A stretch of 64,000 bases of DNA from Balneolaceae bacterium (lineage in GTDB: Bacteria; Bacteroidota; Rhodothermia; Balneolales; Balneolaceae). The notes under the pieces were generated by a model. The model was not told where the DNA came from, did no database searches, and saw only the letters and a list, made by a program, of their open reading frames with translations. The stretch covers positions 1 to 64,000 of the forward strand of contig SLPZ01000073.1 of NCBI GenBank assembly GCA_007131725.1, read 5' to 3'. Numbering within the stretch: the first letter of the stretch is position 1; every line of letters begins with the position of its first letter. This document shows positions 1 through 64,000 of this stretch, in pieces. The translations under genes and the position numbers were made by a program.

Positions 1-955
1 CCCTTCTGCCTTTTACAATTTCTGATGCGATCCAAAAATCACGATATCCCGGATTTGCCGATGAACCGATATATGCCTGGTAGATATCATCCCCTTCAAC
101 TTCGCTCACAGGAACCACATTCCCGGGACTGCTGGGCAGTGCTATCAGCGGCTCTATCCGGCTAAGATCAATCTCGTGCATTTCATCATATTCTGCCCCT
201 TCATCAGGCAGCAATTCAACCCAGTCATCTTCGCGCTTGTTTTGAGCCATAAATCGTTTTACCTCACCATCCGAAGGGAAAACAGAGGTTGTCGCTCCCA
301 TCTCTGTTCCCATATTGGCAATTACGTGGCGATCCATCGTGCTTAAATGATCGAGGCCGGGGCCAAAATATTCAATCACAAAACCGCGTGCACCTTTCAC
401 GTCGTACTTTCGCAGCATTTCGAGAACTACATCTTTGGCACTGACCCATTCAGGCAATTTCCCCGTAAGCTTTACACCCAGCACTTTTGGCATCTTTATA
501 TAGAGCGGCTCCCCTGCTATTGCAAAGGCCACATCAAGGCCTCCGGCACCCAGTGCAAACATACCCATACAGCCTGATGCCGGTGTGTGGCTGTCTGAAC
601 CGGCCAGTGTTTTTCCGGGTATTGCAAAATGTTCGGTATGTACAGGATGACTCACACCATTTCCCGGGCGGCTGTACCAAATTCCAAACCTGTCAGCCGC
701 AGATTTTAAGAAAAGGTGATCATCCGGATTTTTATTGTCGGTTTGAAGCAGATTATGATCAACATATTGACAGGAAACTTCAGTTTTGGCTCTGTCCAGA
801 TTCATCGCTTCAAGCTCAAGCATCACCAGAGTTCCGGTGGCATCTTGTGTAAGTGTCTGATCGATTTTAATTCCGATTTCAGTTCCGGGCCTGATCTCAC
901 CCTCAACAAGGTGAGATTGAATCAGTTTTTGAGTTACATTCAGTGGTTTTTTCAT
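1..955 (-). CDS. acn: Aconitate hydratase, N-terminal 318 residues (gene runs off the left edge)
   Basis: Aconitase interconverts citrate and isocitrate in the TCA cycle using a [4Fe-4S] cluster in the cytoplasm. Reading the minus strand from the ATG at 955 gives an unbroken frame to the window edge. It starts MKKPLNVTQKLIQSHL and contains the aconitase substrate motif GSDSHTP (about residue 130) followed by a Gly-rich GALGAGGLDVAFAIAG-like stretch. The sequence style (QDATGTLVMLELEAM, then QYVDHN) resembles the compact bacterial/mitochondrial-like aconitases. The Cys ligands of the cluster lie mostly in the missing part. No Shine-Dalgarno sequence is seen before the ATG. It is divergent from the HU genes, across a 263-bp AT-rich gap. 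The family is near certain; the exact subtype is inferred. Confidence 0.9.
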   Translation of the reverse strand, partial: MKKPLNVTQKLIQSHLVEGEIRPGTEIGIKIDQTLTQDATGTLVMLELEAMNLDRAKTEVSCQYVDHNLLQTDNKNPDDHLFLKSAADRFGIWYSRPGNGVSHPVHTEHFAIPGKTLAGSDSHTPASGCMGMFALGAGGLDVAFAIAGEPLYIKMPKVLGVKLTGKLPEWVSAKDVVLEMLRKYDVKGARGFVIEYFGPGLDHLSTMDRHVIANMGTEMGATTSVFPSDGEVKRFMAQNKREDDWVELLPDEGAEYDEMHEIDLSRIEPLIALPSSPGNVVPVSEVEGDDIYQAYIGSSANPGYRDFWIASEIVKGRR

Positions 956-1218
956 AACAAAAGTTTTTTTTGATTTACTAAAGAAAAAAAAATCAGAAAT
1001 AGATCGTTCATTATGTTTTCTGCAATCTATTTAACAGGATTCAGTATTAACGGAAAACTGAATAATTTTTTTAACCGGCTCCAAAATCTCCATTTATTAT
1101 TATATTTATATAAGCATACTTTATTAAATTATTTATTCTTAAATAAACCACAGCTAAAGCTCTCCAAATTAGGTTTTTTCAGCAAATTTTTCGTTTATTA
1201 ATAGAAACAGACTTTTAT
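956..1218. other. AT-rich divergent intergenic region
   Basis: A 263-bp gap between the aconitase and HU genes, rich in A/T runs. It should hold both promoters, but no convincing TTG/TAnnTTTG pair was found. A 62-codon frame inside it is Leu/Phe/Asn-rich and has no ribosome binding site, so it is not called a gene. Confidence 0.5.
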
Positions 1219-1512
1219 ATGAAATACAAAGAGCTAATAGATCGTCTCTCAGAAAAGACAGGGGATTCAAAGATAAAAACCAGGGAAATACTGCAGGATG
1301 CCGTTGATGTTTTATCGGAACAGCTTTCTCAGGGTAAAGGTGTGTCTGTACCTGATCTTGGCACCTTTAGCACGAAAGTAAATCCTGAAAAAAAAGTATA
1401 TAATCCCCATTACGAGGCCTATCTTATGGTGCCTCCCAAACGAACAGTTGAGTTTAACCCATCAACGAACCTGAAAGAAGAAGTAAAGTATCTGAAAATA
1501 AACGATGAGTGA
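1219..1512 (+). CDS. HU/IHF-family DNA-binding protein with a divergent arm
   Basis: A 97-residue protein of HU length. The N-terminal helices (MKYKELIDRLSEKTG, then REILQDAVDVLSEQL) and the turn GVSVPDLGTFS match the HU fold. HU proteins are dimeric nucleoid proteins that bend DNA with two beta arms tipped by a proline. Here the arm reads KVYNPHYEAYLMVPP instead of the usual RxGxNPxTG pattern, so DNA contact may be altered. The last 8 nt overlap the next gene, which also begins with an HU domain, so the two are probably co-translated and may form heterodimers (inference). No database match can be claimed beyond the family. Confidence 0.8.
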   Translation: MKYKELIDRLSEKTGDSKIKTREILQDAVDVLSEQLSQGKGVSVPDLGTFSTKVNPEKKVYNPHYEAYLMVPPKRTVEFNPSTNLKEEVKYLKINDE

Positions 1513-2602
1513 AAAAATCACCTTTAAAGAGCTGGTAGAACTCATCGCAAAGCAGTCTCAGCAGAGTCAGAGTTCTGCAAACAGTTTTATCACCGAGCTT
1601 GTGCAAATCATTGAAAGCGGGCTTAAATCCAGCGGTTCGGTGAGTATTTCCGGGTTTGGAAAGTTTGAGCTTCGGTGGATGAATGAACGTAAAGGAACCA
1701 ATCCTCAAACAGGTCAGGAAATTACTATTCCGGGGCAAAACAAAGTAGTTTTCAAACCTTACAAAGCACTTCGTGAGGATATTAATGCACCTTATGCAGG
1801 ACTTAAACCTCGAATAATCAGAGATCAGGTTGAAGAATCAGAGGCTGTTGCCCCGAACCCCGCAGCCAAATCAGAAAAAAAAGAATCGATCGATGACCTG
1901 CTAATTGAACGGGAGAATCCGCATTTTGTCAAACCTTTTACCAAAGAAACTAAATCAACAAAAAAGCCCGAACAAACTAAAGAGAAAAGACCTGTTGCAG
2001 CTAAAATTCCCGGCGAATCCAGGATGGCAGAAGAAGTGCAGAAGTCTGGCAGTTTCAAGTGGTCGTATGCAGCAGCTTTAATGATTGTTCTAATCGCTTT
2101 CATACTTCTGTTTTTTATGTTGCAGCGAGACACAGAAACCCCTGAGGTTCCCGCAACTGTACATATGGAACAGGTTGAACCTCCGGTTGCAGATGAAACA
2201 GATGTTGTTGCTGAACCCCGCGAACAAACCGAATTTGAAACCGAAAGTTTTTCGGTTGAACCAGGCCAGTCTCTCTGGACCATTGCCGAAAACCAACTCG
2301 GAAATCCCTATCTTTGGCCTATACTTTATAATCTGAACAGAGACTTACTTATAAATCCAAATCAATTGCCGGCAGCCTCAGAGATTCAAATTCCTACAAT
2401 TTCCGATCCCGAAAACCTGAATGAGTTTGAAAGAGAGCAGACAGCACTGGGTTATTTTTCACTTTATGAGTGGAACCGGGAAAACAACCCGGAAGAAGCA
2501 CGTTATTTTCTTTGGGCGGTAGGAGTTTTTTCACCGGAATTGCTGGATGAACCCCCATCTGAAGTTGAACCGGATGATCTGGCTTTTGCTTTAAGCAGAT
2601 AA
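1505..2602 (+). CDS. Membrane-anchored HU-domain protein with C-terminal LysM domain
   Basis: A 365-residue protein with an unusual order of domains. Residues 1-95 form a complete HU domain, including the canonical arm (RKGTNPQTGQEI around 62-73). Residues 100-185 are a charged linker rich in Lys, Glu and Pro. Residues 187-207 are a single transmembrane helix, followed by an acidic Pro/Val/Glu-rich stretch. Residues 249-299 form a LysM domain (FSVEPGQSLWTIAENQLG), and a Glu-rich tail follows. LysM domains bind peptidoglycan, and the topology puts HU in the cytoplasm and LysM in the periplasm. This suggests a protein linking DNA to the cell wall, comparable in concept to the HU-SPOR proteins of Bacteroidota. 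The domains are seen directly; the tether role is inference. The ATG overlaps the upstream HU gene by 8 nt. Confidence 0.85.
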   Translation: MSEKITFKELVELIAKQSQQSQSSANSFITELVQIIESGLKSSGSVSISGFGKFELRWMNERKGTNPQTGQEITIPGQNKVVFKPYKALREDINAPYAGLKPRIIRDQVEESEAVAPNPAAKSEKKESIDDLLIERENPHFVKPFTKETKSTKKPEQTKEKRPVAAKIPGESRMAEEVQKSGSFKWSYAAALMIVLIAFILLFFMLQRDTETPEVPATVHMEQVEPPVADETDVVAEPREQTEFETESFSVEPGQSLWTIAENQLGNPYLWPILYNLNRDLLINPNQLPAASEIQIPTISDPENLNEFEREQTALGYFSLYEWNRENNPEEARYFLWAVGVFSPELLDEPPSEVEPDDLAFALSR

Positions 2603-2636
2603 TTCATCTTGAATTTTAAAATGAACAAGGAGTTTT

Positions 2637-2948
2637 ATGATACGGCATATAGTTATGTGGAAATTAAAAGAAGAGGCTGGCGGAGCCACAAAAAAGAAAA
2701 ATGCTGAAAAGCTGAAATTGATACTCGAAGGCCTCCGCATAAATATTGACGAAATTAAAGCCGTTGAAGTAGGCATCCAGATCAATTCCGATGATGATGA
2801 AGCCTATGATGTGGTATTGATTTGCGATTTCGAAACTGAACTCGATTTTCAAATGTACACACGAAATCCTCATCATAAAAAAGCCATAAATTTCATTGAA
2901 TCTGTCACCGAGAAAAGAAGATATGTGGATTATATGGTTGATCTTTAG
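2637..2948 (+). CDS. Dabb-family (stress-responsive A/B barrel) protein
   Basis: A 103-residue protein starting MIRHIVMWKLKEEAGG, the typical first strand of Dabb domains, which are dimeric ferredoxin-like alpha/beta barrels. The middle (DVVLICDFETELDFQMY) and the end (HHKKAINFIESVTEKR, VDY) also match the family pattern. Family members include stress-induced proteins and a few enzymes such as polyketide cyclases, so no reaction can be assigned. A strong AAGGAG lies just before the ATG. It lies 34 bp after the HU-LysM gene on the same strand and may share its transcript. Confidence 0.85.
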   Translation: MIRHIVMWKLKEEAGGATKKKNAEKLKLILEGLRINIDEIKAVEVGIQINSDDDEAYDVVLICDFETELDFQMYTRNPHHKKAINFIESVTEKRRYVDYMVDL

Positions 2949-3013
2949 TGATTAGCCCATGTTTTCTGAATTCCGTATTGTGTAATCTTTGATTCATAAT
3001 TACCATTTGAGAG

Positions 3014-3310
3014 ATGTCTGACCATAAACCACACAGGCTGGAAATCACAGGTGTTTTAGATCTTCATCATTTCAGGCCAAAAGACCTTTCTACATTGATT
3101 GATGAATACATTGATGCCTGCCTTGAAAAGGAGATCTACCAGGTGCGATTCATTCACGGAAAAGGTATAGGAAACATCAGGCGCAGCGTACACGCCCTGC
3201 TGGACCGAAATCCTCATGTAACAGGATACCAGCTTGCAGACGGCTCAGGAGGAAGCTGGGGAGCCACCATCGCCAATCTTTCACCTGAACCTGGAGAATC
3301 TGAGCCATAA
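3014..3310 (+). CDS. Smr-domain protein
   Basis: A 98-residue stand-alone Smr domain. It has the LDLHH motif near residue 16 (GVLDLHHFRPKD) and the loop HGKGIGNIRRSVHALL near residue 49, the two hallmarks of the Smr fold at the C-terminus of MutS2. Smr domains bind or nick branched DNA or act on RNA. The small single-domain form has no MutS part, so its substrate is unknown. The ATG follows a GAGAG purine run. The last 30 nt of the gene and its downstream A-run are duplicated 306 bp further on, which suggests an insertion immediately after the stop codon. Confidence 0.85.
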   Translation: MSDHKPHRLEITGVLDLHHFRPKDLSTLIDEYIDACLEKEIYQVRFIHGKGIGNIRRSVHALLDRNPHVTGYQLADGSGGSWGATIANLSPEPGESEP

Positions 3311-3314
3311 AAAA
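3285..3314 (+). repeat. 30-bp perfect direct repeat, copy A (3' end of the Smr gene)
   Basis: The 30 bases beginning ctgaacctggagaatctgag and ending in an A-run occur again without a mismatch at 3591-3620. Copy A contains the Smr stop codon. The bases on the outer sides differ. Confidence 0.95.
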
Positions 3315-3357
3315 AGGTATCTGTTTAGCTTTTTAAAAAAATGAACTTGAAGCGTTC

Positions 3358-3515
3358 GAGGCTGTCCAAAAATATCGCGAAATTGCAATAACATAATCAA
3401 TTTCGTCATGCCGGACCCCCGATCTCCCGAAAGGGACAGGCTGGCATCTCCTGCCTATATCAAAGGCTGGAGATCCCGCATCAAGTGCGGGATGACGCCC
3501 TTTTTGGACAGCATC
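3358..3515. repeat. MITE-like palindromic repeat, family 1 copy 1
   Basis: This copy is bounded by 12-bp perfect inverted ends, gctgtccaaaaa at 3361-3372 and tttttggacagc at 3501-3512. The core at 3405-3496 is closed by gtcat/atgac and holds nested hairpins. One of these is atctcc...ggagat, and another is cccgcatcaagtgcggg. Two more copies lie at 8293-8433 and 13009-13225. There is no coding capacity, so if mobile it would need a transposase elsewhere. Confidence 0.8.
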
Positions 3516-3545
3516 ATTCTTCAAGCGTCAATTCTTCGTATCAAA

Positions 3546-3588
3546 AGAACGCTTCAAGGAGCTTACGCACGCTTGAAGGTTCTTTTTT
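3546..3588 (+). terminator. Intrinsic terminator within the post-Smr insert
   Basis: The inverted repeat agaacgcttcaag/cttgaaggttct spans 3546-3582 and is followed by a six-T run. On the plus strand it would end transcription from the Smr gene. Confidence 0.75.
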
Positions 3589-3590
3589 CG

Positions 3591-3620
3591 CTGAACCTGG
3601 AGAATCTGAGCCATAAAAAA
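3591..3620 (+). repeat. 30-bp perfect direct repeat, copy B
   Basis: The second copy of the Smr 3' end, 306 bp from copy A. It abuts the minus-strand terminator of the TonB receptor gene. Confidence 0.95.
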
Positions 3621-3646
3621 GCCTCCGAAAAAGATTCTTCGGAGGC
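3621..3646 (-). terminator. Intrinsic terminator of the TonB-receptor gene
   Basis: The stem gcctccgaa/ttcggaggc is followed by six T on the minus strand. It lies 31 bp after the stop codon of the receptor gene. Confidence 0.85.
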
Positions 3647-3676
3647 TGGAAATATTTCTGATAATAGAATCGAATT

Positions 3677-6646
3677 TTAATTCAGAAACTGATCGAATGT
3701 AAGAGAGACATAATATATGGCTCCAAGATTCGGTCCGCCAAAGTTCATAAAATGACGGTTATTGGTGATATTGGAACCGCCAAATTTAACAACTGACTTC
3801 AAACTCGGCACCGTGTAGGTGATTTGAGCATCCAGCGTTGAAATTGATGGTACCATACCATTGGCAAATGTTGATGTCCATTCGAATTCATCCTGCCAGC
3901 GAAAAGTCAGATTGAATCCGAGCCTGTCAGTCAGTCTTCTGTTGCCAAATGAGACATTAAACTTGTGCTCGGGTGTATTGAAGTCAAAGATGAATTCATC
4001 GGTTTCGTCTGTGATGAGCTTATTCCAGTTATAATTGGCTGATAACAGAAAATTTCTGGGAAGGCTGTAATCAAAACCCATAGCAAGACCCTGAGATCTT
4101 ACGGTTTCATCCATGTTTGTATAAAGCTGGAAAGTGTTGGATGCATCACCACTTAAAAGTGTTGGCAATGTCTCGGGAGATACAGGTAAAATGTTGCCTT
4201 GTCCATCCTGCAACTGTCGGACTCTGAATTGTGCAATGAAGTCATCATAAATATTATAGTAATAAGCAGCATCAACCAGTAACCGGCTGCCTAATAATCC
4301 TTTATAACCAACTTCGAACGACTGAATCTGCTCAGGTTTCACAGCGTTAAATTGAGTGAAAGGCACCAATTCAGCAGAAGCTGCCATTCCATCACCGGTT
4401 TGCAGAAGAACATCAGTAAAGCGTTCTACCGATTCCAGTGTAAATGCACTTTCCGTTACATTATACTTTTCTGCCAGATAGGGCAAACCACCAAGCAGGC
4501 GTGCTGTCAGGACGTTCAGGTCGATATACTGTCCCTGTGTGGTTGGGTTTCTGAAACCGGTTTGATAAGATGCCCGGATATTCTGATTCTCTGTTACACG
4601 AAATACGGAAGAAATGCGCGGGTTGAACTGGCCGTCAAAGTTTTCATTTTTATCATACCGAAGGGAACCGGTGAGTCGCAGCCTGTCTTCAAAAAGTGAT
4701 CTTGAGGCTTGCAGAAAACCGCCATATTCGTTGATATTCACACCGCCGTCGCCATCATCAAAAATGGTTCCGTTAGAACGAAGCTGATACTGCCTGAAAC
4801 TCAAGCCCAATTGAAGATCTACGAAGGTAATTTCATTTTTGAAATTGTAGATACCTTCAGTGTGCAAAAAACGGGAGTTATCATTAAACATTGCACCTCC
4901 TGGAATTACATCAGACAATGCATTTGCTTTTGCGTCATCAAAAGCCTGTGTACCCGGTTCAAACCGGTTAGCATCGGCTCCTGTAATTCCCAACTGTGGA
5001 TTTCCATCTCTCGACCAGTTATGAAGATTCGACAGTACCTGTGGATTGCTCAACAATGCCTGTACATTGTCAGGGTTGTAACTTGGAGAACCGAAATTTG
5101 CCACATAAGCACCAACCAATCCCTGAACAAAATTTGCTCCATAAGTTGCAAACCAATCCTGAGTAGGCATGTATTGATCGTTAATAGAGAAGCCTACAAA
5201 ATCAGCAATATAAGAATCTCCTGAATCCTCAAAGGTTCCGTAAGCACGCACCATAAAGTTATCCCCTTCAAGTTCTAATTTGTGCTGATGTATGCTAAAA
5301 TTGTTAAGGCTGTAGCGTTGTGCACCCGTATAAACTGATGTGCCGTAACCATAATTAAAGGTATAGCTCGCTTCAAGGTTATCGGTCATCCTGTAATGAA
5401 GGGATGTGCCCAGTTTCAGGTTTTCGGCATCATTATCCACTAAATACCTTTCCCGGTACCCGGTTCTTGCTACCGGCTGTGCGGGCAGGCTTTGTGCAAA
5501 CATCATTGCATCCTGCATCGGCACACCTGCCTGGTTTAATCCCTGAGATACACCTTGAATAAAATCAGGGTTAAGACTCAAGAGGCCGATATTGAAGGTA
5601 CCATCGTCTCCGTAAAGATGTACACCGTCGTATGCCGGATTTACATCCACACCGGCTGGAGCAAGTGAAGCATTTTTATCGGAATAATCGATTCCCCGCC
5701 AATCGTTTGCAGCTGAATAACTAAAATTAACTTTGAACGCAAAATTATCGCCAATTCTGTCGGCATATCGCAGTGATGTTTCAAACATCGGGCTGGGATT
5801 TCCCGGTTCACCGAGTGCTTCGTTACCATCAATATGGTTTACCCCGCTTTGAACAAAAACACTTAATCCCGGATACCGGAACGGATTTTTACTGTTCACC
5901 AATAAAATACCGTTGAATGCATTCGGGCCGTATAAAGCTGAAGAGGCACCCGGAATAAATTCAAGGCTTTCCACATCGAGAACCGAGGGGCCGTTCAGAT
6001 TTCCGACCGGGAAATTCAGGGCTGGTGCCTGTGTATCCATTCCGTCAGTAAGCTGTACCATCCGGGTATTACCGGTAGAATTAAAACCTCTGGCATTGAC
6101 AATCTGAAAGTTGATGCTGCTTGTTGTCATATCTACACCTTTCAGATTGGCAAGAGCGTGGTAGTAGCTTGGTGCAGGTGTTTGATTAATGGTGATGATG
6201 TCCATCTTCTCGATGGATACCGGCGCTTCCATTATGCTTTGCTCCACCCGGGAGGCTGAAACAACAACATCGGTACCAAGAATCATTTCTTCACGGAGTT
6301 CTATCCGCAAATCCGATACATTTTGTTCGGTAATCTCGACATTCTCTGAACTGTACCCGATAATTGAAGCAACAAGAGTAATGGGTGGGGTATCATTCAC
6401 ACTGAGGCTGAATTCTCCTTGTGCATTGGTTGCAACGCCAACCATTGTGCCTCTTACCACTACATTTACTCCGGCAAGACGCTGGCCGGTTAGTGCATCG
6501 ACTACTACACCCGAAACCGTGATTCTTTCTTCGGAATCATCACTGTAAGATGAAGAAGCTGCAAAAACATGATTATTCAACGAAAAAAGCAATACTACAA
6601 AAAAATAGAGCATTGTTTTTTTCGCACATGGTAGCTTGTTTTTCAT
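3677..6646 (-). CDS. TonB-dependent outer-membrane receptor with carboxypeptidase-like N-terminal domain
   Basis: A 989-residue receptor of full family length. Residues 1-30 are a signal peptide (MLYFFVVLLFSLN...FAAS). Residues about 43-125 are a CarboxypepD_reg-like domain (ITVSGVVVDALTGQRLAGVNV). Residues about 130-255 are the plug, ending near GASSALYGPNAFNGIL. The rest is a 22-strand beta-barrel with an aromatic C-terminal region (YYVSLTFDQFLN). Such receptors import large ligands across the outer membrane using TonB-ExbB-ExbD energy. There is no SusD gene next to it, so it is probably not a glycan utilisation locus, and the ligand is unknown. An ExbB/ExbD operon lies 29 kb away. The gene is monocistronic, with its own terminator. 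Confidence 0.92.
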   Translation of the reverse strand: MKNKLPCAKKTMLYFFVVLLFSLNNHVFAASSSYSDDSEERITVSGVVVDALTGQRLAGVNVVVRGTMVGVATNAQGEFSLSVNDTPPITLVASIIGYSSENVEITEQNVSDLRIELREEMILGTDVVVSASRVEQSIMEAPVSIEKMDIITINQTPAPSYYHALANLKGVDMTTSSINFQIVNARGFNSTGNTRMVQLTDGMDTQAPALNFPVGNLNGPSVLDVESLEFIPGASSALYGPNAFNGILLVNSKNPFRYPGLSVFVQSGVNHIDGNEALGEPGNPSPMFETSLRYADRIGDNFAFKVNFSYSAANDWRGIDYSDKNASLAPAGVDVNPAYDGVHLYGDDGTFNIGLLSLNPDFIQGVSQGLNQAGVPMQDAMMFAQSLPAQPVARTGYRERYLVDNDAENLKLGTSLHYRMTDNLEASYTFNYGYGTSVYTGAQRYSLNNFSIHQHKLELEGDNFMVRAYGTFEDSGDSYIADFVGFSINDQYMPTQDWFATYGANFVQGLVGAYVANFGSPSYNPDNVQALLSNPQVLSNLHNWSRDGNPQLGITGADANRFEPGTQAFDDAKANALSDVIPGGAMFNDNSRFLHTEGIYNFKNEITFVDLQLGLSFRQYQLRSNGTIFDDGDGGVNINEYGGFLQASRSLFEDRLRLTGSLRYDKNENFDGQFNPRISSVFRVTENQNIRASYQTGFRNPTTQGQYIDLNVLTARLLGGLPYLAEKYNVTESAFTLESVERFTDVLLQTGDGMAASAELVPFTQFNAVKPEQIQSFEVGYKGLLGSRLLVDAAYYYNIYDDFIAQFRVRQLQDGQGNILPVSPETLPTLLSGDASNTFQLYTNMDETVRSQGLAMGFDYSLPRNFLLSANYNWNKLITDETDEFIFDFNTPEHKFNVSFGNRRLTDRLGFNLTFRWQDEFEWTSTFANGMVPSISTLDAQITYTVPSLKSVVKFGGSNITNNRHFMNFGGPNLGAIYYVSLTFDQFLN

Positions 6647-6849
6647 GATATGGCAGTTAAGTTAATATTTAATGGGAACATAACAGCAGTAAAAGCAGGT
6701 GCCTGCTTTGTGCCCTAAAATAATGTCCATTTTTTGCTATATGCAAGCGCTTTCAACACATTTTTTTAATATTTTCGTTATATAAAAGTAATACAAGTAC
6801 TTGTCTGTCAGGTATCTTGTAAAATTTATGAATCTTAGAATCTATTTTG

Positions 6850-7542
6850 ATGAGAAAATTGTCCATTTTTAATCTGCTGCTTGCTTTTCTGATTATATTC
6901 GTAATGGTTTCAACCGGTATTGCCAGGCAATCAGGCAAAGCCACTATTTCTGTGCAGGCAACCGGTGAAGTAGAAATACCGGCCAACCTCATTCAGTTTC
7001 ATGTAAACATTACCCAGTTTCATGCCGACCCAAAAGAGGCTTTTGCACGGCACAAGGAACTCGAGAGTTTTTTAACCGATCTTATTTTAGAAGAAGATAT
7101 TTCTGAGCGTCATATTACAGCAAATCCTATCAGTATATCACAAACAAGGCGGCAACAGGAAGGGACCGGATTTGAAACCCGGCAGCAGGTCACCATCCGG
7201 ATTGATGATGTAACACAGTTCGAAAATATGCAGCTTACTCTCATCGAAAACGGGTTTACCAGTTTTTCCGGAAATTTCAGCTCTACAGACATCGCTGAAG
7301 CACAAGATAAAGCACTCGATAAAGCCGTGCGCGAAGCTTACCGAAAAGCCGAAATTCTTGCCAATGCAGCAGGCAATACAATTGATCGTGTAATCTCTAT
7401 TGAATATGGTGCGTCAGATGTAACCCCCAGAGCCCGCGGGCTCCAGGTTGCGTTTGAGTCCGCAGACAGAACATTACTGCAGTTTGAACGGATGCTTCCC
7501 ATCAGGGAAAAGGTCTTTGTCGTTTTTCAGGTCAAGGAATAA
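6850..7542 (+). CDS. SIMPL-domain (DUF541) periplasmic protein
   Basis: A 230-residue secreted protein. The start chosen is the ATG at 6850 rather than the TTG just before it. Residues 1-26 look like a signal peptide (LLLAFLIIFVMVSTGIAR). The mature part begins ISVQATGEVEIPANLIQFHV, the typical opening of SIMPL proteins, and contains the AQDKALDKAVREAYRKAEILANAAG helix pattern seen near the end of the domain. SIMPL proteins such as E. coli YggE form oligomers and are linked to oxidative stress, but no reaction is established. The gene is divergent from the TonB receptor and convergent with tesA. Confidence 0.88.
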   Translation: MRKLSIFNLLLAFLIIFVMVSTGIARQSGKATISVQATGEVEIPANLIQFHVNITQFHADPKEAFARHKELESFLTDLILEEDISERHITANPISISQTRRQQEGTGFETRQQVTIRIDDVTQFENMQLTLIENGFTSFSGNFSSTDIAEAQDKALDKAVREAYRKAEILANAAGNTIDRVISIEYGASDVTPRARGLQVAFESADRTLLQFERMLPIREKVFVVFQVKE

Positions 7543-7548
7543 ACGAAC

Positions 7549-8166
7549 TTAAAGAATCGGTTTAAGCACACGCCATACATTTTCTGCCAAAATTTTATGG
7601 CCTTCTTCAGTCGGATGAATTCCATCGGGCAGATTCAGGTCGGGCTCTCCGGCAACTCCTTCAAGTATAAATGGCAGGAATACAACATCATTCGTCTCTG
7701 CCAAATCATGAAAAACCTGGTGGAATGCCTCAGTATAATCTTGACCCATGTTGGGCGGCGCCTGCATACCTGTTAATATAATGGTGGCTTCAGGAATGGT
7801 TTCCTCTACTTTGTTAATTATTGATTGCAAATTTTCTTTCGTGCTTTCGGGGTCTATTCCGCGAAGGCCGTCATTTCCTCCCAGTTCAAGGATAAATATG
7901 TCCACAGACTGCTGAAGAATCCAATCAACTCTCCGCAAACCGCCTGCCGATGTCTCTCCGCTCAATCCGGCATTTACCACCCTGTAATTGTACCCCAAAG
8001 AATCTATCTTTTGTTCAATCAGCGCAGGGAAAGCCTGTTCGGTTTCCAGGCCATATCCGGCAGTTATACTGTCTCCAAAAAACAGAATGGTTTTTTCGTC
8101 CTGTGCCTGAACATGAGCACCCAAAAACAGAATTGCAAAAAATACTCCAACCTTCATCATTTTCAT
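7549..8166 (-). CDS. tesA: SGNH-family arylesterase / lysophospholipase TesA
   Basis: A 205-residue GDSL/SGNH hydrolase exported by a signal peptide (MKVGVFFAILFLGAHVQAQ). Motifs present are ILFFGDSITAGYG (nucleophile Ser), the NAGLSGETSAGG block with the oxyanion Gly, the GGND block, and LPDGIHPTEEGH with the catalytic Asp and His. The family hydrolyses acyl-CoA thioesters, lysophospholipids and aryl esters in the periplasm. It is divergent from ybbA-ybbP, the same neighbourhood as tesA/ybbAP in E. coli, which supports the assignment. It is tail-to-tail with the SIMPL gene, only 6 bp apart. The first of three possible Met codons is used here; the exact start is uncertain by a few residues. 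Confidence 0.92.
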   Translation of the reverse strand: MKMMKVGVFFAILFLGAHVQAQDEKTILFFGDSITAGYGLETEQAFPALIEQKIDSLGYNYRVVNAGLSGETSAGGLRRVDWILQQSVDIFILELGGNDGLRGIDPESTKENLQSIINKVEETIPEATIILTGMQAPPNMGQDYTEAFHQVFHDLAETNDVVFLPFILEGVAGEPDLNLPDGIHPTEEGHKILAENVWRVLKPIL

Positions 8167-8292
8167 TTCGTCTAAATATTATGCTGTAAATTATCTCGTT
8201 TCAAAGGAATGGTTGATAATAACCAATTTGTTGCATCTATTGTTTCTTCACGTAAGTTTGAGACAAAATCGTTGAATTAAGAATATAAAAGT

Positions 8293-8433
8293 GATGCTGT
8301 TCAATAAGGGCGGTCAATTAGATATATTAACTACGAAACCGTCATGCCGGACACCGATCCGGCATCTCCTGCTTTTATCAAAGAGAGGAGATCCCGTATC
8401 GAGTACGGGATGACGCCTTTTTTGGACAGCCTC
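8293..8433. repeat. MITE-like palindromic repeat, family 1 copy 2
   Basis: This element fills the 317-bp gap between tesA and ybbA. The core at 8341-8414 starts gtcat and ends atgac. It folds as three hairpins (gccgg/ccggc, atctcct/aggagat, cccgta/tacggg), a cloverleaf-like layout. The right end tttttggacagcctc matches copy 1; the left end gctgttcaataa is degenerate. Confidence 0.8.
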
Positions 8434-8483
8434 ATTTTAAACTCTTATGTCAAACTGACGTTACATATCATAATTAATACAGA

Positions 8484-9212
8484 ATGACTGATACTTCAAT
8501 ACTTACTGCTCAAAACTTAACGAAAACTTTTAAAAGCGGTGAGCATTCACTGACTGTTCTGAATAACGTATCGTTTTCTTTGGAAAAAGGAATTAGCTGT
8601 GCCATTGTCGGGCCTTCGGGAAGTGGAAAAACCACTCTTTTGGGTCTGTGCGCCGGACTGGACAAACCCACCTCAGGTACTGTAACGCTAAACAGTCGCC
8701 AAATATCCGGTTTTACTGAAGCTCAGCTTTCAAAAATAAGAAACGAACAGATTGGTTTTGTATTTCAATCGTTCCAGCTCATTCCTACTCTTACAGCACT
8801 CGAGAACGTTATGGTTCCGATTGAACTCAGAGGCCTCGCATATAAAAATGTTGAGCAGCGTGCTCTGGACCTGCTCGATAGCGTTGGCCTTGCAGAACGC
8901 ACCCATCATTACCCAAATCAACTGTCAGGCGGCGAGCAGCAGCGCGTGGGGCTTGCACGGGCTTTTATCCATCAACCCGATATTTTGTTTGCTGACGAAC
9001 CCACCGGAAACCTCGACGGTGATACGGGTGCTCAAATTGAGCAGCTTTTGTTTGATTTGAACCGGGAACAAGGCACTACCCTGGTCATTGTAACGCACGA
9101 TAAAGAACTGGCCAGAAAATGCGACCGGATCATCGAACTGAAAAACGGCCAGATTGATTCCGACAGCTATGTAAACACTAAAAAAGAAGACGCCCACCTG
9201 AATATTGCCTGA
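8484..9212 (+). CDS. ybbA: ABC transporter ATP-binding protein YbbA-like (LolD/MacB class)
   Basis: A 242-residue cytoplasmic ATPase. It has Walker A GPSGSGKTT, the signature LSGGEQQRVGLARAF, Walker B ILFADEPTGNLDG and the H-loop VIVTHD. The NLDG and QIGFVFQSFQLIPTLTALENV stretches are typical of the LolD/MacB/FtsE-like subfamily, which works with FtsX-fold permeases and often moves lipids or signals across the envelope instead of importing solutes. Its stop overlaps the start of ybbP (ATGA), and tesA lies divergently upstream. The substrate is unknown; a role with TesA in lipid or ester handling is inferred from context only. Confidence 0.92.
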   Translation: MTDTSILTAQNLTKTFKSGEHSLTVLNNVSFSLEKGISCAIVGPSGSGKTTLLGLCAGLDKPTSGTVTLNSRQISGFTEAQLSKIRNEQIGFVFQSFQLIPTLTALENVMVPIELRGLAYKNVEQRALDLLDSVGLAERTHHYPNQLSGGEQQRVGLARAFIHQPDILFADEPTGNLDGDTGAQIEQLLFDLNREQGTTLVIVTHDKELARKCDRIIELKNGQIDSDSYVNTKKEDAHLNIA

Positions 9213-11764
9213 TGAACTTTTTCCGTGAACTTTTGAAACCATTTACCTGGAAACTTGCCTGGCGGGATGCCAAACCGCAGTGGAAAAGCCTGATGCTCTA
9301 CACATCTTCCATTATTGCAGGTGTGGCTGCACTTGTGGCAATTCTCTCTTTCCGGTCTGATGTACTGCTGACGGTTGACGATCAATCACGCGAATTGCTT
9401 GGCGCCGATCTTGAACTGCGGTCTGGCCAGCCGTTTCCCGATCCTGTCATCGCTTTTGTTGATTCCATTGGCGGCAGCAATGCTACTGCCGTGGAATTTA
9501 ACTCTATGGTGATGTTTAAAAACAGCGGAGCTAACCGGCTGTCGCAGATACGGGCTGTTGACGGGCTATTCCCAATTTATGGCACCATTAAAACGGAACC
9601 GGAAGATGCCGCTGCCAGGTATCAGGCAGAAGAATTTGCACTTGTTGAACAGACCGCTATGCGGCAATTCGGGGCTTCTGTTGGCGACAGTATCCGAGTA
9701 GGAAATATTGATATGGTGATCGGTGGTGCCCTGATCAGCGTACCGGGAGAAGCAGCTGCATTTTCGCTGATTGGCCCGCGAGTTTACATCGCCAAAGGCC
9801 TGCTCGAAGGGTCGGGTTTACTGGATCGCGGCAGCCGGGTGACCTATAAAAAGTATTTTCAGTTCGATTCGGCAGAAACCGCTGAGAGAATTTCCGGTGA
9901 ATTGCGACCGCTTGCCAGGGAACACCGTGTTAGCATTGATACAGTTGAGAGCCGAAAACAGGATTTTGAAGCCATTGTAGATAACCTCACCAAATTTCTT
10001 GGTTTAATCGGTTTTATTGCTCTTCTGCTTGGAGGGCTCGGAGTGGCCAGTGCTATTTATGTTTACATCAGGCGAAAAACTCCCGTGGTGGCAACACTGA
10101 GGTGCCTCGGAATGGAGAAAAATACCATTCTGGCTACTTTCGCCATACAGATTGCGGCACTCGGTTTTATCGGTGCTTTTTTTGGAACCGGGATTGGTAT
10201 CTTTTTACAATTTTATCTCCCCGGCCTGTTTGCCGATCTGCTTCCTTTCGAAATTGTTCAGCAAATATCCCTGCAGGCCATTTCCCTCGGCTTGATTACC
10301 GGCGTATTAATCAGCGTTTTGTTTTCTTTGCTGCCCATCGCGGCCGTTACCACCATTTCTCCCCTGCTAACCCTTCGGAACACAGAATTTTCACCTATTG
10401 GTGCACTCTCAAAACGGGTTAAAACCGCAACAATAGCAGTAACACTTTCCGTGCTGGTATTCATTGTTGGTTATTTGACGGAAAGTTTCATCGCCGCGGC
10501 CATATTTACAATCAGCCTGATACTGTTCGTATTTTTGCTGTGGGGAATGGGTGTCCTGCTCATGATTTTGGTAAAAGGCCTCCGGCTCAAAGCGTTTTCT
10601 TACACAGTGCGGCAGGGTATGGCCAACCTGTTCCGACCCAATAATCAAACAACCATGCTGATTACCACACTTGGGATGGGCATGCTACTGATAGGCACGC
10701 TCTATCTTTCTCAGGATATGCTTCTGCAGCGAATAAATCTTCAACTGGGAGATGACACACCCGATGTGGTGTTTTATGACATTCAGACCGACCAAAATGA
10801 AGGTCTGATCAAAACTGTTGAAGAGAATGGCGGCACCCTGCTCCAGAATGTGCCTATTGTATCCATGCGCCTTTCAGAGCGAAAAGGACAATCCATTCGC
10901 GAAGCGCGTGAAGACACAACCGTTCAGATCAGTAGATGGGCGCTCTCCCGTGAGTATCGCGTAACCTACCGCGATTATTTGACGGAATCGGAAACCATCA
11001 CCGAGGGGGAGTGGATTGCCGAATCTGACGGGATAGAATCGGTTGTGCCTATTTCCGTTGCCCCACAAATCATGGAAGAGCTGCAGTTGGAGCTTGGCGA
11101 CAGCCTCACCTTTGATGTGCAGGGCGTACCGGTTCAAACCAGGGTGGCCAGTGTGCGCGAAGTGGATTTTCAGCGGCCGGAACCCAACTTCTTTGTACTG
11201 TTCCCCGCCGGGGTGCTGGAGGCTGCTCCCCAGTTTTATGCAGCCACTGTATTAACTCAAAGCCGGGACCACTCACTGGAAATACAGCAGGCAGTTGTAA
11301 CCGATTTTCCCAACATTTCCGCCATCGATATTTCCGTTGCATTGAGCAGTGTACGCGAATTTTTGGATAAGATTTCACTGGCCATTCAGTTTATGGCCCT
11401 GTTCAGCATTTTCACCGGATTTATTGTACTGGCCAGTTCCATTACCATCAGCCGCAGGCAGCGTACCAAAGAGTCGGTTTTACTGAGAACACTGGGTGCG
11501 GAAAAATCACAAATCGGCTCCATTCAAACCATTGAATACGCCTTGCTGGGATTTTTATCAAGCCTGGCCGGATTGCTTCTTGCATTTGCAGCAAGCTGGG
11601 GACTGGCTTATTTTTACTTCGACCTGGCCTTCGTTCCCGATGTGTTCACACTTACGGCCATCACTCTTATTATTATGTTCACCGCTATTGCCATCGGCTG
11701 GAGCGGAAGCCGCCACATTTTCAAACATTCGCCGCTTGAAATTTTGCGGTTAGAAACGAATTAA
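9212..11764 (+). CDS. ybbP: FtsX-like ABC permease YbbP
   Basis: An 850-residue permease with two FtsX units. There is a transmembrane helix near residues 28-47, a large periplasmic domain, then three helices around 260-390 (FLGLIGFIALLLGGLGVASAI). A central helix pair follows near 410-450. A second periplasmic region comes next, then the last FtsX unit near 715-845 (IQFMALFSIFTGFIVLASSI). Length and order match YbbP-type permeases, which form MacB-like complexes with an ATPase such as YbbA. The gene is translationally coupled to ybbA by an ATGA overlap. No substrate can be deduced. Confidence 0.9.
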   Translation: MNFFRELLKPFTWKLAWRDAKPQWKSLMLYTSSIIAGVAALVAILSFRSDVLLTVDDQSRELLGADLELRSGQPFPDPVIAFVDSIGGSNATAVEFNSMVMFKNSGANRLSQIRAVDGLFPIYGTIKTEPEDAAARYQAEEFALVEQTAMRQFGASVGDSIRVGNIDMVIGGALISVPGEAAAFSLIGPRVYIAKGLLEGSGLLDRGSRVTYKKYFQFDSAETAERISGELRPLAREHRVSIDTVESRKQDFEAIVDNLTKFLGLIGFIALLLGGLGVASAIYVYIRRKTPVVATLRCLGMEKNTILATFAIQIAALGFIGAFFGTGIGIFLQFYLPGLFADLLPFEIVQQISLQAISLGLITGVLISVLFSLLPIAAVTTISPLLTLRNTEFSPIGALSKRVKTATIAVTLSVLVFIVGYLTESFIAAAIFTISLILFVFLLWGMGVLLMILVKGLRLKAFSYTVRQGMANLFRPNNQTTMLITTLGMGMLLIGTLYLSQDMLLQRINLQLGDDTPDVVFYDIQTDQNEGLIKTVEENGGTLLQNVPIVSMRLSERKGQSIREAREDTTVQISRWALSREYRVTYRDYLTESETITEGEWIAESDGIESVVPISVAPQIMEELQLELGDSLTFDVQGVPVQTRVASVREVDFQRPEPNFFVLFPAGVLEAAPQFYAATVLTQSRDHSLEIQQAVVTDFPNISAIDISVALSSVREFLDKISLAIQFMALFSIFTGFIVLASSITISRRQRTKESVLLRTLGAEKSQIGSIQTIEYALLGFLSSLAGLLLAFAASWGLAYFYFDLAFVPDVFTLTAITLIIMFTAIAIGWSGSRHIFKHSPLEILRLETN

Positions 11765-11775
11765 ATATCTATTTT

Positions 11776-11952
11776 ATGACCTCAAACCAAACCGTCTGGC
11801 TGATTTCAATAATCATCTTGCTGGTTTGCCTGTTGCTTGCATTGATTTTATACATTTATACCGGGCACATATTCATCGCCATTTTAATTGCCCCGCCGCT
11901 CATTCACTGGATTTTAAAAAAACGACAAAAAGAGCAGAATCGGCGATATTGA
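11776..11952 (+). CDS. Small 58-residue two-helix membrane protein
   Basis: A short frame 11 bp after the ybbP stop, starting at the ATG at 11776. It contains two hydrophobic segments (VWLISIIILLVCLLLALILYIY and HIFIAILIAPPLIHWI) and a basic tail (LKKRQKEQNRRY). The composition is that of a real small inner-membrane protein with a positive-inside C-terminus, unlike chance frames. It may be the last gene of the ybbA-ybbP transcript. I do not recognise a family. Confidence 0.55.
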   Translation: MTSNQTVWLISIIILLVCLLLALILYIYTGHIFIAILIAPPLIHWILKKRQKEQNRRY

Positions 11953-12104
11953 AATATTCATGATCTGTACCTCAATAACTGCCAGTAATTCGGCAAAATC
12001 AATATTTAAGACTTTTCTGTCTGTTTACGTTTAGGATTATTTTAGGCAAATTGCATATACAGATAAAAGACAAATTTACCCTTAACCAATAATAGACCAA
12101 AGCC

Positions 12105-12974
12105 ATGAAAATTCTGGTTCCCATTGACTTCTCCGAACGCAGCAAGAAGGCACTTCAGGTTGCCGATAAATTTGCAATCCTGTTTAAAGGAACAGTAACG
12201 CCTTTTTACTCGCATCTTCCCATATCAGAATTGGATGAGCCTTATGCGCTGGGAATGAGTACCAAGATGTACCAAAAGTTTGAGGATCTTGAAAAAACAC
12301 TGGTTGACAGAGTGAAAGAAATTGCCGGTGAAAATGTAAGGCAGGAATACCTTGGCGACCCGGTTGTTGTGATGGGAAACGCAGCGCAGGGTATTATTGA
12401 TGCATCCGAGGATTTCGATTATGTGATAATGAGCAGCCACGGCCGAACCGGGTTTTCAAGGTTCTTGCTTGGTTCTGTTTCAGAAAAAGTTCTGCGCCTT
12501 TGCAACAAGCCGGTTATGATTGTTGAAAACGAATCTGATGTAGATGATTTCAAAAAAATTCTTATCACAACCGACTTTTCAGAAAATTCTGCTGAAGCTT
12601 TTCCCTATGCAATTGAAATTGCAAAAGCCACAAAAGCAGAAGTGGATTTGGTTCACATCCTGAGTTTCGACCAGTTCGAGGATGAAGAGAAAGACCTCTC
12701 TCTCAGAAAAATCAGGGAGGAACGCCTGAAACTGCTTAAAAAAGAGCACTTCAACGAAATTTCAGATCAAATAAAACACAAAGTAATTGTTTCTCAGGAT
12801 TCTCCCCACGAGGCGATTTATAATCACGTTAAAGAAAATCCATACAATCTTGTTGTGATGGCCACGGTGGGCAGAACCGGTATTAATTACCTGATGATGG
12901 GAAGCACTACGGCCAATGTGGTGCGGCATATTAAAACGGCTGTACTCAGTGTAAATCCAAAAAAGGCCATATAA
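12105..12974 (+). CDS. Tandem universal stress protein (two UspA domains)
   Basis: A 289-residue cytoplasmic protein with two Usp domains, residues 1-142 and 147-289. Each starts with the typical strand (MKILVPIDFSERSKKAL; ILITTDFSENSAEAF). Each ends with the nucleotide-binding pattern: SSHGRTGFSRFLLGSVSEKV in the first, and GRTGINYLMMGSTTANVV in the second. The GxxG-9x-G(S/T) pattern suggests ATP binding in both. Usp proteins are induced under starvation or stress, but their output is poorly known. It stands alone, followed by a family 1 repeat and a terminator. Confidence 0.93.
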   Translation: MKILVPIDFSERSKKALQVADKFAILFKGTVTPFYSHLPISELDEPYALGMSTKMYQKFEDLEKTLVDRVKEIAGENVRQEYLGDPVVVMGNAAQGIIDASEDFDYVIMSSHGRTGFSRFLLGSVSEKVLRLCNKPVMIVENESDVDDFKKILITTDFSENSAEAFPYAIEIAKATKAEVDLVHILSFDQFEDEEKDLSLRKIREERLKLLKKEHFNEISDQIKHKVIVSQDSPHEAIYNHVKENPYNLVVMATVGRTGINYLMMGSTTANVVRHIKTAVLSVNPKKAI

Positions 12975-13008
12975 CCTGAGGCCGATCTAATTTTCCGAAA
13001 AAGCGACT

Positions 13009-13225
13009 GAGGCTGAATAAAAAAGGCGCTCAAAAAGGTTAATAATCATCGGACCCAAATTGACCGAAAGGGATAGGTTGCATCTCCTGTTTTATCAAAA
13101 AGAGGAGATTTCACTCCGCTATCGCTATGTATTCAAAAAATGAGCGCATCAAGCCAGCCTGCTCCCGAACGCTTTCGGGATCCGGTAGGCAGGTGCGGTA
13201 TGACGCCAATTTTATTGGATGGACT
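13009..13225. repeat. MITE-like palindromic repeat, family 1 copy 3 (degenerate)
   Basis: A longer, diverged copy that keeps gaggctgaataa at the left, gcatctcctgttttatcaaa in the middle and tatgacgcc...ttggatggactc at the right. It carries an extra hairpin near 13170-13185 (cccgaacgctttcggga) flanked by gcctgct/aggcagg. It fills most of the 360-bp gap after the Usp gene. Confidence 0.65.
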
Positions 13226-13280
13226 CTCTTTATTTTCACGATAGATAAATTTTTTGTCTATGCAGATTCAAAATAAAAAA

Positions 13281-13306
13281 GCCACGTTATAGGTCTATAA
13301 CGTGGC
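13281..13306 (-). terminator. Intrinsic terminator of the beta-barrel gene
   Basis: The stem gccacgttata/tataacgtggc is followed by a T-run on the minus strand. It is 29 bp beyond the stop at 13335. On the plus strand only ttta follows, so it is mainly a minus-strand terminator. Confidence 0.85.
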
Positions 13307-13334
13307 TTTAATGGTTTACCAATAAAAAAACGGA

Positions 13335-14879
13335 TCAAAAGATAACTTTTAAAGTACCCAATAAGTTCCATCTTTCTACAGAACGGTCTGCAACTTCCGA
13401 ACGGAATGAAATCCCGGGTAAATTATCCGGCAGTGGTGAGTAATCGTACTGTGCATAATCGTACACTGCTGATACCTCATCCCAGACTGTGTATTGTCCT
13501 GCAAATTCGAACCGGATATTTTCTGAAAGCGAAATACCCGCTCCAAATGCAAATATGTTTTTGTGATCGTCACCGTCTACAAATCGGCTGGGTATGTGGC
13601 TGTATCCGCCCCGAAAGGATAATTGAGGGCTGATATCGTAAGAAACTCCACCCCTGAAACTCCAAACCGACCGGAAGTTTTCAGCAATAAAATCATTTTC
13701 GGCCATCTCATCTTCAAACAGGCTTCCATCCCTGAAATCGATGCGTGTTTTTGCATAGTCCTGATAGTCAACTGCTAAAGACGCCGAAAAATTGTTCAGG
13801 TCATGAATTGCAGCTCCGATGGATGTTCTGGACGGGGTTTGAACTCGATACCGAAATTCGAATGCTTCATCATCCTCAAATTCAACTCCGTTGTCAAACG
13901 TGGATATGATTCGGGCATCAAAATCTTCATCCACATTCAGCCTTGACCCTCTCTCGTGGCTGACACCAACATTAAAAAAATCGGTTAAACGATACACCAA
14001 CCCGCCTCTGACCTTTACGTTATGAAATGTGCTTTTTACCCGGTCTTCAAGAATGATGTTGTCGATATCGGTATCACCAACACCATCACCGCTGCTGTCA
14101 ATTAAATCACCATCGTAATCGTTAAATTCGTCCACTTCCTGGAATAATCTGTCGTAATCAAACCGGCCTGTGGTAATACCCACACTCGCACCAATCATCA
14201 GATTTTCCTGAAATTCCGTAGCTACAAACATGGTATATTCTCCGGTTCGCCCCCGCTGGATAATTTCACCCTGCTGGCGGATTCCCAGGAAATCGCCAAA
14301 TCGGTCAAATCCAATTCTTAAGATAGATTCGTCCCAGTCTTCAAACTCATCACCAAAATCAGTGGCAAATGTGTTGTATGCAATATCCTGGTATGGTGAG
14401 CCATCGTACTTAAATTTGTCGGTGATGGTGCTATTTTCGTTTCTGGCCCTGAAACCAAGCGCTCTGTTATAAACCGAATGTTGTGTATATCCCGCACCCA
14501 TCACAAAGCTGCCGCGGATGGTAGGGTACTTATACAAAAATCCGATATTGGAGATTCCTCCCTGATTATCATCAAGAACTCTTGACTGGCCAAGAAATAA
14601 AGCATCTTCTTCAACATTTCGGTAATTCAACCCGAAATCCATAAAACTCTTTTGAAACAGCGCCATACTCGCAGGATTGTCAATAACCGAACCAAAACTT
14701 GCAGGAAACGCTGTTCCAGGCATTACTACAGATAAGGGATCATTAGAAGCCCCTTGTTCCGTAAAAAGAGTGGACTGGTAGCTGTATAACAATGCATTGT
14801 TGGGATTGGTCTGGGCATGAGCCTGGTTGAAACCGAGAAACAGTGCCAGCAGTAATAAAATCTTTAATAACCTACGCAT
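13335..14879 (-). CDS. Outer-membrane beta-barrel protein, OmpP1/FadL-like
   Basis: A 514-residue exported protein. The start is set at the ATG at 14879, because AGGAG lies 6 nt upstream; an in-frame start nine codons earlier would place that site inside the gene. Residues 1-23 are a signal peptide (RLLKILLLLALFLGFNQAHAQ). The sequence alternates polar and aromatic residues with Gly/Asp turns throughout. SVIDNPASMALFQKSFMDFGLNYR near the N-terminus resembles the NPA motif of FadL/OmpP1 proteins, and ISLSENIRFEFAGQYTVW and LGTLKVIF near the end are barrel strands. FadL-type proteins transport hydrophobic compounds; here that is inferred from fold only. A hallmark Asp-rich loop (DYDGDLIDSSGDGVGDTDID, about residue 240) may bind calcium. 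Confidence 0.8.
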   Translation of the reverse strand: MRRLLKILLLLALFLGFNQAHAQTNPNNALLYSYQSTLFTEQGASNDPLSVVMPGTAFPASFGSVIDNPASMALFQKSFMDFGLNYRNVEEDALFLGQSRVLDDNQGGISNIGFLYKYPTIRGSFVMGAGYTQHSVYNRALGFRARNENSTITDKFKYDGSPYQDIAYNTFATDFGDEFEDWDESILRIGFDRFGDFLGIRQQGEIIQRGRTGEYTMFVATEFQENLMIGASVGITTGRFDYDRLFQEVDEFNDYDGDLIDSSGDGVGDTDIDNIILEDRVKSTFHNVKVRGGLVYRLTDFFNVGVSHERGSRLNVDEDFDARIISTFDNGVEFEDDEAFEFRYRVQTPSRTSIGAAIHDLNNFSASLAVDYQDYAKTRIDFRDGSLFEDEMAENDFIAENFRSVWSFRGGVSYDISPQLSFRGGYSHIPSRFVDGDDHKNIFAFGAGISLSENIRFEFAGQYTVWDEVSAVYDYAQYDYSPLPDNLPGISFRSEVADRSVERWNLLGTLKVIF

Positions 14880-14944
14880 ACTTCTCCTGTATTTTGTACA
14901 AACCAATTGATTTTAGATGATATTTTTTCAGGCTTTATTTTCTG

Positions 14945-16558
14945 TCAGTTTCTGCTTCTTGAACCTGAAGAGGAAGCCCGGCTATTTGATGAACTTCTTG
15001 TTGATCTGACAGTTGAACGTGAATTGTTGCTCGACCTGCTGGACCGAACCGTTGAACGGTTGTTGCTGTTCGAACTTCTGCGAGTAACCGAAGACGATCT
15101 CGATGAGCTCGAACGGGTAGTTCGCTGTACGGTACCGCTGTTATTTACAACACTTCTTACAACACTATTTACAATGCTGCTCCGCGAGCTGCTGTTAGAA
15201 CTGGATGAAACCCGTCCTGTTTGTCTGTTATTAGTTGATTGTGAACTAACAACTCTTTCTCTGATATTACGAACGGCCTGTTGCTGGCTTGTTGATGGCC
15301 CCTGGAAAGAAGCTGTTCTCTGCTGAGATGAATTTGAGCTTCTCACAGCAGATGAACGCTGATTATTGTTTGTTGCTGCACGGTTTACGCTGCTTGTGCT
15401 TCGGTTTGTAGAACGGTTCACAGTTCCGCTGCTTCGTGTGGTAGTATTGCTTCGGTTAACCGCACCAGAACTTCGGTTGGTTGTTGTTCTTCTGTTTACA
15501 CTGGTGCCGCTGCTCCTGTTAGTTGTTGTGCTTCTGTTTACATTGCCACTGCTGCGGTTATTGGAACTACTTCGGTTTACACTACCGCTACTGCGATTTG
15601 TGGAACTACTACGGTTTACACTACCACTGCTTCGGTTTGTGGAACTGCTTCGATTTACAGATCCCGAACTGCGGTTCGTATTTGAACCTCTGTTTACAGA
15701 TCCGCTGCTTCTGGTTGTAGAGCTGCCACGATTTACTGTACCCCGGTTTGTGTTGCCGCTCGTGGATCGATTCCGCACAGTTGAACCGGAAGACCTTGTT
15801 CTGTTCACCGTACTGCTTCGATTCACCTGTTGACTTCTTGCTGATGAACGTACATCACTGCGGGTACGTGTGGCGGTATTTACTCTCGCATCACTTCGGG
15901 TAGTTCTGTTTACTGTGCTGGCGCCACGTGTTGTCAAACCTGTGGTTCTCGGCCCGTACGTACGCACTGCGCGGGTTGATCTTGTTCCCGTTAGATAAGC
16001 ATATCCAAAGTATGGACGGGTATATCCATAATGGTAACCATAATAGTGTCTGTGGAACGGAAATACCGTGTATGGTCCAAATCCATAGTAGTGGTAGTAT
16101 GGCCTGTGCCATCCGTAATGGAATCCGAAACCAAAATGCCATCTCGGAGATCTATAATATGTATATGGGTGATAAAAGGAATAGAAGAACGGATCGTAGT
16201 AGAAGTGGCTTCTACCGAAATAATAATGATTATGGACAATTGCTCGTCTTGCATGCCTGTTATGTGCAAGAGTTGCACCATAGTTCAGATACCATTGTTT
16301 GGCTTCATAATCTTTAAAATAGTAGGACTCTGCGTCTGCCCAGCCATCTTCATAGCCAAGTGCATAATCCTCTTCATTTACAATTTCATCTGCACGATCC
16401 TGAACTGCCTGCTGTCCGGAAGCTGCACGGTCTGCTGCCACTCGTTCAGCAGCACTCGGATATCTGTCTTCAAGGGTTTCCAATTGGGTATAGCATCCTG
16501 TCATCAGAAACGCCAGTACTGTAAGTATAATCGAGTAATTTGTTATATGTGATCTCAT
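14945..16558 (-). CDS. Lipoprotein with Tyr/His-rich domain and long Arg/Ser/Asn repeat tail
   Basis: A 537-residue protein preceded by a strong GGAGG. It has a lipoprotein signal ending LAFLMTGC (Cys22). Residues 25-95 are acidic and helical. Residues 100-190 are extraordinarily rich in Tyr, His and Phe (HYYFGRSHFYYDPFFYSFYH). Residues 200-537 are almost only Arg, Ser, Asn, Thr and Val, with about eight 13-residue tandem units of the type SGSVNRSSSTNR between 272 and 390. The mature protein is very basic and probably disordered. It may be a surface or adhesive protein, or may bind an acidic partner such as polysaccharide or DNA; this is inference. I recognise no family. Antisense frames here are Leu-rich artefacts. 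Confidence 0.8.
   Translation of the reverse strand: MRSHITNYSIILTVLAFLMTGCYTQLETLEDRYPSAAERVAADRAASGQQAVQDRADEIVNEEDYALGYEDGWADAESYYFKDYEAKQWYLNYGATLAHNRHARRAIVHNHYYFGRSHFYYDPFFYSFYHPYTYYRSPRWHFGFGFHYGWHRPYYHYYGFGPYTVFPFHRHYYGYHYGYTRPYFGYAYLTGTRSTRAVRTYGPRTTGLTTRGASTVNRTTRSDARVNTATRTRSDVRSSARSQQVNRSSTVNRTRSSGSTVRNRSTSGNTNRGTVNRGSSTTRSSGSVNRGSNTNRSSGSVNRSSSTNRSSGSVNRSSSTNRSSGSVNRSSSNNRSSGNVNRSTTTNRSSGTSVNRRTTTNRSSGAVNRSNTTTRSSGTVNRSTNRSTSSVNRAATNNNQRSSAVRSSNSSQQRTASFQGPSTSQQQAVRNIRERVVSSQSTNNRQTGRVSSSSNSSSRSSIVNSVVRSVVNNSGTVQRTTRSSSSRSSSVTRRSSNSNNRSTVRSSRSSNNSRSTVRSTRSSSNSRASSSGSRSRN
15389..15745 (-). repeat. Tandem 39-bp coding repeats (13-residue unit)
   Basis: About eight to nine imperfect 39-bp units encode SGxVNRxxxTNRS. 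Adjacent units are highly alike, and unit differences are mostly Ser/Thr/Asn swaps. Such arrays can change length by slippage. Confidence 0.85.
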
Positions 16559-16660
16559 AATAGCCTCCGGGCTTTCTGTGTACCTTTAAGTATCCACAAG
16601 TAAAATATCAATTAAATCAATAAAACCACATCACATAATCATGTGATTACCGGTATTGCA

Positions 16661-17293
16661 TCAAATCTCACCACGAAGTGATTTTGCAATTACCTCGGCT
16701 TTAGAGTTAACGTGTAATTTCTTATAAATGTTTCGTATGTGTGCCCTCACGGTATCAATTGATATATCAAACCGATCGGCAATTAATTTGTAGCTCAGGC
16801 CATCTACAAGGCCGTTTACAATATCCTGCTCTCTTGCCGTTAAATCGCTTTCCGGCTTTTTTTGAGGTTCCTGTGTGCCAAAAAATTCAATAACCTTGCG
16901 GGCAATTTGCGGAGACATCGGGGCTCCTCCCTCTACCAGGTTTTCTATTGATGTTTTGATCTCCGGCAAAGTTGTGTGTTTTAACAAATAACCGGATGCA
17001 CCGGCACACAATGAATCAAAAATTTTATGCGAATCATGGTAAATAGTGAGCATGATGATTTCTATTTCCGGAAATTCTTTTTTGATGATTCCTATCCCCT
17101 CAATACCCGACATTCCCGGTAATTGAATATCCATTAACATCACATCAGGCGGGTCGTGCTCTTTTAAATGCTCAAGCATCTCCTCTACTGAATCTACAGC
17201 GGTTTTGCAGCTCATATTGTCCTGCATATCTAAATATCGCTGGATCAAATTTCTTATTTTTACATTGTCTTCAACTATTCCTATTTCAATCAT
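16661..17293 (-). CDS. NarL/LuxR-type response regulator
   Basis: A two-domain regulator of 210 residues from the ATG at 17293. A GTG start three codons upstream directly follows the kinase stop, but an AGGTG before the ATG favours the ATG. The receiver domain starts IEIGIVEDN and has phospho-acceptor Asp55 in VMLMDIQLPGMSG. The LuxR helix-turn-helix is near the C-terminus (LTAREQDIVNGLVDGLSYKLIADRFDIS, split here by eye), with the recognition part TVRAHIRNIYKKL. Phosphorylation by the adjacent kinase should activate DNA binding. Targets are unknown; the repeat lipoprotein immediately downstream is a candidate by position. Confidence 0.92.
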   Translation of the reverse strand: MIEIGIVEDNVKIRNLIQRYLDMQDNMSCKTAVDSVEEMLEHLKEHDPPDVMLMDIQLPGMSGIEGIGIIKKEFPEIEIIMLTIYHDSHKIFDSLCAGASGYLLKHTTLPEIKTSIENLVEGGAPMSPQIARKVIEFFGTQEPQKKPESDLTAREQDIVNGLVDGLSYKLIADRFDISIDTVRAHIRNIYKKLHVNSKAEVIAKSLRGEI

Positions 17294-17302
17294 GGCTGGC
17301 AC

Positions 17303-20185
17303 CTATTTAATGGATCCGGTTGCTTTAACCGTAAATCCTCCGTTTTGATTAATTTCAATGTTAGAACCGATGCGTTCGGCTCTCATCTTAATGTTTCGGA
17401 GCCCCTGCCCGGTTTTCCTAATTGTTTTTAACTGGGTTCCGTTGTCGCTAACAATCAATTCGTAATTATTACCGGAAAATGAGAATCGAATATCCACTTT
17501 TGTGGCATTTGAATGTTTTACCACGTTGTTTACAGCTTCTTTAAATATCAGATATACATTCTCTTTTACGTCAACCGGGAGCCTTTCGTACATTCGAAGC
17601 TTGTCAAAGTTGTAATTAAATTCAACCTCACCATTGGCAAATACCTGATTTACATAATCCTGCATCCGATCGGTGAGATCTCCGGCCGTGTCGTTTCTGG
17701 AGTCAATAGACCAGACAATATCATCCAGGCTGGACACAATTTTTCTGCTTTGTTCTCCGAGCTGTTTCAGGGTACTTTTTATCTCATCACTTACATCACC
17801 CGCAAGTAAAAAATCGGTTTGCAGGGCAAGCTCTGTCAGCGATGAACCCACATCATCATGTAAATCGCTGGCAATCTGAACGCGCATTCTTTCAATATCA
17901 ACTTGTTTTCGCACCCTGAAATACCGCATATAAAACCAGGCCAGCCCAATTATAAAAATTACTACCAGCATCAAAAACCACCACTGTAAATAGAATGGCC
18001 GCATGATTGTAAACGAAAATCCGGCTGTTTTTTCGCTTCTGATTCCATCTGCATTATAAGCCCGCAGTTCAAATTCGTATTGTCCGGAAGAAAGAGAGGG
18101 ATACCGAATGGTTCTTTCTCTGGTTGTTTGCCAGCCCTGGTCTAGTCCTTTCATCCGATATTCATAAATTATCTGATCGGGTGCTTCAAAACTGAGGCCG
18201 GTATAGGTAATCTGTACAAAATTCTGGTCGTGATCGAACTGATGTGACCTTGTGGGATTTACCAGCTTTCCGCTGACCAAAATTTCTTCAAGCTCAATTC
18301 CAGGGGAAGATTCTCGTTTTCTGATCCTCTCAGGAAAAAAACGGCTTAATCCCTCAACAGTACCCAGCCATATGGAGCCGTCACTGGCCAGAAAAGATCC
18401 GCCTGCATTCAGCTCGTTGGCAATCAGTCCCTGGTTCTGGTTGTAACTTCTGAAAGCCCTTAGCCGCTCTTCTCTGGTCGATTCACTCAAAAACAGATCA
18501 GGTTCGATGTAATATAACCCCCTGTTGGTTCCCACCCAGTAGTCGTTGTTGCGGTCTTGAATGGTGAAATATGAAATGATATCGCTTCCCCCCGACTCAG
18601 TAATTGATTCAATTGTTTCACCGTCGTAGCGTGCAATGCCGTTAAAGGTTGAAAACCAGACATGCCCGCGGTGATCGATGTGGATTTGAATAACTCCGTT
18701 ACTGGGCAGGCCGTCAGCAATGGTAAAAAAAGTGAATTGATGGCCATCATATTTTGCAGCACCGCCGTAAGTTGCAAACCAGTAATTACCATTATCGTCT
18801 TGTTTTATATCCATCACAGTATTGTGCAGAAAGCCGTTGCCTAAATAATGCTGAACATATCCTTCCTCGCGAAGCTGAATCACACCTTCGTTGTATGTAG
18901 CAATCCAGAATTCGTTATTTTCAGGATCTTCAAAAATTTTCCTGACTACTCTGAACGGAAATTCATCCTCTTCGAGGCTGTAAAATCTTTCTCCGTCGAA
19001 AATACTGATGCCGTCTCTGGTTCCCGCCCAAATTTGTCTGTGGCTGTCCTCGAATAGCGTATACACTTTATTGTCCAGCAACCCGTCTGCTTCGGTGTAC
19101 GGAATCATTTGCTCACCGTCGTATTTCAGAACTCCCCCTCCGTATGTAGCTATCCAGATATTATTTTCGGAATCTTCTTCAAATCCGGTTACCACGTTGT
19201 TGGTCAATCCATTATCTATATCGTAGCTGTGAAAATAATCCCCTGCATACATGGTAATTCCGCCACCAAGCGTTCCAAACCAAATGTTTCCTTCACGGTC
19301 AATAATGGATGAATAAATAATGATTGCCGGTAAGCCATGTTCGCGAGTAAAATTCTGAAAATTTTCACCATCAAAAAGTGAAATCCCATGCTCAGTACCC
19401 AGCCATATCCGGTCGTAATCTTCAACCGTTATGGTTTGAATACGCTCATCAAGTAATCCGTCATCCGCATCGTAAGTTATGAATGTACCGTCGTTATATT
19501 TCATCAGCCCGGCCCGTAAAGCAATCCAAATCCGGTCGTATTCATCGATATACAGGTCTCTGATGCGGAGCTCAGGCAGGCCGTCTGCCACTGAAAAAAA
19601 ATCGACTTGATCGCCGTCAATCTTCACAAGCCCTTCTCTTGAGCCAATCCAGATAACTCCATCCTGAGTTTGCCTAACGGCACGTACACGTTCAATTGGC
19701 AGACCGTATTTTTCATCAACTGAAATGAGTTCCCCATTTTGCCTCGACATCCACAGCCCGTTGCCATCGGTTCCAAACCAATAATTGCCTTCCATATCCT
19801 GAAAAATATCAAGGATAGAATAACGTGACAGTTCAAGAACATTCTGCGGTGTAACAAGCGAGTCACCCAGCAGTGTGGAAACCCCCGATTCTGTGCCTAC
19901 CCAAATGGTTCCATCACGGTCTTCAAATAAAGAGTGTATGCGATTGTGGCCAAGCCCGTCTTCTTCATAGAATTGCTTGAAAGTTATCCCGTCAAACCGG
20001 TTAAGGCCGTAGCCGGTTCCTACCCAAATATAGCCCCTGCTATCCTGCACAAGCGCGTGTGCCACCGACTCGCTCAGCCCCAATTCAATCGAGTAGGTGC
20101 GGAATGGAAGATATTGAGACCAGACAGATTCTGCTACGGCAAATAAAAACAGGAATAATAATATGGTTGTATAATTTGGTCTCAT
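17303..20185 (-). CDS. Beta-propeller (Reg_prop/Y_Y_Y) sensor histidine kinase
   Basis: A 960-residue membrane kinase. After a signal peptide it carries about fourteen Reg_prop repeats of the type GYIWVGTGYGLNRFDG (residues 30-630), predicted to form two seven-bladed propellers in the periplasm. A Y_Y_Y domain (residues about 650-730) and a transmembrane helix (about 738-757) follow. The HisKA_3 domain has phospho-acceptor His776 in ASDLHDDVGSSL. The HATPase domain is intact (FKEAVNNVVKHS, VSDNGTQL, GQGLRNIKMRAE). This is the sensor type common in Bacteroidota polysaccharide sensing, here paired with a LuxR regulator in place of a hybrid AraC output. The regulator follows without a gap. Confidence 0.93.
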   Translation of the reverse strand: MRPNYTTILLFLFLFAVAESVWSQYLPFRTYSIELGLSESVAHALVQDSRGYIWVGTGYGLNRFDGITFKQFYEEDGLGHNRIHSLFEDRDGTIWVGTESGVSTLLGDSLVTPQNVLELSRYSILDIFQDMEGNYWFGTDGNGLWMSRQNGELISVDEKYGLPIERVRAVRQTQDGVIWIGSREGLVKIDGDQVDFFSVADGLPELRIRDLYIDEYDRIWIALRAGLMKYNDGTFITYDADDGLLDERIQTITVEDYDRIWLGTEHGISLFDGENFQNFTREHGLPAIIIYSSIIDREGNIWFGTLGGGITMYAGDYFHSYDIDNGLTNNVVTGFEEDSENNIWIATYGGGVLKYDGEQMIPYTEADGLLDNKVYTLFEDSHRQIWAGTRDGISIFDGERFYSLEEDEFPFRVVRKIFEDPENNEFWIATYNEGVIQLREEGYVQHYLGNGFLHNTVMDIKQDDNGNYWFATYGGAAKYDGHQFTFFTIADGLPSNGVIQIHIDHRGHVWFSTFNGIARYDGETIESITESGGSDIISYFTIQDRNNDYWVGTNRGLYYIEPDLFLSESTREERLRAFRSYNQNQGLIANELNAGGSFLASDGSIWLGTVEGLSRFFPERIRKRESSPGIELEEILVSGKLVNPTRSHQFDHDQNFVQITYTGLSFEAPDQIIYEYRMKGLDQGWQTTRERTIRYPSLSSGQYEFELRAYNADGIRSEKTAGFSFTIMRPFYLQWWFLMLVVIFIIGLAWFYMRYFRVRKQVDIERMRVQIASDLHDDVGSSLTELALQTDFLLAGDVSDEIKSTLKQLGEQSRKIVSSLDDIVWSIDSRNDTAGDLTDRMQDYVNQVFANGEVEFNYNFDKLRMYERLPVDVKENVYLIFKEAVNNVVKHSNATKVDIRFSFSGNNYELIVSDNGTQLKTIRKTGQGLRNIKMRAERIGSNIEINQNGGFTVKATGSIK

Positions 20186-20295
20186 TCCTGTAATCTAACA
20201 AGTTATCCGGTATACACAAATCACATCTTCATGTGAACCGGATACCGGGTGCCTTTTTCTGGAAATCAAGGCAAAAAACCGGTTGTTTTGTTTGT

Positions 20296-20481
20296 GTTTA
20301 GCGTCTTGAATTTAACAACTGACAGAGTACCGTGCTTTTCGGTTCCTGTTAGAGTTGTGAGGAGTAGAAAATGTCCCAAAAACAGCTATCCGCGACTCTG
20401 GCAGGAGCTCTCTAACGTTCGCACTCTGCCAGGATGCTTCTGAGAAATACCCGTCTGACCGCTCAAAGCGGTCTGACGGGT
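20296..20481. repeat. Palindromic repeat family 2, copy 1
   Basis: It lies in the 347-bp gap before the sigma factor gene. Bases 20314-20360 (with gacagagtaccgtgctttt) occur in inverted orientation at 26388-26436 with only a few differences. A 33-bp hairpin at 20449-20481 (acccgtctgaccgct paired with agcggtctgacgggt, one mismatch) is nearly identical to 26458-26490. It is non-coding. Confidence 0.8.
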
Positions 20482-20495
20482 CGTTAGACAAAAAA

Positions 20496-20516
20496 AGCCG
20501 GATGGTTTATCCGGCT
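20496..20516 (-). terminator. Intrinsic terminator of the sigma factor gene
   Basis: The stem agccggat/atccggct is followed by a seven-T run on the minus strand, 17 bp after the rpoD stop codon. Confidence 0.85.
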
Positions 20517-20532
20517 TTAATTGAAAAGTTTT

Positions 20533-21387
20533 TTACCCAAGATAGGCACGAAGCGCCGCGCTTCGGTTATGGTGGCGCAGCTTTCGCAGTGCCTTTTCTT
20601 TGATCTGCCTCACCCGTTCGCGGGTCAAATCGAAACGCTCGCCGATTTCTTCGAGTGTAAGTGAGTGTTCACGGCCTATACCGAAGTAGAGGCGAATTAC
20701 TTCAGCCTCGCGCTTTGTTAATTTAGACAATGCACGCTCAATTTCAACCTTGAGCGATTCACCCATCAGATCATTGTCTGGATCGGGTATCTCTTCGTTT
20801 TCGAGCACATCGAGCAGACGGTTGTCTTCACCCTGTGCAAACGGTGCATCCATCGATAAGTGACGGCCTGATATTTTAAGCGTATCGGCAACTTCCGATA
20901 CCGTCATTTCCAGGCTTTCGGCAAGTTCTGCAGCCGACGGCACCCTCTCATATTCCTGCTCCAGTTTGGAAAGTTCTTTTCCGATTTTGTTAAGTGCACC
21001 AACACGGTTCAGCGGCAGACGCACAATACGGCTCTGCTCGGCAAGTGCCTGTAAGATAGACTGGCGAATCCACCAAACGGCGTACGAGATAAACTTAAAA
21101 CCACGTGTTTCGTCAAATCGCTTGGCTGCTTTAATCAGGCCAAGGTTCCCTTCGTTGATGAGATCTCCCAAAGACAAACCCTGGTTTTGATACTGCTTTG
21201 CAACAGAAACAACAAAACGGAGGTTTGCTTTTGTCAGTTCTTCGAGGGCGCGCTGTGAGCCTTTTTGTATCTCCTTCGCCAGCCTTACTTCATCGTCGGG
21301 GGTAATTAATTTCTCTTTTCCAATTTCGTGCAGGTAGCGATCCAATGATTCGGATTCGCGTGTAGAAATTCCTGAGCTTTTTGCCAC
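20533..21387 (-). CDS. rpoD: Primary RNA polymerase sigma factor (RpoD/SigA), short form
   Basis: A 284-residue sigma-70 factor beginning at a GTG, with no in-frame ATG nearby. Region 1.2 has [16 protein letters not shown]. Region 2 is complete ([33 protein letters not shown], then [19 protein letters not shown]). Regions 3 and 4 follow, the latter with [21 protein letters not shown]. Region 1.1 and the long spacer of proteobacterial RpoD are absent. That is normal for primary sigma factors of the Bacteroidota lineage, which read TTG/TAnnTTTG promoters. A TAATTTTG motif on the minus strand (21475-21482) may be part of its own promoter, but the -33 part is not clear. It recruits core polymerase at housekeeping genes. 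Confidence 0.95.
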
Positions 21388-21535
21388 GTTATAATGATTA
21401 AATTTGTTGGATTGTTTACTTAATTAAGGATGCCCTTACTACGTTTTGTATATGAATATGTTGTGTAGAAGCAACAAAATTAACTGTGAAATATAAAAAT
21501 TTATCTTCATAATTTGAAGGCGAATGTAATAAAAA

Positions 21536-22708
21536 TCATAGTCTTTTAAAAAACGATTTTCCTTTAAGCCTATTGTCAATTCCATGAAACTCAAGAATGG
21601 TTGCCGGAACATCTGAAAAGGTGGCTCTTATACCAAGATTTTTTCCTGGTTCTGCACCTTTTTTCAGTGCCAGCACAGGTACAAATTCCCTGGTGTGATC
21701 TGTGCTGTCATCAGCCGGATCATTGCCATGATCGCCCGATAATATCATCAAATCCCCATCCTCAAGTTTTCGAACCATCTCGGGCAGTGCCCTGTCTATC
21801 TCTTGCAGGCATTTTGCAAAACCTTCCGTATCCTGTCGATGCCCGTAAATCTGATCGGTGTCAATAAGGTTCACAAAAGTAAAACTGTTCTCTATTTTTG
21901 CACTCATCAGGCTTAAAAGCTGTGAAATTCCCTCTGTATTGCTCTTTGTTCTGCGAAATTGGGTAAAACCGGTATCCGCAAACAGATCAATAATTTTACC
22001 GATTGAATAGGTTCTGATTCCGTTTTCCAGCAGTTCAGACATTAAATTGGGAACTGGTGGTTTTAAGGAAAAATCATGCCGCTGGTCTGACAGACGCTCA
22101 AAAGCCCCCGGCTTTCCATGAAATGGGCGGGCAATAACTCGCCCCACGCCATGCTCATGCACCATAACTTGCTCCCTGGCATATTCACACCATTCATACA
22201 ATTTTTTTACCGGTGTAATATCATCATGGCAGGCAACCTGAAAAACACTATCGGCCGATGTGTAAACAATCGGATTTCCGGTGCACATATGTTCTTCTCC
22301 ATAATCTTCAATAACTTTTGTGCCCGAATACGGTAAATTGCAGAGCGCATCTTTCACACCAATTCCTGAACAAAATTTTGAGATAATTTCATCCGGAAAA
22401 CCTTTTGGATAGGTTGGAAACGGCCTTTCGAAATGAATTCCCGCAAACTCCCAATGGCCGGTTGTTGAATCTTTTCCGGCCGAGGCCATCCTCATCTTTC
22501 CATAGGATGCCAGTGGTTCGCTTAACGGTTTAATGGAGTGAAATTCTCTGATATTACCCATTCCGAGTTTCTCGAAATATGGGAGTTCAACATTGGTAAT
22601 TCTGCTCACGTTGCCAAGCGTATCGGCCTGCTCATCCCCATATTCGTGAGCGTCTTCCTGTGCACCTACACCCAGTCCGTCAATAATCACTAAAAAAGTT
22701 CTGGGCAT
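21536..22708 (-). CDS. deoB: Phosphopentomutase DeoB
   Basis: A 390-residue enzyme of the alkaline-phosphatase superfamily that interconverts ribose/deoxyribose 1- and 5-phosphates in nucleoside salvage. It starts MPRTFLVIIDGLGVGAQEDA with the first metal ligand Asp. Later it has GKDSTTGHWEFAG (phosphorylatable Thr), and near the C-terminus LILSGDHGND and DHTREFVPVLALKKG with further Mn ligands. Length matches DeoB. The stop codon of the upstream GAF protein lies 3 bp before the ATG, so they are probably co-transcribed. Confidence 0.95.
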   Translation of the reverse strand: MPRTFLVIIDGLGVGAQEDAHEYGDEQADTLGNVSRITNVELPYFEKLGMGNIREFHSIKPLSEPLASYGKMRMASAGKDSTTGHWEFAGIHFERPFPTYPKGFPDEIISKFCSGIGVKDALCNLPYSGTKVIEDYGEEHMCTGNPIVYTSADSVFQVACHDDITPVKKLYEWCEYAREQVMVHEHGVGRVIARPFHGKPGAFERLSDQRHDFSLKPPVPNLMSELLENGIRTYSIGKIIDLFADTGFTQFRRTKSNTEGISQLLSLMSAKIENSFTFVNLIDTDQIYGHRQDTEGFAKCLQEIDRALPEMVRKLEDGDLMILSGDHGNDPADDSTDHTREFVPVLALKKGAEPGKNLGIRATFSDVPATILEFHGIDNRLKGKSFFKRL

Positions 22709-22711
22709 GGC

Positions 22712-24172
22712 TTACATATTTACGATCATGGTATCCTTATTTTTTAAGGCTATGTCAAGCGCCTGCTTTGCATCCAGAACAATCTCATTCATGTCTGTTT
22801 GCTCCGGATCGAGCTGTACTGATCCGGCTTTGATATTAACCTCCAGTTTTCGGCCATCTCCAAAATCAATTTTATTTTTCAGGTCGTTCATGTTTGTCTT
22901 CAGCCATTCCTGGTGATATTGTTCATTTACACCAAAAAGCAGATAAGAGAAAACATAGTCGCTGTTGAAACCGATTAATCCATTATAACCGAGCCGGGAC
23001 GGGTTGAGCGCTTTTACCATGAGGCGCTGTAGTTTTTTTAGTTCTTCGAGCCGAAGCTGCGAACGCAATTCAGTTAGGTTATCTATTCCGATCAGGCCAA
23101 ACCAGATATCTTCTCCGCTTTGTTGGATTCGATGCAGCTCTTTCTGCAACACTGATTCCCAGATCTCCGGCACAAAACTTCCGTATTCTGTTGTGAATAA
23201 ATCTTTCTGAAATCTTTTACTCTCCAGTTTTGCCTGAATGGTGTATGATGCAAACCTTACCAAATTTTTCAGTTGATGTTTGACCGATTCTTTAAAAATC
23301 AGCGGGTTTTTATCATAAGCAAGAACTACAATATGCCTGCGGTCCGAAATCAGTACAGGAATTGCCAAAGTTGCCCCCTCTGTAAAACTCTCGGATGATG
23401 AGATACGTTTGGGATTTTGGTTGAAATGTATAGAAAACATTGGCTTTCCCTTTTGTAGAGCATCATATGCTAATGATTTTTCTTCAACCATCAAGCCAGG
23501 CTGCGGTGATGGCGGTGCATTTTCTGAACGGATAACCGTTACCCACGTTTCCATCCCGCGAAGTGCAACTGCCACTCCGCCGCCGGGCAGCAGTTTTTGC
23601 ATCTCTTCGGCCATTATGTTCAGTATCTCCACCTCATCCAGGTTCACGGAGAATTGATTTAGTGACCTCTCATAATCCACCCACTGGTTCTGTTCATTGT
23701 AAAGATCCGTTAGCTCCAGGTAGGTATTCAGAACATTGATGTGGGCATTTTTATAAGCCAAAATTGCCCGTTCCATCACTTTGGAGCGAATTTTTTTTTC
23801 GGTTTCCAGAACGGTAATAGCAATAGTCTGTCCGTTATTTTGGAAAGGTATCAAAAAAAGGTGATCAACAGGGACGACATCAAAATAGTGGGGAAGCTCA
23901 GATCGGCCTATATCACGGTCAATTTCGAGCTGCAGCGGTTCTTTAATATCTTTGTAGTCGTTCAGGAAAAAATTTTCAAAATCAATCCTGTCTTTGAACA
24001 TCACATTATGAAGCTGTTTGAACGTAGTCTCAAGCACAAATTGCTGTCTTGAACGGTTCACCCAATACAAATACCCGGTTTGCGCTCCAACGGACTGACC
24101 CAATAGCTGCATCAGATCGTCCATGATGTGTTTAAATTCGAATAACGCTTTCTCTTCCCTGTTTGTGTTCAT
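22712..24172 (-). CDS. Tandem GAF-like protein with degenerate GGDEF-like C-terminal domain
   Basis: A 486-residue soluble protein. Residues about 10-150 and 170-315 each look like a GAF sensor domain (HIMDDLMQLLGQSVGAQTGY; LNIMAEEMQKLLPGGGVAVAL). Residues 335-486 follow the strand and helix order of a GGDEF domain (WFGLIGIDNLTEL, then the strand pair near 395-413, then VNIKAGSVQLD and AKQALDIALKNKD). The signature itself is replaced by GFNSDYV at 401-407, so cyclase activity is not expected. It may be a ligand-binding or scaffold relic; this is inference. It sits 3 bp upstream of deoB. Confidence 0.7.
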   Translation of the reverse strand: MNTNREEKALFEFKHIMDDLMQLLGQSVGAQTGYLYWVNRSRQQFVLETTFKQLHNVMFKDRIDFENFFLNDYKDIKEPLQLEIDRDIGRSELPHYFDVVPVDHLFLIPFQNNGQTIAITVLETEKKIRSKVMERAILAYKNAHINVLNTYLELTDLYNEQNQWVDYERSLNQFSVNLDEVEILNIMAEEMQKLLPGGGVAVALRGMETWVTVIRSENAPPSPQPGLMVEEKSLAYDALQKGKPMFSIHFNQNPKRISSSESFTEGATLAIPVLISDRRHIVVLAYDKNPLIFKESVKHQLKNLVRFASYTIQAKLESKRFQKDLFTTEYGSFVPEIWESVLQKELHRIQQSGEDIWFGLIGIDNLTELRSQLRLEELKKLQRLMVKALNPSRLGYNGLIGFNSDYVFSYLLFGVNEQYHQEWLKTNMNDLKNKIDFGDGRKLEVNIKAGSVQLDPEQTDMNEIVLDAKQALDIALKNKDTMIVNM

Positions 24173-24219
24173 GCCGGATATTTATTCGCTGATGCAGTTA
24201 TTCATGCAAAGTAGGGACA

Positions 24220-26019
24220 TTAGAGGGATTCTGCCAACTTCTCTGCATCAGAAATCATGTTTTCAAAAAGTGAAATACCGTTTTCCCAGAACGCGGGATC
24301 TTTAATGTCCAGGCCGATTTTTGCTACAAGGTTGTGAGGCCAGTCGGACCCACCAGCTTCCAAAATGGAGAGATATTTTTCCGAAAAGTCTTTTTCTTCC
24401 GTCTGCCGATACACATCATAAAGTGCCAAAACCAGAAGCTCTCCGAACGCATACGCATAAACATAGCCGGGTGAGTGTAAAAAATGTGGAATGTAGCACC
24501 ACCAGATGCCGTATTCCTCAGTCAGTGTAATTGATTCACCATAGAGGTCTTTTTGAGTTTGAAGCCACAATTCGGAAAACTCATCGGTGGTTAATTCTCC
24601 CTGCTCACGCCTTGCAGTGTGTATTCGATCCTCAAACCGGTTCATTGAAATTTGCCGGAACACCGTGGCAATGGTATCATCAATCTTGCTGATTAGAAGC
24701 GCCAGTTTCTCTTGAGGATCATCCAATGCATCCATCAGTTTGTTAAAAACCAGCATTTCACCAAAAACGGATGCAGTTTCTGCCGTGGTGAGGGGAGTTG
24801 AAGATTGCAGCTCTCCCTGTTTCCTGGACAAATACTGATGCACGCCGTGACCCAGTTCATGTGCCAGGGTTTGAACATCACGCAACTGGCCATCATAATT
24901 CATAAATACATAGGGATGAACAGAAGTTACAGTACTTGCCGAATAAGCACCTCCCCTTTTCCCGGGTTTGATGGCAGCATCAATCCAGTTTTTATCAAAA
25001 AATTCTGATGCAATCTCTTTCATTGCAGGGTGGAAATCTCCATAGGCATCCAGAACCATATTTTTGCCCTGATCCCAGGGAACAGTCTTGGTGGTTTTTA
25101 AAATCGGAGCATAACGGTCGTAATCAAACATCTCATCTACTCCCAGCAGCCGGGTTTTTAATTTGTAATATCGCTGAACAAGATGGTAATGCCCCGTAAC
25201 AGCGTTAACCAGTGCTTCTACTGTTTCATCGTCTGTTTGATTGGACAGGTTCCTTGATGAAATCCAGCTATCATATTTTCTGAGCCTGTCGTTGGTGAAT
25301 TTGTCGGCCAGGATGGTATTGAAAACATAGGTCAGTGTTCTGGAATGATCTCTGAATGTATTTGTGAGAGATGCATGAGCCCGCTTTCTCAACTCGCGAT
25401 CGGGATTGTGCAGCTTGCTGAGTACCTCCTGTTCAGTCAATTTTTCTCCGTCGAGCTCGAATCGAGCCGCACCGAGGGTTTCATCAAAATAACGGTTCCA
25501 GGCAGCACGCCCTGTCACCGATTTGGCACTCATCACCTGCTCGGCTTCTTCAGTTAGCGTGTGTTTTTTATACTGACGCGACACTTGTAGATAGTGCTTC
25601 CAGTGTTCCAGTTCTTCCGATTGGATTAAAGCATCTGCTTTTTCGGTGTCAATTCTCAGCCATTCAACATCAAAAAATACAAGATGCTGATTTACCTCTG
25701 AACCAAGTTCATTAGCCTCCTGAAGCAGTTTTCCAAGCCTGGCATCTTCGGTATTTACAGACCAGCTTAAATAGGCAAATGAACCTATTCTGCCTAAAAT
25801 CCCGGCAATTTCCTCGTATTGTTGCAGGGCATCTGAAAATTCCTGCGCGTCCAGCTCACCAACTCTTCCCCTGTAAGTAGCATTAAATTCTTTTGCCAGC
25901 TTTACCGCTTTTTGACGATCGTTTTTCAATTTCGGGTCTTCGGGAGATTTATAAAGATCAGACAGGTCCCAGTTAATATTCTCAGCTCCGTTTTTTTCTT
26001 TTTTACTTTTTTTGGTCAT
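24220..26019 (-). CDS. pepF: Oligoendopeptidase F (M3 family zinc peptidase)
   Basis: A 599-residue cytoplasmic metallopeptidase starting at the ATG at 26019; a TTG three codons earlier was not used. The zinc motif is HELGH (residues 387-391) in TLAHELGHGVHQYLS, with the downstream Glu in TAETASVFGE. The C-terminal part has the typical YGIWWCYIPHFLHSPGYVYAYAFGELL. PepF cleaves peptides of about 7-17 residues and takes part in peptide turnover. The Lys-rich N-terminus (KKSKKEKNG) is not a signal sequence. It may be the first gene of a unit with the GAF protein and deoB, 47 bp apart. Confidence 0.95.
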   Translation of the reverse strand: MTKKSKKEKNGAENINWDLSDLYKSPEDPKLKNDRQKAVKLAKEFNATYRGRVGELDAQEFSDALQQYEEIAGILGRIGSFAYLSWSVNTEDARLGKLLQEANELGSEVNQHLVFFDVEWLRIDTEKADALIQSEELEHWKHYLQVSRQYKKHTLTEEAEQVMSAKSVTGRAAWNRYFDETLGAARFELDGEKLTEQEVLSKLHNPDRELRKRAHASLTNTFRDHSRTLTYVFNTILADKFTNDRLRKYDSWISSRNLSNQTDDETVEALVNAVTGHYHLVQRYYKLKTRLLGVDEMFDYDRYAPILKTTKTVPWDQGKNMVLDAYGDFHPAMKEIASEFFDKNWIDAAIKPGKRGGAYSASTVTSVHPYVFMNYDGQLRDVQTLAHELGHGVHQYLSRKQGELQSSTPLTTAETASVFGEMLVFNKLMDALDDPQEKLALLISKIDDTIATVFRQISMNRFEDRIHTARREQGELTTDEFSELWLQTQKDLYGESITLTEEYGIWWCYIPHFLHSPGYVYAYAFGELLVLALYDVYRQTEEKDFSEKYLSILEAGGSDWPHNLVAKIGLDIKDPAFWENGISLFENMISDAEKLAESL

Positions 26020-26686
26020 TAAATTCAATGGTTTAAATATCAGCTTTATTATTTTGCATCACTCTTTGAAGATCGCCTGTACCAGATGAACTCCGCTTTA
26101 TTCAAACCGAAAATATAAAGAATACTTATCCGGCAATAAATTCCTTTTTTTGATCATCTCTAAGTGAACTTTTATCATGAACTGATGGGTTATAAAGGCA
26201 TATTCATTATTTTTTTGTATCACAAAATATGAGTATGTGTTTTGCGTAGAATAACCGTCAAATGTGTTTTGCAGGAAATACCCGTCAGACCGCTTTGGTA
26301 CGTGTTTAGCAACCTGACAAAGTGCGTTAGTCCCGATAAGCCTTTTGGGATCGCGGACAACTATTTCGCAGGTAAGTTACCTTTGGATCACAACTCTGAC
26401 AGGAACCGAAAAGCACGGTACTCTGTCAGGTTGTTATCTATGTGTATTGTCTGAAAAACCCGTCAGACCGCATTGAGCGGTCAGACGGGTAACTGCAAAG
26501 TTATTATTTTGCATCTTAGAATACATCATATTTTTATTGCAATAATGCTTAATTTACGTGATTATGTTAATCACAACCCTGACGGAAAATTTCAATATTA
26601 TTCACAGGTACTCAGATAATGTATTTCCGTCCATCTACCATTAAACATCATTCACACATCTAATATAATATCAAGACCATACTGTT
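26020..26686. other. 667-bp intergenic region between pepF and kgd
   Basis: A divergent gap. The middle is taken up by repeat family 2 (26279-26490). On each side the sequence is AT-rich and must hold both promoters, but no convincing TTG/TAnnTTTG pair was found. The phrase tgtgttttgc occurs twice at 26234-26268. A frame within the repeat is rejected as coding. Confidence 0.6.
26279..26490. repeat. Palindromic repeat family 2, copy 2 (inverted)
   Basis: Contains a half hairpin acccgtcagaccgct at 26279-26293 and the complete 33-bp hairpin at 26458-26490. Between them, 26388-26436 is the inverted copy of 20314-20360 and is itself a hairpin (caactctgacag/ctgtcaggttg). Hairpin ends thus frame the element on both sides. 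Confidence 0.8.
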
Positions 26687-29600
26687 TTGAAATCACTTGA
26701 ATCTGTATTTGGACCCAACTCAGCACTTGTAGAAGAACTCTACAAACAATATCAGGAAAACCCTGGAACGGTTCCCAGCCACTGGAAAAAATATTTTGAC
26801 GAACTGGAAGGCGTGGAAACCGAAATCCCATCTCCGGACGGAAATGGTGCACCGGTTGTAAAGGAGAAACCACCCGAACCAAAAGAAGAGAAAGAAAAGG
26901 AAAAGATTCCGGAGCCAGAAGAGCCGAAAATTCCCGAAACTGCGGAATTGCAAAAGATAAAAGGGGTGTCTTCGAAAATTGTGGACAACATGGACGAAAG
27001 TATCTATGTGCCCACAGCTACTTCTTTGCGTGTACTGCCTGTGAAAATGATGGCCGAAGACCGGGCAATTATCAACACCCATCTGCTAAGAACCGGACAC
27101 CCAAAAGCTTCTTTTACCCACTTGATTGCCTGGGCCGTAATAAAGGCCATAGAAGATTTTCCTACACTCAAGTCCTATTATGCTAAAAAAGACGGTGCTC
27201 ATCACAGGGTAATTCCAGAGGATATTAACCTTGGAATTGCGATAGACCTTGAGGGACGAGACGGCTCCCGAAATCTTGTTGTACCGAATATTAAAGGTGT
27301 AAACAAGATGAATTTCAAAGAATTTCTCTATGCTTATTCCGAACTCATAGAAAAAGCCAGAAGCGGAAATCTTGAACTTTCCGATTACCAGGAAACCACC
27401 ATCACTATCACTAATCCCGGTACAATCGGTACGGTTTCGTCAGTGCCCCGCCTGATGAAAGGCCAGGGTGCCATTATTGCCACTGGTGCCATTAACTATC
27501 CTGCAGAGTTTCAGTCCATGTCTCAGGATGTGCTGAACCAGCTTGGCGTGAGCAAGGTTATGACGATGACATGTACTTATGACCATCGCATTATCCAGGG
27601 TGCGGAATCCGGAATGTTTTTGAAAAAAGTTCACGATCTGCTGAACGGACAGGAAGATTTTTATCACCAGATTTTTACCGATCTGGAAATTCCTTACGAA
27701 CCGTTTCCCTATGGCGATGATAAATATGCGGGCCAGCTCAGCGGCAGGGCTAATACGCTGGAACAAGATCGCCGTGCTATTGCCGTTTGGCGGCTGATAA
27801 ATATGTACCGTATGCGCGGGCATGTTCTTGCTAATCTTGATCCTCTGGCTACAGAACCAAAACAAGGCCCGGAGCTGGACATCGAATACTACGGGCTTAC
27901 ACTTTGGGATCTGGATCGAGAATTTTTCTGCGATGGGCTTGGAGGTAAAAAAATCGCAAAACTTCGTGATATTCTACAGCTTCTCAGAAATACTTATTGC
28001 GGCACCATTGGTGCAGAATACATGCATCTGCTGGATCTTGAAGAGCGCAAATGGCTCAGGGAAACCATGGAATCTACTACAAATATCCCTGATCTGAACA
28101 AGGAAGATCGCAGAGAGATTTTGCATAAACTGAATCAGGCTATGGCCTTTGAACAGTTCCTGCACAAAAAATATATTGGCCATAAACGTTTTTCACTTGA
28201 AGGGGCTGAAACCCTCATCCCGATGATGCACTTTTTAATCAATCGTGCCGGAGAAAGTGACGTTGATAAATTCTTTTTGGGAATGGCACACCGCGGGCGG
28301 TTAAATATTCTGGTGAATCTGATGAATAAACCTTACCGGAAAGTTTTTGCAGATTTTGAGGGTAACATTGATCCGGACACCATCCAGGGATCGGGTGATG
28401 TGAAATACCACTTGGGTTCAAAAGGTTTTTATGAAACCGGCAAAGGTAAAAAAATTGAAGTAGAACTTTTACCAAATCCGAGTCACCTCGAAGCCGTAAA
28501 TCCCGTTGTTGAAGGTGCTGCGCGAGCCAATCAGGATCACTATGAAGGAGAAGGCGCCCGGAAAAAGATAGTGCCTCTCCTGATGCACGGTGATGCTGCA
28601 TTTGCAGGTCAGGGTGTAGTGGCAGAAACCCTAAATATGTCGCAGTTACGCGGTTATGATACGGGAGGAACCATCCACGTTATTATAAATAACCAAATTG
28701 GATTTACCACCCTGCCGGTTGATGCCCGATCAACCGAATACGCCTCAGATCTGGCCAAAATGATTCTTGCCCCGATTTTTCACGTAAACGGGGATGATCC
28801 CGAATCAGCCGTTCATGCCATTAACCTTGCCATGGATTATCGTCAAAAATTTGGCAAAGATGTGGTAATAGACCTTATCTGCTACCGCAAACATGGCCAC
28901 AATGAAGGCGACGAGCCGGCATTTACCCAGCCCGGTTTGTATAAAGAGATTGAGAACCATCCTACGGTGCGGGATATTTACCTGAAAGACCTGCTCAGAA
29001 AAGGTGAATTTACGGAAGAAGAAACTCAGGCAATTTTTGATGATTTCGACAAGCTCTTGCAGGAAGCTTTTGAGGATGCAAAAAGCTCACCGGCTCTTGA
29101 AGTTACAGACAAAATGCTGACCCGTTCTGAAGAGACCCAAAAAGAACGGGCAAGCATCCCCGATACTACTTATCCGGAAGATGAACTCAAAGAAATTGCT
29201 GTTAAGCTTAATACTGTTCCAAAAGAGTTTGATGCAAATCCAAAGCTTCTAAGGCAGTTGGCCCTTCGGGCTGAAGCGGCAGAAAATAACGAACGAAAAA
29301 TCGACTGGGGTTTTGCTGAAGCTCTCGCATTCGGCTCACTCCTGAAAAGCGGACATACTGTACGTTTAACAGGCCAGGATGCCGAAAGAGGCACATTTTC
29401 GCACCGCCACGCTGTGCTACATGGTACCGATACCAATCAAAGTTTTATTCCACTGAATAATTTGAGTGATAAGCAGGCTACTTTTTATCCCTACAACAGT
29501 CATCTGAGTGAGTTTGCTGCACTCGGTTACGAATTCGGATATTCTTCTGCAATACTTGATTCATTGGTAATCTGGGAGGCACAGTTTGGTGATTTTGCCA

Positions 29601-30325
29601 ACGGTGCACAGGTCATCATCGATCAGTTTATATCCTCTTCTGAAGCCAAATGGGGGCAGCGTTCCGCACTGGTAATGACCCTTCCTCACGGATATGAAGG
29701 CCAGGGCCCAGAACACTCATCTGCCAGATTGGAAAGGTTTTTACAGCTTTGCGCCGAAGATAATATGCAGGTAACTAACCTGACGAGCCCCACGCAGTAT
29801 TTTCACATTTTGAGAAAGCAGGTTCTCCAGGAAGTGAAAAAACCTCTCGTAATCATGTCTCCGAAAAGTTTGCTGAGACATCCTATGGCCTTTACTAATG
29901 TTGAAGAGCTCGCCACCGGCAGGTTCCAGCCATTTATTCCAGATTCTGATGCAGATGACCCGAAATCAATCGACCGGGTAGTGCTCTGCTCAGGCAAAGT
30001 TTATTACGATCTTTACAAAGAACGGGAAAACCAAGGTAAATCAAACATCGCCATAGCCAGAATTGAACAGTATTATCCATTCCCTGATAAAGATGTCAGA
30101 AATTACCTGAATGAATTGAAGCATGTGAAAGATATTGTTTGGTGCCAGGAAGAACCCAAAAACATGGGAGCCTGGACTTACATAAGCCCGAGACTTAATG
30201 AGCTCCTGCAAAATAAACAAAAACTGCGATATGCAGGACGACAAGCCTCGGCTTCGCCTGCCGCCGGGCAAAAGAAAATTCACGACGCCGAACAGGCAAG
30301 GTTGATAGAATTGGCGTTAGATTAA
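26687..30325 (+). CDS. kgd: Multifunctional 2-oxoglutarate dehydrogenase E2/E1 fusion (Kgd/OdhA type)
   Basis: A 1212-residue TCA-cycle enzyme. Residues 1-40 match the E1 N-terminal segment (SVFGPNSALVEELYKQY). Residues 45-90 are a Pro/Glu/Lys linker. Residues 90-330 form a succinyltransferase (E2) catalytic domain with active His300 in TYDHRIIQG. From about 350 on it is the thiamine-diphosphate E1 (MAHRGRLNILVNLM; GDAAFAGQGVVAETLNM; NNQIGFTT). There is no lipoyl domain, so a separate lipoylated E2 must act with it. The fusion is best known in Actinobacteria. The only start that fits is a TTG at 26687, with an in-frame stop 21 bp upstream and no Shine-Dalgarno. A bidirectional terminator follows. 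Confidence 0.93.
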   Translation: MKSLESVFGPNSALVEELYKQYQENPGTVPSHWKKYFDELEGVETEIPSPDGNGAPVVKEKPPEPKEEKEKEKIPEPEEPKIPETAELQKIKGVSSKIVDNMDESIYVPTATSLRVLPVKMMAEDRAIINTHLLRTGHPKASFTHLIAWAVIKAIEDFPTLKSYYAKKDGAHHRVIPEDINLGIAIDLEGRDGSRNLVVPNIKGVNKMNFKEFLYAYSELIEKARSGNLELSDYQETTITITNPGTIGTVSSVPRLMKGQGAIIATGAINYPAEFQSMSQDVLNQLGVSKVMTMTCTYDHRIIQGAESGMFLKKVHDLLNGQEDFYHQIFTDLEIPYEPFPYGDDKYAGQLSGRANTLEQDRRAIAVWRLINMYRMRGHVLANLDPLATEPKQGPELDIEYYGLTLWDLDREFFCDGLGGKKIAKLRDILQLLRNTYCGTIGAEYMHLLDLEERKWLRETMESTTNIPDLNKEDRREILHKLNQAMAFEQFLHKKYIGHKRFSLEGAETLIPMMHFLINRAGESDVDKFFLGMAHRGRLNILVNLMNKPYRKVFADFEGNIDPDTIQGSGDVKYHLGSKGFYETGKGKKIEVELLPNPSHLEAVNPVVEGAARANQDHYEGEGARKKIVPLLMHGDAAFAGQGVVAETLNMSQLRGYDTGGTIHVIINNQIGFTTLPVDARSTEYASDLAKMILAPIFHVNGDDPESAVHAINLAMDYRQKFGKDVVIDLICYRKHGHNEGDEPAFTQPGLYKEIENHPTVRDIYLKDLLRKGEFTEEETQAIFDDFDKLLQEAFEDAKSSPALEVTDKMLTRSEETQKERASIPDTTYPEDELKEIAVKLNTVPKEFDANPKLLRQLALRAEAAENNERKIDWGFAEALAFGSLLKSGHTVRLTGQDAERGTFSHRHAVLHGTDTNQSFIPLNNLSDKQATFYPYNSHLSEFAALGYEFGYSSAILDSLVIWEAQFGDFANGAQVIIDQFISSSEAKWGQRSALVMTLPHGYEGQGPEHSSARLERFLQLCAEDNMQVTNLTSPTQYFHILRKQVLQEVKKPLVIMSPKSLLRHPMAFTNVEELATGRFQPFIPDSDADDPKSIDRVVLCSGKVYYDLYKERENQGKSNIAIARIEQYYPFPDKDVRNYLNELKHVKDIVWCQEEPKNMGAWTYISPRLNELLQNKQKLRYAGRQASASPAAGQKKIHDAEQARLIELALD

Positions 30326-30328
30326 AAA

Positions 30329-30361
30329 AAAGGCAGTGAACTACGTAGCTCACTGCCTTTT
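30329..30361. terminator. Bidirectional intrinsic terminator between kgd and folE2
   Basis: The perfect stem aaaggcagtgagctac-type palindrome (aaaggcagtga paired with tcactgccttt) has A-runs on the left and T-runs on the right. It can stop transcripts from both converging genes. Confidence 0.9.
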
Positions 30362-30388
30362 ACCATTCTTTTTTGCTAAAATCAGATT

Positions 30389-31288
30389 TTATCTGAGACC
30401 ATTTGGTACACCTTTGCAGATTCTGCTAACCGCATCATGACTGTGCAGGCTTTCAAGGTGTGCACATCTGATCACAAAATCTTTTACACGCTCTTCGTCA
30501 TTCAAAACCTCATAGAGCAGGCGGGCGGCATCTTCCACGAACTTTTGATAAGCACCATTCATTTCAGCAAATGCTTGTTCATCTTCCCGTTTTACGATCA
30601 CCTGAGTTTCGGTTTTCAGTGCTTCACGGCAACGCTCAACTAACTCATCAATAAACATCTCTTCGTTTAGCTGCACCGTAATATTTGCCACACTTCTCTG
30701 GCTGTGTGCAATAGCTGCCACGTCACGAGTTTCGCGGGCATGTTCCGCAAGTTCATACGAGCAGGGACAGGCACTGCTGTATTCAAAGTCGAGGTGGATA
30801 AAGCTTGAGAATCGGTTGTATTCATCCATTTTTCCTTCGATCGCTACTCTGTAGTACTGGTAGCCTTCATAGTCAGACCGCAGGCTTTTCATAATCATAG
30901 GATAGCTGAAACTTAATCGTAAATAAGCTGACTGGCTTTGCAGGTCATACTTGTAGGCACGAAGTACCTCTTCAAGCTTATCCGGGTGGAATACGTCTTC
31001 TTTAAACTTATAAAAGGTTCGCATAATACGCCCCATATTGATGCCCTTTTTTCCGGCATCAAGTCCCACGTATCCATCAACAGATGTTTCGAGTGTTAAA
31101 AGCTCACCTGTCGGAGTGGGATATTTCAGGGGTATCTTAAAATTTGAAATACCAACCTGCTGTATAGGCACATCAGCTCCTTCAATTGATGAAGCGGGGC
31201 CATTCTGAAGATCCGGTAAGCTTTCTTTGTACTGCTCGTTCACAACGAACGTAGGATCATAAAACCTTTTCAAGTTTGTGGTAATCAT
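30389..31288 (-). CDS. folE2: GTP cyclohydrolase FolE2 (GCYH-IB)
   Basis: A 299-residue enzyme forming 7,8-dihydroneopterin triphosphate from GTP, the first step of folate, queuosine and tetrahydrobiopterin routes. The FolE2 signature SSACPCSYELAEH holds metal-binding Cys174, and later LESLHSHDAVSRI matches the C-terminal family motif. The length (about 300) fits type IB and differs from the 220-residue type IA. Type IB enzymes can use metals other than zinc, which helps when zinc is scarce. It lies 26 bp downstream of the PTPS-like gene, so the two form a pterin operon. Confidence 0.95.
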   Translation of the reverse strand: MITTNLKRFYDPTFVVNEQYKESLPDLQNGPASSIEGADVPIQQVGISNFKIPLKYPTPTGELLTLETSVDGYVGLDAGKKGINMGRIMRTFYKFKEDVFHPDKLEEVLRAYKYDLQSQSAYLRLSFSYPMIMKSLRSDYEGYQYYRVAIEGKMDEYNRFSSFIHLDFEYSSACPCSYELAEHARETRDVAAIAHSQRSVANITVQLNEEMFIDELVERCREALKTETQVIVKREDEQAFAEMNGAYQKFVEDAARLLYEVLNDEERVKDFVIRCAHLESLHSHDAVSRICKGVPNGLR

Positions 31289-31314
31289 AAGACATTAAAA
31301 TATTGAATGATTAA

Positions 31315-31743
31315 TTATTTTCGGAAAGGACAATACTCTGCAAAATTTCGTTCCGTCTCGTAGAGTTTTACTGAATAAAGAGAGGAATCGCCGTAAGCAG
31401 CTTTATTAACTGCTTCTTCAAGTTCATTGAAAAATACTTCGCAGAGATTTTCGGTTGATGGAATCACACCCTGAAGAAAAGGAACTTCAAGATTCAGATT
31501 TTTATGATCACACTGATCCAAAATTTTTTCTTCTATGATAGATTTCAGATCTGAAAGGTCTATCACATATCCTGTTTCTGGATTAGGATTTCCGGCAACG
31601 GTTACTTCTAAAGTATAATTATGGCCGTGCCAGTTTGGATTGTTGCACTTGCCAAACGTTGTTCGGTTCCACTCATCCGATTTTTTCGGATTGTGAAGTC
31701 TGTGTGATGCATTAAAATGAACTTTTCTGGTTACGTAAATCAA
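31315..31743 (-). CDS. 6-pyruvoyl-tetrahydropterin synthase-family protein (PTPS-II-like motif)
   Basis: A 142-residue enzyme converting dihydroneopterin triphosphate. Zn ligands are His14 (NASHRL), His39 and His41 (WHGHNY), and the catalytic Asp-His pair sits in CDHKNLN. The catalytic Cys33 is in FGKCNNPNWHGH, i.e. CxxxxxHGH. That spacing is characteristic of eukaryotic-type PTPS-II making 6-pyruvoyl-tetrahydropterin. QueD of the queuosine route has CxxxHGH. RefSeq-style automatic naming would probably call it QueD. The likely start is a TTG at 31743, with no in-frame ATG near. It is the first gene of the operon with folE2. Confidence 0.88.
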   Translation of the reverse strand: MIYVTRKVHFNASHRLHNPKKSDEWNRTTFGKCNNPNWHGHNYTLEVTVAGNPNPETGYVIDLSDLKSIIEEKILDQCDHKNLNLEVPFLQGVIPSTENLCEVFFNELEEAVNKAAYGDSSLYSVKLYETERNFAEYCPFRK

Positions 31744-31913
31744 AGTGATACAGAACTGTTTAAATAACTGAATGAGTAATTTGAATCAATTTTTGATTCC
31801 GCACTAAACAACACAGAATCAGAATAATCGGTTCCTCAATTTAAAAATTTAGCTTCGTAACCAGAGGAATTATTCAGAAATACAGAACTATATTGAGAAT
31901 AATACTTTACAGA

Positions 31914-33983
31914 TCAGGAACTTTTAACATCCTTATCTTCTGTATTCAGTTCCAGTTGTGCATCATCTTTTTTCTTTTTCTTCTGCTTTTTTGAAGCAGG
32001 TGCACCATTGGATTTGGTAATTTCTTTTTCAGATGAGCTTTCCCCATAAATCCCTTCAGGATAGTTTCCGCCTGGCCGGTCACCGAGCATATCTCTTAAT
32101 TCAAGATGGTTAAGTACTTCTTTATTAAGCAGGGTTTCAGCCATCTCTTCAAGTTTATCGCGGTGCTTATTAAGCAGTTCGAGTGTTTTCTTGTAATTTT
32201 TTTGAATGATGTTACGAACGGCCTGATCTATTTTCTGAGCCGTATTTTCAGAATATTTTTTATTAAATCCGTAGCTGCCCTCTGCATTGGATGAATCTTT
32301 AAGCGAAATATAGCCCAACTCATCACTCATTCCGTATTCCGCCACCATCGCAAAAGCCATATTGGTTACTCGTTCAAGATCGTTCTGGGCACCGGTTGAA
32401 ATTTTGCCGAAAATAATTTCTTCAGCCACCCGGCCGCCAAGCAGTGCACAGATTTTATCATCCAATTCTTCAGTGGTCATCAAGAAGCGGTCTTCGAGCG
32501 GAGTTTGCAATGTGTATCCCAATGCGGCAAATCCTCGGGGCACAATACTGACTTTTAGAACGGGATCTGTGTATTTCAGCATCCAACCTACAATTGCATG
32601 CCCTGATTCGTGGTAGGCGACAATTTTTCTTTCGTGCGGACTTATCAGTTTATTTTTCTTCTCCAACCCGGCTACAACTCGTTCAATCGCATCCTGAAAA
32701 TCTTCCATTTCCACTTTGCTTTTATCCCTTCGGGCAGCAAAAAGGGCTGCTTCATTACAGAGATTTGCCAGTTCTGCGCCGGCAAAACCGGGGGTTTGAG
32801 AAGCCAGTACCTTTAAATCAATTTCTTCGGAAAGCTCCAGTTTTTTGGAATGAACTTCGAGCACCTGCATCCGGCCTTTCAGGTCGGGTTTGTCAATTAA
32901 AATCTGTCGGTCAAATCGTCCGGGCCTCAGCAGCGCCGAATCAAGAATATCCGGGCGATTAGTGGCTGCCATTATAATCACCCCTTTGTCGGAATTAAAG
33001 CCATCCATTTCACTCAGAAGCTGGTTAAGCGTATTTTCGCGCTCATCATTCGAGCTCATTTGCATTCCCCGCCCACGGGTTCGTCCAATGGAGTCAATTT
33101 CATCAATAAAAATTATGCATGGCGCTTTTTCTTTTGCCTGTTTAAAAAGGTCGCGCACACGTGCGGCACCCACACCTACAAACATCTCAACAAAATCGGA
33201 ACCGCTCAGAGAAAAAAACGGAACATCGGCCTCGCCGGCAGTAGCCTTGGCAAGCAGGGTTTTTCCGGTACCGGGAGGGCCAACAAGCAATACCCCTTTC
33301 GGTAGAATACCGCCCAGCTTTGTAAATTTTTGCGGATTGCTCAAAAATTGAACAACTTCTTCAACTTCTGCTTTAGCTTCTTCAAGTCCGGCAACATCTT
33401 TAAAAGAAACTTTACTTTCTGCCTGTTTATCGTAAAGTGAAGCTTTGTTTTTTCCAATATTTAGCACCTGCTGCCCCGGATTCATCCGTCTGAATATAAA
33501 AATCCAGAATGCGATAATTAAGGCAATGGGAATCAGCCATATAAAAATTCCACTGAACCAGTCTTCTTCAATCCTGACATCATAAACCACGCCATGTGTA
33601 TCCAGCAGGGCACGAACTTCATCACCCTCAAGCATGGTAGTTGTAAAGCGTTCATTTCCTGTATCCGATCGTTCCCAGCGGTTTTCACTTTCTTGAGGCC
33701 GCTCGGCAATGCCCTCTTCAAATGCTTTTTCGGAGTAAATACCTTCTATTTCAACATTATTGGTGATGGTAATTTCTTCGATATATCCCTGCTGCACGTA
33801 ATGCAGAAATTCACTGTACTTAATTCTTTCAGAAGATTCTCCAGGGATGAAATAGAGATTAAATCCTATTAAGACCAGGAACAGAACAACATAGATCCAA
33901 ATTGGGAATTTGGGGGCTTTCTTCTCGCCCTTTTGTCCTTCATTGTCTGTTGAATTTTTTTTGGAAAAAGGTTTTTTCGCCAT
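31914..33983 (-). CDS. ftsH: ATP-dependent zinc metalloprotease FtsH
   Basis: A 689-residue inner-membrane AAA+ protease that degrades unneeded or misfolded membrane and regulatory proteins. Transmembrane helices are at 28-46 and about 147-165, with a periplasmic domain between them. Walker A is GPPGTGKT (235-242), Walker B IIFIDEID, and the second region of homology GRFDRQI. The zinc site is HESGH (458-462). The Lys/Asp-rich C-terminal tail ([10 protein letters not shown]) and the Lys-rich N-terminus are typical variable ends. It is transcribed alone, with 241 bp upstream of it. Confidence 0.96.
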
Positions 33984-34224
33984 CTTTAAATCTTAGGTAA
34001 CAAAAGAGCATTAAATATACCCTTTTTTAAGAAACTCTGCGTAATTCTAAAAAGTCTATTTCTATGAATGAGTCAGAATCAGAAAAGGAAACAAAATTAC
34101 AAGATGAACATTACGGGTATATTCATGATTCCATCAGATCTGAATTAACATAAGTACAGAAGTGACTTTCTGTTAGATCAGAACGTTTCTATTGATTAAT
34201 TATTGACATATAAAAAGAAAGCAG

Positions 34225-35253
34225 CTAATTCAAATCAACCTGAATGGTTTCGCCCTCACCGGTATTGATTTTCAACTCCTGATACTGATTGGTCATTTTT
34301 CCAATAACGGCAAAATCATCAAAGATTTCTCTGAATTTTTCAAGAAGAGGCTCCCTCATTGTAAAAAGCATTTCATAATCTTCTCCTCCATAAAAAGCAT
34401 ATTTATCAACATCTTCTTTCATTTCGTCTGCCACTTTTCGCGTATCAAGAGTTATGGGTATTGCAGGAGAATAAACTTCAGCCCCCAAACCAGAAGCTTC
34501 TGCTACGGCTTTAAGGTCTGCCATCAGCCCCTGTGAAATGTCTATCATGGCAGTGGGTTTTATGCCTGATTTTTGAAAGGCCTCGATCAGGTCTTTCCTG
34601 GCAACCGGTATTAACTGGCGTTTTACCACGTACTCATAATCTGTAATATCAGGCTGAAAGCTTTCAGTGCTTCTTTCCTGCCATTCTTTCTTTTCCCGCA
34701 TTAAAATACGAAGGCCGGCAATTGCTGATCCAAGATCTCCCGTCACACAAATAATGTCTTCTATTTTTGCATTGTTTCTGTAGATCAGATTTTTTTTCGG
34801 CGCAGAACCAAGGGCGGTAACTGAAATGGCCAAAATCTGATGTGAAGCCGTTGTATCACCTCCCGTTACCTGAACATTGTAATCTTTGCACGCAGCATCT
34901 ATGCCCTTATAGATCTGTTCAACCATCTGAACAGAATATTTATTCGGTATTGCTATATTTACCAAAAGCTGAACGGGTTCGGCATTAATCGCATAAATAT
35001 CACTAACCGCCGCAGTTACGATTTTATATCCAAGATGGTGAAGTGGTGTGTAGGTTACATCAAAGTGAATTCCTTCAAGAAATATCTCGCTGGATGCACA
35101 AGACACTGTACCCTCTTTATCCTTAAAAACTACGGCATCATCTCCTATCCCTTTTATGATTTCATCCCGTTTATTGCCATCATAAGACGACAATTTATTG
35201 ATCAGTTTAGAAAAACCAATCTCCTTTATTTCCTGAAAATTCTTTTGGCTCAT
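34225..35253 (-). CDS. thiL: Thiamine-monophosphate kinase ThiL
   Basis: A 342-residue kinase making thiamine diphosphate from the monophosphate. Motifs include FSKLINKLS, IGDDAVVF, FDVTYTPLHHLGYKIVTAAVSDIYA (substrate loop), VTGGDTTAS and FYGGEDYEMLFT. The ATG at 35253 is chosen. An earlier in-frame ATG at 35268 lies inside the stem of the upstream terminator and would add five residues (MPFFV). No ribosome binding site fits between the terminator's T-run and this ATG, which is odd. Thiamine diphosphate is the cofactor of the Kgd enzyme encoded 4 kb away. Confidence 0.93.
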   Translation of the reverse strand: MSQKNFQEIKEIGFSKLINKLSSYDGNKRDEIIKGIGDDAVVFKDKEGTVSCASSEIFLEGIHFDVTYTPLHHLGYKIVTAAVSDIYAINAEPVQLLVNIAIPNKYSVQMVEQIYKGIDAACKDYNVQVTGGDTTASHQILAISVTALGSAPKKNLIYRNNAKIEDIICVTGDLGSAIAGLRILMREKKEWQERSTESFQPDITDYEYVVKRQLIPVARKDLIEAFQKSGIKPTAMIDISQGLMADLKAVAEASGLGAEVYSPAIPITLDTRKVADEMKEDVDKYAFYGGEDYEMLFTMREPLLEKFREIFDDFAVIGKMTNQYQELKINTGEGETIQVDLN

Positions 35254-35297
35254 AACAAAAAAAGGCATTCACCCCGATTTCCGGAGCAGATGCCTTT
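35254..35297 (-). terminator. Intrinsic terminator of the ExbB/ExbD operon, abutting thiL
   Basis: The stem aaaggcat/atgccttt (35261-35268 and 35290-35297) is followed by an eight-T run that ends 3 nt before the thiL ATG. An inner ccg/cgg pair may stabilise the loop. Confidence 0.8.
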
Positions 35298-35328
35298 TAA
35301 AAAATTAGTTTAAAAATAAAAAGTACTG

Positions 35329-35775
35329 TTACATTTGCCGTCTTGTGGAATAGTTGATCCGCAGTGTGCCGGCATGGCGAAGCTCCTGCTGAACATCCGT
35401 TATGATTCCGAACTCGGAATCCCTGTCAACCCTGAGGGAGACAATCAGACGGGGCTGTTCAAGGAGTTTGTCGTACATGATATTCCGGATAGCTCCGATG
35501 TCATCCACAAGTGCATCATCAATCTGAACTCTGGTTTCGCCGAGCCTGCCACCGCCTAATCTTTCTGGGCCAATGTAAACATAGCTGACCAAACGTTTTT
35601 GTTCAATTTTTTCGATGTTTTCTGCTGCCGCATAATCGATCTGAACCTGCAATTCAACTTCACGGAGTACAGTGGTAACCATGAAGAAAATCAGAAGCAT
35701 AAATACAACATCAGGCATCGCAGATGTGGGAACACTCTGCTTCGTTTTTGCTGCTTTCTTTTGAAATTTAGACAT
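35329..35775 (-). CDS. exbD: ExbD/TolR-family biopolymer transport protein (second copy)
   Basis: A 148-residue protein with a basic N-terminus, one transmembrane helix at about 20-42 (VPTSAMPDVVFMLLIFFMVTTVL) and a periplasmic domain. The critical Asp in the helix (MPDVVF) is present; in ExbD/TolR this residue conducts protons. It works with an ExbB/TolQ motor to energise TonB-dependent transport or outer-membrane maintenance. It is the last gene of a four-gene minus-strand operon, with a 5-bp gap to the first exbD. Two ExbD-type genes in a row are common in Bacteroidota. Confidence 0.9.
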   Translation of the reverse strand: MSKFQKKAAKTKQSVPTSAMPDVVFMLLIFFMVTTVLREVELQVQIDYAAAENIEKIEQKRLVSYVYIGPERLGGGRLGETRVQIDDALVDDIGAIRNIMYDKLLEQPRLIVSLRVDRDSEFGIITDVQQELRHAGTLRINYSTRRQM

Positions 35776-35780
35776 AAGAT

Positions 35781-36320
35781 TTATCCTTCGTCAGGTTCTG
35801 CGATTGAGATTTGCTTGGGATACATTTCCTGAATTTCTGCCCTGCGCTCACTTCCCTGTTCAAGTGAAGTAAATGGTACCCCGAATCTGTCCATAGAGGC
35901 CTCGTGTCTTAATTCCTCGTAGGCCCCCATTACTTCATCGAGCATGTCTATATAAACGTTGTAGGGTGTGCGCCGGTCGGTTTTAATGGAAACAATTGCA
36001 TCATCAGGTGATTCAGACAGATTTGGATCTGCACCATGATTATCTATAAATCTTCTTACCTGGTCTCTAACATTTGCAATGGCAGCGGGTTCTTCATTAA
36101 TCAGAACCATACCCTGTGCGTTTACGAGAATGTTCATCAGATTTCTTTCCCGAACCGGTGGCGGCTCGATGTCGTCAGGTATCGGCGGAAGTATCATCCC
36201 GATACCTGTATCAACATCAATTGTTGTAACAACAAGAAAGAAAACCAGAAGCAAGAATGCGATGTCTGCGAGTGACGACATTGGAATTTCAGCGTCGTCT
36301 CTGGTACGTTTCTTAAGCAT
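35781..36320 (-). CDS. exbD: ExbD/TolR-family biopolymer transport protein (first copy)
   Basis: A 179-residue paralogue of the neighbour. The helix IPMSSLADIAFLLLVFFLVVTTID holds the conserved Asp after LA. The long periplasmic part includes an acidic loop (NHGADPNLSESPDD) that the other copy lacks. The two ExbDs may form a heterodimer on the ExbB pentamer, or serve different partners; this is inference. It is 6 bp from the upstream 89-residue gene. Confidence 0.9.
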   Translation of the reverse strand: MLKKRTRDDAEIPMSSLADIAFLLLVFFLVVTTIDVDTGIGMILPPIPDDIEPPPVRERNLMNILVNAQGMVLINEEPAAIANVRDQVRRFIDNHGADPNLSESPDDAIVSIKTDRRTPYNVYIDMLDEVMGAYEELRHEASMDRFGVPFTSLEQGSERRAEIQEMYPKQISIAEPDEG

Positions 36321-36326
36321 AATAGT

Positions 36327-36596
36327 TTAAAATTTGAAAGTTCCGCGAGTACCGGTAGCAACGATTGCCACTGCCATGAGAGTCATCATTACAACCATTG
36401 TTGCCACACCTGCTTCGCTAAAAGTTCCGAGAATACCATAAAATATTGCAAATATGACAACCGGAACCAGCATTACAGAAACTTTCTTGAATTCTGATTT
36501 ACCATTAATAACGTTACGAATTCCAGAAATTGCTATTCCAATGACTCCGATACCCATAAGGGCTAATGCAAAGCCTACTGCTATATTATCAATCAT
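36327..36596 (-). CDS. Small membrane protein in the Exb operon (89 residues)
   Basis: Three predicted helices (NIAVGFALALMGIGVIGIAIS, then VSVMLVPVVIFAIFYGILG and ATMVVMMTLMAVAIVATG) with short polar links. No known motif is seen. Its fixed place between ExbB and the two ExbD genes suggests an accessory subunit of the motor, or a gene with a linked role; this is inference. It begins 41 bp after the ExbB stop. Confidence 0.75.
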   Translation of the reverse strand: MIDNIAVGFALALMGIGVIGIAISGIRNVINGKSEFKKVSVMLVPVVIFAIFYGILGTFSEAGVATMVVMMTLMAVAIVATGTRGTFKF

Positions 36597-36637
36597 ATAT
36601 CTATACCTGCTGAGATTAAAATTTAATTATGCAATAA

Positions 36638-37363
36638 TTATGCATCGTCACCTTCACCTTCAGGTGCATCTTCATCTGGAATAATTTGTTTTCCTTCTTT
36701 AAGGAGAACAATAGAGTCTATTAATGTGATTGAACTTTCTTCCATGTCTGCAATCAGCCTGTCGATCTTCGAGACACAGTAGTTGTATCCAATCTGCAGT
36801 ATAATACCTGCCATCAAACCACCTGCTGTTGTAAGCAGTGCAATTTTAATACCACGGGCTACAAGGCTTGGTGAGATATCAGCGGCAGCTTCAATAGCAT
36901 CAAAGGCCTCGATCATACCTACCACGGTTCCAAGGAATCCGAGCAGTGGTGCAATAGCAATAAACAATGACAACCACACAAGCCCTCTCTCAAGGAAACT
37001 CATTTCAATAGAGCCATAAGTTGTAATTGCTTTTTCAGCTGCGTCTATACCTTCGTCGGCGCGCATTAAACCGGCTTGAAATACTGAAGCTACCGGTCCT
37101 CTTGTTTTTGCACAGAGTTCCTGTGCGGCGGGGATACCACCTTCCTGCAGTGCTTGCTGCACTTCAAGTACGAATTTTCTTGTGTTTATGTCAGCCAGGT
37201 TCAGTGTGATAATGCGCTCCAGAAAAATAGCCAGTCCAAGAACCAGTGCTATTAATACAGGCCACATAAATTCACCGCCTTCGTTAAATTTTTCTACTAA
37301 TACATTAAAAAAGCCAGCATCAGCCCCAGCTTGAAGAAAAAAAAGAGCTAAAGATGAAGTCAT
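36638..37363 (-). CDS. exbB: MotA/TolQ/ExbB-family proton channel protein
   Basis: A 241-residue motor protein with three transmembrane helices: about 32-52 (FMWPVLIALVLGLAIFLERI), 128-150 (LSLFIAIAPLLGFLGTVVGM) and 170-195. The GFLGTVVGMIEAF motif and the following Ala-rich GIKIALLTTAGGLMAGI segment are the ExbB/TolQ signature. It forms the channel that uses the proton gradient to drive TonB or Tol systems. It is the first gene of the operon; a promoter with TTTG, 20 nt and TATCATTTTG lies upstream. The acidic tail DEDAPEGEGDDA is unusual. Confidence 0.93.
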   Translation of the reverse strand: MTSSLALFFLQAGADAGFFNVLVEKFNEGGEFMWPVLIALVLGLAIFLERIITLNLADINTRKFVLEVQQALQEGGIPAAQELCAKTRGPVASVFQAGLMRADEGIDAAEKAITTYGSIEMSFLERGLVWLSLFIAIAPLLGFLGTVVGMIEAFDAIEAAADISPSLVARGIKIALLTTAGGLMAGIILQIGYNYCVSKIDRLIADMEESSITLIDSIVLLKEGKQIIPDEDAPEGEGDDA

Positions 37364-37410
37364 ACGATTACTCCGCGTTATGTTTTGGTTATATGCTTAA
37401 GTTTTTGAAG

Positions 37411-37444
37411 CAAAATGATAGATCATTTGTTTCATAAAGTCAAA
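37411..37444 (-). promoter_or_regulatory. Candidate Bacteroidota-type promoter of the ExbB operon
   Basis: On the minus strand, TTTG (37441-37444), a 20-nt spacer and TATCATTTTG (37411-37420) precede the exbB ATG by about 48 nt. The -7 part has an extra base relative to TAnnTTTG. Confidence 0.4.
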
Positions 37445-37655
37445 ATATCAAATAATTAAATAACATTTCGACCACAATATCAAATTTCTCTATTACTCAG
37501 CTTATTCTAATATTTCCATCACGGAATATATTAGTTGAAATAACTAAGTGCCAAAACTGTTTAAAATTTTATGTGAATAATTTGGTTTTGTATACAACTT
37601 GATTGTTAACAACTCCGGCATATTGCCTTTATTGTTAAATACTGCCCCAAAAAAA

Positions 37656-37675
37656 ACGCATCTGTTTAGATGCGT
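37656..37675 (-). terminator. Intrinsic terminator of the Pal-like gene
   Basis: acgcatctgtttagatgcgt forms an 8-bp stem with T-runs on both sides, 22 bp after the stop at 37698. It can work in both directions. Confidence 0.85.
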
Positions 37676-37697
37676 TTTTTTGATTTTAGATTAATTT

Positions 37698-38237
37698 TTA
37701 CCGTCTTGGATTGAGTGGTTCAGATTCTGCCCTTCGCATTATTTCACATCCGGGCGAATGTTCATCCATCTGTGCTTCGGTACATTGTACAGGATAAATA
37801 CCCAAACCGCGAGATTCTATTCTGTCATCTGAAATTCCATTCTGCTTATAGAAATCTACAACAGCAGTAGCTCTGCGCATACTTAAACGCAGGTTGTATT
37901 GGTCGCTTCCTATATGGTCAGTATAAGCATCAACCCGAATTCCAACGTTTGGATTATCACGCAGTTTTTCTACGTTCTCGGCAAGCAGTCTTGCTGCGCG
38001 ATCGGTTATGGTATATTTGTCGAAATCGAAGTGAATTGTATTTAACTCTTCAACTCTTTCTACTTCAACAACTTCTTCCTCTTCTTCTTCCCATTCTTCA
38101 TCCTCTACCGGCTCCTCTGTTACCTCTGGTTCGGGTTCTGGCTCGACAATCTCCTCGGCTGTTCGGCAAGAACTGAAAAGCACACTCAAAGAAAGAAATA
38201 AGATGATAATTGAAAATTTACTAATTGTGATATTCAT
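37698..38237 (-). CDS. pal: Pal-like OmpA-family lipoprotein
   Basis: A 179-residue protein starting at the ATG at 38237, chosen because a lipoprotein signal follows directly (SIIILFLSLSVLFSSC, Cys24); an upstream in-frame extension of 22 residues breaks it. Residues about 28-60 are a Glu/Val/Pro-rich spacer (EPEPEPEVTEEP). The rest is an OmpA peptidoglycan-binding domain (HFDFDKYTIT, RVDAYTDHIGSDQYNLRLSMRRA, ESRGLG). It resembles Pal, the outer-membrane part of the Tol-Pal system. The C-terminal insertion CTEAQMDEHSPGCEIMRRAE has two cysteines that could form a disulfide. The Exb operon lies directly upstream of nothing else Tol-like, so a link is only suggested. Confidence 0.88.
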   Translation of the reverse strand: MNITISKFSIIILFLSLSVLFSSCRTAEEIVEPEPEPEVTEEPVEDEEWEEEEEEVVEVERVEELNTIHFDFDKYTITDRAARLLAENVEKLRDNPNVGIRVDAYTDHIGSDQYNLRLSMRRATAVVDFYKQNGISDDRIESRGLGIYPVQCTEAQMDEHSPGCEIMRRAESEPLNPRR

Positions 38238-38595
38238 AGAGCATTTAAATTTATGATTTGAACATGAAGATTTTAAAATCTTAAAAGCGTCACTCATTTG
38301 CAATATAATTCGTTATAAAAAAATAAAATTTTTTTTGCCTGACTTGATCGAACCGTAAGAATTAAAGCTCCCCTGTTCTTATCGTGTTATAGTGGAATTT
38401 TACTTCACAAGATATGTGTCGTAAAAGTTAGAAGTTATTTTATTAATAACATAGCTTTCTGTTTCTATACAGGAGAAATTTTTTAAGTCTTAAGAATATT
38501 ATTTTTATTCATATTACAATCCAGCGCTGTTTAAACAACAAACAAAAAAGCTAATAGTTTGAGAAAAATTTTCTGAATTTGCGCTTAGAATCTTT
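38238..38595. other. 358-bp intergenic stretch
   Basis: The region between the Pal-like gene and dsbD is AT-rich with runs of T and A. I see no gene, repeat or terminator in it. Confidence 0.6.
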
Positions 38596-40521
38596 CTATC
38601 TGTTCACCTGACGATATCTCGAGATGCCCCGGTCAAGAAATTTTTCAAAATCATCTGCCCTTGTAAAGCCGATTAACTGATCTAACACATTTCCGGTATT
38701 CGGGTCCACTATAGCGTAGGTAGGCAGGGCAAGTGTACCGGTTAGTTCAAACTGGAACCGCTGGTTTTCTGATGCATCTCTTCCTCCATCAGTATAAAGT
38801 TTTACCGTTTCCATCTGCTGGAATCGTTCAACAATATTCTCTCTTGGAAATACCGTACTCTCCATTGCCCGGCAATTTGTGCAGGTATATCCTGTAAAAT
38901 CTATAAAAACCGGCCTGTTTTCAGCAACTGCCCGTTCTGCAGATTCATCGAAATTATCCGACCATTCAACTGCCGAAGCCGTGCCTCCTGCTGTTCCGAT
39001 CGAACTTACCACGCTCACATCTGTGGCCTGTCTTGCCGGCAGCCAGGCATCCCAGATTCCCATCGAAGCACCAAGCAGGCCCGGAATCAGATAAAAGCTG
39101 AACAGTAAAAACGGAACTGCCAGAAGCAAACGGCCTGTAGAAATATTTTTGGGTTTTTCTTCACCATGAAGGGCAAACATCCCAAGAAGATAGAGGCCTG
39201 CAATCAGAAAAAGTGAAATCCAAATCGCAATACCGAGCGGGCGTGTAATGATTCCCCACTGCCAAATTATATCGGCATTTGCCAGAAATTTAACCGCAGC
39301 GGCAAGAATAATAATACCGAGAATCACTTTCACAACATTCATCCAGGCGCCGCTTTTGGGAAGTGATTCAAGATATCCAGGAAACATTGCAAACAACACA
39401 AACGGGCTTGCAAATGCCGCAGAAAATCCGAGCATTCCGATTATCGGGAAAAACCATTCACCGCCGGTTGTAGCGGCCAGTACGGCGCCAACAAACGGAG
39501 CTGTGCACGAAAAAGAAACGGCGCTGATAGTCAGCCCCATAAAGAGCGTACCCATCACCCCGGAGCCTTCATTACTTTTTTTGTTGAGCCAATTTGTAAG
39601 CTGATATGGAAGCCTCAATTCAAACATTCCGAGCAGGCTCACGCCAAACACAACAAACAGCACCCCAATAAACAAATTTACCCAGGGATTTGACGCAAAC
39701 TGGCTGACCCCGGCAACACCGAGTACAAGAGCCAGCACCGCACCGATCGCGGTAAAAATCAAAACAATGGAGAGCCCGAATATGATGGCCTGTCCCCAGC
39801 TTGTTCTTTTTCCCCCGCCTTGTGCACCACCCTGATTTGAGAAATAGGATACGACAAGAGGTATCAGCGGAAACACACAAGGTGTTAACAGAGCGGCAAG
39901 GCCTGCAGTAATTGCCAGCCAGAGAAAAACCCAGATATTATCCGATGATACATCGGCATCGCTGGTTAGCTCAAAATCTTCTGTTTGGCTGATTGCCAAT
40001 TCATCTTCATCAGGGAAATCGGTGAAGGGATTATCCACCACACCAGCAAGGAGAATTTCTCCGGAAATTTCCTTCGTTTTTGGCGGAAGGCAGGAGCGGT
40101 CATCGCAAACCTGGTAGAGTACCTCGAGTAGTATGTTCTGGCTGCCTTCAAGTTCACTTCGAAAAGCTATTGGAATGGTGAATTGAGCCGTATCGGAGTG
40201 CCAGCCGAGTTCGGTGTTGAAATTCGGATCGAACGCTATTACGGCTTCAGTTTCTTCGATCTCCCCGGCAATTGCCATTTGGTTTGTGCCGGATGAGAAC
40301 GTTGTGGGATATGGGCCTGCTTCAGGATCGTTCAGGATTGAATAGAGATGCCAGTCGCCCTCAATTGTTGCCTCTACTACTACATAAAAAACTTCGCCTG
40401 CCTGTGCCGTTTCCGGTGCTTCAATTAACTCATAGTCCACAGGGTCGAGCATCTGACCATAAACCAAAAATGGGGATAACGCTAACAGCGCAATCCCCAG
40501 TGCAATTCGTACTTTTTTCAT
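38596..40521 (-). CDS. dsbD: Thiol:disulfide interchange protein DsbD
   Basis: A 641-residue protein that carries reducing power from cytoplasmic thioredoxin to the periplasm. After a signal peptide comes the N-terminal periplasmic domain with Cys139 and Cys144 (YQVCDDRSCLPP). Then comes an eight-helix transmembrane domain with the reactive cysteines in LTPCVFPLIP and SFSCTAPFVG, and finally a thioredoxin-like domain with Cys547 and Cys550 in YTCTNCRAME. All redox cysteines are present. It supports cytochrome c maturation and disulfide repair. It lies 44 bp downstream of rplI on the same strand. Confidence 0.95.
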   Translation of the reverse strand: MKKVRIALGIALLALSPFLVYGQMLDPVDYELIEAPETAQAGEVFYVVVEATIEGDWHLYSILNDPEAGPYPTTFSSGTNQMAIAGEIEETEAVIAFDPNFNTELGWHSDTAQFTIPIAFRSELEGSQNILLEVLYQVCDDRSCLPPKTKEISGEILLAGVVDNPFTDFPDEDELAISQTEDFELTSDADVSSDNIWVFLWLAITAGLAALLTPCVFPLIPLVVSYFSNQGGAQGGGKRTSWGQAIIFGLSIVLIFTAIGAVLALVLGVAGVSQFASNPWVNLFIGVLFVVFGVSLLGMFELRLPYQLTNWLNKKSNEGSGVMGTLFMGLTISAVSFSCTAPFVGAVLAATTGGEWFFPIIGMLGFSAAFASPFVLFAMFPGYLESLPKSGAWMNVVKVILGIIILAAAVKFLANADIIWQWGIITRPLGIAIWISLFLIAGLYLLGMFALHGEEKPKNISTGRLLLAVPFLLFSFYLIPGLLGASMGIWDAWLPARQATDVSVVSSIGTAGGTASAVEWSDNFDESAERAVAENRPVFIDFTGYTCTNCRAMESTVFPRENIVERFQQMETVKLYTDGGRDASENQRFQFELTGTLALPTYAIVDPNTGNVLDQLIGFTRADDFEKFLDRGISRYRQVNR

Positions 40522-40565
40522 TTACTTACATGAATTGGTTCGCTTACTGATTTTGAATAAACCAG

Positions 40566-41012
40566 TTAATCTTCTTTAACTACCCAAACTTTCACTTTCG
40601 GGTTCAGATCACCAAGTAAACTAACTGTAGCTGTGTACTCGCCAAGAGTTTTAATGTCCTGATCGACTTTAATTTTTCTTCGGTCAATCAAAATATCTCT
40701 TTCTTCAAGAGCTTCGGCTATCTGAATATTGGTAACCGTACCGTGAATTTTATCATCTTCTCCCACAGTAACCGGAATGGTAACGGAAGTGGCCTCGAGT
40801 TGTTGCGCAAGTTCTTTAGCAGCTTCTGCAGTTAACTCGGCTCTCAATTCAGCCTCACGCTGCATATTGTTGTAGTGCCGAATGGCACCCTCTGTAGCTA
40901 AAACTGCTTTAGCCTGCGGAATGAGGTAATTTCTTCCATAGCCGGGTTTTACATCAACCAGTTCGCCGGCTGATCCAAGCTTTTCTACGTCTTCTTTTAA
41001 TATCACTTTCAT
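40566..41012 (-). CDS. rplI: 50S ribosomal protein L9
   Basis: A 148-residue L9 of usual length. The N-terminal RNA-binding part MKVILKEDVEKLGSAGELVDVKPGYGRNYLIPQ is classic, followed by the long helix and a C-terminal domain. It is the third gene of the rpsF-rpsR-rplI operon, 7 bp after rpsR. L9 binds 23S rRNA and reaches between ribosomes in polysomes. Confidence 0.97.
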   Translation of the reverse strand: MKVILKEDVEKLGSAGELVDVKPGYGRNYLIPQAKAVLATEGAIRHYNNMQREAELRAELTAEAAKELAQQLEATSVTIPVTVGEDDKIHGTVTNIQIAEALEERDILIDRRKIKVDQDIKTLGEYTATVSLLGDLNPKVKVWVVKED

Positions 41013-41019
41013 AGTCAGA

Positions 41020-41271
41020 TCACCTCATATTTTCAGTTACATATGGAATCAGAGCCAGAAATCGTGCTCTTTTCACTGCCCTGGACAACTGGCGCTGGTG
41101 GCCGGCACTCGTACCGGTAACTCTTCTCGGTAAAATTTTACCCTGATCGTTAATAAACCGCTCTAAAATGTCGGTCTGCTTATAGTCAATATATTCGAAT
41201 CCTGCTTTTGTAAATTTGCAGTCCTTGGTTTTTAAATTACCTTTTTTCGGATGTGATGGATTGTTAATCAT
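41020..41271 (-). CDS. rpsR: 30S ribosomal protein S18
   Basis: An 83-residue S18 that pairs with S6 on 16S rRNA. Typical segments are [19 protein letters not shown] and [20 protein letters not shown]. The N-terminus has a single Cys (DCKFTKAG) where many S18 proteins have more than one, so a zinc site is unlikely. It is 11 bp after rpsF. Confidence 0.97.
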
Positions 41272-41282
41272 AATTTAGCCTC

Positions 41283-41693
41283 TTAATCCTCTTCTTCAAC
41301 TTTTTCTTCAGCTTCTTCCTCAAAAAATAGAGGGAGTTCACCTTTGGCTCTAAGCTCGTAATGGCGCATCATTTTTGAATCGTACTTCAGGGTAAGATAT
41401 CTCATCACATCATCATGTATTCTGAGATTACGCTCAATCATCCCTATTGCTTCTGCGGGCGCTTTGAAATAGAGATTTACGTAGTAACCGGTGCTTTTTT
41501 TATCGATATCGTAGGCCAGTTTTTTTACTCCCCACTCATCAACATCAACAATTTCACCGTTGTTATCTTCGATAAGTTTATTAATATGGCCTACTAATTC
41601 TGAGAGTTTCTCATCTTCGAGAACCGGGTTCAGAATGTAAGTCATTTCATAGAAATCTTTCTTCATTCGATTTTGTCTTTGGTTGTTATCCAT
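41283..41693 (-). CDS. rpsF: 30S ribosomal protein S6
   Basis: A 136-residue S6 that pairs with S18. The core FYEMTYILNPVLEDEKLSELVG matches the family. The predicted N-terminus MDNNQRQNR may be an extension; an ATG nine codons in (MKKDFYEM) is the other candidate, and neither has a Shine-Dalgarno. The tail is acidic (EEEAEEKVEEED), as in other S6 proteins of this lineage. It is the first gene of the operon, preceded by a well-formed promoter. Confidence 0.95.
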   Translation of the reverse strand: MDNNQRQNRMKKDFYEMTYILNPVLEDEKLSELVGHINKLIEDNNGEIVDVDEWGVKKLAYDIDKKSTGYYVNLYFKAPAEAIGMIERNLRIHDDVMRYLTLKYDSKMMRHYELRAKGELPLFFEEEAEEKVEEED

Positions 41694-41736
41694 TATTGGT
41701 AACAGTCATCGTGCGTTGTGCCGATAACAGAGCCTT

Positions 41737-41768
41737 CAAAGATAAGAATAGAAACGTTCTTTAACAAC
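41737..41768 (-). promoter_or_regulatory. Bacteroidota-type promoter of rpsF-rpsR-rplI
   Basis: On the minus strand, TTG (41765-41767), 20 nt and TATCTTTG (41737-41744) match the TTG/TAnnTTTG consensus of this lineage's primary sigma factor. The start should lie near 41730, about 37 nt before the ATG. Confidence 0.55.
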
Positions 41769-41815
41769 GGCTGATTTGAGTTCTGTCAAACTTCTGCCCG
41801 CTCTATTTTACCTCT

Positions 41816-43255
41816 CTATGCTGCGTAGTACGAAGTAATCAGTTCAATAAGTCCGGTTGTGGGGAGCACCGGCTCGATGCCATAATAGACGGTTAAAACA
41901 GCGAGAATTACCAGGCTCGATTTAAACACAAGCCCCGGAGTTATAAGTGAATACTCTTTGTGAGCTTCTTTGAAATAGAGATACACCATCACCCGCAGAT
42001 AGTAATAAACACTGGCCGCGCTCGCCAGCACCCCGATTATTACGAGTGGTATTAACCCGGCATGAACCGCTGCAGCAAATACATAATATTTGCCCAAAAA
42101 CCCTACCATTGGCGGTATTCCCGCGAGAGAAAAGAGAAAAACAGAAAGTGCCACACCCATCACAGGAACTTTGAAGCCAAGGCCGGCATAACTGTCTATT
42201 TCGGTGAAATCGAGCCCGTGATTGCGTTCGTAATAGGCAATCACACCAAAAGCCCCGATGTTCATCAATGTGTAAGCAAACAGGTAATACAAAACCCCGG
42301 AATACCCGGCGGCTGTTCCGGCAGCAAGCCCCACCATCAGGTATCCCGCATGTGCAATACTCGAGTAGGCAAGCATTCGCTTTACATTATCCTGGGCAAG
42401 GGCAATCAGGTTACCAACAATCATTGTTATGATTGCTACCACCTGGATGACGTTGGTCCAGTCTCCGGCTTCGGTTTCGGGCAGCATTCGGCTCAAAATC
42501 AGGATAAATGCCACGAATGTTGCAGATTTTGCAGCCGTTGCCATGAATGCCGTAAGCGTGGTTGGCGTGCCCTGGTATACATCGGGCGTCCACATATGAA
42601 ATGGCACGGCTGCAATTTTGAAAAAGATTCCCACCAGAAGCAGTCCGGAACCGGCGAAAAACAGTAGTGTGGGTTCAGCAGCAGCGGCTATTTCATTCAG
42701 GTTTGTGTGGCCTGTAGCGCCATAAATCAGGGCAATACCGTATAATAGAAACCCGGTGGAAAAGGCACCTAAAAGAAAATATTTAAGAGCGGCTTCAGCG
42801 CCTGTTTTTTCATGCTTGATCAATCCCGCCAAAACATACAGGCAGATCGACATGGTTTCAAGGCTTACAAAGAATGAAATCAGGTCGTTGGAAACAGCAA
42901 GGCCGAGCATCCCGGTGGTAGCAAATAAAATCATGGCATAAACTTCACCGTTATGCAGGTTCAGGTCGCTCAGATATTCCCTGGATATAATCACACAAAA
43001 CAGCGCACCAAGCAAAACAATAAACGTCCCGAATGCACCCGTTCCGCCGTACACTATCATTCCATAAAATGCCGTTCCTGATTCGCCAAACATGGCCTGT
43101 ATGGATATAAGTAGAGCAATAGCCAGGCTGCCTGTGGTTATACCGTATGTTATTTTCATGCCTTTTTTGAAGGCATCAAGCATTATTACCACCAATCCGG
43201 CGGCAGCCACTACAATACCGGGCAAAAATACTTGTAAGTCGTGTAAATAATCCAT
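41816..43255 (-). CDS. nuoN: NADH-quinone oxidoreductase subunit N
   Basis: A 479-residue subunit of complex I with about 14 helices. The start is the ATG at 43255 (a TTG lies just before). It has the proton-channel hallmarks: Glu in helix 5 (FFVSLETMSICLYVLAGL) and Lys in helix 7 (FKIAAVPFHMWTPDVYQG). It pumps protons in the membrane arm. It is the last gene of the nuoL-nuoM-phhB-nuoN unit. A pterin carbinolamine dehydratase gene sits between nuoM and nuoN, which is unusual. Confidence 0.95.
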   Translation of the reverse strand: MDYLHDLQVFLPGIVVAAAGLVVIMLDAFKKGMKITYGITTGSLAIALLISIQAMFGESGTAFYGMIVYGGTGAFGTFIVLLGALFCVIISREYLSDLNLHNGEVYAMILFATTGMLGLAVSNDLISFFVSLETMSICLYVLAGLIKHEKTGAEAALKYFLLGAFSTGFLLYGIALIYGATGHTNLNEIAAAAEPTLLFFAGSGLLLVGIFFKIAAVPFHMWTPDVYQGTPTTLTAFMATAAKSATFVAFILILSRMLPETEAGDWTNVIQVVAIITMIVGNLIALAQDNVKRMLAYSSIAHAGYLMVGLAAGTAAGYSGVLYYLFAYTLMNIGAFGVIAYYERNHGLDFTEIDSYAGLGFKVPVMGVALSVFLFSLAGIPPMVGFLGKYYVFAAAVHAGLIPLVIIGVLASAASVYYYLRVMVYLYFKEAHKEYSLITPGLVFKSSLVILAVLTVYYGIEPVLPTTGLIELITSYYAA

Positions 43256-43303
43256 CAACGATCTATTTATTTAATAATCTCAATAAACTTTTCAGGCACA
43301 CGG

Positions 43304-43591
43304 TCAGGCATTGGCTATCACTTCAATAGTTTTGGCAAGTTTAATGTCTTTTTCAGTTACTTTGCCTCCCGCATCGTGAGTGCTTAGCGCAATTTCCACC
43401 CTGTTGTAAACATTGAACCATTCGGGATGATGCACCTGTGCCTCAGCTTCAAATCCAACCTGAAGCATAAATGCCAGCGCCTGTTTAAAATCAGGGAATG
43501 TAAACTGTTTTTTTAGTTTATCATCTTCAAGTTTCCAGCCGTCGAGGGCAGTCAGTTCTTTTTCGATTTTCTCTGGTGATAATGCTTTCAT
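43304..43591 (-). CDS. phhB: 4a-hydroxytetrahydrobiopterin dehydratase (pterin carbinolamine dehydratase)
   Basis: A 95-residue enzyme that removes water from the 4a-hydroxy form of tetrahydrobiopterin produced by aromatic amino acid hydroxylases. The signature QVHHPEWFNVYNRVEIAL includes the catalytic His pair, and the C-terminal STHDAGGKVTEKDIKLA is typical. It is 11 bp after nuoM and 45 bp before nuoN, thus in a complex I operon. With folE2 and the PTPS-like gene it is the third pterin gene in this window. No hydroxylase gene is seen here. Confidence 0.93.
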   Translation of the reverse strand: MKALSPEKIEKELTALDGWKLEDDKLKKQFTFPDFKQALAFMLQVGFEAEAQVHHPEWFNVYNRVEIALSTHDAGGKVTEKDIKLAKTIEVIANA

Positions 43592-43602
43592 AGTAGTCAG
43601 GT

Positions 43603-45219
43603 TTAATCTTTTTGAACCATCAGGTTCTGTTCAGATTGATGCTCGTGCAGATTATAAATTTTCGCAGTCCAGTCGGGCAGTTCATCCGCATTTGTGTTTT
43701 GTAATACCGTGATGCTCTTCTCCTCTGACTGAGTGATGAATGTATCCACCCACTCCTCAGAAAATTGTGTAAAATCAACCGGGCGAATACCTATCCAGAC
43801 CATGAAAATGACCAATGGAACAAGCAACCCGATTTCCCTGGCATTCAGGTCTATCAGTTTTTCATTTTCTTTATTTGTGATGGGGCCGAAGAACACTCGC
43901 TGATACATCCAAAGCATGTAAACGGCGGCAAGAATCACACCTGTGGCACCAAGTATGGCATACACTTTATTGTCGTAGAGAACAGACATGAAAGTGCCGT
44001 TCAAAATCAAAAATTCACCAACAAATCCGTTCAGGCCGGGCAGGCCGATGGAAGCCAGCGTTGCTATCATAAACATGGTGGCGTAAACCGGCATTTTTTT
44101 GGCAACACCTCCAAAATCGGAAATCATTCGTGTGTGGCGCCGGTCATAAATCATTCCAACAACAAGGAAGAGTGCGCCGGTAGAAAGTCCGTGGTTGATC
44201 ATCTGAATAATAGCTCCCTGCACAGCGATGGTGTTAAAGGCAAAAATTCCAAGCACCACAAACCCAAGGTGGCTGACAGAGGAGTAAGCCACAAGTTTTT
44301 TGACATCTTTCTGAACCATGGCCACAAGTGCACCGTAAATTATTCCGATTACGGCAAGCACCGCCATCAAGGGGGCGAATTCCATAAATGCATTCGGAAA
44401 TACGGGCAAGCACACACGAACCAGGCCGTAGGTTCCCAGCTTCAGCATAATTGCGGCAAGAACCACAGAGCCGGCTGTTGGCGCTTCGGTATGAGCCCAG
44501 GGCAGCCATGTGTGAAACGGAAACAGCGGCACCTTGATGCAAAATGCAAGGGCAAAAGCCAGGAACATCCAGGTTTGCTCAACCAGCCCGGGGGTATATT
44601 CCGCCCCAGAAATAAATCTCCAGTCGGATGAAAATTCGTAGATACCGGTAGCAGCTCCTGCATTGTAGCCCAGGTAGATTAACGCTACCAGCATGATGAG
44701 CGACCCAACCAGAGTATAAATAAAGAACTTGATGGTTGCTTTTATCTTATCACGCCCGCCCCAGATACCAATCAGGAAATACATGGGAATCAGCGAAAGC
44801 TCGAAGAACACGTAAAATACCACCAAATCGAGCGAGGCAAACACACCCAGTGAAGCGGTCTGCAAAATCAGGAGCATGGAGTAGTAACCAATCAGGCTTT
44901 TTTTGATGGAACTCCAGGAAGCCAGAATCACAATAGGGCCAAAAAGGGTTGTGAGCATGAAAAGAAGCAGGCTCAATCCATCGAGGCCGACCAGGTATTT
45001 GATATCCATCCCCGCAAAAATTGGTGTGCCTTCGGTGAGGTACTGAGGTACGGCTGAATTTGCCACATCAAAGTTAAACAGCAACGGCAGTGAAAGGAAA
45101 AAGGTTGCCGTTGTTATGATCAGGCTTGTCCACTTAACGGCTTCATCTTTTTTGATAAACAAAAATGCAACAACGCCAAGCAGCGGTAAATAAATTGTGA
45201 TATTTAGTAATAACTCCAT
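43603..45219 (-). CDS. nuoM: NADH-quinone oxidoreductase subunit M
   Basis: A 538-residue subunit with about 14 helices. Key features are YVFFELSLIPMYFLIGIWGG (helix 5 Glu) and AFCIKVPLFPFHTWLPWAHTEAP (helix 7 Lys), the proton path residues. The hydrophilic C-terminal tail (EHQSEQNLMVQKD) is longer than in E. coli. It is 18 bp after nuoL and precedes phhB by 11 bp. Confidence 0.96.
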   Translation of the reverse strand: MELLLNITIYLPLLGVVAFLFIKKDEAVKWTSLIITTATFFLSLPLLFNFDVANSAVPQYLTEGTPIFAGMDIKYLVGLDGLSLLLFMLTTLFGPIVILASWSSIKKSLIGYYSMLLILQTASLGVFASLDLVVFYVFFELSLIPMYFLIGIWGGRDKIKATIKFFIYTLVGSLIMLVALIYLGYNAGAATGIYEFSSDWRFISGAEYTPGLVEQTWMFLAFALAFCIKVPLFPFHTWLPWAHTEAPTAGSVVLAAIMLKLGTYGLVRVCLPVFPNAFMEFAPLMAVLAVIGIIYGALVAMVQKDVKKLVAYSSVSHLGFVVLGIFAFNTIAVQGAIIQMINHGLSTGALFLVVGMIYDRRHTRMISDFGGVAKKMPVYATMFMIATLASIGLPGLNGFVGEFLILNGTFMSVLYDNKVYAILGATGVILAAVYMLWMYQRVFFGPITNKENEKLIDLNAREIGLLVPLVIFMVWIGIRPVDFTQFSEEWVDTFITQSEEKSITVLQNTNADELPDWTAKIYNLHEHQSEQNLMVQKD

Positions 45220-45237
45220 GCTGATCTGAAAAAATCT

Positions 45238-47253
45238 TTAAAAGAGTAAAAGTGCGAGTACCAAAATGACTCCGAGAATCATAAATAGCGCATAATTACT
45301 GGCGATTCCGGTTTGAATATATCTGAGCAGGCTGCCGATCAGGCGAACCGTACCGCCAACGGCATTCACAAATCCGTCAATAAATTTTAAATCAAATACC
45401 GCCAGCACCCTGTCGGAAAATTTAACCGTGGGCTGAACAATCATTCCTTCGTAAACCTCGTCAAGGCTGTACTTGTCTTTCCACACCTGGTAGAGTTCGC
45501 CGAATGTGGAAGAAATTTTTGCATCGGCTGCTTCCTGCCCGTCATCGGCATACATCCGGAAGGATACATAAACACCGGCAACGGCAACGGCTGTGGCAAA
45601 GATCATTAACACCCATTCTGCAGGAATGGAAAGTGTAAGCGGTATATCAGCGGCAATCGGGCTCATATAACTGCCCAGCCAGTTGATGGCTCCCTCGCCA
45701 CCAAAAGTTTTGGAAATAAAATTCGGTACTCCGATAAAACCGCCAACAATTGAAAGGCCGGCCAGGGACCAGAGCGGAACCGTCATGCTTGACGGGCTTT
45801 CGTGCAGGTATTCTTCAGCATCTTCAGCACCCTTAACACGCTGCGGCAGTTTAAAGCTTCCGTGGAATGTTGTCAGCGTCAGGCGGAACATGTAGAATGC
45901 CGTGAGGAATGCGGTGATGGTTGCCACCCCCCACAACATAAAATACATGGCGCCGGCAAACTCACCGAAGCCCATATTAAAGGTATGCATCAAAATTTCA
46001 TCTTTGGAAAAGAACCCGGCCAGAGGCGGAATCCCGGCAATGGCAACTGTTGCAATCAAAAAGGTTTTGTAGGTAGAAGGCATGTATTTTCGCAGACCGC
46101 CCATGTTGCGGATATCCTGCGGATCAAAATGCACATCTTTTCCTTTGTCATGCAGTTTGTGCTCAACATGATGCATGGTGTGAATAACCGAACCGGAACC
46201 AAGAAAGAGGCAGGCCTTGAAAAATGCGTGTGTTATCACATGAAACAGCGCGGCGGTATAAGCACCTGCACCCAGGGCAAGAAACATAAACCCAAGCTGC
46301 GACACAGTTGAATAGGCCAGCACACCTTTGATATCATACTGAGTAATGGCAATAGTTGCTGCTACAATGGCGGTCAGTGCACCGATTACTGCGATAATCA
46401 TCATCACTTCGGGGCTGATTACATACATCGATGACATTCGGGTAATCAGGTAAATACCGGAGGTAACCATGGTTGCCGCGTGGATGAGGGCAGACACCGG
46501 GGTTGGGCCGGCCATAGCATCAGGCAGCCATACAAACAGCGGAATCTGGGCACTTTTACCGGTGGCCCCGATAAACATCAGAAATGCAATCCAGAAAACA
46601 GCATCTCCTGAAAATGCCTCCAGGTTGTTTAAAATAACATCAAAATTGAGGCTGCCCACTGTTTGGAAAATCCAGAAAAGGGCGATCAGAAATGCAAAAT
46701 CTCCAACTCTGTTATATAAAAATGCTTTTTTTGCAGCATCCGATTTCATCATATCGGTATACCAGTAACCAATCAGCAGATAGGAGCAGAGCCCCACGCC
46801 TTCCCAGCCGAGGAAAAGCAGCAGCAGGTTATCGGCCAGCACCAGGTTCAGCATTGCAAAGATAAACAGGTTCAGGTAGGCAAAATACTTCCAGAATCCC
46901 GGATCATCTGCCATATATCCAATCGAATAAAGATGAATTAATGAGCCTACACCTGTCACAACCAGGGCCATAATCAGCGATAGCTGATCCAATTGATAAG
47001 CAAAATCAACACTGAAACCGCCTACATCAAACCAGGTAAACAATTTGGCGTGAATAGCGCCCTCTCCGGAAAAATTCAGAAAAAAGTAGGCAGTAATTAA
47101 AAAAGGAATAAATACTGCTGCATTGGAAAGAATTCCGATGATGCTTTTCTGCTTTCGATACCCGTTAAACGACAGGCCTAAAATACCATTGATCAAAAAA
47201 CCAAGAAGCGGTAAACCAATTATCAGACTTACAAGCGCTGTAGGTGATTCCAT
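45238..47253 (-). CDS. nuoL: NADH-quinone oxidoreductase subunit L
   Basis: A 671-residue subunit of the distal membrane arm. LFLGWEGVGLCSYLLIGYWY (helix 5 Glu) and GKSAQIPLFVWLPDAMAGPTPVSALIHAATMV (helix 7 Lys, quoted in part) are the classic motifs. The C-terminal part (SFRMYADDG... then YSLDEVYEGMIVQP) leads to the lateral helix that spans NuoM and NuoN. It is the first gene of this unit. nuoA-K are not upstream; instead an Mrp cluster diverges 318 bp away. So the rest of complex I is elsewhere. Confidence 0.96.
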   Translation of the reverse strand: MESPTALVSLIIGLPLLGFLINGILGLSFNGYRKQKSIIGILSNAAVFIPFLITAYFFLNFSGEGAIHAKLFTWFDVGGFSVDFAYQLDQLSLIMALVVTGVGSLIHLYSIGYMADDPGFWKYFAYLNLFIFAMLNLVLADNLLLLFLGWEGVGLCSYLLIGYWYTDMMKSDAAKKAFLYNRVGDFAFLIALFWIFQTVGSLNFDVILNNLEAFSGDAVFWIAFLMFIGATGKSAQIPLFVWLPDAMAGPTPVSALIHAATMVTSGIYLITRMSSMYVISPEVMMIIAVIGALTAIVAATIAITQYDIKGVLAYSTVSQLGFMFLALGAGAYTAALFHVITHAFFKACLFLGSGSVIHTMHHVEHKLHDKGKDVHFDPQDIRNMGGLRKYMPSTYKTFLIATVAIAGIPPLAGFFSKDEILMHTFNMGFGEFAGAMYFMLWGVATITAFLTAFYMFRLTLTTFHGSFKLPQRVKGAEDAEEYLHESPSSMTVPLWSLAGLSIVGGFIGVPNFISKTFGGEGAINWLGSYMSPIAADIPLTLSIPAEWVLMIFATAVAVAGVYVSFRMYADDGQEAADAKISSTFGELYQVWKDKYSLDEVYEGMIVQPTVKFSDRVLAVFDLKFIDGFVNAVGGTVRLIGSLLRYIQTGIASNYALFMILGVILVLALLLF

Positions 47254-47317
47254 TAAACAGGTTAATTAGTTGGCACAAAAATTTACGTGCTGAATGACCA
47301 GCCACAATTTCAGGATG

Positions 47318-47325
47318 CAAAGATA
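47318..47325 (-). promoter_or_regulatory. Candidate -7 promoter element of the nuoL operon
   Basis: On the minus strand, TATCTTTG fits TAnnTTTG exactly, 65 nt before the nuoL ATG. The -33 part is weak: TTTTG occurs 24 nt upstream, a spacer 4 nt too long. Confidence 0.4.
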
Positions 47326-47487
47326 CAAAAATCTTCCCCAAGTTAAACTCAAAACAGTGGAAATCTGTTCGGCTTTAAAATTTTTTTGAAAGCAATTCAT
47401 AAGTCAAAAGAAAGCACAACAATTTACTTTTGTCTGAAGAGCTTTTCCGGGTAAAATCTGTAAAAGCTTTAAAATCGGTAAAGTTTT

Positions 47488-47520
47488 ATTGCAGAGAATA
47501 GCTCTTTTTTGATAATTTTG
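47488..47520 (+). promoter_or_regulatory. Candidate promoter of the Mrp cluster
   Basis: ATTG (47488-47491), a 21-nt spacer and TAATTTTG (47513-47520) match the lineage consensus about 52 nt before the mrpE ATG. The rest of the 318-bp gap holds no gene. Confidence 0.4.
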
Positions 47521-47571
47521 GGGCTGACATAAAAAAGTGGGCAAGAATACATATCTGCTAACTATCAATTA

Positions 47572-48132
47572 ATGAATAAGCTCTCAATCTACAGTCTTAG
47601 CCTTTCCTTCATCTCGCTGATGATCTTCTGGATTATTATGAGCGGGCTTTTGACGTTTATCCACATTGGCTTTGGTGTGGTTACAGTGGCTTTGGTTATG
47701 TTTGTTAATTATCAATTAAAAACTCACCGCTTTTTCCATGATGACATGGATGATTTAAGTGAGCTGAGGATTACCAGGGCAGTATATTATGTAATGTGGA
47801 TGGTCGTGCAAATTGTAGCTGCAGGTTTCCATGTGGCATACATTATTTTAAGCCCGTCGATGAAAATTCATACCACTATTTTGAAATTTAAAACCGACCT
47901 GCCGAGTGCCCATGCACGTATGATTCTCGGAAATTCGATTACACTTACCCCGGGCACACTTACAGTTGATATCGAAGGCGAACACTTTACCGTCCACTCG
48001 CTCGATGACAAATCCTGCGAAAGCCTTGTAAGTGATAAAATGCCCCGTGAAGTGCTGAAATTATTTCAAAAAGATGAGCGGCAGGTGATACATGAGATGC
48101 AAATAGTAAAAGTAACCGAACCCGGAAGTTGA
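47572..48132 (+). CDS. mrpE: Mrp-type antiporter subunit E (MnhE)
   Basis: A 186-residue subunit of the multi-gene Mrp cation/proton antiporter. Its N-terminal part is helical (LSLSFISLMIFWIIMSGLL). Then comes the MnhE-type TYP region (NSITLTPGTLTVDIEGEHFTVHSL). MrpE is needed for assembly or full activity. It is the first gene of the cluster and overlaps mrpF by 4 nt (ATGA), which points to translational coupling. Confidence 0.9.
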   Translation: MNKLSIYSLSLSFISLMIFWIIMSGLLTFIHIGFGVVTVALVMFVNYQLKTHRFFHDDMDDLSELRITRAVYYVMWMVVQIVAAGFHVAYIILSPSMKIHTTILKFKTDLPSAHARMILGNSITLTPGTLTVDIEGEHFTVHSLDDKSCESLVSDKMPREVLKLFQKDERQVIHEMQIVKVTEPGS

Positions 48133-48404
48133 TGGAACATTTTTTTCTTTACAGCGCGGTTATTTTGACCATCATTATTGCAGTACCTCTTTACAGGGTT
48201 CTGAACGGGCCTACCCTATTCGACAGGCTGCTTGCAACCAATGCCATTGCTACCAAAACCATTGTATTAATAGCTTTGATCGGCTTCTTGTTTGACCGGA
48301 TTGATATGTTTATTGACATCACTTTGGCATATGCCATACTTGGTTTTATCGGGTCCCTGATTATTGCCAAATTTGTTACAACCGAAAAAGTAGAGCCCGA
48401 ATGA
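48129..48404 (+). CDS. mrpF: Mrp-type antiporter subunit F
   Basis: A 91-residue, three-helix subunit. LYRVLNGPTLFDRLLATNAIATKTIV is the MrpF/MnhF signature (RVLNGPTxxDR). MrpF is small but required in Bacillus Mrp complexes. It overlaps both neighbours by 4 nt. The final MTEKVEPE-like acidic tail is normal. Confidence 0.92.
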   Translation: MMEHFFLYSAVILTIIIAVPLYRVLNGPTLFDRLLATNAIATKTIVLIALIGFLFDRIDMFIDITLAYAILGFIGSLIIAKFVTTEKVEPE

Positions 48405-48733
48405 CAGACATTCAATCCATCATAAGCATTGTCTTAGTTGTTATCGGCATATTTTTTATGTTTGTGGGAAGTGTGGGCATTATAAGGCTGCCGGATTTTT
48501 ACGCCCGTACCCATTCAGTCAGTAAGAGCGATACCCTTGGAATTATTTTTGTGATTGTGGGTCTGGTAATCTACGAAGGTTTTACCCAGAGCAGCCTCAA
48601 ACTTCTGTTGATTGTGCTGTTTATTGCTCTCTCTAACCCTGTTGGAACTCATGCACTTGCCAGAGCTGCTCTCAAAAGCGGGCTCAATCCGTTCTTCAGT
48701 GATGATGAATTAAAAAAGGAGAGTAAAAAATGA
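48401..48733 (+). CDS. mrpG: Mrp-type antiporter subunit G
   Basis: A 110-residue, three-helix subunit with GSVGIIRLPDFYARTHSVSKSDTLG, the MrpG/MnhG hallmark (RLPDxYxRxHAxxKxxT). It overlaps mrpF and the next gene by 4 nt each. It is usually the last gene of an Mrp operon; here it is third, as in Mbh-like arrangements. Confidence 0.92.
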   Translation: MTDIQSIISIVLVVIGIFFMFVGSVGIIRLPDFYARTHSVSKSDTLGIIFVIVGLVIYEGFTQSSLKLLLIVLFIALSNPVGTHALARAALKSGLNPFFSDDELKKESKK

Positions 48734-48975
48734 TCTGGGAAGTTGAACTTATCATCCTCGTTTTTTTAGCACTCTCTGCCATTGTAGCGCTTGAAGTGAA
48801 AGATATGCTTGTGGCAGTTGTGATGATGACCATTTTCAGCTTTTTGATGGCACTGCTTTTTATTGCGATGGGCGCCATTGATGTAGGATTTACCGAAGCG
48901 GTTATCGGCGCCGGTGTAACCGGAATTTTGTTTGTTGTTGTTGTATTTCAAACCTCAAGAAAATCAAACGATTGA
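48730..48975 (+). CDS. MbhD-like (DUF4040) part of MrpA C-terminus
   Basis: An 81-residue protein with helices ELIILVFLALSAIVALEV and LVAVVMMTIFSFLMALLFI and the conserved AIDVGFTEAVIGAGVTGILFVV. This equals the DUF4040 region found in long MrpA proteins and the separate MbhD subunit of archaeal Mbh hydrogenase. In this cluster MrpA is split into separate genes. It starts at ATG 48730 with a 4-nt overlap. Confidence 0.85.
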   Translation: MIWEVELIILVFLALSAIVALEVKDMLVAVVMMTIFSFLMALLFIAMGAIDVGFTEAVIGAGVTGILFVVVVFQTSRKSND

Positions 48976-49280
48976 AGATATTTAAAATACTCATATTGGT
49001 TCTTTTTGCTGCCGTATTAATTTATGCAGCCTCCGATTTGCCTTATCGCGGCGACCCCGATAACCTGATGCATGCTGAACAGAGCATCACGGACACACGG
49101 GTTATGGGAAGCTATTTCATACAAAATGCTTACCGGGACGCCAGAACGCCCAATATGGTAACCGTGGTGCTTGGTGATTACAGAAGTATTGATACCTTCG
49201 GCGAGCAGATTGTGATTTATACCGCAGGCCTCATTGCTCTCCTGGTGCTAAGAAAAACCAAAAGGAGGAGAGTTGTATGA
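48972..49280 (+). CDS. MbhE-like part of MrpA C-terminus
   Basis: A 102-residue protein with an N-terminal helix, an outside segment with ARTPNMVTVVLGDYRSIDTFGE, and a final helix (IALLVLRKTKRRR). The pattern NMVTVxLxDYRxxDTxGE is the last part of MrpA and of MbhE. It begins with TTG in a TTGA overlap with the preceding gene, a weak start that may keep its level low. Its own stop overlaps the next ATG. Confidence 0.85.
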   Translation: MKIFKILILVLFAAVLIYAASDLPYRGDPDNLMHAEQSITDTRVMGSYFIQNAYRDARTPNMVTVVLGDYRSIDTFGEQIVIYTAGLIALLVLRKTKRRRVV

Positions 49281-49717
49281 ACAAACCTTTTCAAACCCCG
49301 ATTGTGCTGCTTGGTGCACGTCTGCTCAGCCCCTATATCATGCTATTTGGCTGGTATGTCATCATTCACGGACATTACAGCCCGGGTGGTGGTTTCCAGG
49401 GGGGGGCATTGCTGGCAGCGTCAATACTGCTGATTCGCGTTGCCGGCGGGCGAAGGGTTGCCCAATTACAGATTAAGGAATTTGCAACTACACCGCTGGC
49501 TGTTGTCGGGGTTTCAATCTACTTTGCCGCCGGGCTGGTGGCGGTTGCCATGGGCGGGTATTTTCTCGATTACGGCATGCTGCCGATTCCCGGCATGGAT
49601 CCCGCCTGGCTCAGGTACACCGGAATTTTAATAATTGAAGTAGGAATAGGCCTTGCCGTAATGGCCATCCTGGTAATGATTTACGACAACATGGTAAGAG
49701 GAGAAGATTATGGCTGA
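49277..49717 (+). CDS. mrpB: Mrp-type antiporter subunit B (MnhB)
   Basis: A 146-residue, four-helix subunit. YVIIHGHYSPGGGFQGGALLAASIL contains the MrpB signature HYSPGGGFQGG. The last helix (GIGLAVMAILVMIYDNM) is followed by an acidic end. It overlaps neighbours by 4 and 8 nt. Confidence 0.93.
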   Translation: MNKPFQTPIVLLGARLLSPYIMLFGWYVIIHGHYSPGGGFQGGALLAASILLIRVAGGRRVAQLQIKEFATTPLAVVGVSIYFAAGLVAVAMGGYFLDYGMLPIPGMDPAWLRYTGILIIEVGIGLAVMAILVMIYDNMVRGEDYG

Positions 49718-50078
49718 TTTTTTTCTTGGGCATTATGCATACTGGTTTACAATTATCCTGCTGTGTATTGGCCTTTATGGAATTTTATTTAAGAAAAACC
49801 TGATCAAAAAAACTATAGGGCTGGCAATTCTTCAGATCTCTGTGGTGATGTACTTTGTTTCCGTTGCATCAAAATGGGATGCAACTGTTCCTGTGCTTGA
49901 CCCCAACATCCCGGTTGACCAGGTTGCCAATTACCTGAACCCGCTTCCACACACTTTGATGCTTACCGCCATTGTTGTGGGGGTGGCTACCCTTGGAGTG
50001 GCATTCACTCTTTTAATTGCCGTTTACAACCGTTACGAAACACTCGACGAAGAAGAACTGATAGATAAAATTCAATGA
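49710..50078 (+). CDS. mrpC: Mrp-type antiporter subunit C (NuoK-like)
   Basis: A 122-residue, three-helix subunit resembling NuoK. It has IILLCIGLYGILFKKNLIKKTIGLAILQ and later LPHTLMLTAIVVGVATLGVAF, the MrpC motif (LPQALVLTAIVIG-type). It overlaps mrpB by 8 nt and mrpD by 4 nt. NuoK and MrpC hold conserved membrane Glu residues; here none is obvious in the middle helix except at the ends. Confidence 0.92.
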   Translation: MADFFLGHYAYWFTIILLCIGLYGILFKKNLIKKTIGLAILQISVVMYFVSVASKWDATVPVLDPNIPVDQVANYLNPLPHTLMLTAIVVGVATLGVAFTLLIAVYNRYETLDEEELIDKIQ

Positions 50079-51556
50079 TTGAGTCGCATCTCCCGGCATA
50101 TATCGCTTTAACTTTTTTGCTGTTTTCGGTGTTGATTCCCGCATTCGGAATCTGGAGAGATGAACTCTCTCAGCCACTTGCGGTTATTGGATCAGGCCTG
50201 GCTGCAGGTTTCTCTATTTATGGATTTTATAGCTACCTGCAGCTTGGAAGTATCCGGTATTTCTTTGGCGGATGGGAACCACCCATTGGCATCGAATTTG
50301 TTTACGATGGGCTGTCCGGATTTTTTGCGCTGGTTATAAACACCGTCGCATTTTTTGTAATCATCCATTCAAACAAAATTTCAAAAAGGGAATTTCCCGG
50401 CAAAGAGATGCCCTATTACGCCCTGGCCATGCTGATGATGCTTGGCTTTAACGGTATGGTGCTGACCGGCGATTTGTTTAATCTCTATGTATTCCTTGAA
50501 ATTGCTTCACTTGCCGGATATGCAATTATTGCAATCGGAGACAGGCAGGCGCCTTATGCAGCTTTCAGATACCTGATCATCGGCACGGCCGGCGGAACGC
50601 TCTACCTGCTTGGAGTCGGTTTTTTATATACGGTGACCGGTACGCTGAATATCATTGATATGTCGGCTATGCTGCCTCAATTTGCCGGCAGCACCGCTGT
50701 GGTAGCCGCCCTCATCCTGATGATTGTCGGGATTGGCGTGAAAGCTGCCCTGTTTCCCATGCACGGATGGCTGCCCGACTCGTATACCTACGCATCGTCC
50801 AGTTCAACCGCACTGATTGCCCCCATCGGCACCAAGGTTGCGGCTTACATTTTATTCAGAATCATTCTGTGGTTATTTGGGGTTGAGCTGACCGATGCCG
50901 TGGTTCCGTTCACATACATTGTCGGGGTGCTGGCATGTATCGGGATTTTGTACGGATCAATCATGGCTATCGCCCAGTCCGAAATGAAACGGATGCTGGC
51001 TTACAGTTCGGTTTCTCAGATCGGGTACATCATCATGGGGCTGAGCCTGGCTAATCCCTGGGGATTTGCAGGTGCACTGCTGCATGTTTTGAATCATGCC
51101 ATCATGAAAGCAGCACTATTTATGATCAGCGGACAAATCAGGTTTAAAGAAGGGCATTCAAGCGTCAACATGTTTGATGATACCTATCGAAAAAAATATC
51201 CCTGGACGATGGCTGCATTTACAGTAACGGCAATTTCCATGGTGGGGCTGCCTCCGCTTGCCGGCTTTTTCAGCAAGTGGTATCTCGCCCTGGGCACCAT
51301 TGACAACAGCAACTGGCTGTTCCTGGCCGTCATTTTGATCAGCTCGCTGCTCAATGCCGTCTATTTTTTCCGGATACTTGAAAAGGTGTATATGATGAAT
51401 CCGGACAAGGGGCAAAAAGAGGCCGCTGATGCCGAACGAGACGAGTTTAGCGGAAGCATGCTCTGGCCGACAAGCATTCTGGCATTCAGCCTCATCGTAA
51501 TCGGCTTTGCCAATGCAATTATTGTAGGAGTTCTTTTAAATATTTTTCCGATGTAA
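50075..51556 (+). CDS. mrpD: Mrp-type antiporter subunit D, proton channel
   Basis: A 493-residue, 14-helix protein of the NuoL/M/N family. Glu142 (LYVFLEIASLAGYA) and Lys223 (GVKAALFPMHGWLPDSY) are the key ion-path residues. Other matches are AIAQSEMKRMLAYSSVSQIGYIIMG and LLHVLNHAIMKAALF. It is the first of three large antiporter-like genes here. A 170-bp gap with repeats follows before the next one. Confidence 0.95.
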   Translation: MIESHLPAYIALTFLLFSVLIPAFGIWRDELSQPLAVIGSGLAAGFSIYGFYSYLQLGSIRYFFGGWEPPIGIEFVYDGLSGFFALVINTVAFFVIIHSNKISKREFPGKEMPYYALAMLMMLGFNGMVLTGDLFNLYVFLEIASLAGYAIIAIGDRQAPYAAFRYLIIGTAGGTLYLLGVGFLYTVTGTLNIIDMSAMLPQFAGSTAVVAALILMIVGIGVKAALFPMHGWLPDSYTYASSSSTALIAPIGTKVAAYILFRIILWLFGVELTDAVVPFTYIVGVLACIGILYGSIMAIAQSEMKRMLAYSSVSQIGYIIMGLSLANPWGFAGALLHVLNHAIMKAALFMISGQIRFKEGHSSVNMFDDTYRKKYPWTMAAFTVTAISMVGLPPLAGFFSKWYLALGTIDNSNWLFLAVILISSLLNAVYFFRILEKVYMMNPDKGQKEAADAERDEFSGSMLWPTSILAFSLIVIGFANAIIVGVLLNIFPM

Positions 51557-51579
51557 TCTCCCCTTGATGGGGTATGTGT

Positions 51580-51690
51580 TTAGTGGAATTAGAACCTTTG
51601 CCAAAGGCATCCCTTTAGGGCAAGCGTTCCCGGCGGCTGTCGGGGACTCTGGCAGGTTGTTTGTTTATCCCACCCCTTACAAGGGGCATT
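51580..51690. repeat. Degenerate repeat with hairpins inside the Mrp cluster
   Basis: This 170-bp gap includes gtgtttag and gactctggcagg, shared with repeat family 2, plus a perfect hairpin ccccttac/aagggg at 51673-51686. The gap is the only one over 20 bp in the cluster. Confidence 0.5.
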
Positions 51691-51726
51691 TACTTTATTG
51701 ACAGATTTTAAAACTTAAATTAACCG

Positions 51727-53199
51727 ATGGATCTTTCCCTCGTACCTTTACTGGCCGTTTTGGTTTCGCTTATTGCGGTTGTTCCGATACTGTTGAGCTC
51801 GGACAAGCCAAACCTGCGTGAAACATGGACCATTCTGGCAGCCTTTATCAAATTCGGGCTTGTACTTTTATTGGTGCCCGGTGCAATTGAAGGCAAATCC
51901 GTTGAGCTCCATCTTGTAGACCTGGCTCCCGGAATGCCACTGGCACTCAACGCCGATCCGCTTGGGGTATTTTTTGCCGTTATCGCTTCCGGTCTCTGGA
52001 TATTTACATCCTTCTACTCCATCGGGTATGTGCGAGGAGCGGGTGAACACAAACAAACCCGCTATTTTGCCAGCTTTGCCGTCTGCCTGTCGGCAACCAT
52101 CGGTATTGCATTTTCTGCCAACCTGCTCACTTTTGTTCTCTTTTATGAAATTCTAACCGTAGCCACCTATCCCCTTGTCATTCATAACGAAGGAAAGGAG
52201 GCAATCAATGCCGGGCGTAAATATCTCGCATTTACTTTGACCGCTGGCTTGCTCCTGGTAGCTGGTTCGGCGATGGTTTATATCTACACCGGGTCAATTG
52301 ATTTTACACCGGGTGGGTTGTTCAGCGGAATTGAACTACCTCACACAGCCATGCTGGTGCTGTTTATTATCTTTTTGGGAGCAGTGGGTGTAAAGGCGGG
52401 CATCATGCCCATTCATAGCTGGCTGCCTGCTGCTATGGCCGCCCCCACTCCGGTAAGTGCACTGCTCCACGCCGTGGCCGTTGTAAAGTCGGGTGTATTT
52501 GCCGTGATACGTGTGGCCGGATATGTTTTCGGTACAGAAACGATGGGCAATTACGGGCTTGACGATATTTTAATTGTAATTGCCGGTGCCACCATCATCC
52601 TGGCATCGCTGATTGCCTTCGCGCAGGATAACTTGAAACAGCGGCTTGCCTACTCTACGGTCGGGCATTTATCATACATTGTGTTAGGAGTTGCACTGCT
52701 CACTCCTTTTGGAATGCAGGGCGGCATCATGCACATTGCTGCACACGCCACGCTGAAGATTACTCTCTTTTTCTGTGCCGGGGCCATTTATGTGAACCTG
52801 AAACGGAAAAATATCAGCCAGTTAAACGGTATTGCGAAATCCATGCCCTGGACAATGGCAGCATTTACGATTGGCTCAATGGGGCTGGCCGGCATTCCGC
52901 CCATTAACGGTTTTTTCAGTAAATGGACGCTTGCATTGGGTTCATTAGACGGAGATATGGTCATTCCCGTCATAGTATTGGTTGTGAGCGGCCTGCTGAA
53001 TGTGGGATACTTTTTCCCGATCATTTACAGGGCCTATTTTAAACCGCCGGAAGGGCTTGAAGGGTATGGAGAAGCTTCTCCGCTGATGGTGGTTCCCATT
53101 ATGGTAACGGCCATTTTATCTGTACTGTTTGGGTTTTTCCCGAACCTCTTTTTCGGGCTGTACGACCTGGCCGTAAACATCAGTTTGTCACTTTTTTAA
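51727..53199 (+). CDS. MrpA/D-like proton antiporter subunit (second large subunit)
   Basis: A 490-residue, 14-helix protein. It has SFYSIGYVRG (NuoL-like), Glu141 (FVLFYEILTVATYPL), Lys223 (GVKAGIMPIHSWLPAAMAAPTPVSALLHA, quoted only in part) and DNLKQRLAYSTVGHLSYIVLG. The key residues for ion transport are intact. The NuoL-like opening and APTPVSALLHA suggest that it plays the role of the MrpA N-terminal domain. It begins 170 bp after mrpD and is followed 12 bp later by a small membrane protein gene. Confidence 0.93.
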   Translation: MDLSLVPLLAVLVSLIAVVPILLSSDKPNLRETWTILAAFIKFGLVLLLVPGAIEGKSVELHLVDLAPGMPLALNADPLGVFFAVIASGLWIFTSFYSIGYVRGAGEHKQTRYFASFAVCLSATIGIAFSANLLTFVLFYEILTVATYPLVIHNEGKEAINAGRKYLAFTLTAGLLLVAGSAMVYIYTGSIDFTPGGLFSGIELPHTAMLVLFIIFLGAVGVKAGIMPIHSWLPAAMAAPTPVSALLHAVAVVKSGVFAVIRVAGYVFGTETMGNYGLDDILIVIAGATIILASLIAFAQDNLKQRLAYSTVGHLSYIVLGVALLTPFGMQGGIMHIAAHATLKITLFFCAGAIYVNLKRKNISQLNGIAKSMPWTMAAFTIGSMGLAGIPPINGFFSKWTLALGSLDGDMVIPVIVLVVSGLLNVGYFFPIIYRAYFKPPEGLEGYGEASPLMVVPIMVTAILSVLFGFFPNLFFGLYDLAVNISLSLF

Positions 53200-53211
53200 C
53201 TATCAGACTCC

Positions 53212-53424
53212 ATGAAGAACTTTCACTGGATCATATTAGGCATCATTTTCATCATTACGCTGGTACTTGAATTTACCGTACTGGCCGATTACGACAGCCA
53301 CTGGTGGAATGCCATCCCCGCTTTTTATGCCATTTTCGGTTTTGTGATGTGTTATGCCCTTGTTTATTCGGCCAAGTTTATTGCAAAAAAAATTGTGAAC
53401 AGAGACATCAACTATTATGATTGA
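53212..53424 (+). CDS. Small two-helix membrane protein of the Mrp cluster
   Basis: A 70-residue protein with helices FHWIILGIIFIITLVLEFTV and AFYAIFGFVMCYALVYSAKFIA, and a basic C-terminus (KKIVNRDINYYD). It overlaps the next antiporter gene by 8 nt and follows the previous one by 12 bp, so it is translated with them. It has no known motif. It may be an accessory subunit linking the two large proteins; this is inference. Confidence 0.8.
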   Translation: MKNFHWIILGIIFIITLVLEFTVLADYDSHWWNAIPAFYAIFGFVMCYALVYSAKFIAKKIVNRDINYYD

Positions 53425-55132
53425 GATTCTCGCCATACCGGGTGTAATATTGTTAATCGGGGCAGCGCTGCTCTCTTTCTTTTCTGAAAAACTGCGCCCC
53501 GTTCTGTTTCTGGTATTTCCGCTGATTGCAGCCGCGGTGATCATCCTGCGCCCGGAAGGCTACAGTGTAACCAGCCAGTTGCTGCACTACGATCTCGTAC
53601 TAATGCAAACCGATGCCCTCAGCAATCTCTTCGGAATCGTCTTTGCACTTGGGGCTTTTGTTGCCGGTGTGTACGCATTTCATATGAAAGAACTGGGGCA
53701 GCAGATCTGTGCTCTCGGATATGCCGGTGGTGCATTGGGAGTAACGTATGCCGGAGATCTTCTCACCCTGATTATTTTCTGGGAAATTATGGCAGTGGCT
53801 TCCACATGGCTGATCTGGGCACAGCGTACTCCCGCAACAGATGCTGCCGGAATGCGCTACCTGATTTATCACATTCTCGGAGGAGGGCTCCTTTTTGCCG
53901 GAATTCTCTGGCACTCGGTCGTAACCGGCTCAATCGCTATTGAAACCATTCCGATGGAATACACGCCGGCCAATGTTCTGATGCTTCTGGGAATTGCCGT
54001 CAACGCAGCTGTAATTCCGTTGCACACCTGGCTGTCTGATGCTTATCCAAAAGCCACACTCACCGGCACCATTTTTATGAGCATCTTTACCACCAAAACG
54101 GCCGTTTACGTTCTCATCCGGATGTATTCGGGCTGGGAAATGCTCGTATTTTTCGGTGCGGCAATGGCCATCTACGGAATTTATTACGCGGTAATCTGCA
54201 AAGACATGCGCGAAATTCTCTCCTATCACATCATCAGCCAGGTTGGCTATATGGTGGCGGCGATCGGTGTGGGAAGTGAGCTTGCCGTAAATGGTGCAGC
54301 AGCACATGCATACAACAATATTCTCTATAAATCTTTGATGTTCATGGCTGTAAGCGCCGTAATGTATTCAGCCGGAACCAGTAAAATGTTCCACCTTGGC
54401 GGGCTCTACAAAAAAATGCCCTGGGTTCTCGGGCTTTATGTGGTTGGCGGGCTTTCCATCTCCGGTATTCCCTTGTTCGCCGGATTTGTCAGCAAAGGAA
54501 TGGTGATTGATGCGGCCGGTTATGGTGGTTACGAAACCATCATGCTGGTTCTTCTGGTTGCTTCGGTGGGTACATGGCTCAGTGTCGGCCTCAAGCTTCC
54601 CTACTTCACCTGGTTCGACAAACAGGATTATGAGGGCGAATTAAAACCTATTCCTGTGAACATGTATATCGCGATGGGAATTCTTGCCTTTGCATGTATT
54701 TTCTATGGCATCTTCCCGAATGCACTTTATACTTTCCTGCCGCATGAAACCGGTTATGAGCCCTACACGGTGTATCACCTGGTTGAAATCACTCAAATTG
54801 CACTGTTAACTTTTGTGGGATTCTGGCTGCTCAGAAAAAAGCTGGCGCCCGAACTCACGACGGTTCTCGACCTGGACTGGTTCTATCGCAAAGCCGCCCC
54901 TGCCACTCGCCTGGTTTTCGTTGAAAAAGTAGATACTTTCTATGCACATGTTGAAGACGGCATCCAGGCATCGGCCCGCTATCTTGCCGATAAGTTTCAA
55001 AACCCGATGCGATGGCTCAATCCATTTACAGACGAAAAAAATGAAGCCTCAAGCTACAGCCCGGCTATGGAAGTGGTGATGAGCTTTATACTGCTCTGTT
55101 TCCTGGTTTTTGCCATAATCTACTTTTTATAA
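53417..55132 (+). CDS. Antiporter-like subunit D, third large subunit with lost helix-7 lysine
   Basis: A 571-residue, 14-helix NuoL/MrpD-family protein. Glu123 (LIIFWEIMAVASTWLIW) is present. The segment that normally reads GxKxAxxPxHxWLPDAYP is GIAVNAAVIPLHTWLSDAYP, so Lys is replaced by Asn196 and WLP by WLS. Helix-12-like YNNILYKSLMFM keeps a Lys. The extended C-terminus (YRKAAPATRLVFVEKVDTFY, then SARYLADKFQNP) resembles the amphipathic tail of NuoL. It may be a structural or Na+-adapted channel; this is inference. It is the last gene of the cluster, followed by a terminator-like hairpin. Confidence 0.9.
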   Translation: MIEILAIPGVILLIGAALLSFFSEKLRPVLFLVFPLIAAAVIILRPEGYSVTSQLLHYDLVLMQTDALSNLFGIVFALGAFVAGVYAFHMKELGQQICALGYAGGALGVTYAGDLLTLIIFWEIMAVASTWLIWAQRTPATDAAGMRYLIYHILGGGLLFAGILWHSVVTGSIAIETIPMEYTPANVLMLLGIAVNAAVIPLHTWLSDAYPKATLTGTIFMSIFTTKTAVYVLIRMYSGWEMLVFFGAAMAIYGIYYAVICKDMREILSYHIISQVGYMVAAIGVGSELAVNGAAAHAYNNILYKSLMFMAVSAVMYSAGTSKMFHLGGLYKKMPWVLGLYVVGGLSISGIPLFAGFVSKGMVIDAAGYGGYETIMLVLLVASVGTWLSVGLKLPYFTWFDKQDYEGELKPIPVNMYIAMGILAFACIFYGIFPNALYTFLPHETGYEPYTVYHLVEITQIALLTFVGFWLLRKKLAPELTTVLDLDWFYRKAAPATRLVFVEKVDTFYAHVEDGIQASARYLADKFQNPMRWLNPFTDEKNEASSYSPAMEVVMSFILLCFLVFAIIYFL

Positions 55133-55188
55133 AACAAAGAGATTAGGCGCTTAAAGCGCCGTGAATACCAACATGTTTTCGATATATA

Positions 55189-55220
55189 GTTGACAGTTGA
55201 TAATTTGATCAACTGTCAAC
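55189..55220 (+). terminator. Hairpin after the Mrp cluster
   Basis: A 12-bp perfect stem gttgacagttga/tcaactgtcaac with an 8-nt loop, followed by tgccttttgtt (a short T-run). A smaller palindrome, ggcgcttaaagcgcc, lies at 55146-55160. The 368-bp gap from 55133 to 55500 holds these and no gene. Confidence 0.55.
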
Positions 55221-55500
55221 TGCCTTTTGTTAACTTTACCCATTATCTATTCAGATCAGCTCTTTCCTTTTTCCAACTTTTTTAGTTACTTAGATGCGTA
55301 CCTGAGAATTACGGCAGCCTTACCGCCGTATGATGATTAGTGATTGCAAAATGGACAAAATTTAAGAAGAGAGCAGTTTGCGATAATAAATCCTGTCCAT
55401 TAAAGCATTTCATCTAAATGATATGAAATCTTGCCCGAGCAGATGAAGCCTGTCCGCTCTTAGAACCGATTACCTTCTGTTAACTACGGAGAAAAAATCC

Positions 55501-58500
55501 ATGAAATTTGAGGGACATCGCATTTGGATTGCGCTTTTATTAGCCGTTTTGATCGTAAGTGGATATTTTTTCTATACCTTTCGATCAAATCAGGCACAAC
55601 TGCATGACCAGAGTATCCGGAGTCTTAGTATTACCCAATCCAACCTGAAGAATAGTTGGGAGGCCTATAAAATGCGCTGCAGAATACCTCCAGATGTCGG
55701 TGGAATAGAGGAAACAAACATTTCAGAAACTGACAGTTTGAAAAAAGTACTGAACATCTTGCTCAGTTCTATGCCCCCCAGCGATTTTTTCGATATAACC
55801 ATTATTACCGACTCTTCCGGGCAGGTGCTGGTTACCAAACCTGAAGCAATTATTGACAGGATGCCGGTAGGCGAGAACATTCAAACAGAAGAAATAAAAC
55901 TCGGCATTATAGACTCTGAACTAACTATTTCAGGTGACAATTACCAAATATTCCAGGTGCCCATACACTTGCAATGGGACCAACAAAATTGCCTCTGGAG
56001 ATCTGAAAACCAAGATTCAGAAAATGCAAACCAGGACATAGAATCTGAAAACCTGAATTCGGAAACTGAAAATCAGAACTCAGAACCTGATAACCTAAAA
56101 TCTGAATCTGAAAAAATCATTCTTTACGGTGCCCTTAGTCAGGAAAATTTTAACCAGGTTCGCTGGCGTATTCCGTTTATAGCCATTTATTTTCTGCTAA
56201 GCCTCGTAATTTTAATTATTGCCTCTTACCCTGTAATTCGAATTTTGGGAATGGGACGAGGCGATAGAATGACAGGTTCACAGGTATATCAGACAGGGCT
56301 CTCCCTTATTCTCCTTTCGCTATTTATAGGATTTTCTATCTCTTACTTTGCCAGCAGGCATGAAATCAAAAATAATCAGAGTGATTATGTGCAGAGCCTC
56401 ATTAATAATGTTGAGAAAATGCAGAAAGCTCAACTTTCAAAGTACATAATGTTATTGGATTTATTCATCAAAGTAGGAGGTGAACCTGTAAATAAATCTA
56501 ATATACAATATAATGAAACGATTGTAAGTGATATTGAGGGAAATATCCAACACTTGTGGCTTAGTTCAGATAAAAAAGCGATTGAAGATACTTTAATAAA
56601 TGATTTACCTGATTTAGCCACTCGGCATTATATAAAACGAGCTGTTGATGATAATTTTTATCATGGATCTCATTACTCATATAATCGGGGAAAATTCGAA
56701 AATGTAATCAGCAAGAAAAAGGTTTATTCAAACGAAAGAGACCACTCATATGAATTGATTCATGCAATAACTTTCAACAACGAAATTTATGATGCAGTAG
56801 ATACCTTATATACGAATCCAATTGGCCTGAAATATCTCATCATCAATGAAATCGGCGAGGTATATTATCGGCCGCCTTCGGTGAATACGGCTATTTTTAA
56901 CCTGAGAGAGGCAATACATCCTCGTCAATGGGATGAGGTTCTGGTATTGATGCAGAATAACGATTCTACGGAAACACCATTGCAAATTAATATCTATTTT
57001 GAAGGCCAGCGTTTTAATGCCTTTCTGCAAAAAATGTCTACAGAACCACTCAATCTGAAAGAATCCTCCTGGATTCTCGTGTTCGACGATCCCAATCTGC
57101 TGGCATTTCGCAGTTACTCGGCATTTATGTATTCGGCTGTCGGTTATTTATTCCTGCTGATTATTTTCCTTGCCATTGGCCTGATATCGTATGCGATCAG
57201 GCCGGAGGTCTATTATCTCTCATTCCGCAGGTTTAATCAATATTTTTTCAGGCCGTCTTTTAAGAAGCGCAAAGAGAATGTAATCCTATGTTTGATCATA
57301 TCTACGCATATCCTCTTTTTTATCATCATTTTAAATTGTATAGATATTCATCACATTTGGCTGCTTTTACTTCTTTTTGGGTTAACCGTTCCATTTATCA
57401 TACTATCGCGGCACCTCCTGCTGTCTGATTTTCTTCAAAAACTAACAACAGCATCATCCTGGAAATTTCCACTGTCGGTATTCGCTGTTATTCTGCTGAT
57501 CCTTTATTTCCTTTATCACTTGCCGGTTATCGAATTTCACTACTTATTGATTTTATTATTTCTGTTAGGAATTCAAGCCGGATGGATAATATTTATCATA
57601 TGGGCATTCAATAACTATCCGTTTCAGATTCAAAAAAAATTAAAAAAAATACTCTGGCTCCGTGGCATATCAAACTTTATAAAGGCGTTTGTTCGAAACC
57701 CGAATCAAATGTTTTCTTTTACATTTGCAATTTGGGCGCTGCTGATCGGAATGATTGCGGGTTATGCCATTCATCACTCCGCATTCCATTATGAAGACAA
57801 ACTCTGGGAGCTTGCAGTTGAACACAAGACCGGAGAACCACACCTTCACGAAGACAATAAAAACCATGTGGAACATTCTTCCAGAAGTACCAATCATGAT
57901 CACAACGGCCATTTTCATACGGCAAGTTTAAATCCCTTTTTAAATCACTTTGAGTATTGGCGAAGGCAATGGCTCTTTAATTATACGGGTATAGATTATC
58001 CGGTCATCAACCGTTATATCTATGCCGGAAGATCCCAAATTATGGATGCCTTTGATCACGATCATACTGAAGAAAATGATCATTCTCACCAAGTTCACCA
58101 TTCAAAAGAACCACTAACTTTATTTCTGATCGTTCTTTCATTTCTTGCTGGTTTTATGCTGCTCTATTATCTCGTAAAAATCCTCTCAAAACGCATTTTC
58201 CTGACTGAATACTGGAAATTTTTGCCCGATCCGGCACCTGCTCCAAAAATCAAAAACTATACCTATATACTGACCCCTGATCCCGAAAATGCGCTGAGGG
58301 AACTCCAATCCGGGTTTTTAAAGAATAAAAAATACAAAATACTCAATCTCGCCGGACGGTCGGAACGGGAAAAATTGCGACGGACTGAAGCATCCGGCAG
58401 TATTCCATTTGGCATCCTGTTGAAAGACACCGACGGAATTGCATTACTGAATGCAGACCGTGCACTCCGCTCTTCAGATGACATCGAAAATCTCACAGAT

Positions 58501-59310
58501 CTTATTACAATCTTCAAACAAAAGGAAAAATTTGTTCTGATGACCGGATCAAAAAGCATGAAAGACCTGCAGGAATCCGTGCTTTCCGACAAGGATCCCG
58601 AGCGGGACCATGCACTGCTGAACTGGATGGATGTAACAGGATCGTTTTTTTCAAGCCTCATACCCGTCGGTTACGGGCTTAAACCACCTGAGCCCGGCAA
58701 AGAATCATCCGGCAACAAATATGTCGAAAAGCTGAGAAGAGAAATTTTGTACGGCCCTCACACAAAAGCACTTTCCTATCTTGTAAAACTCGCTGATAAT
58801 GAAGCAAAATCCGGAAAATTTGGCAAAAAAGAGTACCAGAGATGCATCCTGAATATTCAAAGGCACAACAAATCGTATTATCAGAATTTATGGGATCAGC
58901 TCACATTCCGTGAAAAACAGATGGTGAATAACTATGCAAATGAAGGATTTGTAAACTACTCCAATATCGGTGTGGTAACAGAATTACTCCAAAAGGGCAT
59001 TTTCAGATATGACGACCGGCACGAAGACATCAGGCTTTTTAACATAAGCTTCTGCAATTTTGCAACTCAGGCCGTAACCGGTCAGCTTGCCAAAGAATTT
59101 AAAAAAGATAAAAAACTGCACGGAAATGTAAGCCATTTAAGAAATGCTATTCTTACAATTTTTTTCCTTACCATTCTCGGTATTGCCATTATCAGGCCAG
59201 AACTACCCCAGCAATATATTGGTGCCATCAGCGGCGGTCTTGCCCTCATCAGCTCTCTTGCATCGGTTGCCGGTAAACTCCCTTGGAACATTCCCATTCT
59301 CGAAAAGTAA
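55501..59310 (+). CDS. Large multi-pass sensor-like membrane protein with His-rich outer loops
   Basis: A 1269-residue protein I do not recognise as a named family. Predicted helices are at 8-26, 224-247, 263-283, 541-566, 593-613, 617-640, 656-674, 680-703, 738-757, 872-893, 1214-1232 and 1238-1257. The topology puts 27-223 and 284-540 outside as two Cache-like domains. It also puts 758-871 outside, with two His-rich stretches (756-806, 851-867) suited to binding Zn, Ni or Cu. Residues 167-205 are a Ser/Glu/Asn low-complexity loop. The cytoplasmic part 894-1213 includes LTFREKQMVNNYANEGFVNYSN near 1134, resembling a winged-helix region in STAND-NTPase membrane proteins; no P-loop is present. 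GGAG lies upstream of the ATG. Confidence 0.75.
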   Translation: MKFEGHRIWIALLLAVLIVSGYFFYTFRSNQAQLHDQSIRSLSITQSNLKNSWEAYKMRCRIPPDVGGIEETNISETDSLKKVLNILLSSMPPSDFFDITIITDSSGQVLVTKPEAIIDRMPVGENIQTEEIKLGIIDSELTISGDNYQIFQVPIHLQWDQQNCLWRSENQDSENANQDIESENLNSETENQNSEPDNLKSESEKIILYGALSQENFNQVRWRIPFIAIYFLLSLVILIIASYPVIRILGMGRGDRMTGSQVYQTGLSLILLSLFIGFSISYFASRHEIKNNQSDYVQSLINNVEKMQKAQLSKYIMLLDLFIKVGGEPVNKSNIQYNETIVSDIEGNIQHLWLSSDKKAIEDTLINDLPDLATRHYIKRAVDDNFYHGSHYSYNRGKFENVISKKKVYSNERDHSYELIHAITFNNEIYDAVDTLYTNPIGLKYLIINEIGEVYYRPPSVNTAIFNLREAIHPRQWDEVLVLMQNNDSTETPLQINIYFEGQRFNAFLQKMSTEPLNLKESSWILVFDDPNLLAFRSYSAFMYSAVGYLFLLIIFLAIGLISYAIRPEVYYLSFRRFNQYFFRPSFKKRKENVILCLIISTHILFFIIILNCIDIHHIWLLLLLFGLTVPFIILSRHLLLSDFLQKLTTASSWKFPLSVFAVILLILYFLYHLPVIEFHYLLILLFLLGIQAGWIIFIIWAFNNYPFQIQKKLKKILWLRGISNFIKAFVRNPNQMFSFTFAIWALLIGMIAGYAIHHSAFHYEDKLWELAVEHKTGEPHLHEDNKNHVEHSSRSTNHDHNGHFHTASLNPFLNHFEYWRRQWLFNYTGIDYPVINRYIYAGRSQIMDAFDHDHTEENDHSHQVHHSKEPLTLFLIVLSFLAGFMLLYYLVKILSKRIFLTEYWKFLPDPAPAPKIKNYTYILTPDPENALRELQSGFLKNKKYKILNLAGRSEREKLRRTEASGSIPFGILLKDTDGIALLNADRALRSSDDIENLTDLITIFKQKEKFVLMTGSKSMKDLQESVLSDKDPERDHALLNWMDVTGSFFSSLIPVGYGLKPPEPGKESSGNKYVEKLRREILYGPHTKALSYLVKLADNEAKSGKFGKKEYQRCILNIQRHNKSYYQNLWDQLTFREKQMVNNYANEGFVNYSNIGVVTELLQKGIFRYDDRHEDIRLFNISFCNFATQAVTGQLAKEFKKDKKLHGNVSHLRNAILTIFFLTILGIAIIRPELPQQYIGAISGGLALISSLASVAGKLPWNIPILEK

Positions 59311-59429
59311 CCGATCTCTGCATTTGATTAATCTGATAACGATATAATTTTCAAAAACTTTAAATATTTTAAAATTAGTATATTTTTAACAACTTAAGCG
59401 ATCCGTCTTTATTCATTTAAGAAATTAAT

Positions 59430-60722
59430 ATGGACAAAGTTAAAGCACTCATCAGGAGCAGCCCTATCGTAATTGCCCTGATTTACATTGTTGTGGGTTT
59501 TCTTTGGATACAGTTCTCGGATCAGTGGGTGCTTGCCATGTTTGATGATCCGGAATCCATTACACGTGTGCAATCACTAAAAGGATGGTTTTTTGTGGCA
59601 GCCAGCGGCTTCATCATTTTTCTGCTGGTAAGTCAAAACAACAGAATGCTCGGAAATGTGATACGCAGCCTCGACCGCACCAATAAAAAATTTGAGTCAA
59701 CTATTGAAAATGCCCCTGTTGGAATTGCTCATCACAAAATCAATGAAAAGTGGCTCGAAGTAAATCAATCGTTTTGTAATCTGTTTGGATATGAACGAGA
59801 TGAACTCCTGAAACTCGGTTTTGATGATATTGTCCATCCCGACGATCTTGAGAAATGCCGTGAATTGGATAAAAAACTGGTTTCAGGAAAAATTCAATAT
59901 TACGAATTTGAAATAAAGTATATCCGAAAGGATGGAAGTATATTTCCGGGTTTTCTCAGAAAAGCCTTCGTAAATGACAATAATGGAAGCTCGCCGTATA
60001 TCATCGCAATTCTTGAAGATATTTCAAGCCAAAAAAATCACGCAAAGCAAATTCGCAAATCACTCCGCGATAAGGAAATACTATTGTCCGAAGTTCATCA
60101 CCGGGTAAAAAACAACCTGGCTTTAATCTCAGCCCTGTTGAATCTCCAGGATATGCATTTTGAAAATAAAGAGCTGAATTCAATTCTGTCTGAAAACAAA
60201 ATCCGAATCAAATGCCTTGCCTTGATTCATGAAACTTTTTCTCAAAATGAAAACTCTGCCGATATTAATTTTCGGAAATTTTTAAATGAGCTGTCAGATT
60301 ATTTACTATCAGAACTGGCCGCGAGCAAAGAAAAAGTAACCCTCAAAAAAAATATTCAACCACTCAACCTCAATATAAATATCGCCATTCCTGTCAGTTT
60401 GATATATACCGAACTGATGATTAAAAACCTTTCTGATACTAAGCTAAAGGGTAATACAGAAATTTCTATTTCGGCAGTAGAAGAAAATGAAATTATTTCG
60501 CTTGTGTTGAAGATACCCGTAAATCAAAACTTTGAAGATTCTCAGATTCTGGACCCAGAAAATCTAAGCTCTATAATTATCAACACACTGGCAGCCCAAA
60601 TTGAAGGCAGTTTCAAGGCTAAAAGTGTAAACAGCATCCTTTCTTATTCACTCACATTTTCAAAGAAAGAACTTCGGGGAGGAGCAAGCCATCTTACTAA
60701 TCAGGATATTTTTACGATGTGA
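59430..60722 (+). CDS. PAS histidine kinase-like protein (HisKA_2) with a degenerate ATPase domain
   Basis: A 430-residue membrane protein. There are two helices (12-30, 52-68), then a PAS domain (88-203, FESTIENAPVGIAHHKINEKW). Next is an HWE/HisKA_2 phospho-acceptor region with His223/His224 in LLSEVHHRVKNNLALISALL. The C-terminal part (about 316-412) lines up with HATPase_c, but the N-box reads YTELMIKNLSDTKL in place of NELVSNALKHAF-type, and there is no DxGxG box. It is unlikely to bind ATP or autophosphorylate. It may be a phosphotransfer or signal-receiving protein; this is inference. It follows the 1269-residue gene by 119 bp. Confidence 0.8.
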   Translation: MDKVKALIRSSPIVIALIYIVVGFLWIQFSDQWVLAMFDDPESITRVQSLKGWFFVAASGFIIFLLVSQNNRMLGNVIRSLDRTNKKFESTIENAPVGIAHHKINEKWLEVNQSFCNLFGYERDELLKLGFDDIVHPDDLEKCRELDKKLVSGKIQYYEFEIKYIRKDGSIFPGFLRKAFVNDNNGSSPYIIAILEDISSQKNHAKQIRKSLRDKEILLSEVHHRVKNNLALISALLNLQDMHFENKELNSILSENKIRIKCLALIHETFSQNENSADINFRKFLNELSDYLLSELAASKEKVTLKKNIQPLNLNINIAIPVSLIYTELMIKNLSDTKLKGNTEISISAVEENEIISLVLKIPVNQNFEDSQILDPENLSSIIINTLAAQIEGSFKAKSVNSILSYSLTFSKKELRGGASHLTNQDIFTM

Positions 60723-60746
60723 GAAATAATTTTCGCAGGCAGTACA

Positions 60747-61556
60747 TTATCCCGAAAATACCGTGTAAAGCATATTGGCACAAAGCATCAAAAGCAAAAC
60801 GGCAAATAGCTTTTTCAGAGCATCAACCGGAAGTTTGTGAGCCAGCTTTGCACCAAGCGGAGCTGTAACTGTACTGACAATTGTGATGGCTATTACCGCA
60901 GGAATATAGATAAAACCGAGTGTGAATTCGGGAAGTGTATCAACAGATAAGCCTCCTGTGATATACCCGAGAGAACCGGCAACCGAAATCGGAAATCCAA
61001 CGGCTGCCGACGTTCCGATGGCATTCTGGATTTTTACATTGCACCAATTTAAAAACGGAACCGTGAGCGATCCACCCCCGATGGCCACCAGCGCCGAAAT
61101 GCCCCCTATTCCTGCTCCGGCCGCAGAAAGTCCCAGTGTACCCGGAAGTTTTCTTGACGGCTGCGGCTTGAAATTCTTAAACATCCGGAAAGAAACATAC
61201 AGCATGAACAGGACAAAAAATATGGCCAGCGGCTGCGATGGAATATAGGCAGCGATAAAAGCCACGCTGAATGTACCCAGAATAATTCCCGGAGAAATTC
61301 GCAATACCACCGGCCAGAGAACCCCGCCGTGCTGATGATGCGCACGCAAACTTGCCAAAGATGTGAACATGATGGCGGCCATGGAAGTAGCCAGTGCCAA
61401 ATGTACAATGTGATCAGCCGGAAAGCCCTGAATCACAAAAAATGTAGTAAGTACAGGCACCATTATCCCGCCGCCGCCAATACCGAACAGTCCGGCTAAA
61501 AAACCCACTGCAGAACCCAGGGCGATGTAAGCTAAAATCCATTCAAATTCAATCAA
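60747..61556 (-). CDS. TauE/SafE-family anion exporter
   Basis: A 269-residue, about eight-helix transporter. GFLAGLFGIGGGGIMVPVLTTFFVIQG and later SALVAIGGGSLTVPFLNWCNV carry the two Gly-rich repeats of the family. These proteins export sulfite, sulfonates or similar anions, or act in sulfur metabolism; the substrate is unknown here. It begins with a TTG at 61556, as no in-frame ATG fits. It converges on the kinase-like gene, 24 bp apart. Confidence 0.9.
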   Translation of the reverse strand: MIEFEWILAYIALGSAVGFLAGLFGIGGGGIMVPVLTTFFVIQGFPADHIVHLALATSMAAIMFTSLASLRAHHQHGGVLWPVVLRISPGIILGTFSVAFIAAYIPSQPLAIFFVLFMLYVSFRMFKNFKPQPSRKLPGTLGLSAAGAGIGGISALVAIGGGSLTVPFLNWCNVKIQNAIGTSAAVGFPISVAGSLGYITGGLSVDTLPEFTLGFIYIPAVIAITIVSTVTAPLGAKLAHKLPVDALKKLFAVLLLMLCANMLYTVFSG

Positions 61557-62000
61557 ACCCGGTTTATTTTAATTGCTGTTTGGCAGACGATTTCATATTT
61601 GGCCTTCTTTTCCCAAAAAGATACTTACAAATTATTTATCATATAAAAATAACTGAAACTGACATCGATGTTTGATCATACTCATTAAATCGGCGTTTCA
61701 GGGCAAATAAAATTAAAGTTCTACCGAAAATTTTGTGGGTAATAGGCGATATCACTAAATCATGGTTGCTGTTAATTGACAGCAGGCAGTTGCAGTTGGC
61801 AACTCATTTGGATAAATATGGACGGTAAATGATCTTTCAATACAAATAAAAACAGATGTTAAAACTTAAATAAACCAAATTATAAAGTTTTCAACTGTCT
61901 ACTGTCAACTCAAAAACACCTTCTTAAAAATCTCACCCTGCTACCCACAGTTTTTTTCGGTAAATCCAAGTTTAATAAAATTCACTCCGGCATAACAATC
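61557..62000. other. 444-bp intergenic region with a small inverted repeat
   Basis: A divergent gap between the TauE gene and gntK. Bases 61775-61792 (attgacagcaggcagttg) and 61892-61909 (caactgtctactgtcaac) form inverted repeats that match at 15 of 18 positions, 100 bp apart. The same word, gttgacagttga, occurs in the hairpin at 55189. I see no gene in it. Confidence 0.55.
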
Positions 62001-62489
62001 ATGGTAATCATTTTAATGGGCGTTTCTGGCTGCGGAAAAACCACCGTTGGCGAGCTGCTCGCGGAAAAATTAGACCTGCCTTTTTACGATGCAGATGACT
62101 TTCACCCCGACGTTAATGTAAAAAAAATGCGTTCCGGAATTCCGCTGAATGATGACGACCGAAAACCCTGGCTCGAAGAGTTGTCACGGCAGATCAAACA
62201 CTGGAATAAAAAAGACGGAGCCGTACTTGCATGTTCAGCACTCAAAAAAAAATACCGGGATATTCTCAGAGCGGATTCGGCACGTAATGAAGTTCAATTT
62301 GTTTACCTGAAAGGTTCGAAAGAATTAATTCTAAACAGACTCGAAGAGCGAAGCGGCCACTATATGCCCCCCGGCCTGCTCGATTCTCAATTTTCCGCAC
62401 TCGAAGAACCCGAAAATGCAATCGTCATTTCGATTAATCAATCACCGGAAAAAATCACTGAAAGCATTATTGACCGACTGGATTTGTGA
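62001..62489 (+). CDS. gntK: Gluconokinase GntK
   Basis: A 162-residue cytoplasmic kinase that phosphorylates gluconate to 6-phosphogluconate for the pentose phosphate or Entner-Doudoroff route. P-loop MGVSGCGKTT is at residues 6-15, followed by FYDADDFHPDVNVKKMRSG, the family sugar-binding region, and CSALKKKYRDILR. The length fits the short GntK type. No gluconate transporter or dehydratase gene is beside it. Confidence 0.95.
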   Translation: MVIILMGVSGCGKTTVGELLAEKLDLPFYDADDFHPDVNVKKMRSGIPLNDDDRKPWLEELSRQIKHWNKKDGAVLACSALKKKYRDILRADSARNEVQFVYLKGSKELILNRLEERSGHYMPPGLLDSQFSALEEPENAIVISINQSPEKITESIIDRLDL

Positions 62490-62739
62490 TCCATTATCCG
62501 CGCCCCTCTGCGCTCAATCTCCACAGAAATATCTGAAAAACACCATCAGAAATTCATGATATTTTTCTGAATAAGGGAATAAATAGGTCAATTATTTCAT
62601 CTAAACCTATGGTCAAATTTTGGGTATAAATAATTATTTAAAAATTCATTTTTGGTTAAAATTTCAATTCTAAATTGAAGTAAAACTACTATGCAAATGA
62701 TAATGCAAGTAATATTTAATCAACTAAATAGCCTGAAAA

Positions 62740-63645
62740 ATGAATATACTCACTATCTACCAAAAGGGCGCCTCTCTTGTTTTTGCTTTAATCGTTCTTT
62801 TCACTTATCCCCTTAATGCACAAAACCAGCTTGAGGATGCTATCAGACAGCTATCCGCCGATAATGTATCAGGATATATGCAGCCATTTTTAAATGGTTT
62901 TTCCGGGAATATGAACTCTGGATTTTCGGGTTCAGCAAAAATTGATGATAAATTCACAATCAGGATCGATGCTATTGGTATGGCCACTATGATCGGATCT
63001 TCTGAGGAAGTATACAATGCCGTTCCGCCTTCTCCGTTTGCGCAGCAACCCGTAAGAACGGCTACTGTTTTTGGAGACCAGGGGGCGGTTGTACAGGGGC
63101 CAGAAGGGCTGAGTTATAAATTCCAGAACGGACAACTGGATATGGATTACTTTCCGCTGGTTGCTCCTCAACTGACCATCGGAAATTTCTACAACACACA
63201 ATTAATCTTCCGGTTTTTCACGTATTCAGGCGATTCCGATGTACCGGATATCGACATGATAGGACTCGGCCTGAGGCATGGCCTGAACCAATATTTTGGA
63301 GAGCTTCCGGTTGATATTGCCGCCGGGGTGTTTTTTCAATCCTTTAAGATCGGGGATATCATCAATACCAATTTTTTCTCCGTAAATGGCATGGCCAGCA
63401 AAGAGTTCAGTCTGCTAACCCTATACGGCGGATTGCAATTTGAGTATTCGAACATGAATCTGAACTACACGCTATCGAGCTCCTCTGGTGATCAAGAATC
63501 AGAAGTTGATCTCAGTTTCAGCTCAGATAATTATATACGTGCTATGGCCGGCCTGAATCTTAACCTGGGTGTTGTACACATTCGAACTGATTTCAACCTT
63601 GGAAAAGTCTCTGTTTTGAGCGCATCTATCGGTTTTGGAATCTGA
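62740..63645 (+). CDS. Exported DUF6588-like protein
   Basis: A 301-residue exported protein with a signal peptide (ASLVFALIVLFTYPLNAQ). Then comes QLEDAIRQLSADNVSGYMQPFLNGFSGNMN and a long beta-rich part with Gly/Phe/Tyr alternation, ending VSVLSASIGFGI. This looks like the DUF6588 proteins often found in Balneolota and Bacteroidota, probably outer-membrane or secreted beta-structures. No function is known. It precedes a lipoprotein gene by 50 bp. Confidence 0.7.
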   Translation: MNILTIYQKGASLVFALIVLFTYPLNAQNQLEDAIRQLSADNVSGYMQPFLNGFSGNMNSGFSGSAKIDDKFTIRIDAIGMATMIGSSEEVYNAVPPSPFAQQPVRTATVFGDQGAVVQGPEGLSYKFQNGQLDMDYFPLVAPQLTIGNFYNTQLIFRFFTYSGDSDVPDIDMIGLGLRHGLNQYFGELPVDIAAGVFFQSFKIGDIINTNFFSVNGMASKEFSLLTLYGGLQFEYSNMNLNYTLSSSSGDQESEVDLSFSSDNYIRAMAGLNLNLGVVHIRTDFNLGKVSVLSASIGFGI

Positions 63646-63695
63646 TCAAATTAAAAATCACAAAACTGAAAAAATATTAATCCAATCCTTAAATC

Positions 63696-64000
63696 ATGAA
63701 AAATCAAAGAAAAACTCTACTTGGCCTTTTGGCAGTCGCCCTGCTATATGTTTCGTGTGATGATATGCTGCGGGACAACCTGGTGATGCTCGATGCCGTA
63801 TCCTCATTCACCTATTCTATTGATACAGGCGACAATAATTACTCTGAAACAGAAAGAGTGAACCTGCAAAGTGTGATTGATGATATTGATGGTGATGTGG
63901 AAGATGTCAGTTTTTTCAATATCACGATGCTTGTTAGCGATATTTACGACAGTTCTCCCGAAACTTCTTTCTCGGGGCAGCTTACAGCAAGGCAATCCGG
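63696..64000 (+). CDS. Lipoprotein of unknown function, truncated by the window end
   Basis: A frame from the ATG at 63696 runs off the right edge (101 residues seen). It has a lipoprotein signal (RKTLLGLLAVALLYVSC, Cys21). It continues with an acidic, Ser/Thr-rich mature part (YSIDTGDNNYSETERVNLQS, DDIDGDVEDVSFFNI). It is likely co-transcribed with the DUF6588-like gene and may be its partner. I do not recognise the family from this part. Confidence 0.75.
   Translation, partial: MKNQRKTLLGLLAVALLYVSCDDMLRDNLVMLDAVSSFTYSIDTGDNNYSETERVNLQSVIDDIDGDVEDVSFFNITMLVSDIYDSSPETSFSGQLTARQS

Follow-up and report, generated by a model that had tools for sequence, protein, structure and literature searches.

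The window analysed here, a stretch of 64,000 nucleotides from a Balneolaceae bacterium, carries two adjacent genes encoding a free-standing HU-like protein (HU1) and a protein in which a second HU domain (HU2) is joined through a membrane helix to a LysM domain (HU-TM-LysM). This HU-LysM pair is real, conserved and functionally coupled, and the system it represents is present in at least two distant orders of Bacteroidota. We cautiously favor the view that the two products form an HU1:HU2 heterodimer at the inner membrane which, bound to peptidoglycan via LysM, acts as a nucleoid-envelope tether.

HU-TM-LysM is a modular membrane protein

The HU-TM-LysM gene lies, like all other features of the pair, on the forward strand of the window, and runs from an ATG at 1505 to a stop at 2602, encoding 365 aa. 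This is the frame delineated by an earlier sequence-only reading, which had also described an intact HU domain with a canonical arm and a single membrane helix, both of which are borne out. The HU domain (residues 7–94; 1523–1786), detected by Pfam and NCBIfam, matches PF00216 with an E-value of 3e-24 and 85.5 bits (gathering threshold 22.4), a score that places it in the HU/IHF family. Its best NCBIfam match is IHF-alpha (4.3e-17, below the equivalog cut-off), and its fold matches HU structures in the PDB. The tip of the arm, NPQTG (residues 66–70; 1700–1714), sits in a hairpin spanning residues 62–75 in the AlphaFold2 (AF2) model, and its P67 aligns as a proline of the intercalating type. 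The HU domain is followed by a disordered and charged linker of ~92 aa (1790–2065), predicted to be cytoplasmic, the length of which varies widely among aligned relatives. Then comes the membrane helix (residues 188–206; 2066–2122), which has a mean Kyte-Doolittle hydropathy of 2.88, compared with at most 0.7 in the rest of the protein, is also seen in the AF2 model, and is retained in all HU-TM-LysM relatives. On the other side of the helix, alignment and AF2 delineate an acidic/proline-rich linker of ~39 aa (2123–2239), predicted to be periplasmic, a divergent LysM domain (residues ~246–298; 2240–2398), and a helical C-terminal extension packed after LysM (residues ~304–364; 2414–2596), which is conserved in Balneolaceae. 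The AF2 pLDDT is ~90 for the HU domain and ~96 for LysM and the tail, and it drops below 50 in the linker (residues 106–169). The closest relatives in GTDB contigs come from Balneolaceae metagenome-assembled genomes and Rhodohalobacter isolates, and since isolates are among them, the HU-TM-LysM architecture is not an assembly artefact.

An HU-like partner is encoded directly upstream

Immediately upstream of HU-TM-LysM, a 97-aa protein is encoded at 1219–1512, which had been proposed to be a second HU-like protein with a divergent arm. This assignment holds. HU1 matches PF00216 with an E-value of 4.4e-20 and 72.1 bits (cut-off 22.4), which places it in the HU/IHF family as well, and AF2 predicts an HU fold (pLDDT 84) for which the top Foldseek matches are all HU/IHF proteins. 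The tip of its arm, YNPHY, keeps the proline but has lost the TG of the NPxTG motif. The two genes overlap by 8 nt (1505–1512), and with nominal starts, 57 of 87 pairs have an HU1-HU2 gap of -8 or -4. The 8-nt overlap likely reflects translational coupling.

Over all loci that we collected, there are 90 distinct HU-TM-LysM ORFs, and HU1 is found directly upstream of 87 of them. One of the three exceptions lies at a contig end (L070), while the other two are natural fusions of HU1 and HU2. In G545 (L180/L248), a single 361-aa ORF (L248:3275-4360) consists of two HU stretches, followed by a membrane helix and LysM. In G467 (L238), as well as in its congener G569 (L243), a single ORF consists of a divergent HU1-like region, an HU2-like region without arm, the helix and LysM; the first region of this type matches the HU1 profile in hhalign (95.5%, E=1.5e-8). 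These counts and fusions lend strong support to the two-component system that had been suggested on first inspection of the DNA. Since two normally adjacent genes are naturally fused, it can be argued, as in the Rosetta-stone approach, that their products act in one complex. The HU fold being an obligate, intertwined dimer, the simple reading of the fusions is a heterodimer, and we infer that HU1 and HU2 would form one resembling IHF.

The pair is widespread and travels as a unit

A profile of the HU-TM-LysM protein was searched against 92 Balneolaceae genomes and 36 genomes from the other families of the order. The protein was found in 74 of the 92 Balneolaceae genomes, while none of the 36 others had a full-length HU-TM-LysM, and HU1 follows the same pattern. 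The best matches in the other families, which had looked like orthologues, were rejected: the protein in G125 is a free HU of the ordinary type that lacks an adjoining membrane partner, and no such partner is present at the locus in G124. Since the pair is missing from 18 of 92 Balneolaceae genomes, some of which are near-complete, it is not essential for this lineage. Searches across the phylum, in which only a few candidates were scored per genome, revealed relatives of full length in G324 and G331, members of a distant family. In this distant order, which gene order indicates is probably Bacteroidales, matches at E<=1e-27 were obtained in 33 of 198 genomes. The domain search across genomes that had been called for by the initial reading thus finds this architecture well beyond the window.

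In Balneolaceae, the pair remains intact in at least two unrelated kinds of neighborhood. The first has an aconitase gene upstream (named by eye from its sequence) and Dabb/Smr genes downstream, while the second is marked by genes resembling those for gamma carbonic anhydrase and HemW (both also named by eye from sequence). In G324 and G331, the pair lies between a gene for a RimO-type radical-SAM protein and a gene for a MoxR ATPase, and all the HU1-HU2-TM-LysM fusions are at this rimO/moxR locus. Overall, the two genes are paired across at least three different genomic neighborhoods, which shows that HU1 and HU-TM-LysM travel together. The neighbors themselves were discarded as a clue to function, being housekeeping genes that differ by lineage.

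Three other features of the window were recorded. An exact 30-nt direct repeat, at 3285–3314 and 3591–3620 (306 nt apart), spans the end of the Smr gene, with a repeat-like GC-rich segment at 3411–3435 between the two copies, an arrangement that resembles the insertion of an element accompanied by duplication of the gene end. Further downstream, 26687–30325 encodes a 2-oxoglutarate dehydrogenase E1 with a fused N-terminal E2-type acyltransferase domain, a Kgd-like multifunctional enzyme, and 55501–59310 is a 1269-aa ORF with no Pfam match at E<=1e-5.

The two HU domains form distinct clades with asymmetric arms

A tree of 45 HU1, 45 HU2 and 22 ordinary HU sequences, built on 100 columns and excluding the HU domains of HU-SPOR proteins, groups all HU2 in one clade (support 100/99) and all HU1 in another (99/97). 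Each of these clades unites both orders, apart from the sampled ordinary HUs, although the inner forks are weak. Such a pattern fits a single ancient origin of the pair better than its having been invented several times.

The arms of the two domains have fared differently. The tip proline is present in HU1 in 85 of 87 pairs, and in HU2 in 60 of 87. In Balneolaceae, the HU2 arm is the canonical NP-QTG, whereas in the distant order, its tip reads NV, NI or NS, with V, I or S for proline, or the arm is absent altogether. This asymmetric evolution is what would be expected if a single arm is enough for the heterodimer. At four loci (L244, L245, L246 and L247), HU2 has no DNA arm while the adjoining HU1 gene encodes a full-length HU fold, making these pairs candidates for a one-armed heterodimer.

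We infer that HU1 and HU2 would bind DNA, but the HU domains could instead have turned into modules for protein-protein contacts, a change proposed for HU of the CCDC81 type, and would then no longer bind DNA but serve in a complex that organizes a cytoplasmic protein at the wall. The net charge of HU1 and HU2, which is near zero (median 0), speaks for such modules and lends no support to strong DNA binding; however, it is uninformative as a test of DNA binding since sampled ordinary HUs, at -5 to +15, overlap this range. The loss of the HU2 arm in several genomes, and a weak similarity of HU1 to CCDC81-type HU (3.2e-7), point in the same direction. Against this stand the canonical HU2 arm of Balneolaceae and the persistence of the HU1 tip proline in both orders, and we regard this alternative as quite unlikely.

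The LysM domain is predicted to face the wall

The topology of HU-TM-LysM was assessed in the 90 ORFs by counting Lys and Arg within 20 residues of the helix. There are on average 3.8 on the N-terminal side and 1.4 on the C-terminal side, the count being higher on the N-terminal side in 77 ORFs, equal in 5 and lower in 8. Since this positive-inside bias is accompanied by the absence of any apparent signal peptide in the HU-TM-LysM protein, an orientation with cytoplasmic HU and LysM on the outer side is favored, which would place LysM in the periplasm. The flexible linkers, with ~92 aa inside and ~39 aa outside, would give the protein reach to both nucleoid and wall.

Membrane one-component regulators of the ToxR/CadC type share this topology, which raises the alternative that the periplasmic part, including LysM, senses the state of the wall while the HU heterodimer, held at the membrane, regulates particular promoters as an architectural factor. 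An HU pair that resembles IHF could indeed be sequence-specific. However, there is no conserved regulated neighbor at the loci, the surroundings being unrelated and variable, and HU/IHF proteins are architectural, none being known to us as a lone activator. Such an envelope sensor is, in our judgment, unlikely.

The LysM domain, which had been claimed from the window alone, is only weakly recognizable in the lone sequence. The window protein matches Pfam LysM (PF01476) with an E-value of only 0.06 (13.7 bits against a cut-off of 20.9) and NCBIfam PRK11198 with 2e-5, the domain having the motif GxSLWxIA...LWPxxYxLN...NPNQLP...IP. When the family profile is used, there are matches to LysM proteins of solved structure, including Kbp (6e-8), TsaP (1e-6) and a phage tail LysM (3e-10). 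Moreover, 6 of 24 relatives match Pfam LysM at E<0.01, and a distant relative (L152) scores above the Pfam cut-off with 22.6 bits. At one rimO/moxR locus (L249:4700-6088), the C-terminal LysM part of an HU1 and HU2-TM pair is only weakly recognizable, and the wall domain there may be decaying or have been replaced.

While LysM of HU-TM-LysM is predicted to bind peptidoglycan, this is not guaranteed by homology since one LysM homologue, Kbp, senses K+ in the cytoplasm. LysM could have another periplasmic or outer-membrane component as its partner, in which case DNA would be linked to the membrane only. Besides Kbp, the phage tail LysM is another non-wall protein among the closest solved relatives, and in Balneolaceae, conservation is as high in the C-terminal helical tail as in LysM. 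However, LysM of the TsaP type is wall-associated, and the parallel HU-SPOR design has a wall-binding domain. We retain peptidoglycan as the predicted ligand and regard a non-wall partner as very improbable.

HU-TM-LysM resembles, but is distinct from, known systems

HU-SPOR proteins had been put forward as a comparable idea already known in Bacteroidota, and they are the nearest known design to the HU-LysM pair. HU-CCDC81_bac/HU-TM-SPOR proteins of Bacteroidota were reportedly described in 2017 by Burroughs, Kaur, Zhang and Aravind (Cell Cycle 16:1093), who are said to have predicted a role in chromosome partition; HU-SPOR-like systems have so far been predicted only. Both designs have predicted cytoplasmic HU-type domain(s), a membrane helix and a C-terminal domain of the wall-binding type, but the HU-LysM pair has LysM as its wall domain, an intact HU arm in the window protein, and a separate gene for the second HU. 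Neither the window protein nor any member of our alignment matched SPOR, and CCDC81_bac scores are below cut-off for both HU2 (19.3 for PF18175, cut-off 35) and HU1 (22.1 for PF18174, cut-off 26; 19.0 for PF18175, cut-off 35). The same genome encodes an HU-SPOR protein on another contig (C162; L153:3660-4898, minus strand). This protein of 412 aa combines an HU domain (E=6.3e-7), a membrane helix and a SPOR domain (E=1.4e-12). Its gene is directly followed by TolQ/ExbB-, TolR/ExbD- and TonB-like genes, the whole cluster spanning L153:1687-4898, an order that is also seen at loci of relatives (L154 and L155) and suggests a link of HU-SPOR to envelope energization or constriction. An HU-SPOR profile matches 123 of the 128 genomes of the order, some of these matches covering the SPOR part only.

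The score for HU-HIG (PF18291) was passed, with 30.3 and 41.5 against a cut-off of 26.2. Membership in this family was nevertheless rejected because HUs of 9 of 14 control genomes pass too, including that of E. coli, and the fused part is TM-LysM rather than wHTH, Ig or Gly-rich. As in the IHF alpha/beta and E. coli HU alpha/beta heterodimers, there are two different HU-fold subunits, but those proteins are soluble and have neither a wall domain nor a membrane helix. The LysM subtype is shared, by profile, with Kbp (YgaU) and TsaP; however, these have no HU domain, Kbp being cytoplasmic and TsaP secretin-associated.

No paper describing HU-LysM was found in the open literature, outside which most subscription journals lie. 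There is, however, a Bacteroidetes-only HU clade, HU_bacL, with a long charged C-terminal extension (PMC5683647, PLoS One 2017). Its members average 238 aa, with 19 K, 9 R, 13 D and 31 E (PMC5683647), compared with 331 aa, 20 K, 10 R, 24 D and 43 E for HU-TM-LysM. The main text of that paper contains no occurrence of a membrane helix or LysM, and appears to name no partner gene, whereas HU-TM-LysM has both features and is paired with HU1. From the description and composition given there, HU_bacL is a candidate for, and likely is, the HU-TM-LysM family. Of the sequence-only interpretation, the two-component part gains strong support and the tether idea survives, but the system is not an isolated one, and the clade to which it likely belongs had already been noted.

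A candidate tether between chromosome and cell wall

As far as can be read from sequence, the domain order, the coupling of the genes, the retention of both partners, the fusions and the separate clades are established. In the tether that we favor, the two genes would encode an obligate two-subunit machine, in which the HU1 and HU2 domains pair as an IHF-like heterodimer whose arms grip and bend DNA. The flexible acidic linker would let this HU clamp extend into the nucleoid while the single helix anchors it in the inner membrane, and LysM, on its short linker, would hold peptidoglycan in the periplasm. The outcome would be a physical connection running from the nucleoid, or a specific locus, through the membrane to the cell wall, which could be used to hold or position the chromosome through growth and division. 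A role in chromosome organization is what this arrangement would imply.

To our knowledge, a direct protein link between chromosome and cell wall has been demonstrated in no bacterium, and little is known of how Bacteroidota position their chromosomes. Being a conserved unit of two genes that are naturally fused in places, the HU-LysM pair represents a small and testable candidate for a tether, and the co-existing HU-SPOR protein provides a built-in comparison. More tentatively, with chances that we put a little short of even, the pair may be an ancient and recurrent two-gene tether of Bacteroidota, which would couple the chromosome, or one site on it, to peptidoglycan, beside an HU-SPOR tether in the same cell.

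Follow-up and report, generated by a model that had tools for sequence, protein, structure and literature searches.

The window analysed here, a stretch of 64,000 nucleotides from a Balneolaceae bacterium, contains an Mrp antiporter operon followed by a gene for a large membrane receptor and then by genes for a PAS-HisKA_2 kinase and a TauE-type exporter. The receptor gene occupies positions 55501-59310 on the plus strand and comprises 1269 codons in a single intact reading frame; because this frame is open and its full-length homologues (1187-1551 aa) are uninterrupted by internal stops, we regard it as a real gene. Hydropathy analysis identified about 12 membrane segments in the 1269-aa protein, at approximately residues 8-24, 228-245, 268-285, 547-562, two in 600-633, two in 657-696, 742-755, 877-890, 1217-1232 and 1243-1256. 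This topology places residues 25-226 (sensor 1), 286-540 (sensor 2) and 756-876 outside the cytoplasm, and both termini together with residues 896-1213 inside. A preliminary description, made from the sequence alone, had proposed a receptor with two extracytoplasmic domains and about 12 helices; hydropathy confirmed these counts, and the receptor architecture is supported. The features of the gene are as follows.

55501-59310, plus strand: whole gene, membrane receptor of 1269 aa (open reading frame, full-length homologues)
55522-55572, plus strand: membrane helix 1, residues ~8-24 (hydropathy)
55573-56178, plus strand: extracytoplasmic sensor domain 1, residues 25-226 (alignment, hydropathy; AF2 unreliable here)
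56179-56355, plus strand: membrane helices 2-3, residues 227-285 (hydropathy; conserved in the alignment)
56356-57120, plus strand: extracytoplasmic sensor domain 2, dCache/PAS-like, residues 286-540 (dCache_1 in relatives, Foldseek on a low-confidence model)
57121-57765, plus strand: membrane helices 4-9, residues 541-755 (hydropathy)
57766-58128, plus strand: His-rich extracytoplasmic domain, residues 756-876 (alignment, hydropathy)
58129-58185, plus strand: membrane helix 10, residues 877-895 (hydropathy)
58213-58686, plus strand: pseudo-NTPase, predicted P-loop/AAA+ fold without a P-loop, residues 905-1062 (AF2, Foldseek, dN/dS)
58273-58296, plus strand: erased P-loop position, TPDPENAL, residues 925-932 (alignment, motif scan)
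58432-58467, plus strand: strand at the Walker B position, DGIALLNADRAL, residues 978-989 (alignment)
58846-59076, plus strand: winged-helix-like block, residues 1116-1192 (dN/dS, retention across the family)
59143-59274, plus strand: C-terminal membrane hairpin, residues 1215-1258 (hydropathy, alignment)

Sensor 1 also includes a Glu/Asn/Ser low-complexity stretch (56002-56115), which reaches its greatest length in the window protein; relatives have a shorter version or none.

The window protein had no significant match to Pfam, NCBIfam or PADLOC models, none of which covers its relatives, and a sequence search of the PDB returned nothing useful. It belongs to a Bacteroidota family without a name, for which we assembled 18 full-length members (1187-1551 aa) and one shortened member of 1001 aa on a Persicobacter replicon. 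The closest orthologues are all full-length and uninterrupted: two come from genomes in the same genus, at 53-55% identity, and a third from the same family, at 40%; two orthologues derive from Balneolaceae MAGs. A profile search with the C-terminal region detected distant relatives in another Bacteroidota family, coded f23, and the set was enlarged by searches from these relatives and from a combined profile; some of the genomes are fragmentary MAGs. In the resulting tree, a long branch separates the four-member window clade from both the f23 clade and a second clade of Balneolaceae type, and the architecture is common to the 18 full-length members. No homologue of known, unrelated function was encountered among the relatives found. 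The window protein had no match among viral contigs, phages or plasmids, and in the collections covered it is thus not cargo of a phage or plasmid. Two orthologues (L020 9117-12866 and L044 1073-4858) have a mosaic structure, with 94-95% identity and dS of 0.14-0.42 in sensor 1 and helices 2-3, and 63-90% identity and dS mostly near or above 1 in the rest of the gene, a pattern which points to recombination. The start of the shortened Persicobacter receptor is overlapped for 17 bp by a gene of 303 aa (L097 6541-7452) without a Pfam match.

Four relatives had dCache_1 matches over the sensor 2 region, at E-values of 1.5e-10 to 7e-7 and below the 45-bit gathering score. The window protein has no Pfam dCache match itself, yet it aligns over this region of its relatives, and Foldseek searches with its low-confidence sensor 2 model retrieved dCACHE, CHASE4 and PAS domains. 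The second sensor is hence identified as an extracytoplasmic dCache domain. The AF2 models rest on three sequences and are poor overall, with mean pLDDT of 46.6 and 38.5 and Foldseek E-values no better than 2e-3; that of residues 1-561 was too poor to be usable for sensor domain 1.

The third outer domain is rich in His, with 12 of these residues falling within 50 positions. This clustering was matched by none of 5000 shuffles, indicating that it is not due to chance, and is the highest among the 25 window ORFs tested (the next ORF reaches 8). The preliminary description had recognized two His-rich outer loops (57766-57918 and 58051-58101); these stretches are indeed His-rich and outer, but they form the two ends of one domain of ~120 residues between the ninth and tenth helices rather than separate loops. 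Six His residues of the domain (H758, H759, H763, H853, H855 and H867) are invariant in the four window-clade orthologues, so that a His core is kept in the three near relatives as well as in the window protein, and the long tracts between these core residues are of variable length. In the second Balneolaceae-type clade (L042, L074) the equivalent outer domain carries His-rich stretches of its own, and the alignment showed no such tract in the f23 relatives. A metal site in this domain is plausible. The protein might even be a metal-responsive receptor, in which the His-rich domain binds Zn, Cu or Ni as the main input and the Cache domains tune the response. The non-random clustering, the invariant residues and the recurrence of His-rich stretches in the longer Balneolaceae paralogues would all suit such a receptor, but the tract differs greatly in length among orthologues, is nearly lost from the copy in genome G046 and is missing from the f23 relatives. 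Moreover, the adjoining genes (Mrp antiporter, PAS kinase and TauE-type exporter) are not metal genes and the sole family hint, to arsenic_eff, lies below the cut-off (E 0.038). We therefore view metal as the main input as possible but rather unlikely.

In the window and in genomes G019 and G016 the receptor gene comes immediately after the Mrp operon, and the PAS kinase follows it in the window and in G019. In the close relative G007, where the three large Mrp subunits share 93-96% identity with those of the window, the same flanks (Mrp operon, kinase and TauE gene) are separated by only ~700 bp and the receptor is absent. No convincing gene remnant was detected at this empty site, and no direct repeats of 11 bases flank the receptor gene. 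Given that G019 and G016 carry the gene at this position too, G007 more likely lost it than the window gained it; the occurrence of these flanks without the receptor in a close relative indicates that it is an accessory gene. An association with its neighbours, whereby the receptor controls or works with the Mrp Na+/H+ antiporter or the PAS kinase in alkaline pH or sodium homeostasis, would account for the shared position in the window, G019 and G016 and for the kinase being next in two of these. This association is quite unlikely, however, because G007 retains the Mrp operon, kinase and TauE gene without the receptor, the G046 orthologue is located between LonB-like and RsgA-like genes, and relatives elsewhere have other neighbours.

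Other features of these neighbourhoods were also observed. The PAS-HisKA_2 kinase (59430-60722) is 56% identical to its counterpart in G007 (L085 9373-10662), with flanking genes at 81-96%, and looks unusually fast-evolving or replaced. A pair of genes for a Bor-like lipoprotein and an FAD/ALO-type oxidase (L020 12925-14867, L076 13959-15830, L095 2469-4408) adjoins the receptor in G019 and G016 and is close to it in G673, an f23 genome; in G017 it lies apart from the receptor. This pair is less convincing as an obligatory partner, given that G020 (L094) and G165 have the oxidase but no receptor and that in G017 the oxidase is on a different contig. Next to the ALO gene, and also in one of the receptor-patatin loci, there is a recurrent Peptidase_M19-like gene (L095 4478-6064, L094 10262-11887, L031 1979-3553), whose copies share ~20% identity between lineages.

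Structure prediction of the cytoplasmic region pointed to a STAND-like fold of the P-loop/AAA+ type with a winged-helix-like block behind it. Residues 905-1062 were modelled as an alternating strand-helix fold with pLDDT of ~70-80 in the core, and the top PDB matches in Foldseek were mostly AAA+/P-loop proteins (DnaA, DnaI, Hda, IstB and clamp loaders), at probabilities of up to 1.0 and E-values of only ~0.004-0.05; these data are supportive, but not proof, of a P-loop NTPase (ASCE) fold. The conserved helical block after this region stands in the place of the STAND winged helix (pLDDT ~40-70, no PDB sequence match) and is retained by every one of the 18 members as well as by the shortened Persicobacter relative. 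Comparison of clade profiles gave a match of 97.7% probability extending from an RW-like box through the winged helix and C-terminal part. This match stops short of the P-loop, and so the correspondence at the P-loop rests on the multiple alignment, position and predicted fold. The nSTAND1 family (PF20703) matched two relatives weakly (E 0.0018 and 0.036; best score 18.4 bits, cut-off 27.1) and the window protein not at all. The resemblance to the tail of STAND proteins noted in the preliminary description thus finds support in the profile match to relatives and the weak nSTAND1 matches, but the region is not merely a tail, as residues ~905-1062 occupy the place of the NTPase core itself.

The absence of a P-loop, noted in the preliminary description, was borne out by a motif scan, which detected no canonical Walker A motif, (G/A)xxxxGK[ST], in the window protein. 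None of the family members has this motif at the NTPase position (chance matches elsewhere in three proteins are not counted), and full-length homologues with an intact, canonical P-loop were sought but not found in ~1970 genome searches, in which many genomes were searched more than once; the best loop was GxPGxGKL. Degeneration of the loop is graded across the family. Ten f23 members have GxPGxGK[L/M] (GLPGSNKL in one of the ten), with the Walker Thr/Ser replaced by Leu or Met, and f23 members with such a remnant usually have Asn at the Walker B position. In the window clade the loop is erased, with TPDPENAL where distant relatives have GSPGSGKL, and in L018 and the Persicobacter relative the whole NTPase is missing and the winged helix and C-terminal membrane hairpin are kept. 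Because it fails the Walker A test, we do not class the window protein as a STAND NTPase.

Retention of the winged-helix-like block, the most conserved part of the protein, in lineages that have lost the NTPase could alternatively signify a membrane-anchored transcription regulator of the ToxR/CadC type, which binds DNA through its winged helix without leaving the membrane. In STAND proteins, however, the winged helix is an intramolecular switch and not a DNA binder. In the window protein, moreover, membrane helices hold it on either side, and searches gave no match to a regulator, making this alternative distinctly improbable.

Comparison of G019 with G016 yielded dN/dS values of ~0.16 for the pseudo-NTPase and 0.04 for the winged helix, which are similar to or below those of the other domains and identify the winged-helix-like block as the most constrained part of the protein. 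Purifying selection on a domain without its loop indicates a kept pseudo-NTPase and not a decaying relic. The suggestion in the preliminary description of a relic of a larger ATPase thus holds for descent, given the relatives with P-loop remnants, but not for decay. An evolutionary relic, in which a STAND ATPase receptor has lost its ATPase function and is now drifting, would explain the erased P-loop of the window clade, deletion of the domain in two other lineages, the patchy presence of the gene and its exact absence from a close relative, but is already disfavoured, and very unlikely, in view of these dN/dS values and of an open frame conserved in four of four members of the window clade.

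A phospholipase gene was located directly beside the receptor gene in 6 of the 18 members (patatin in four, Tle1-like in two), on the same strand and within ~55 bp or overlapping. One patatin occurs in L031 and L032, a different one in L017 and L075, and the Tle1-like enzyme in L030 and L042; in the family tree, the receptors paired with these lipase types fall on different branches. The catalytic Ser motifs are GTSTG and GFSRG, with a variant, ANSGG, in L017 and L075. As background, the 17 genomes contain 53 lipase genes (47 patatin and 6 Tle1-like places), which corresponds to a chance of an adjacent lipase of ~0.16% per gene at ~4000 genes per genome, or ~0.03 cases expected in 18, and hence the pairing is real for the family, as judged by neighbourhood only. 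When each patatin type was counted once, four events remained, with a probability near 1e-8 by hand calculation. The patatins adjoining f23 receptors hit phospholipase effector models in PADLOC (best E 1e-24 to 9e-48), and these neighbours alone matched the defence-system models, the receptor being unmatched. No lipase lies beside the window copy or its three nearest relatives. Patatin and Tle1 loci also share a conserved gene for an uncharacterized membrane protein of ~400 aa, a few genes upstream of the receptor (L017 1328-2572, L030 4159-5343, L075 3863-5107).

The nearest described idea is that of the iSTAND proteins of vWA-MoxR ternary conflict systems, in which a catalytically inactive STAND domain acts as a signalling module; these systems are concentrated partly in Bacteroidetes and some act at the membrane (Kaur et al. 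2020, PMC7159879). The window family similarly appears to keep an inactive STAND-type domain for signalling, but in a multi-pass receptor with Cache sensors and with phospholipases as the neighbours in relatives. Neither a vWA nor a MoxR gene is found beside the window gene, whose neighbours encode Mrp subunits, the PAS-HisKA_2 kinase and TauE, and in the absence of an adjoining vWA-MoxR pair we do not class it as an iSTAND ternary system. STAND NTPases (nSTAND1, PF20703; Avs/NLR-like immune sensors) share the order of a P-loop-type fold and a winged-helix-like block, whereas the window family is without a functional Walker A motif or a repeat-type sensor arm and is fixed in the membrane with extracytoplasmic sensors. 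Receptors with dCache domains, such as chemoreceptors and sensor kinases, likewise have this extracytoplasmic domain flanked by membrane helices, but their output is a methyl-accepting or kinase domain instead of a pseudo-STAND/winged-helix module. The PADLOC matches of the f23 patatins recall the CapV/patatin effectors of CBASS and other defence systems; here, however, the partner gene is the receptor, the window copy has no such neighbour, and no cyclic-nucleotide synthase was seen among the neighbours read.

The reading we favour, with somewhat better than even confidence, is that of an ATP-independent, multi-pass envelope receptor of the inner membrane which signals through a pseudo-STAND/winged-helix module. 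The two sensor domains (the second dCache-like) and the third, His-rich domain face outwards, and a P-loop-fold domain that has lost the normal means of using ATP lies inside with the winged-helix-like block, tethered at both ends by membrane helices. An envelope signal, either a ligand or a metal, would change the membrane bundle and thereby expose or regroup the pseudo-NTPase/winged-helix block, which may then, through contact and not ATP hydrolysis, recruit or release a partner in the cytoplasm. The partner in relatives is most likely the adjacent patatin or Tle1-like phospholipase. Lipid hydrolysis is probably the output where a lipase adjoins the receptor, and would constitute a controlled attack on membrane lipid as a stress or conflict response; in the window species, the partner may be encoded elsewhere. 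We tentatively extend this reading to a new envelope-triggered conflict or defence system in Bacteroidota, a doubtful but possible case in which a Cache-sensing pseudo-STAND receptor would unleash the adjacent phospholipase on the cell's own membrane without ATP turnover, the lipase partners being interchangeable and that of the window unlinked or replaced.

We found no earlier description of a multi-pass receptor that has extracytoplasmic Cache sensors and whose ATPase is graded from near-intact to erased to deleted while the winged helix is kept. The pairing with phospholipases suggests that these proteins form a family, so far without a name, of receptors for envelope alarm. As the pairing recurs with distinct phospholipases (two patatin types and one Tle1-like type), it provides a testable effector, and the family allows one to ask directly what a STAND module does without ATP.
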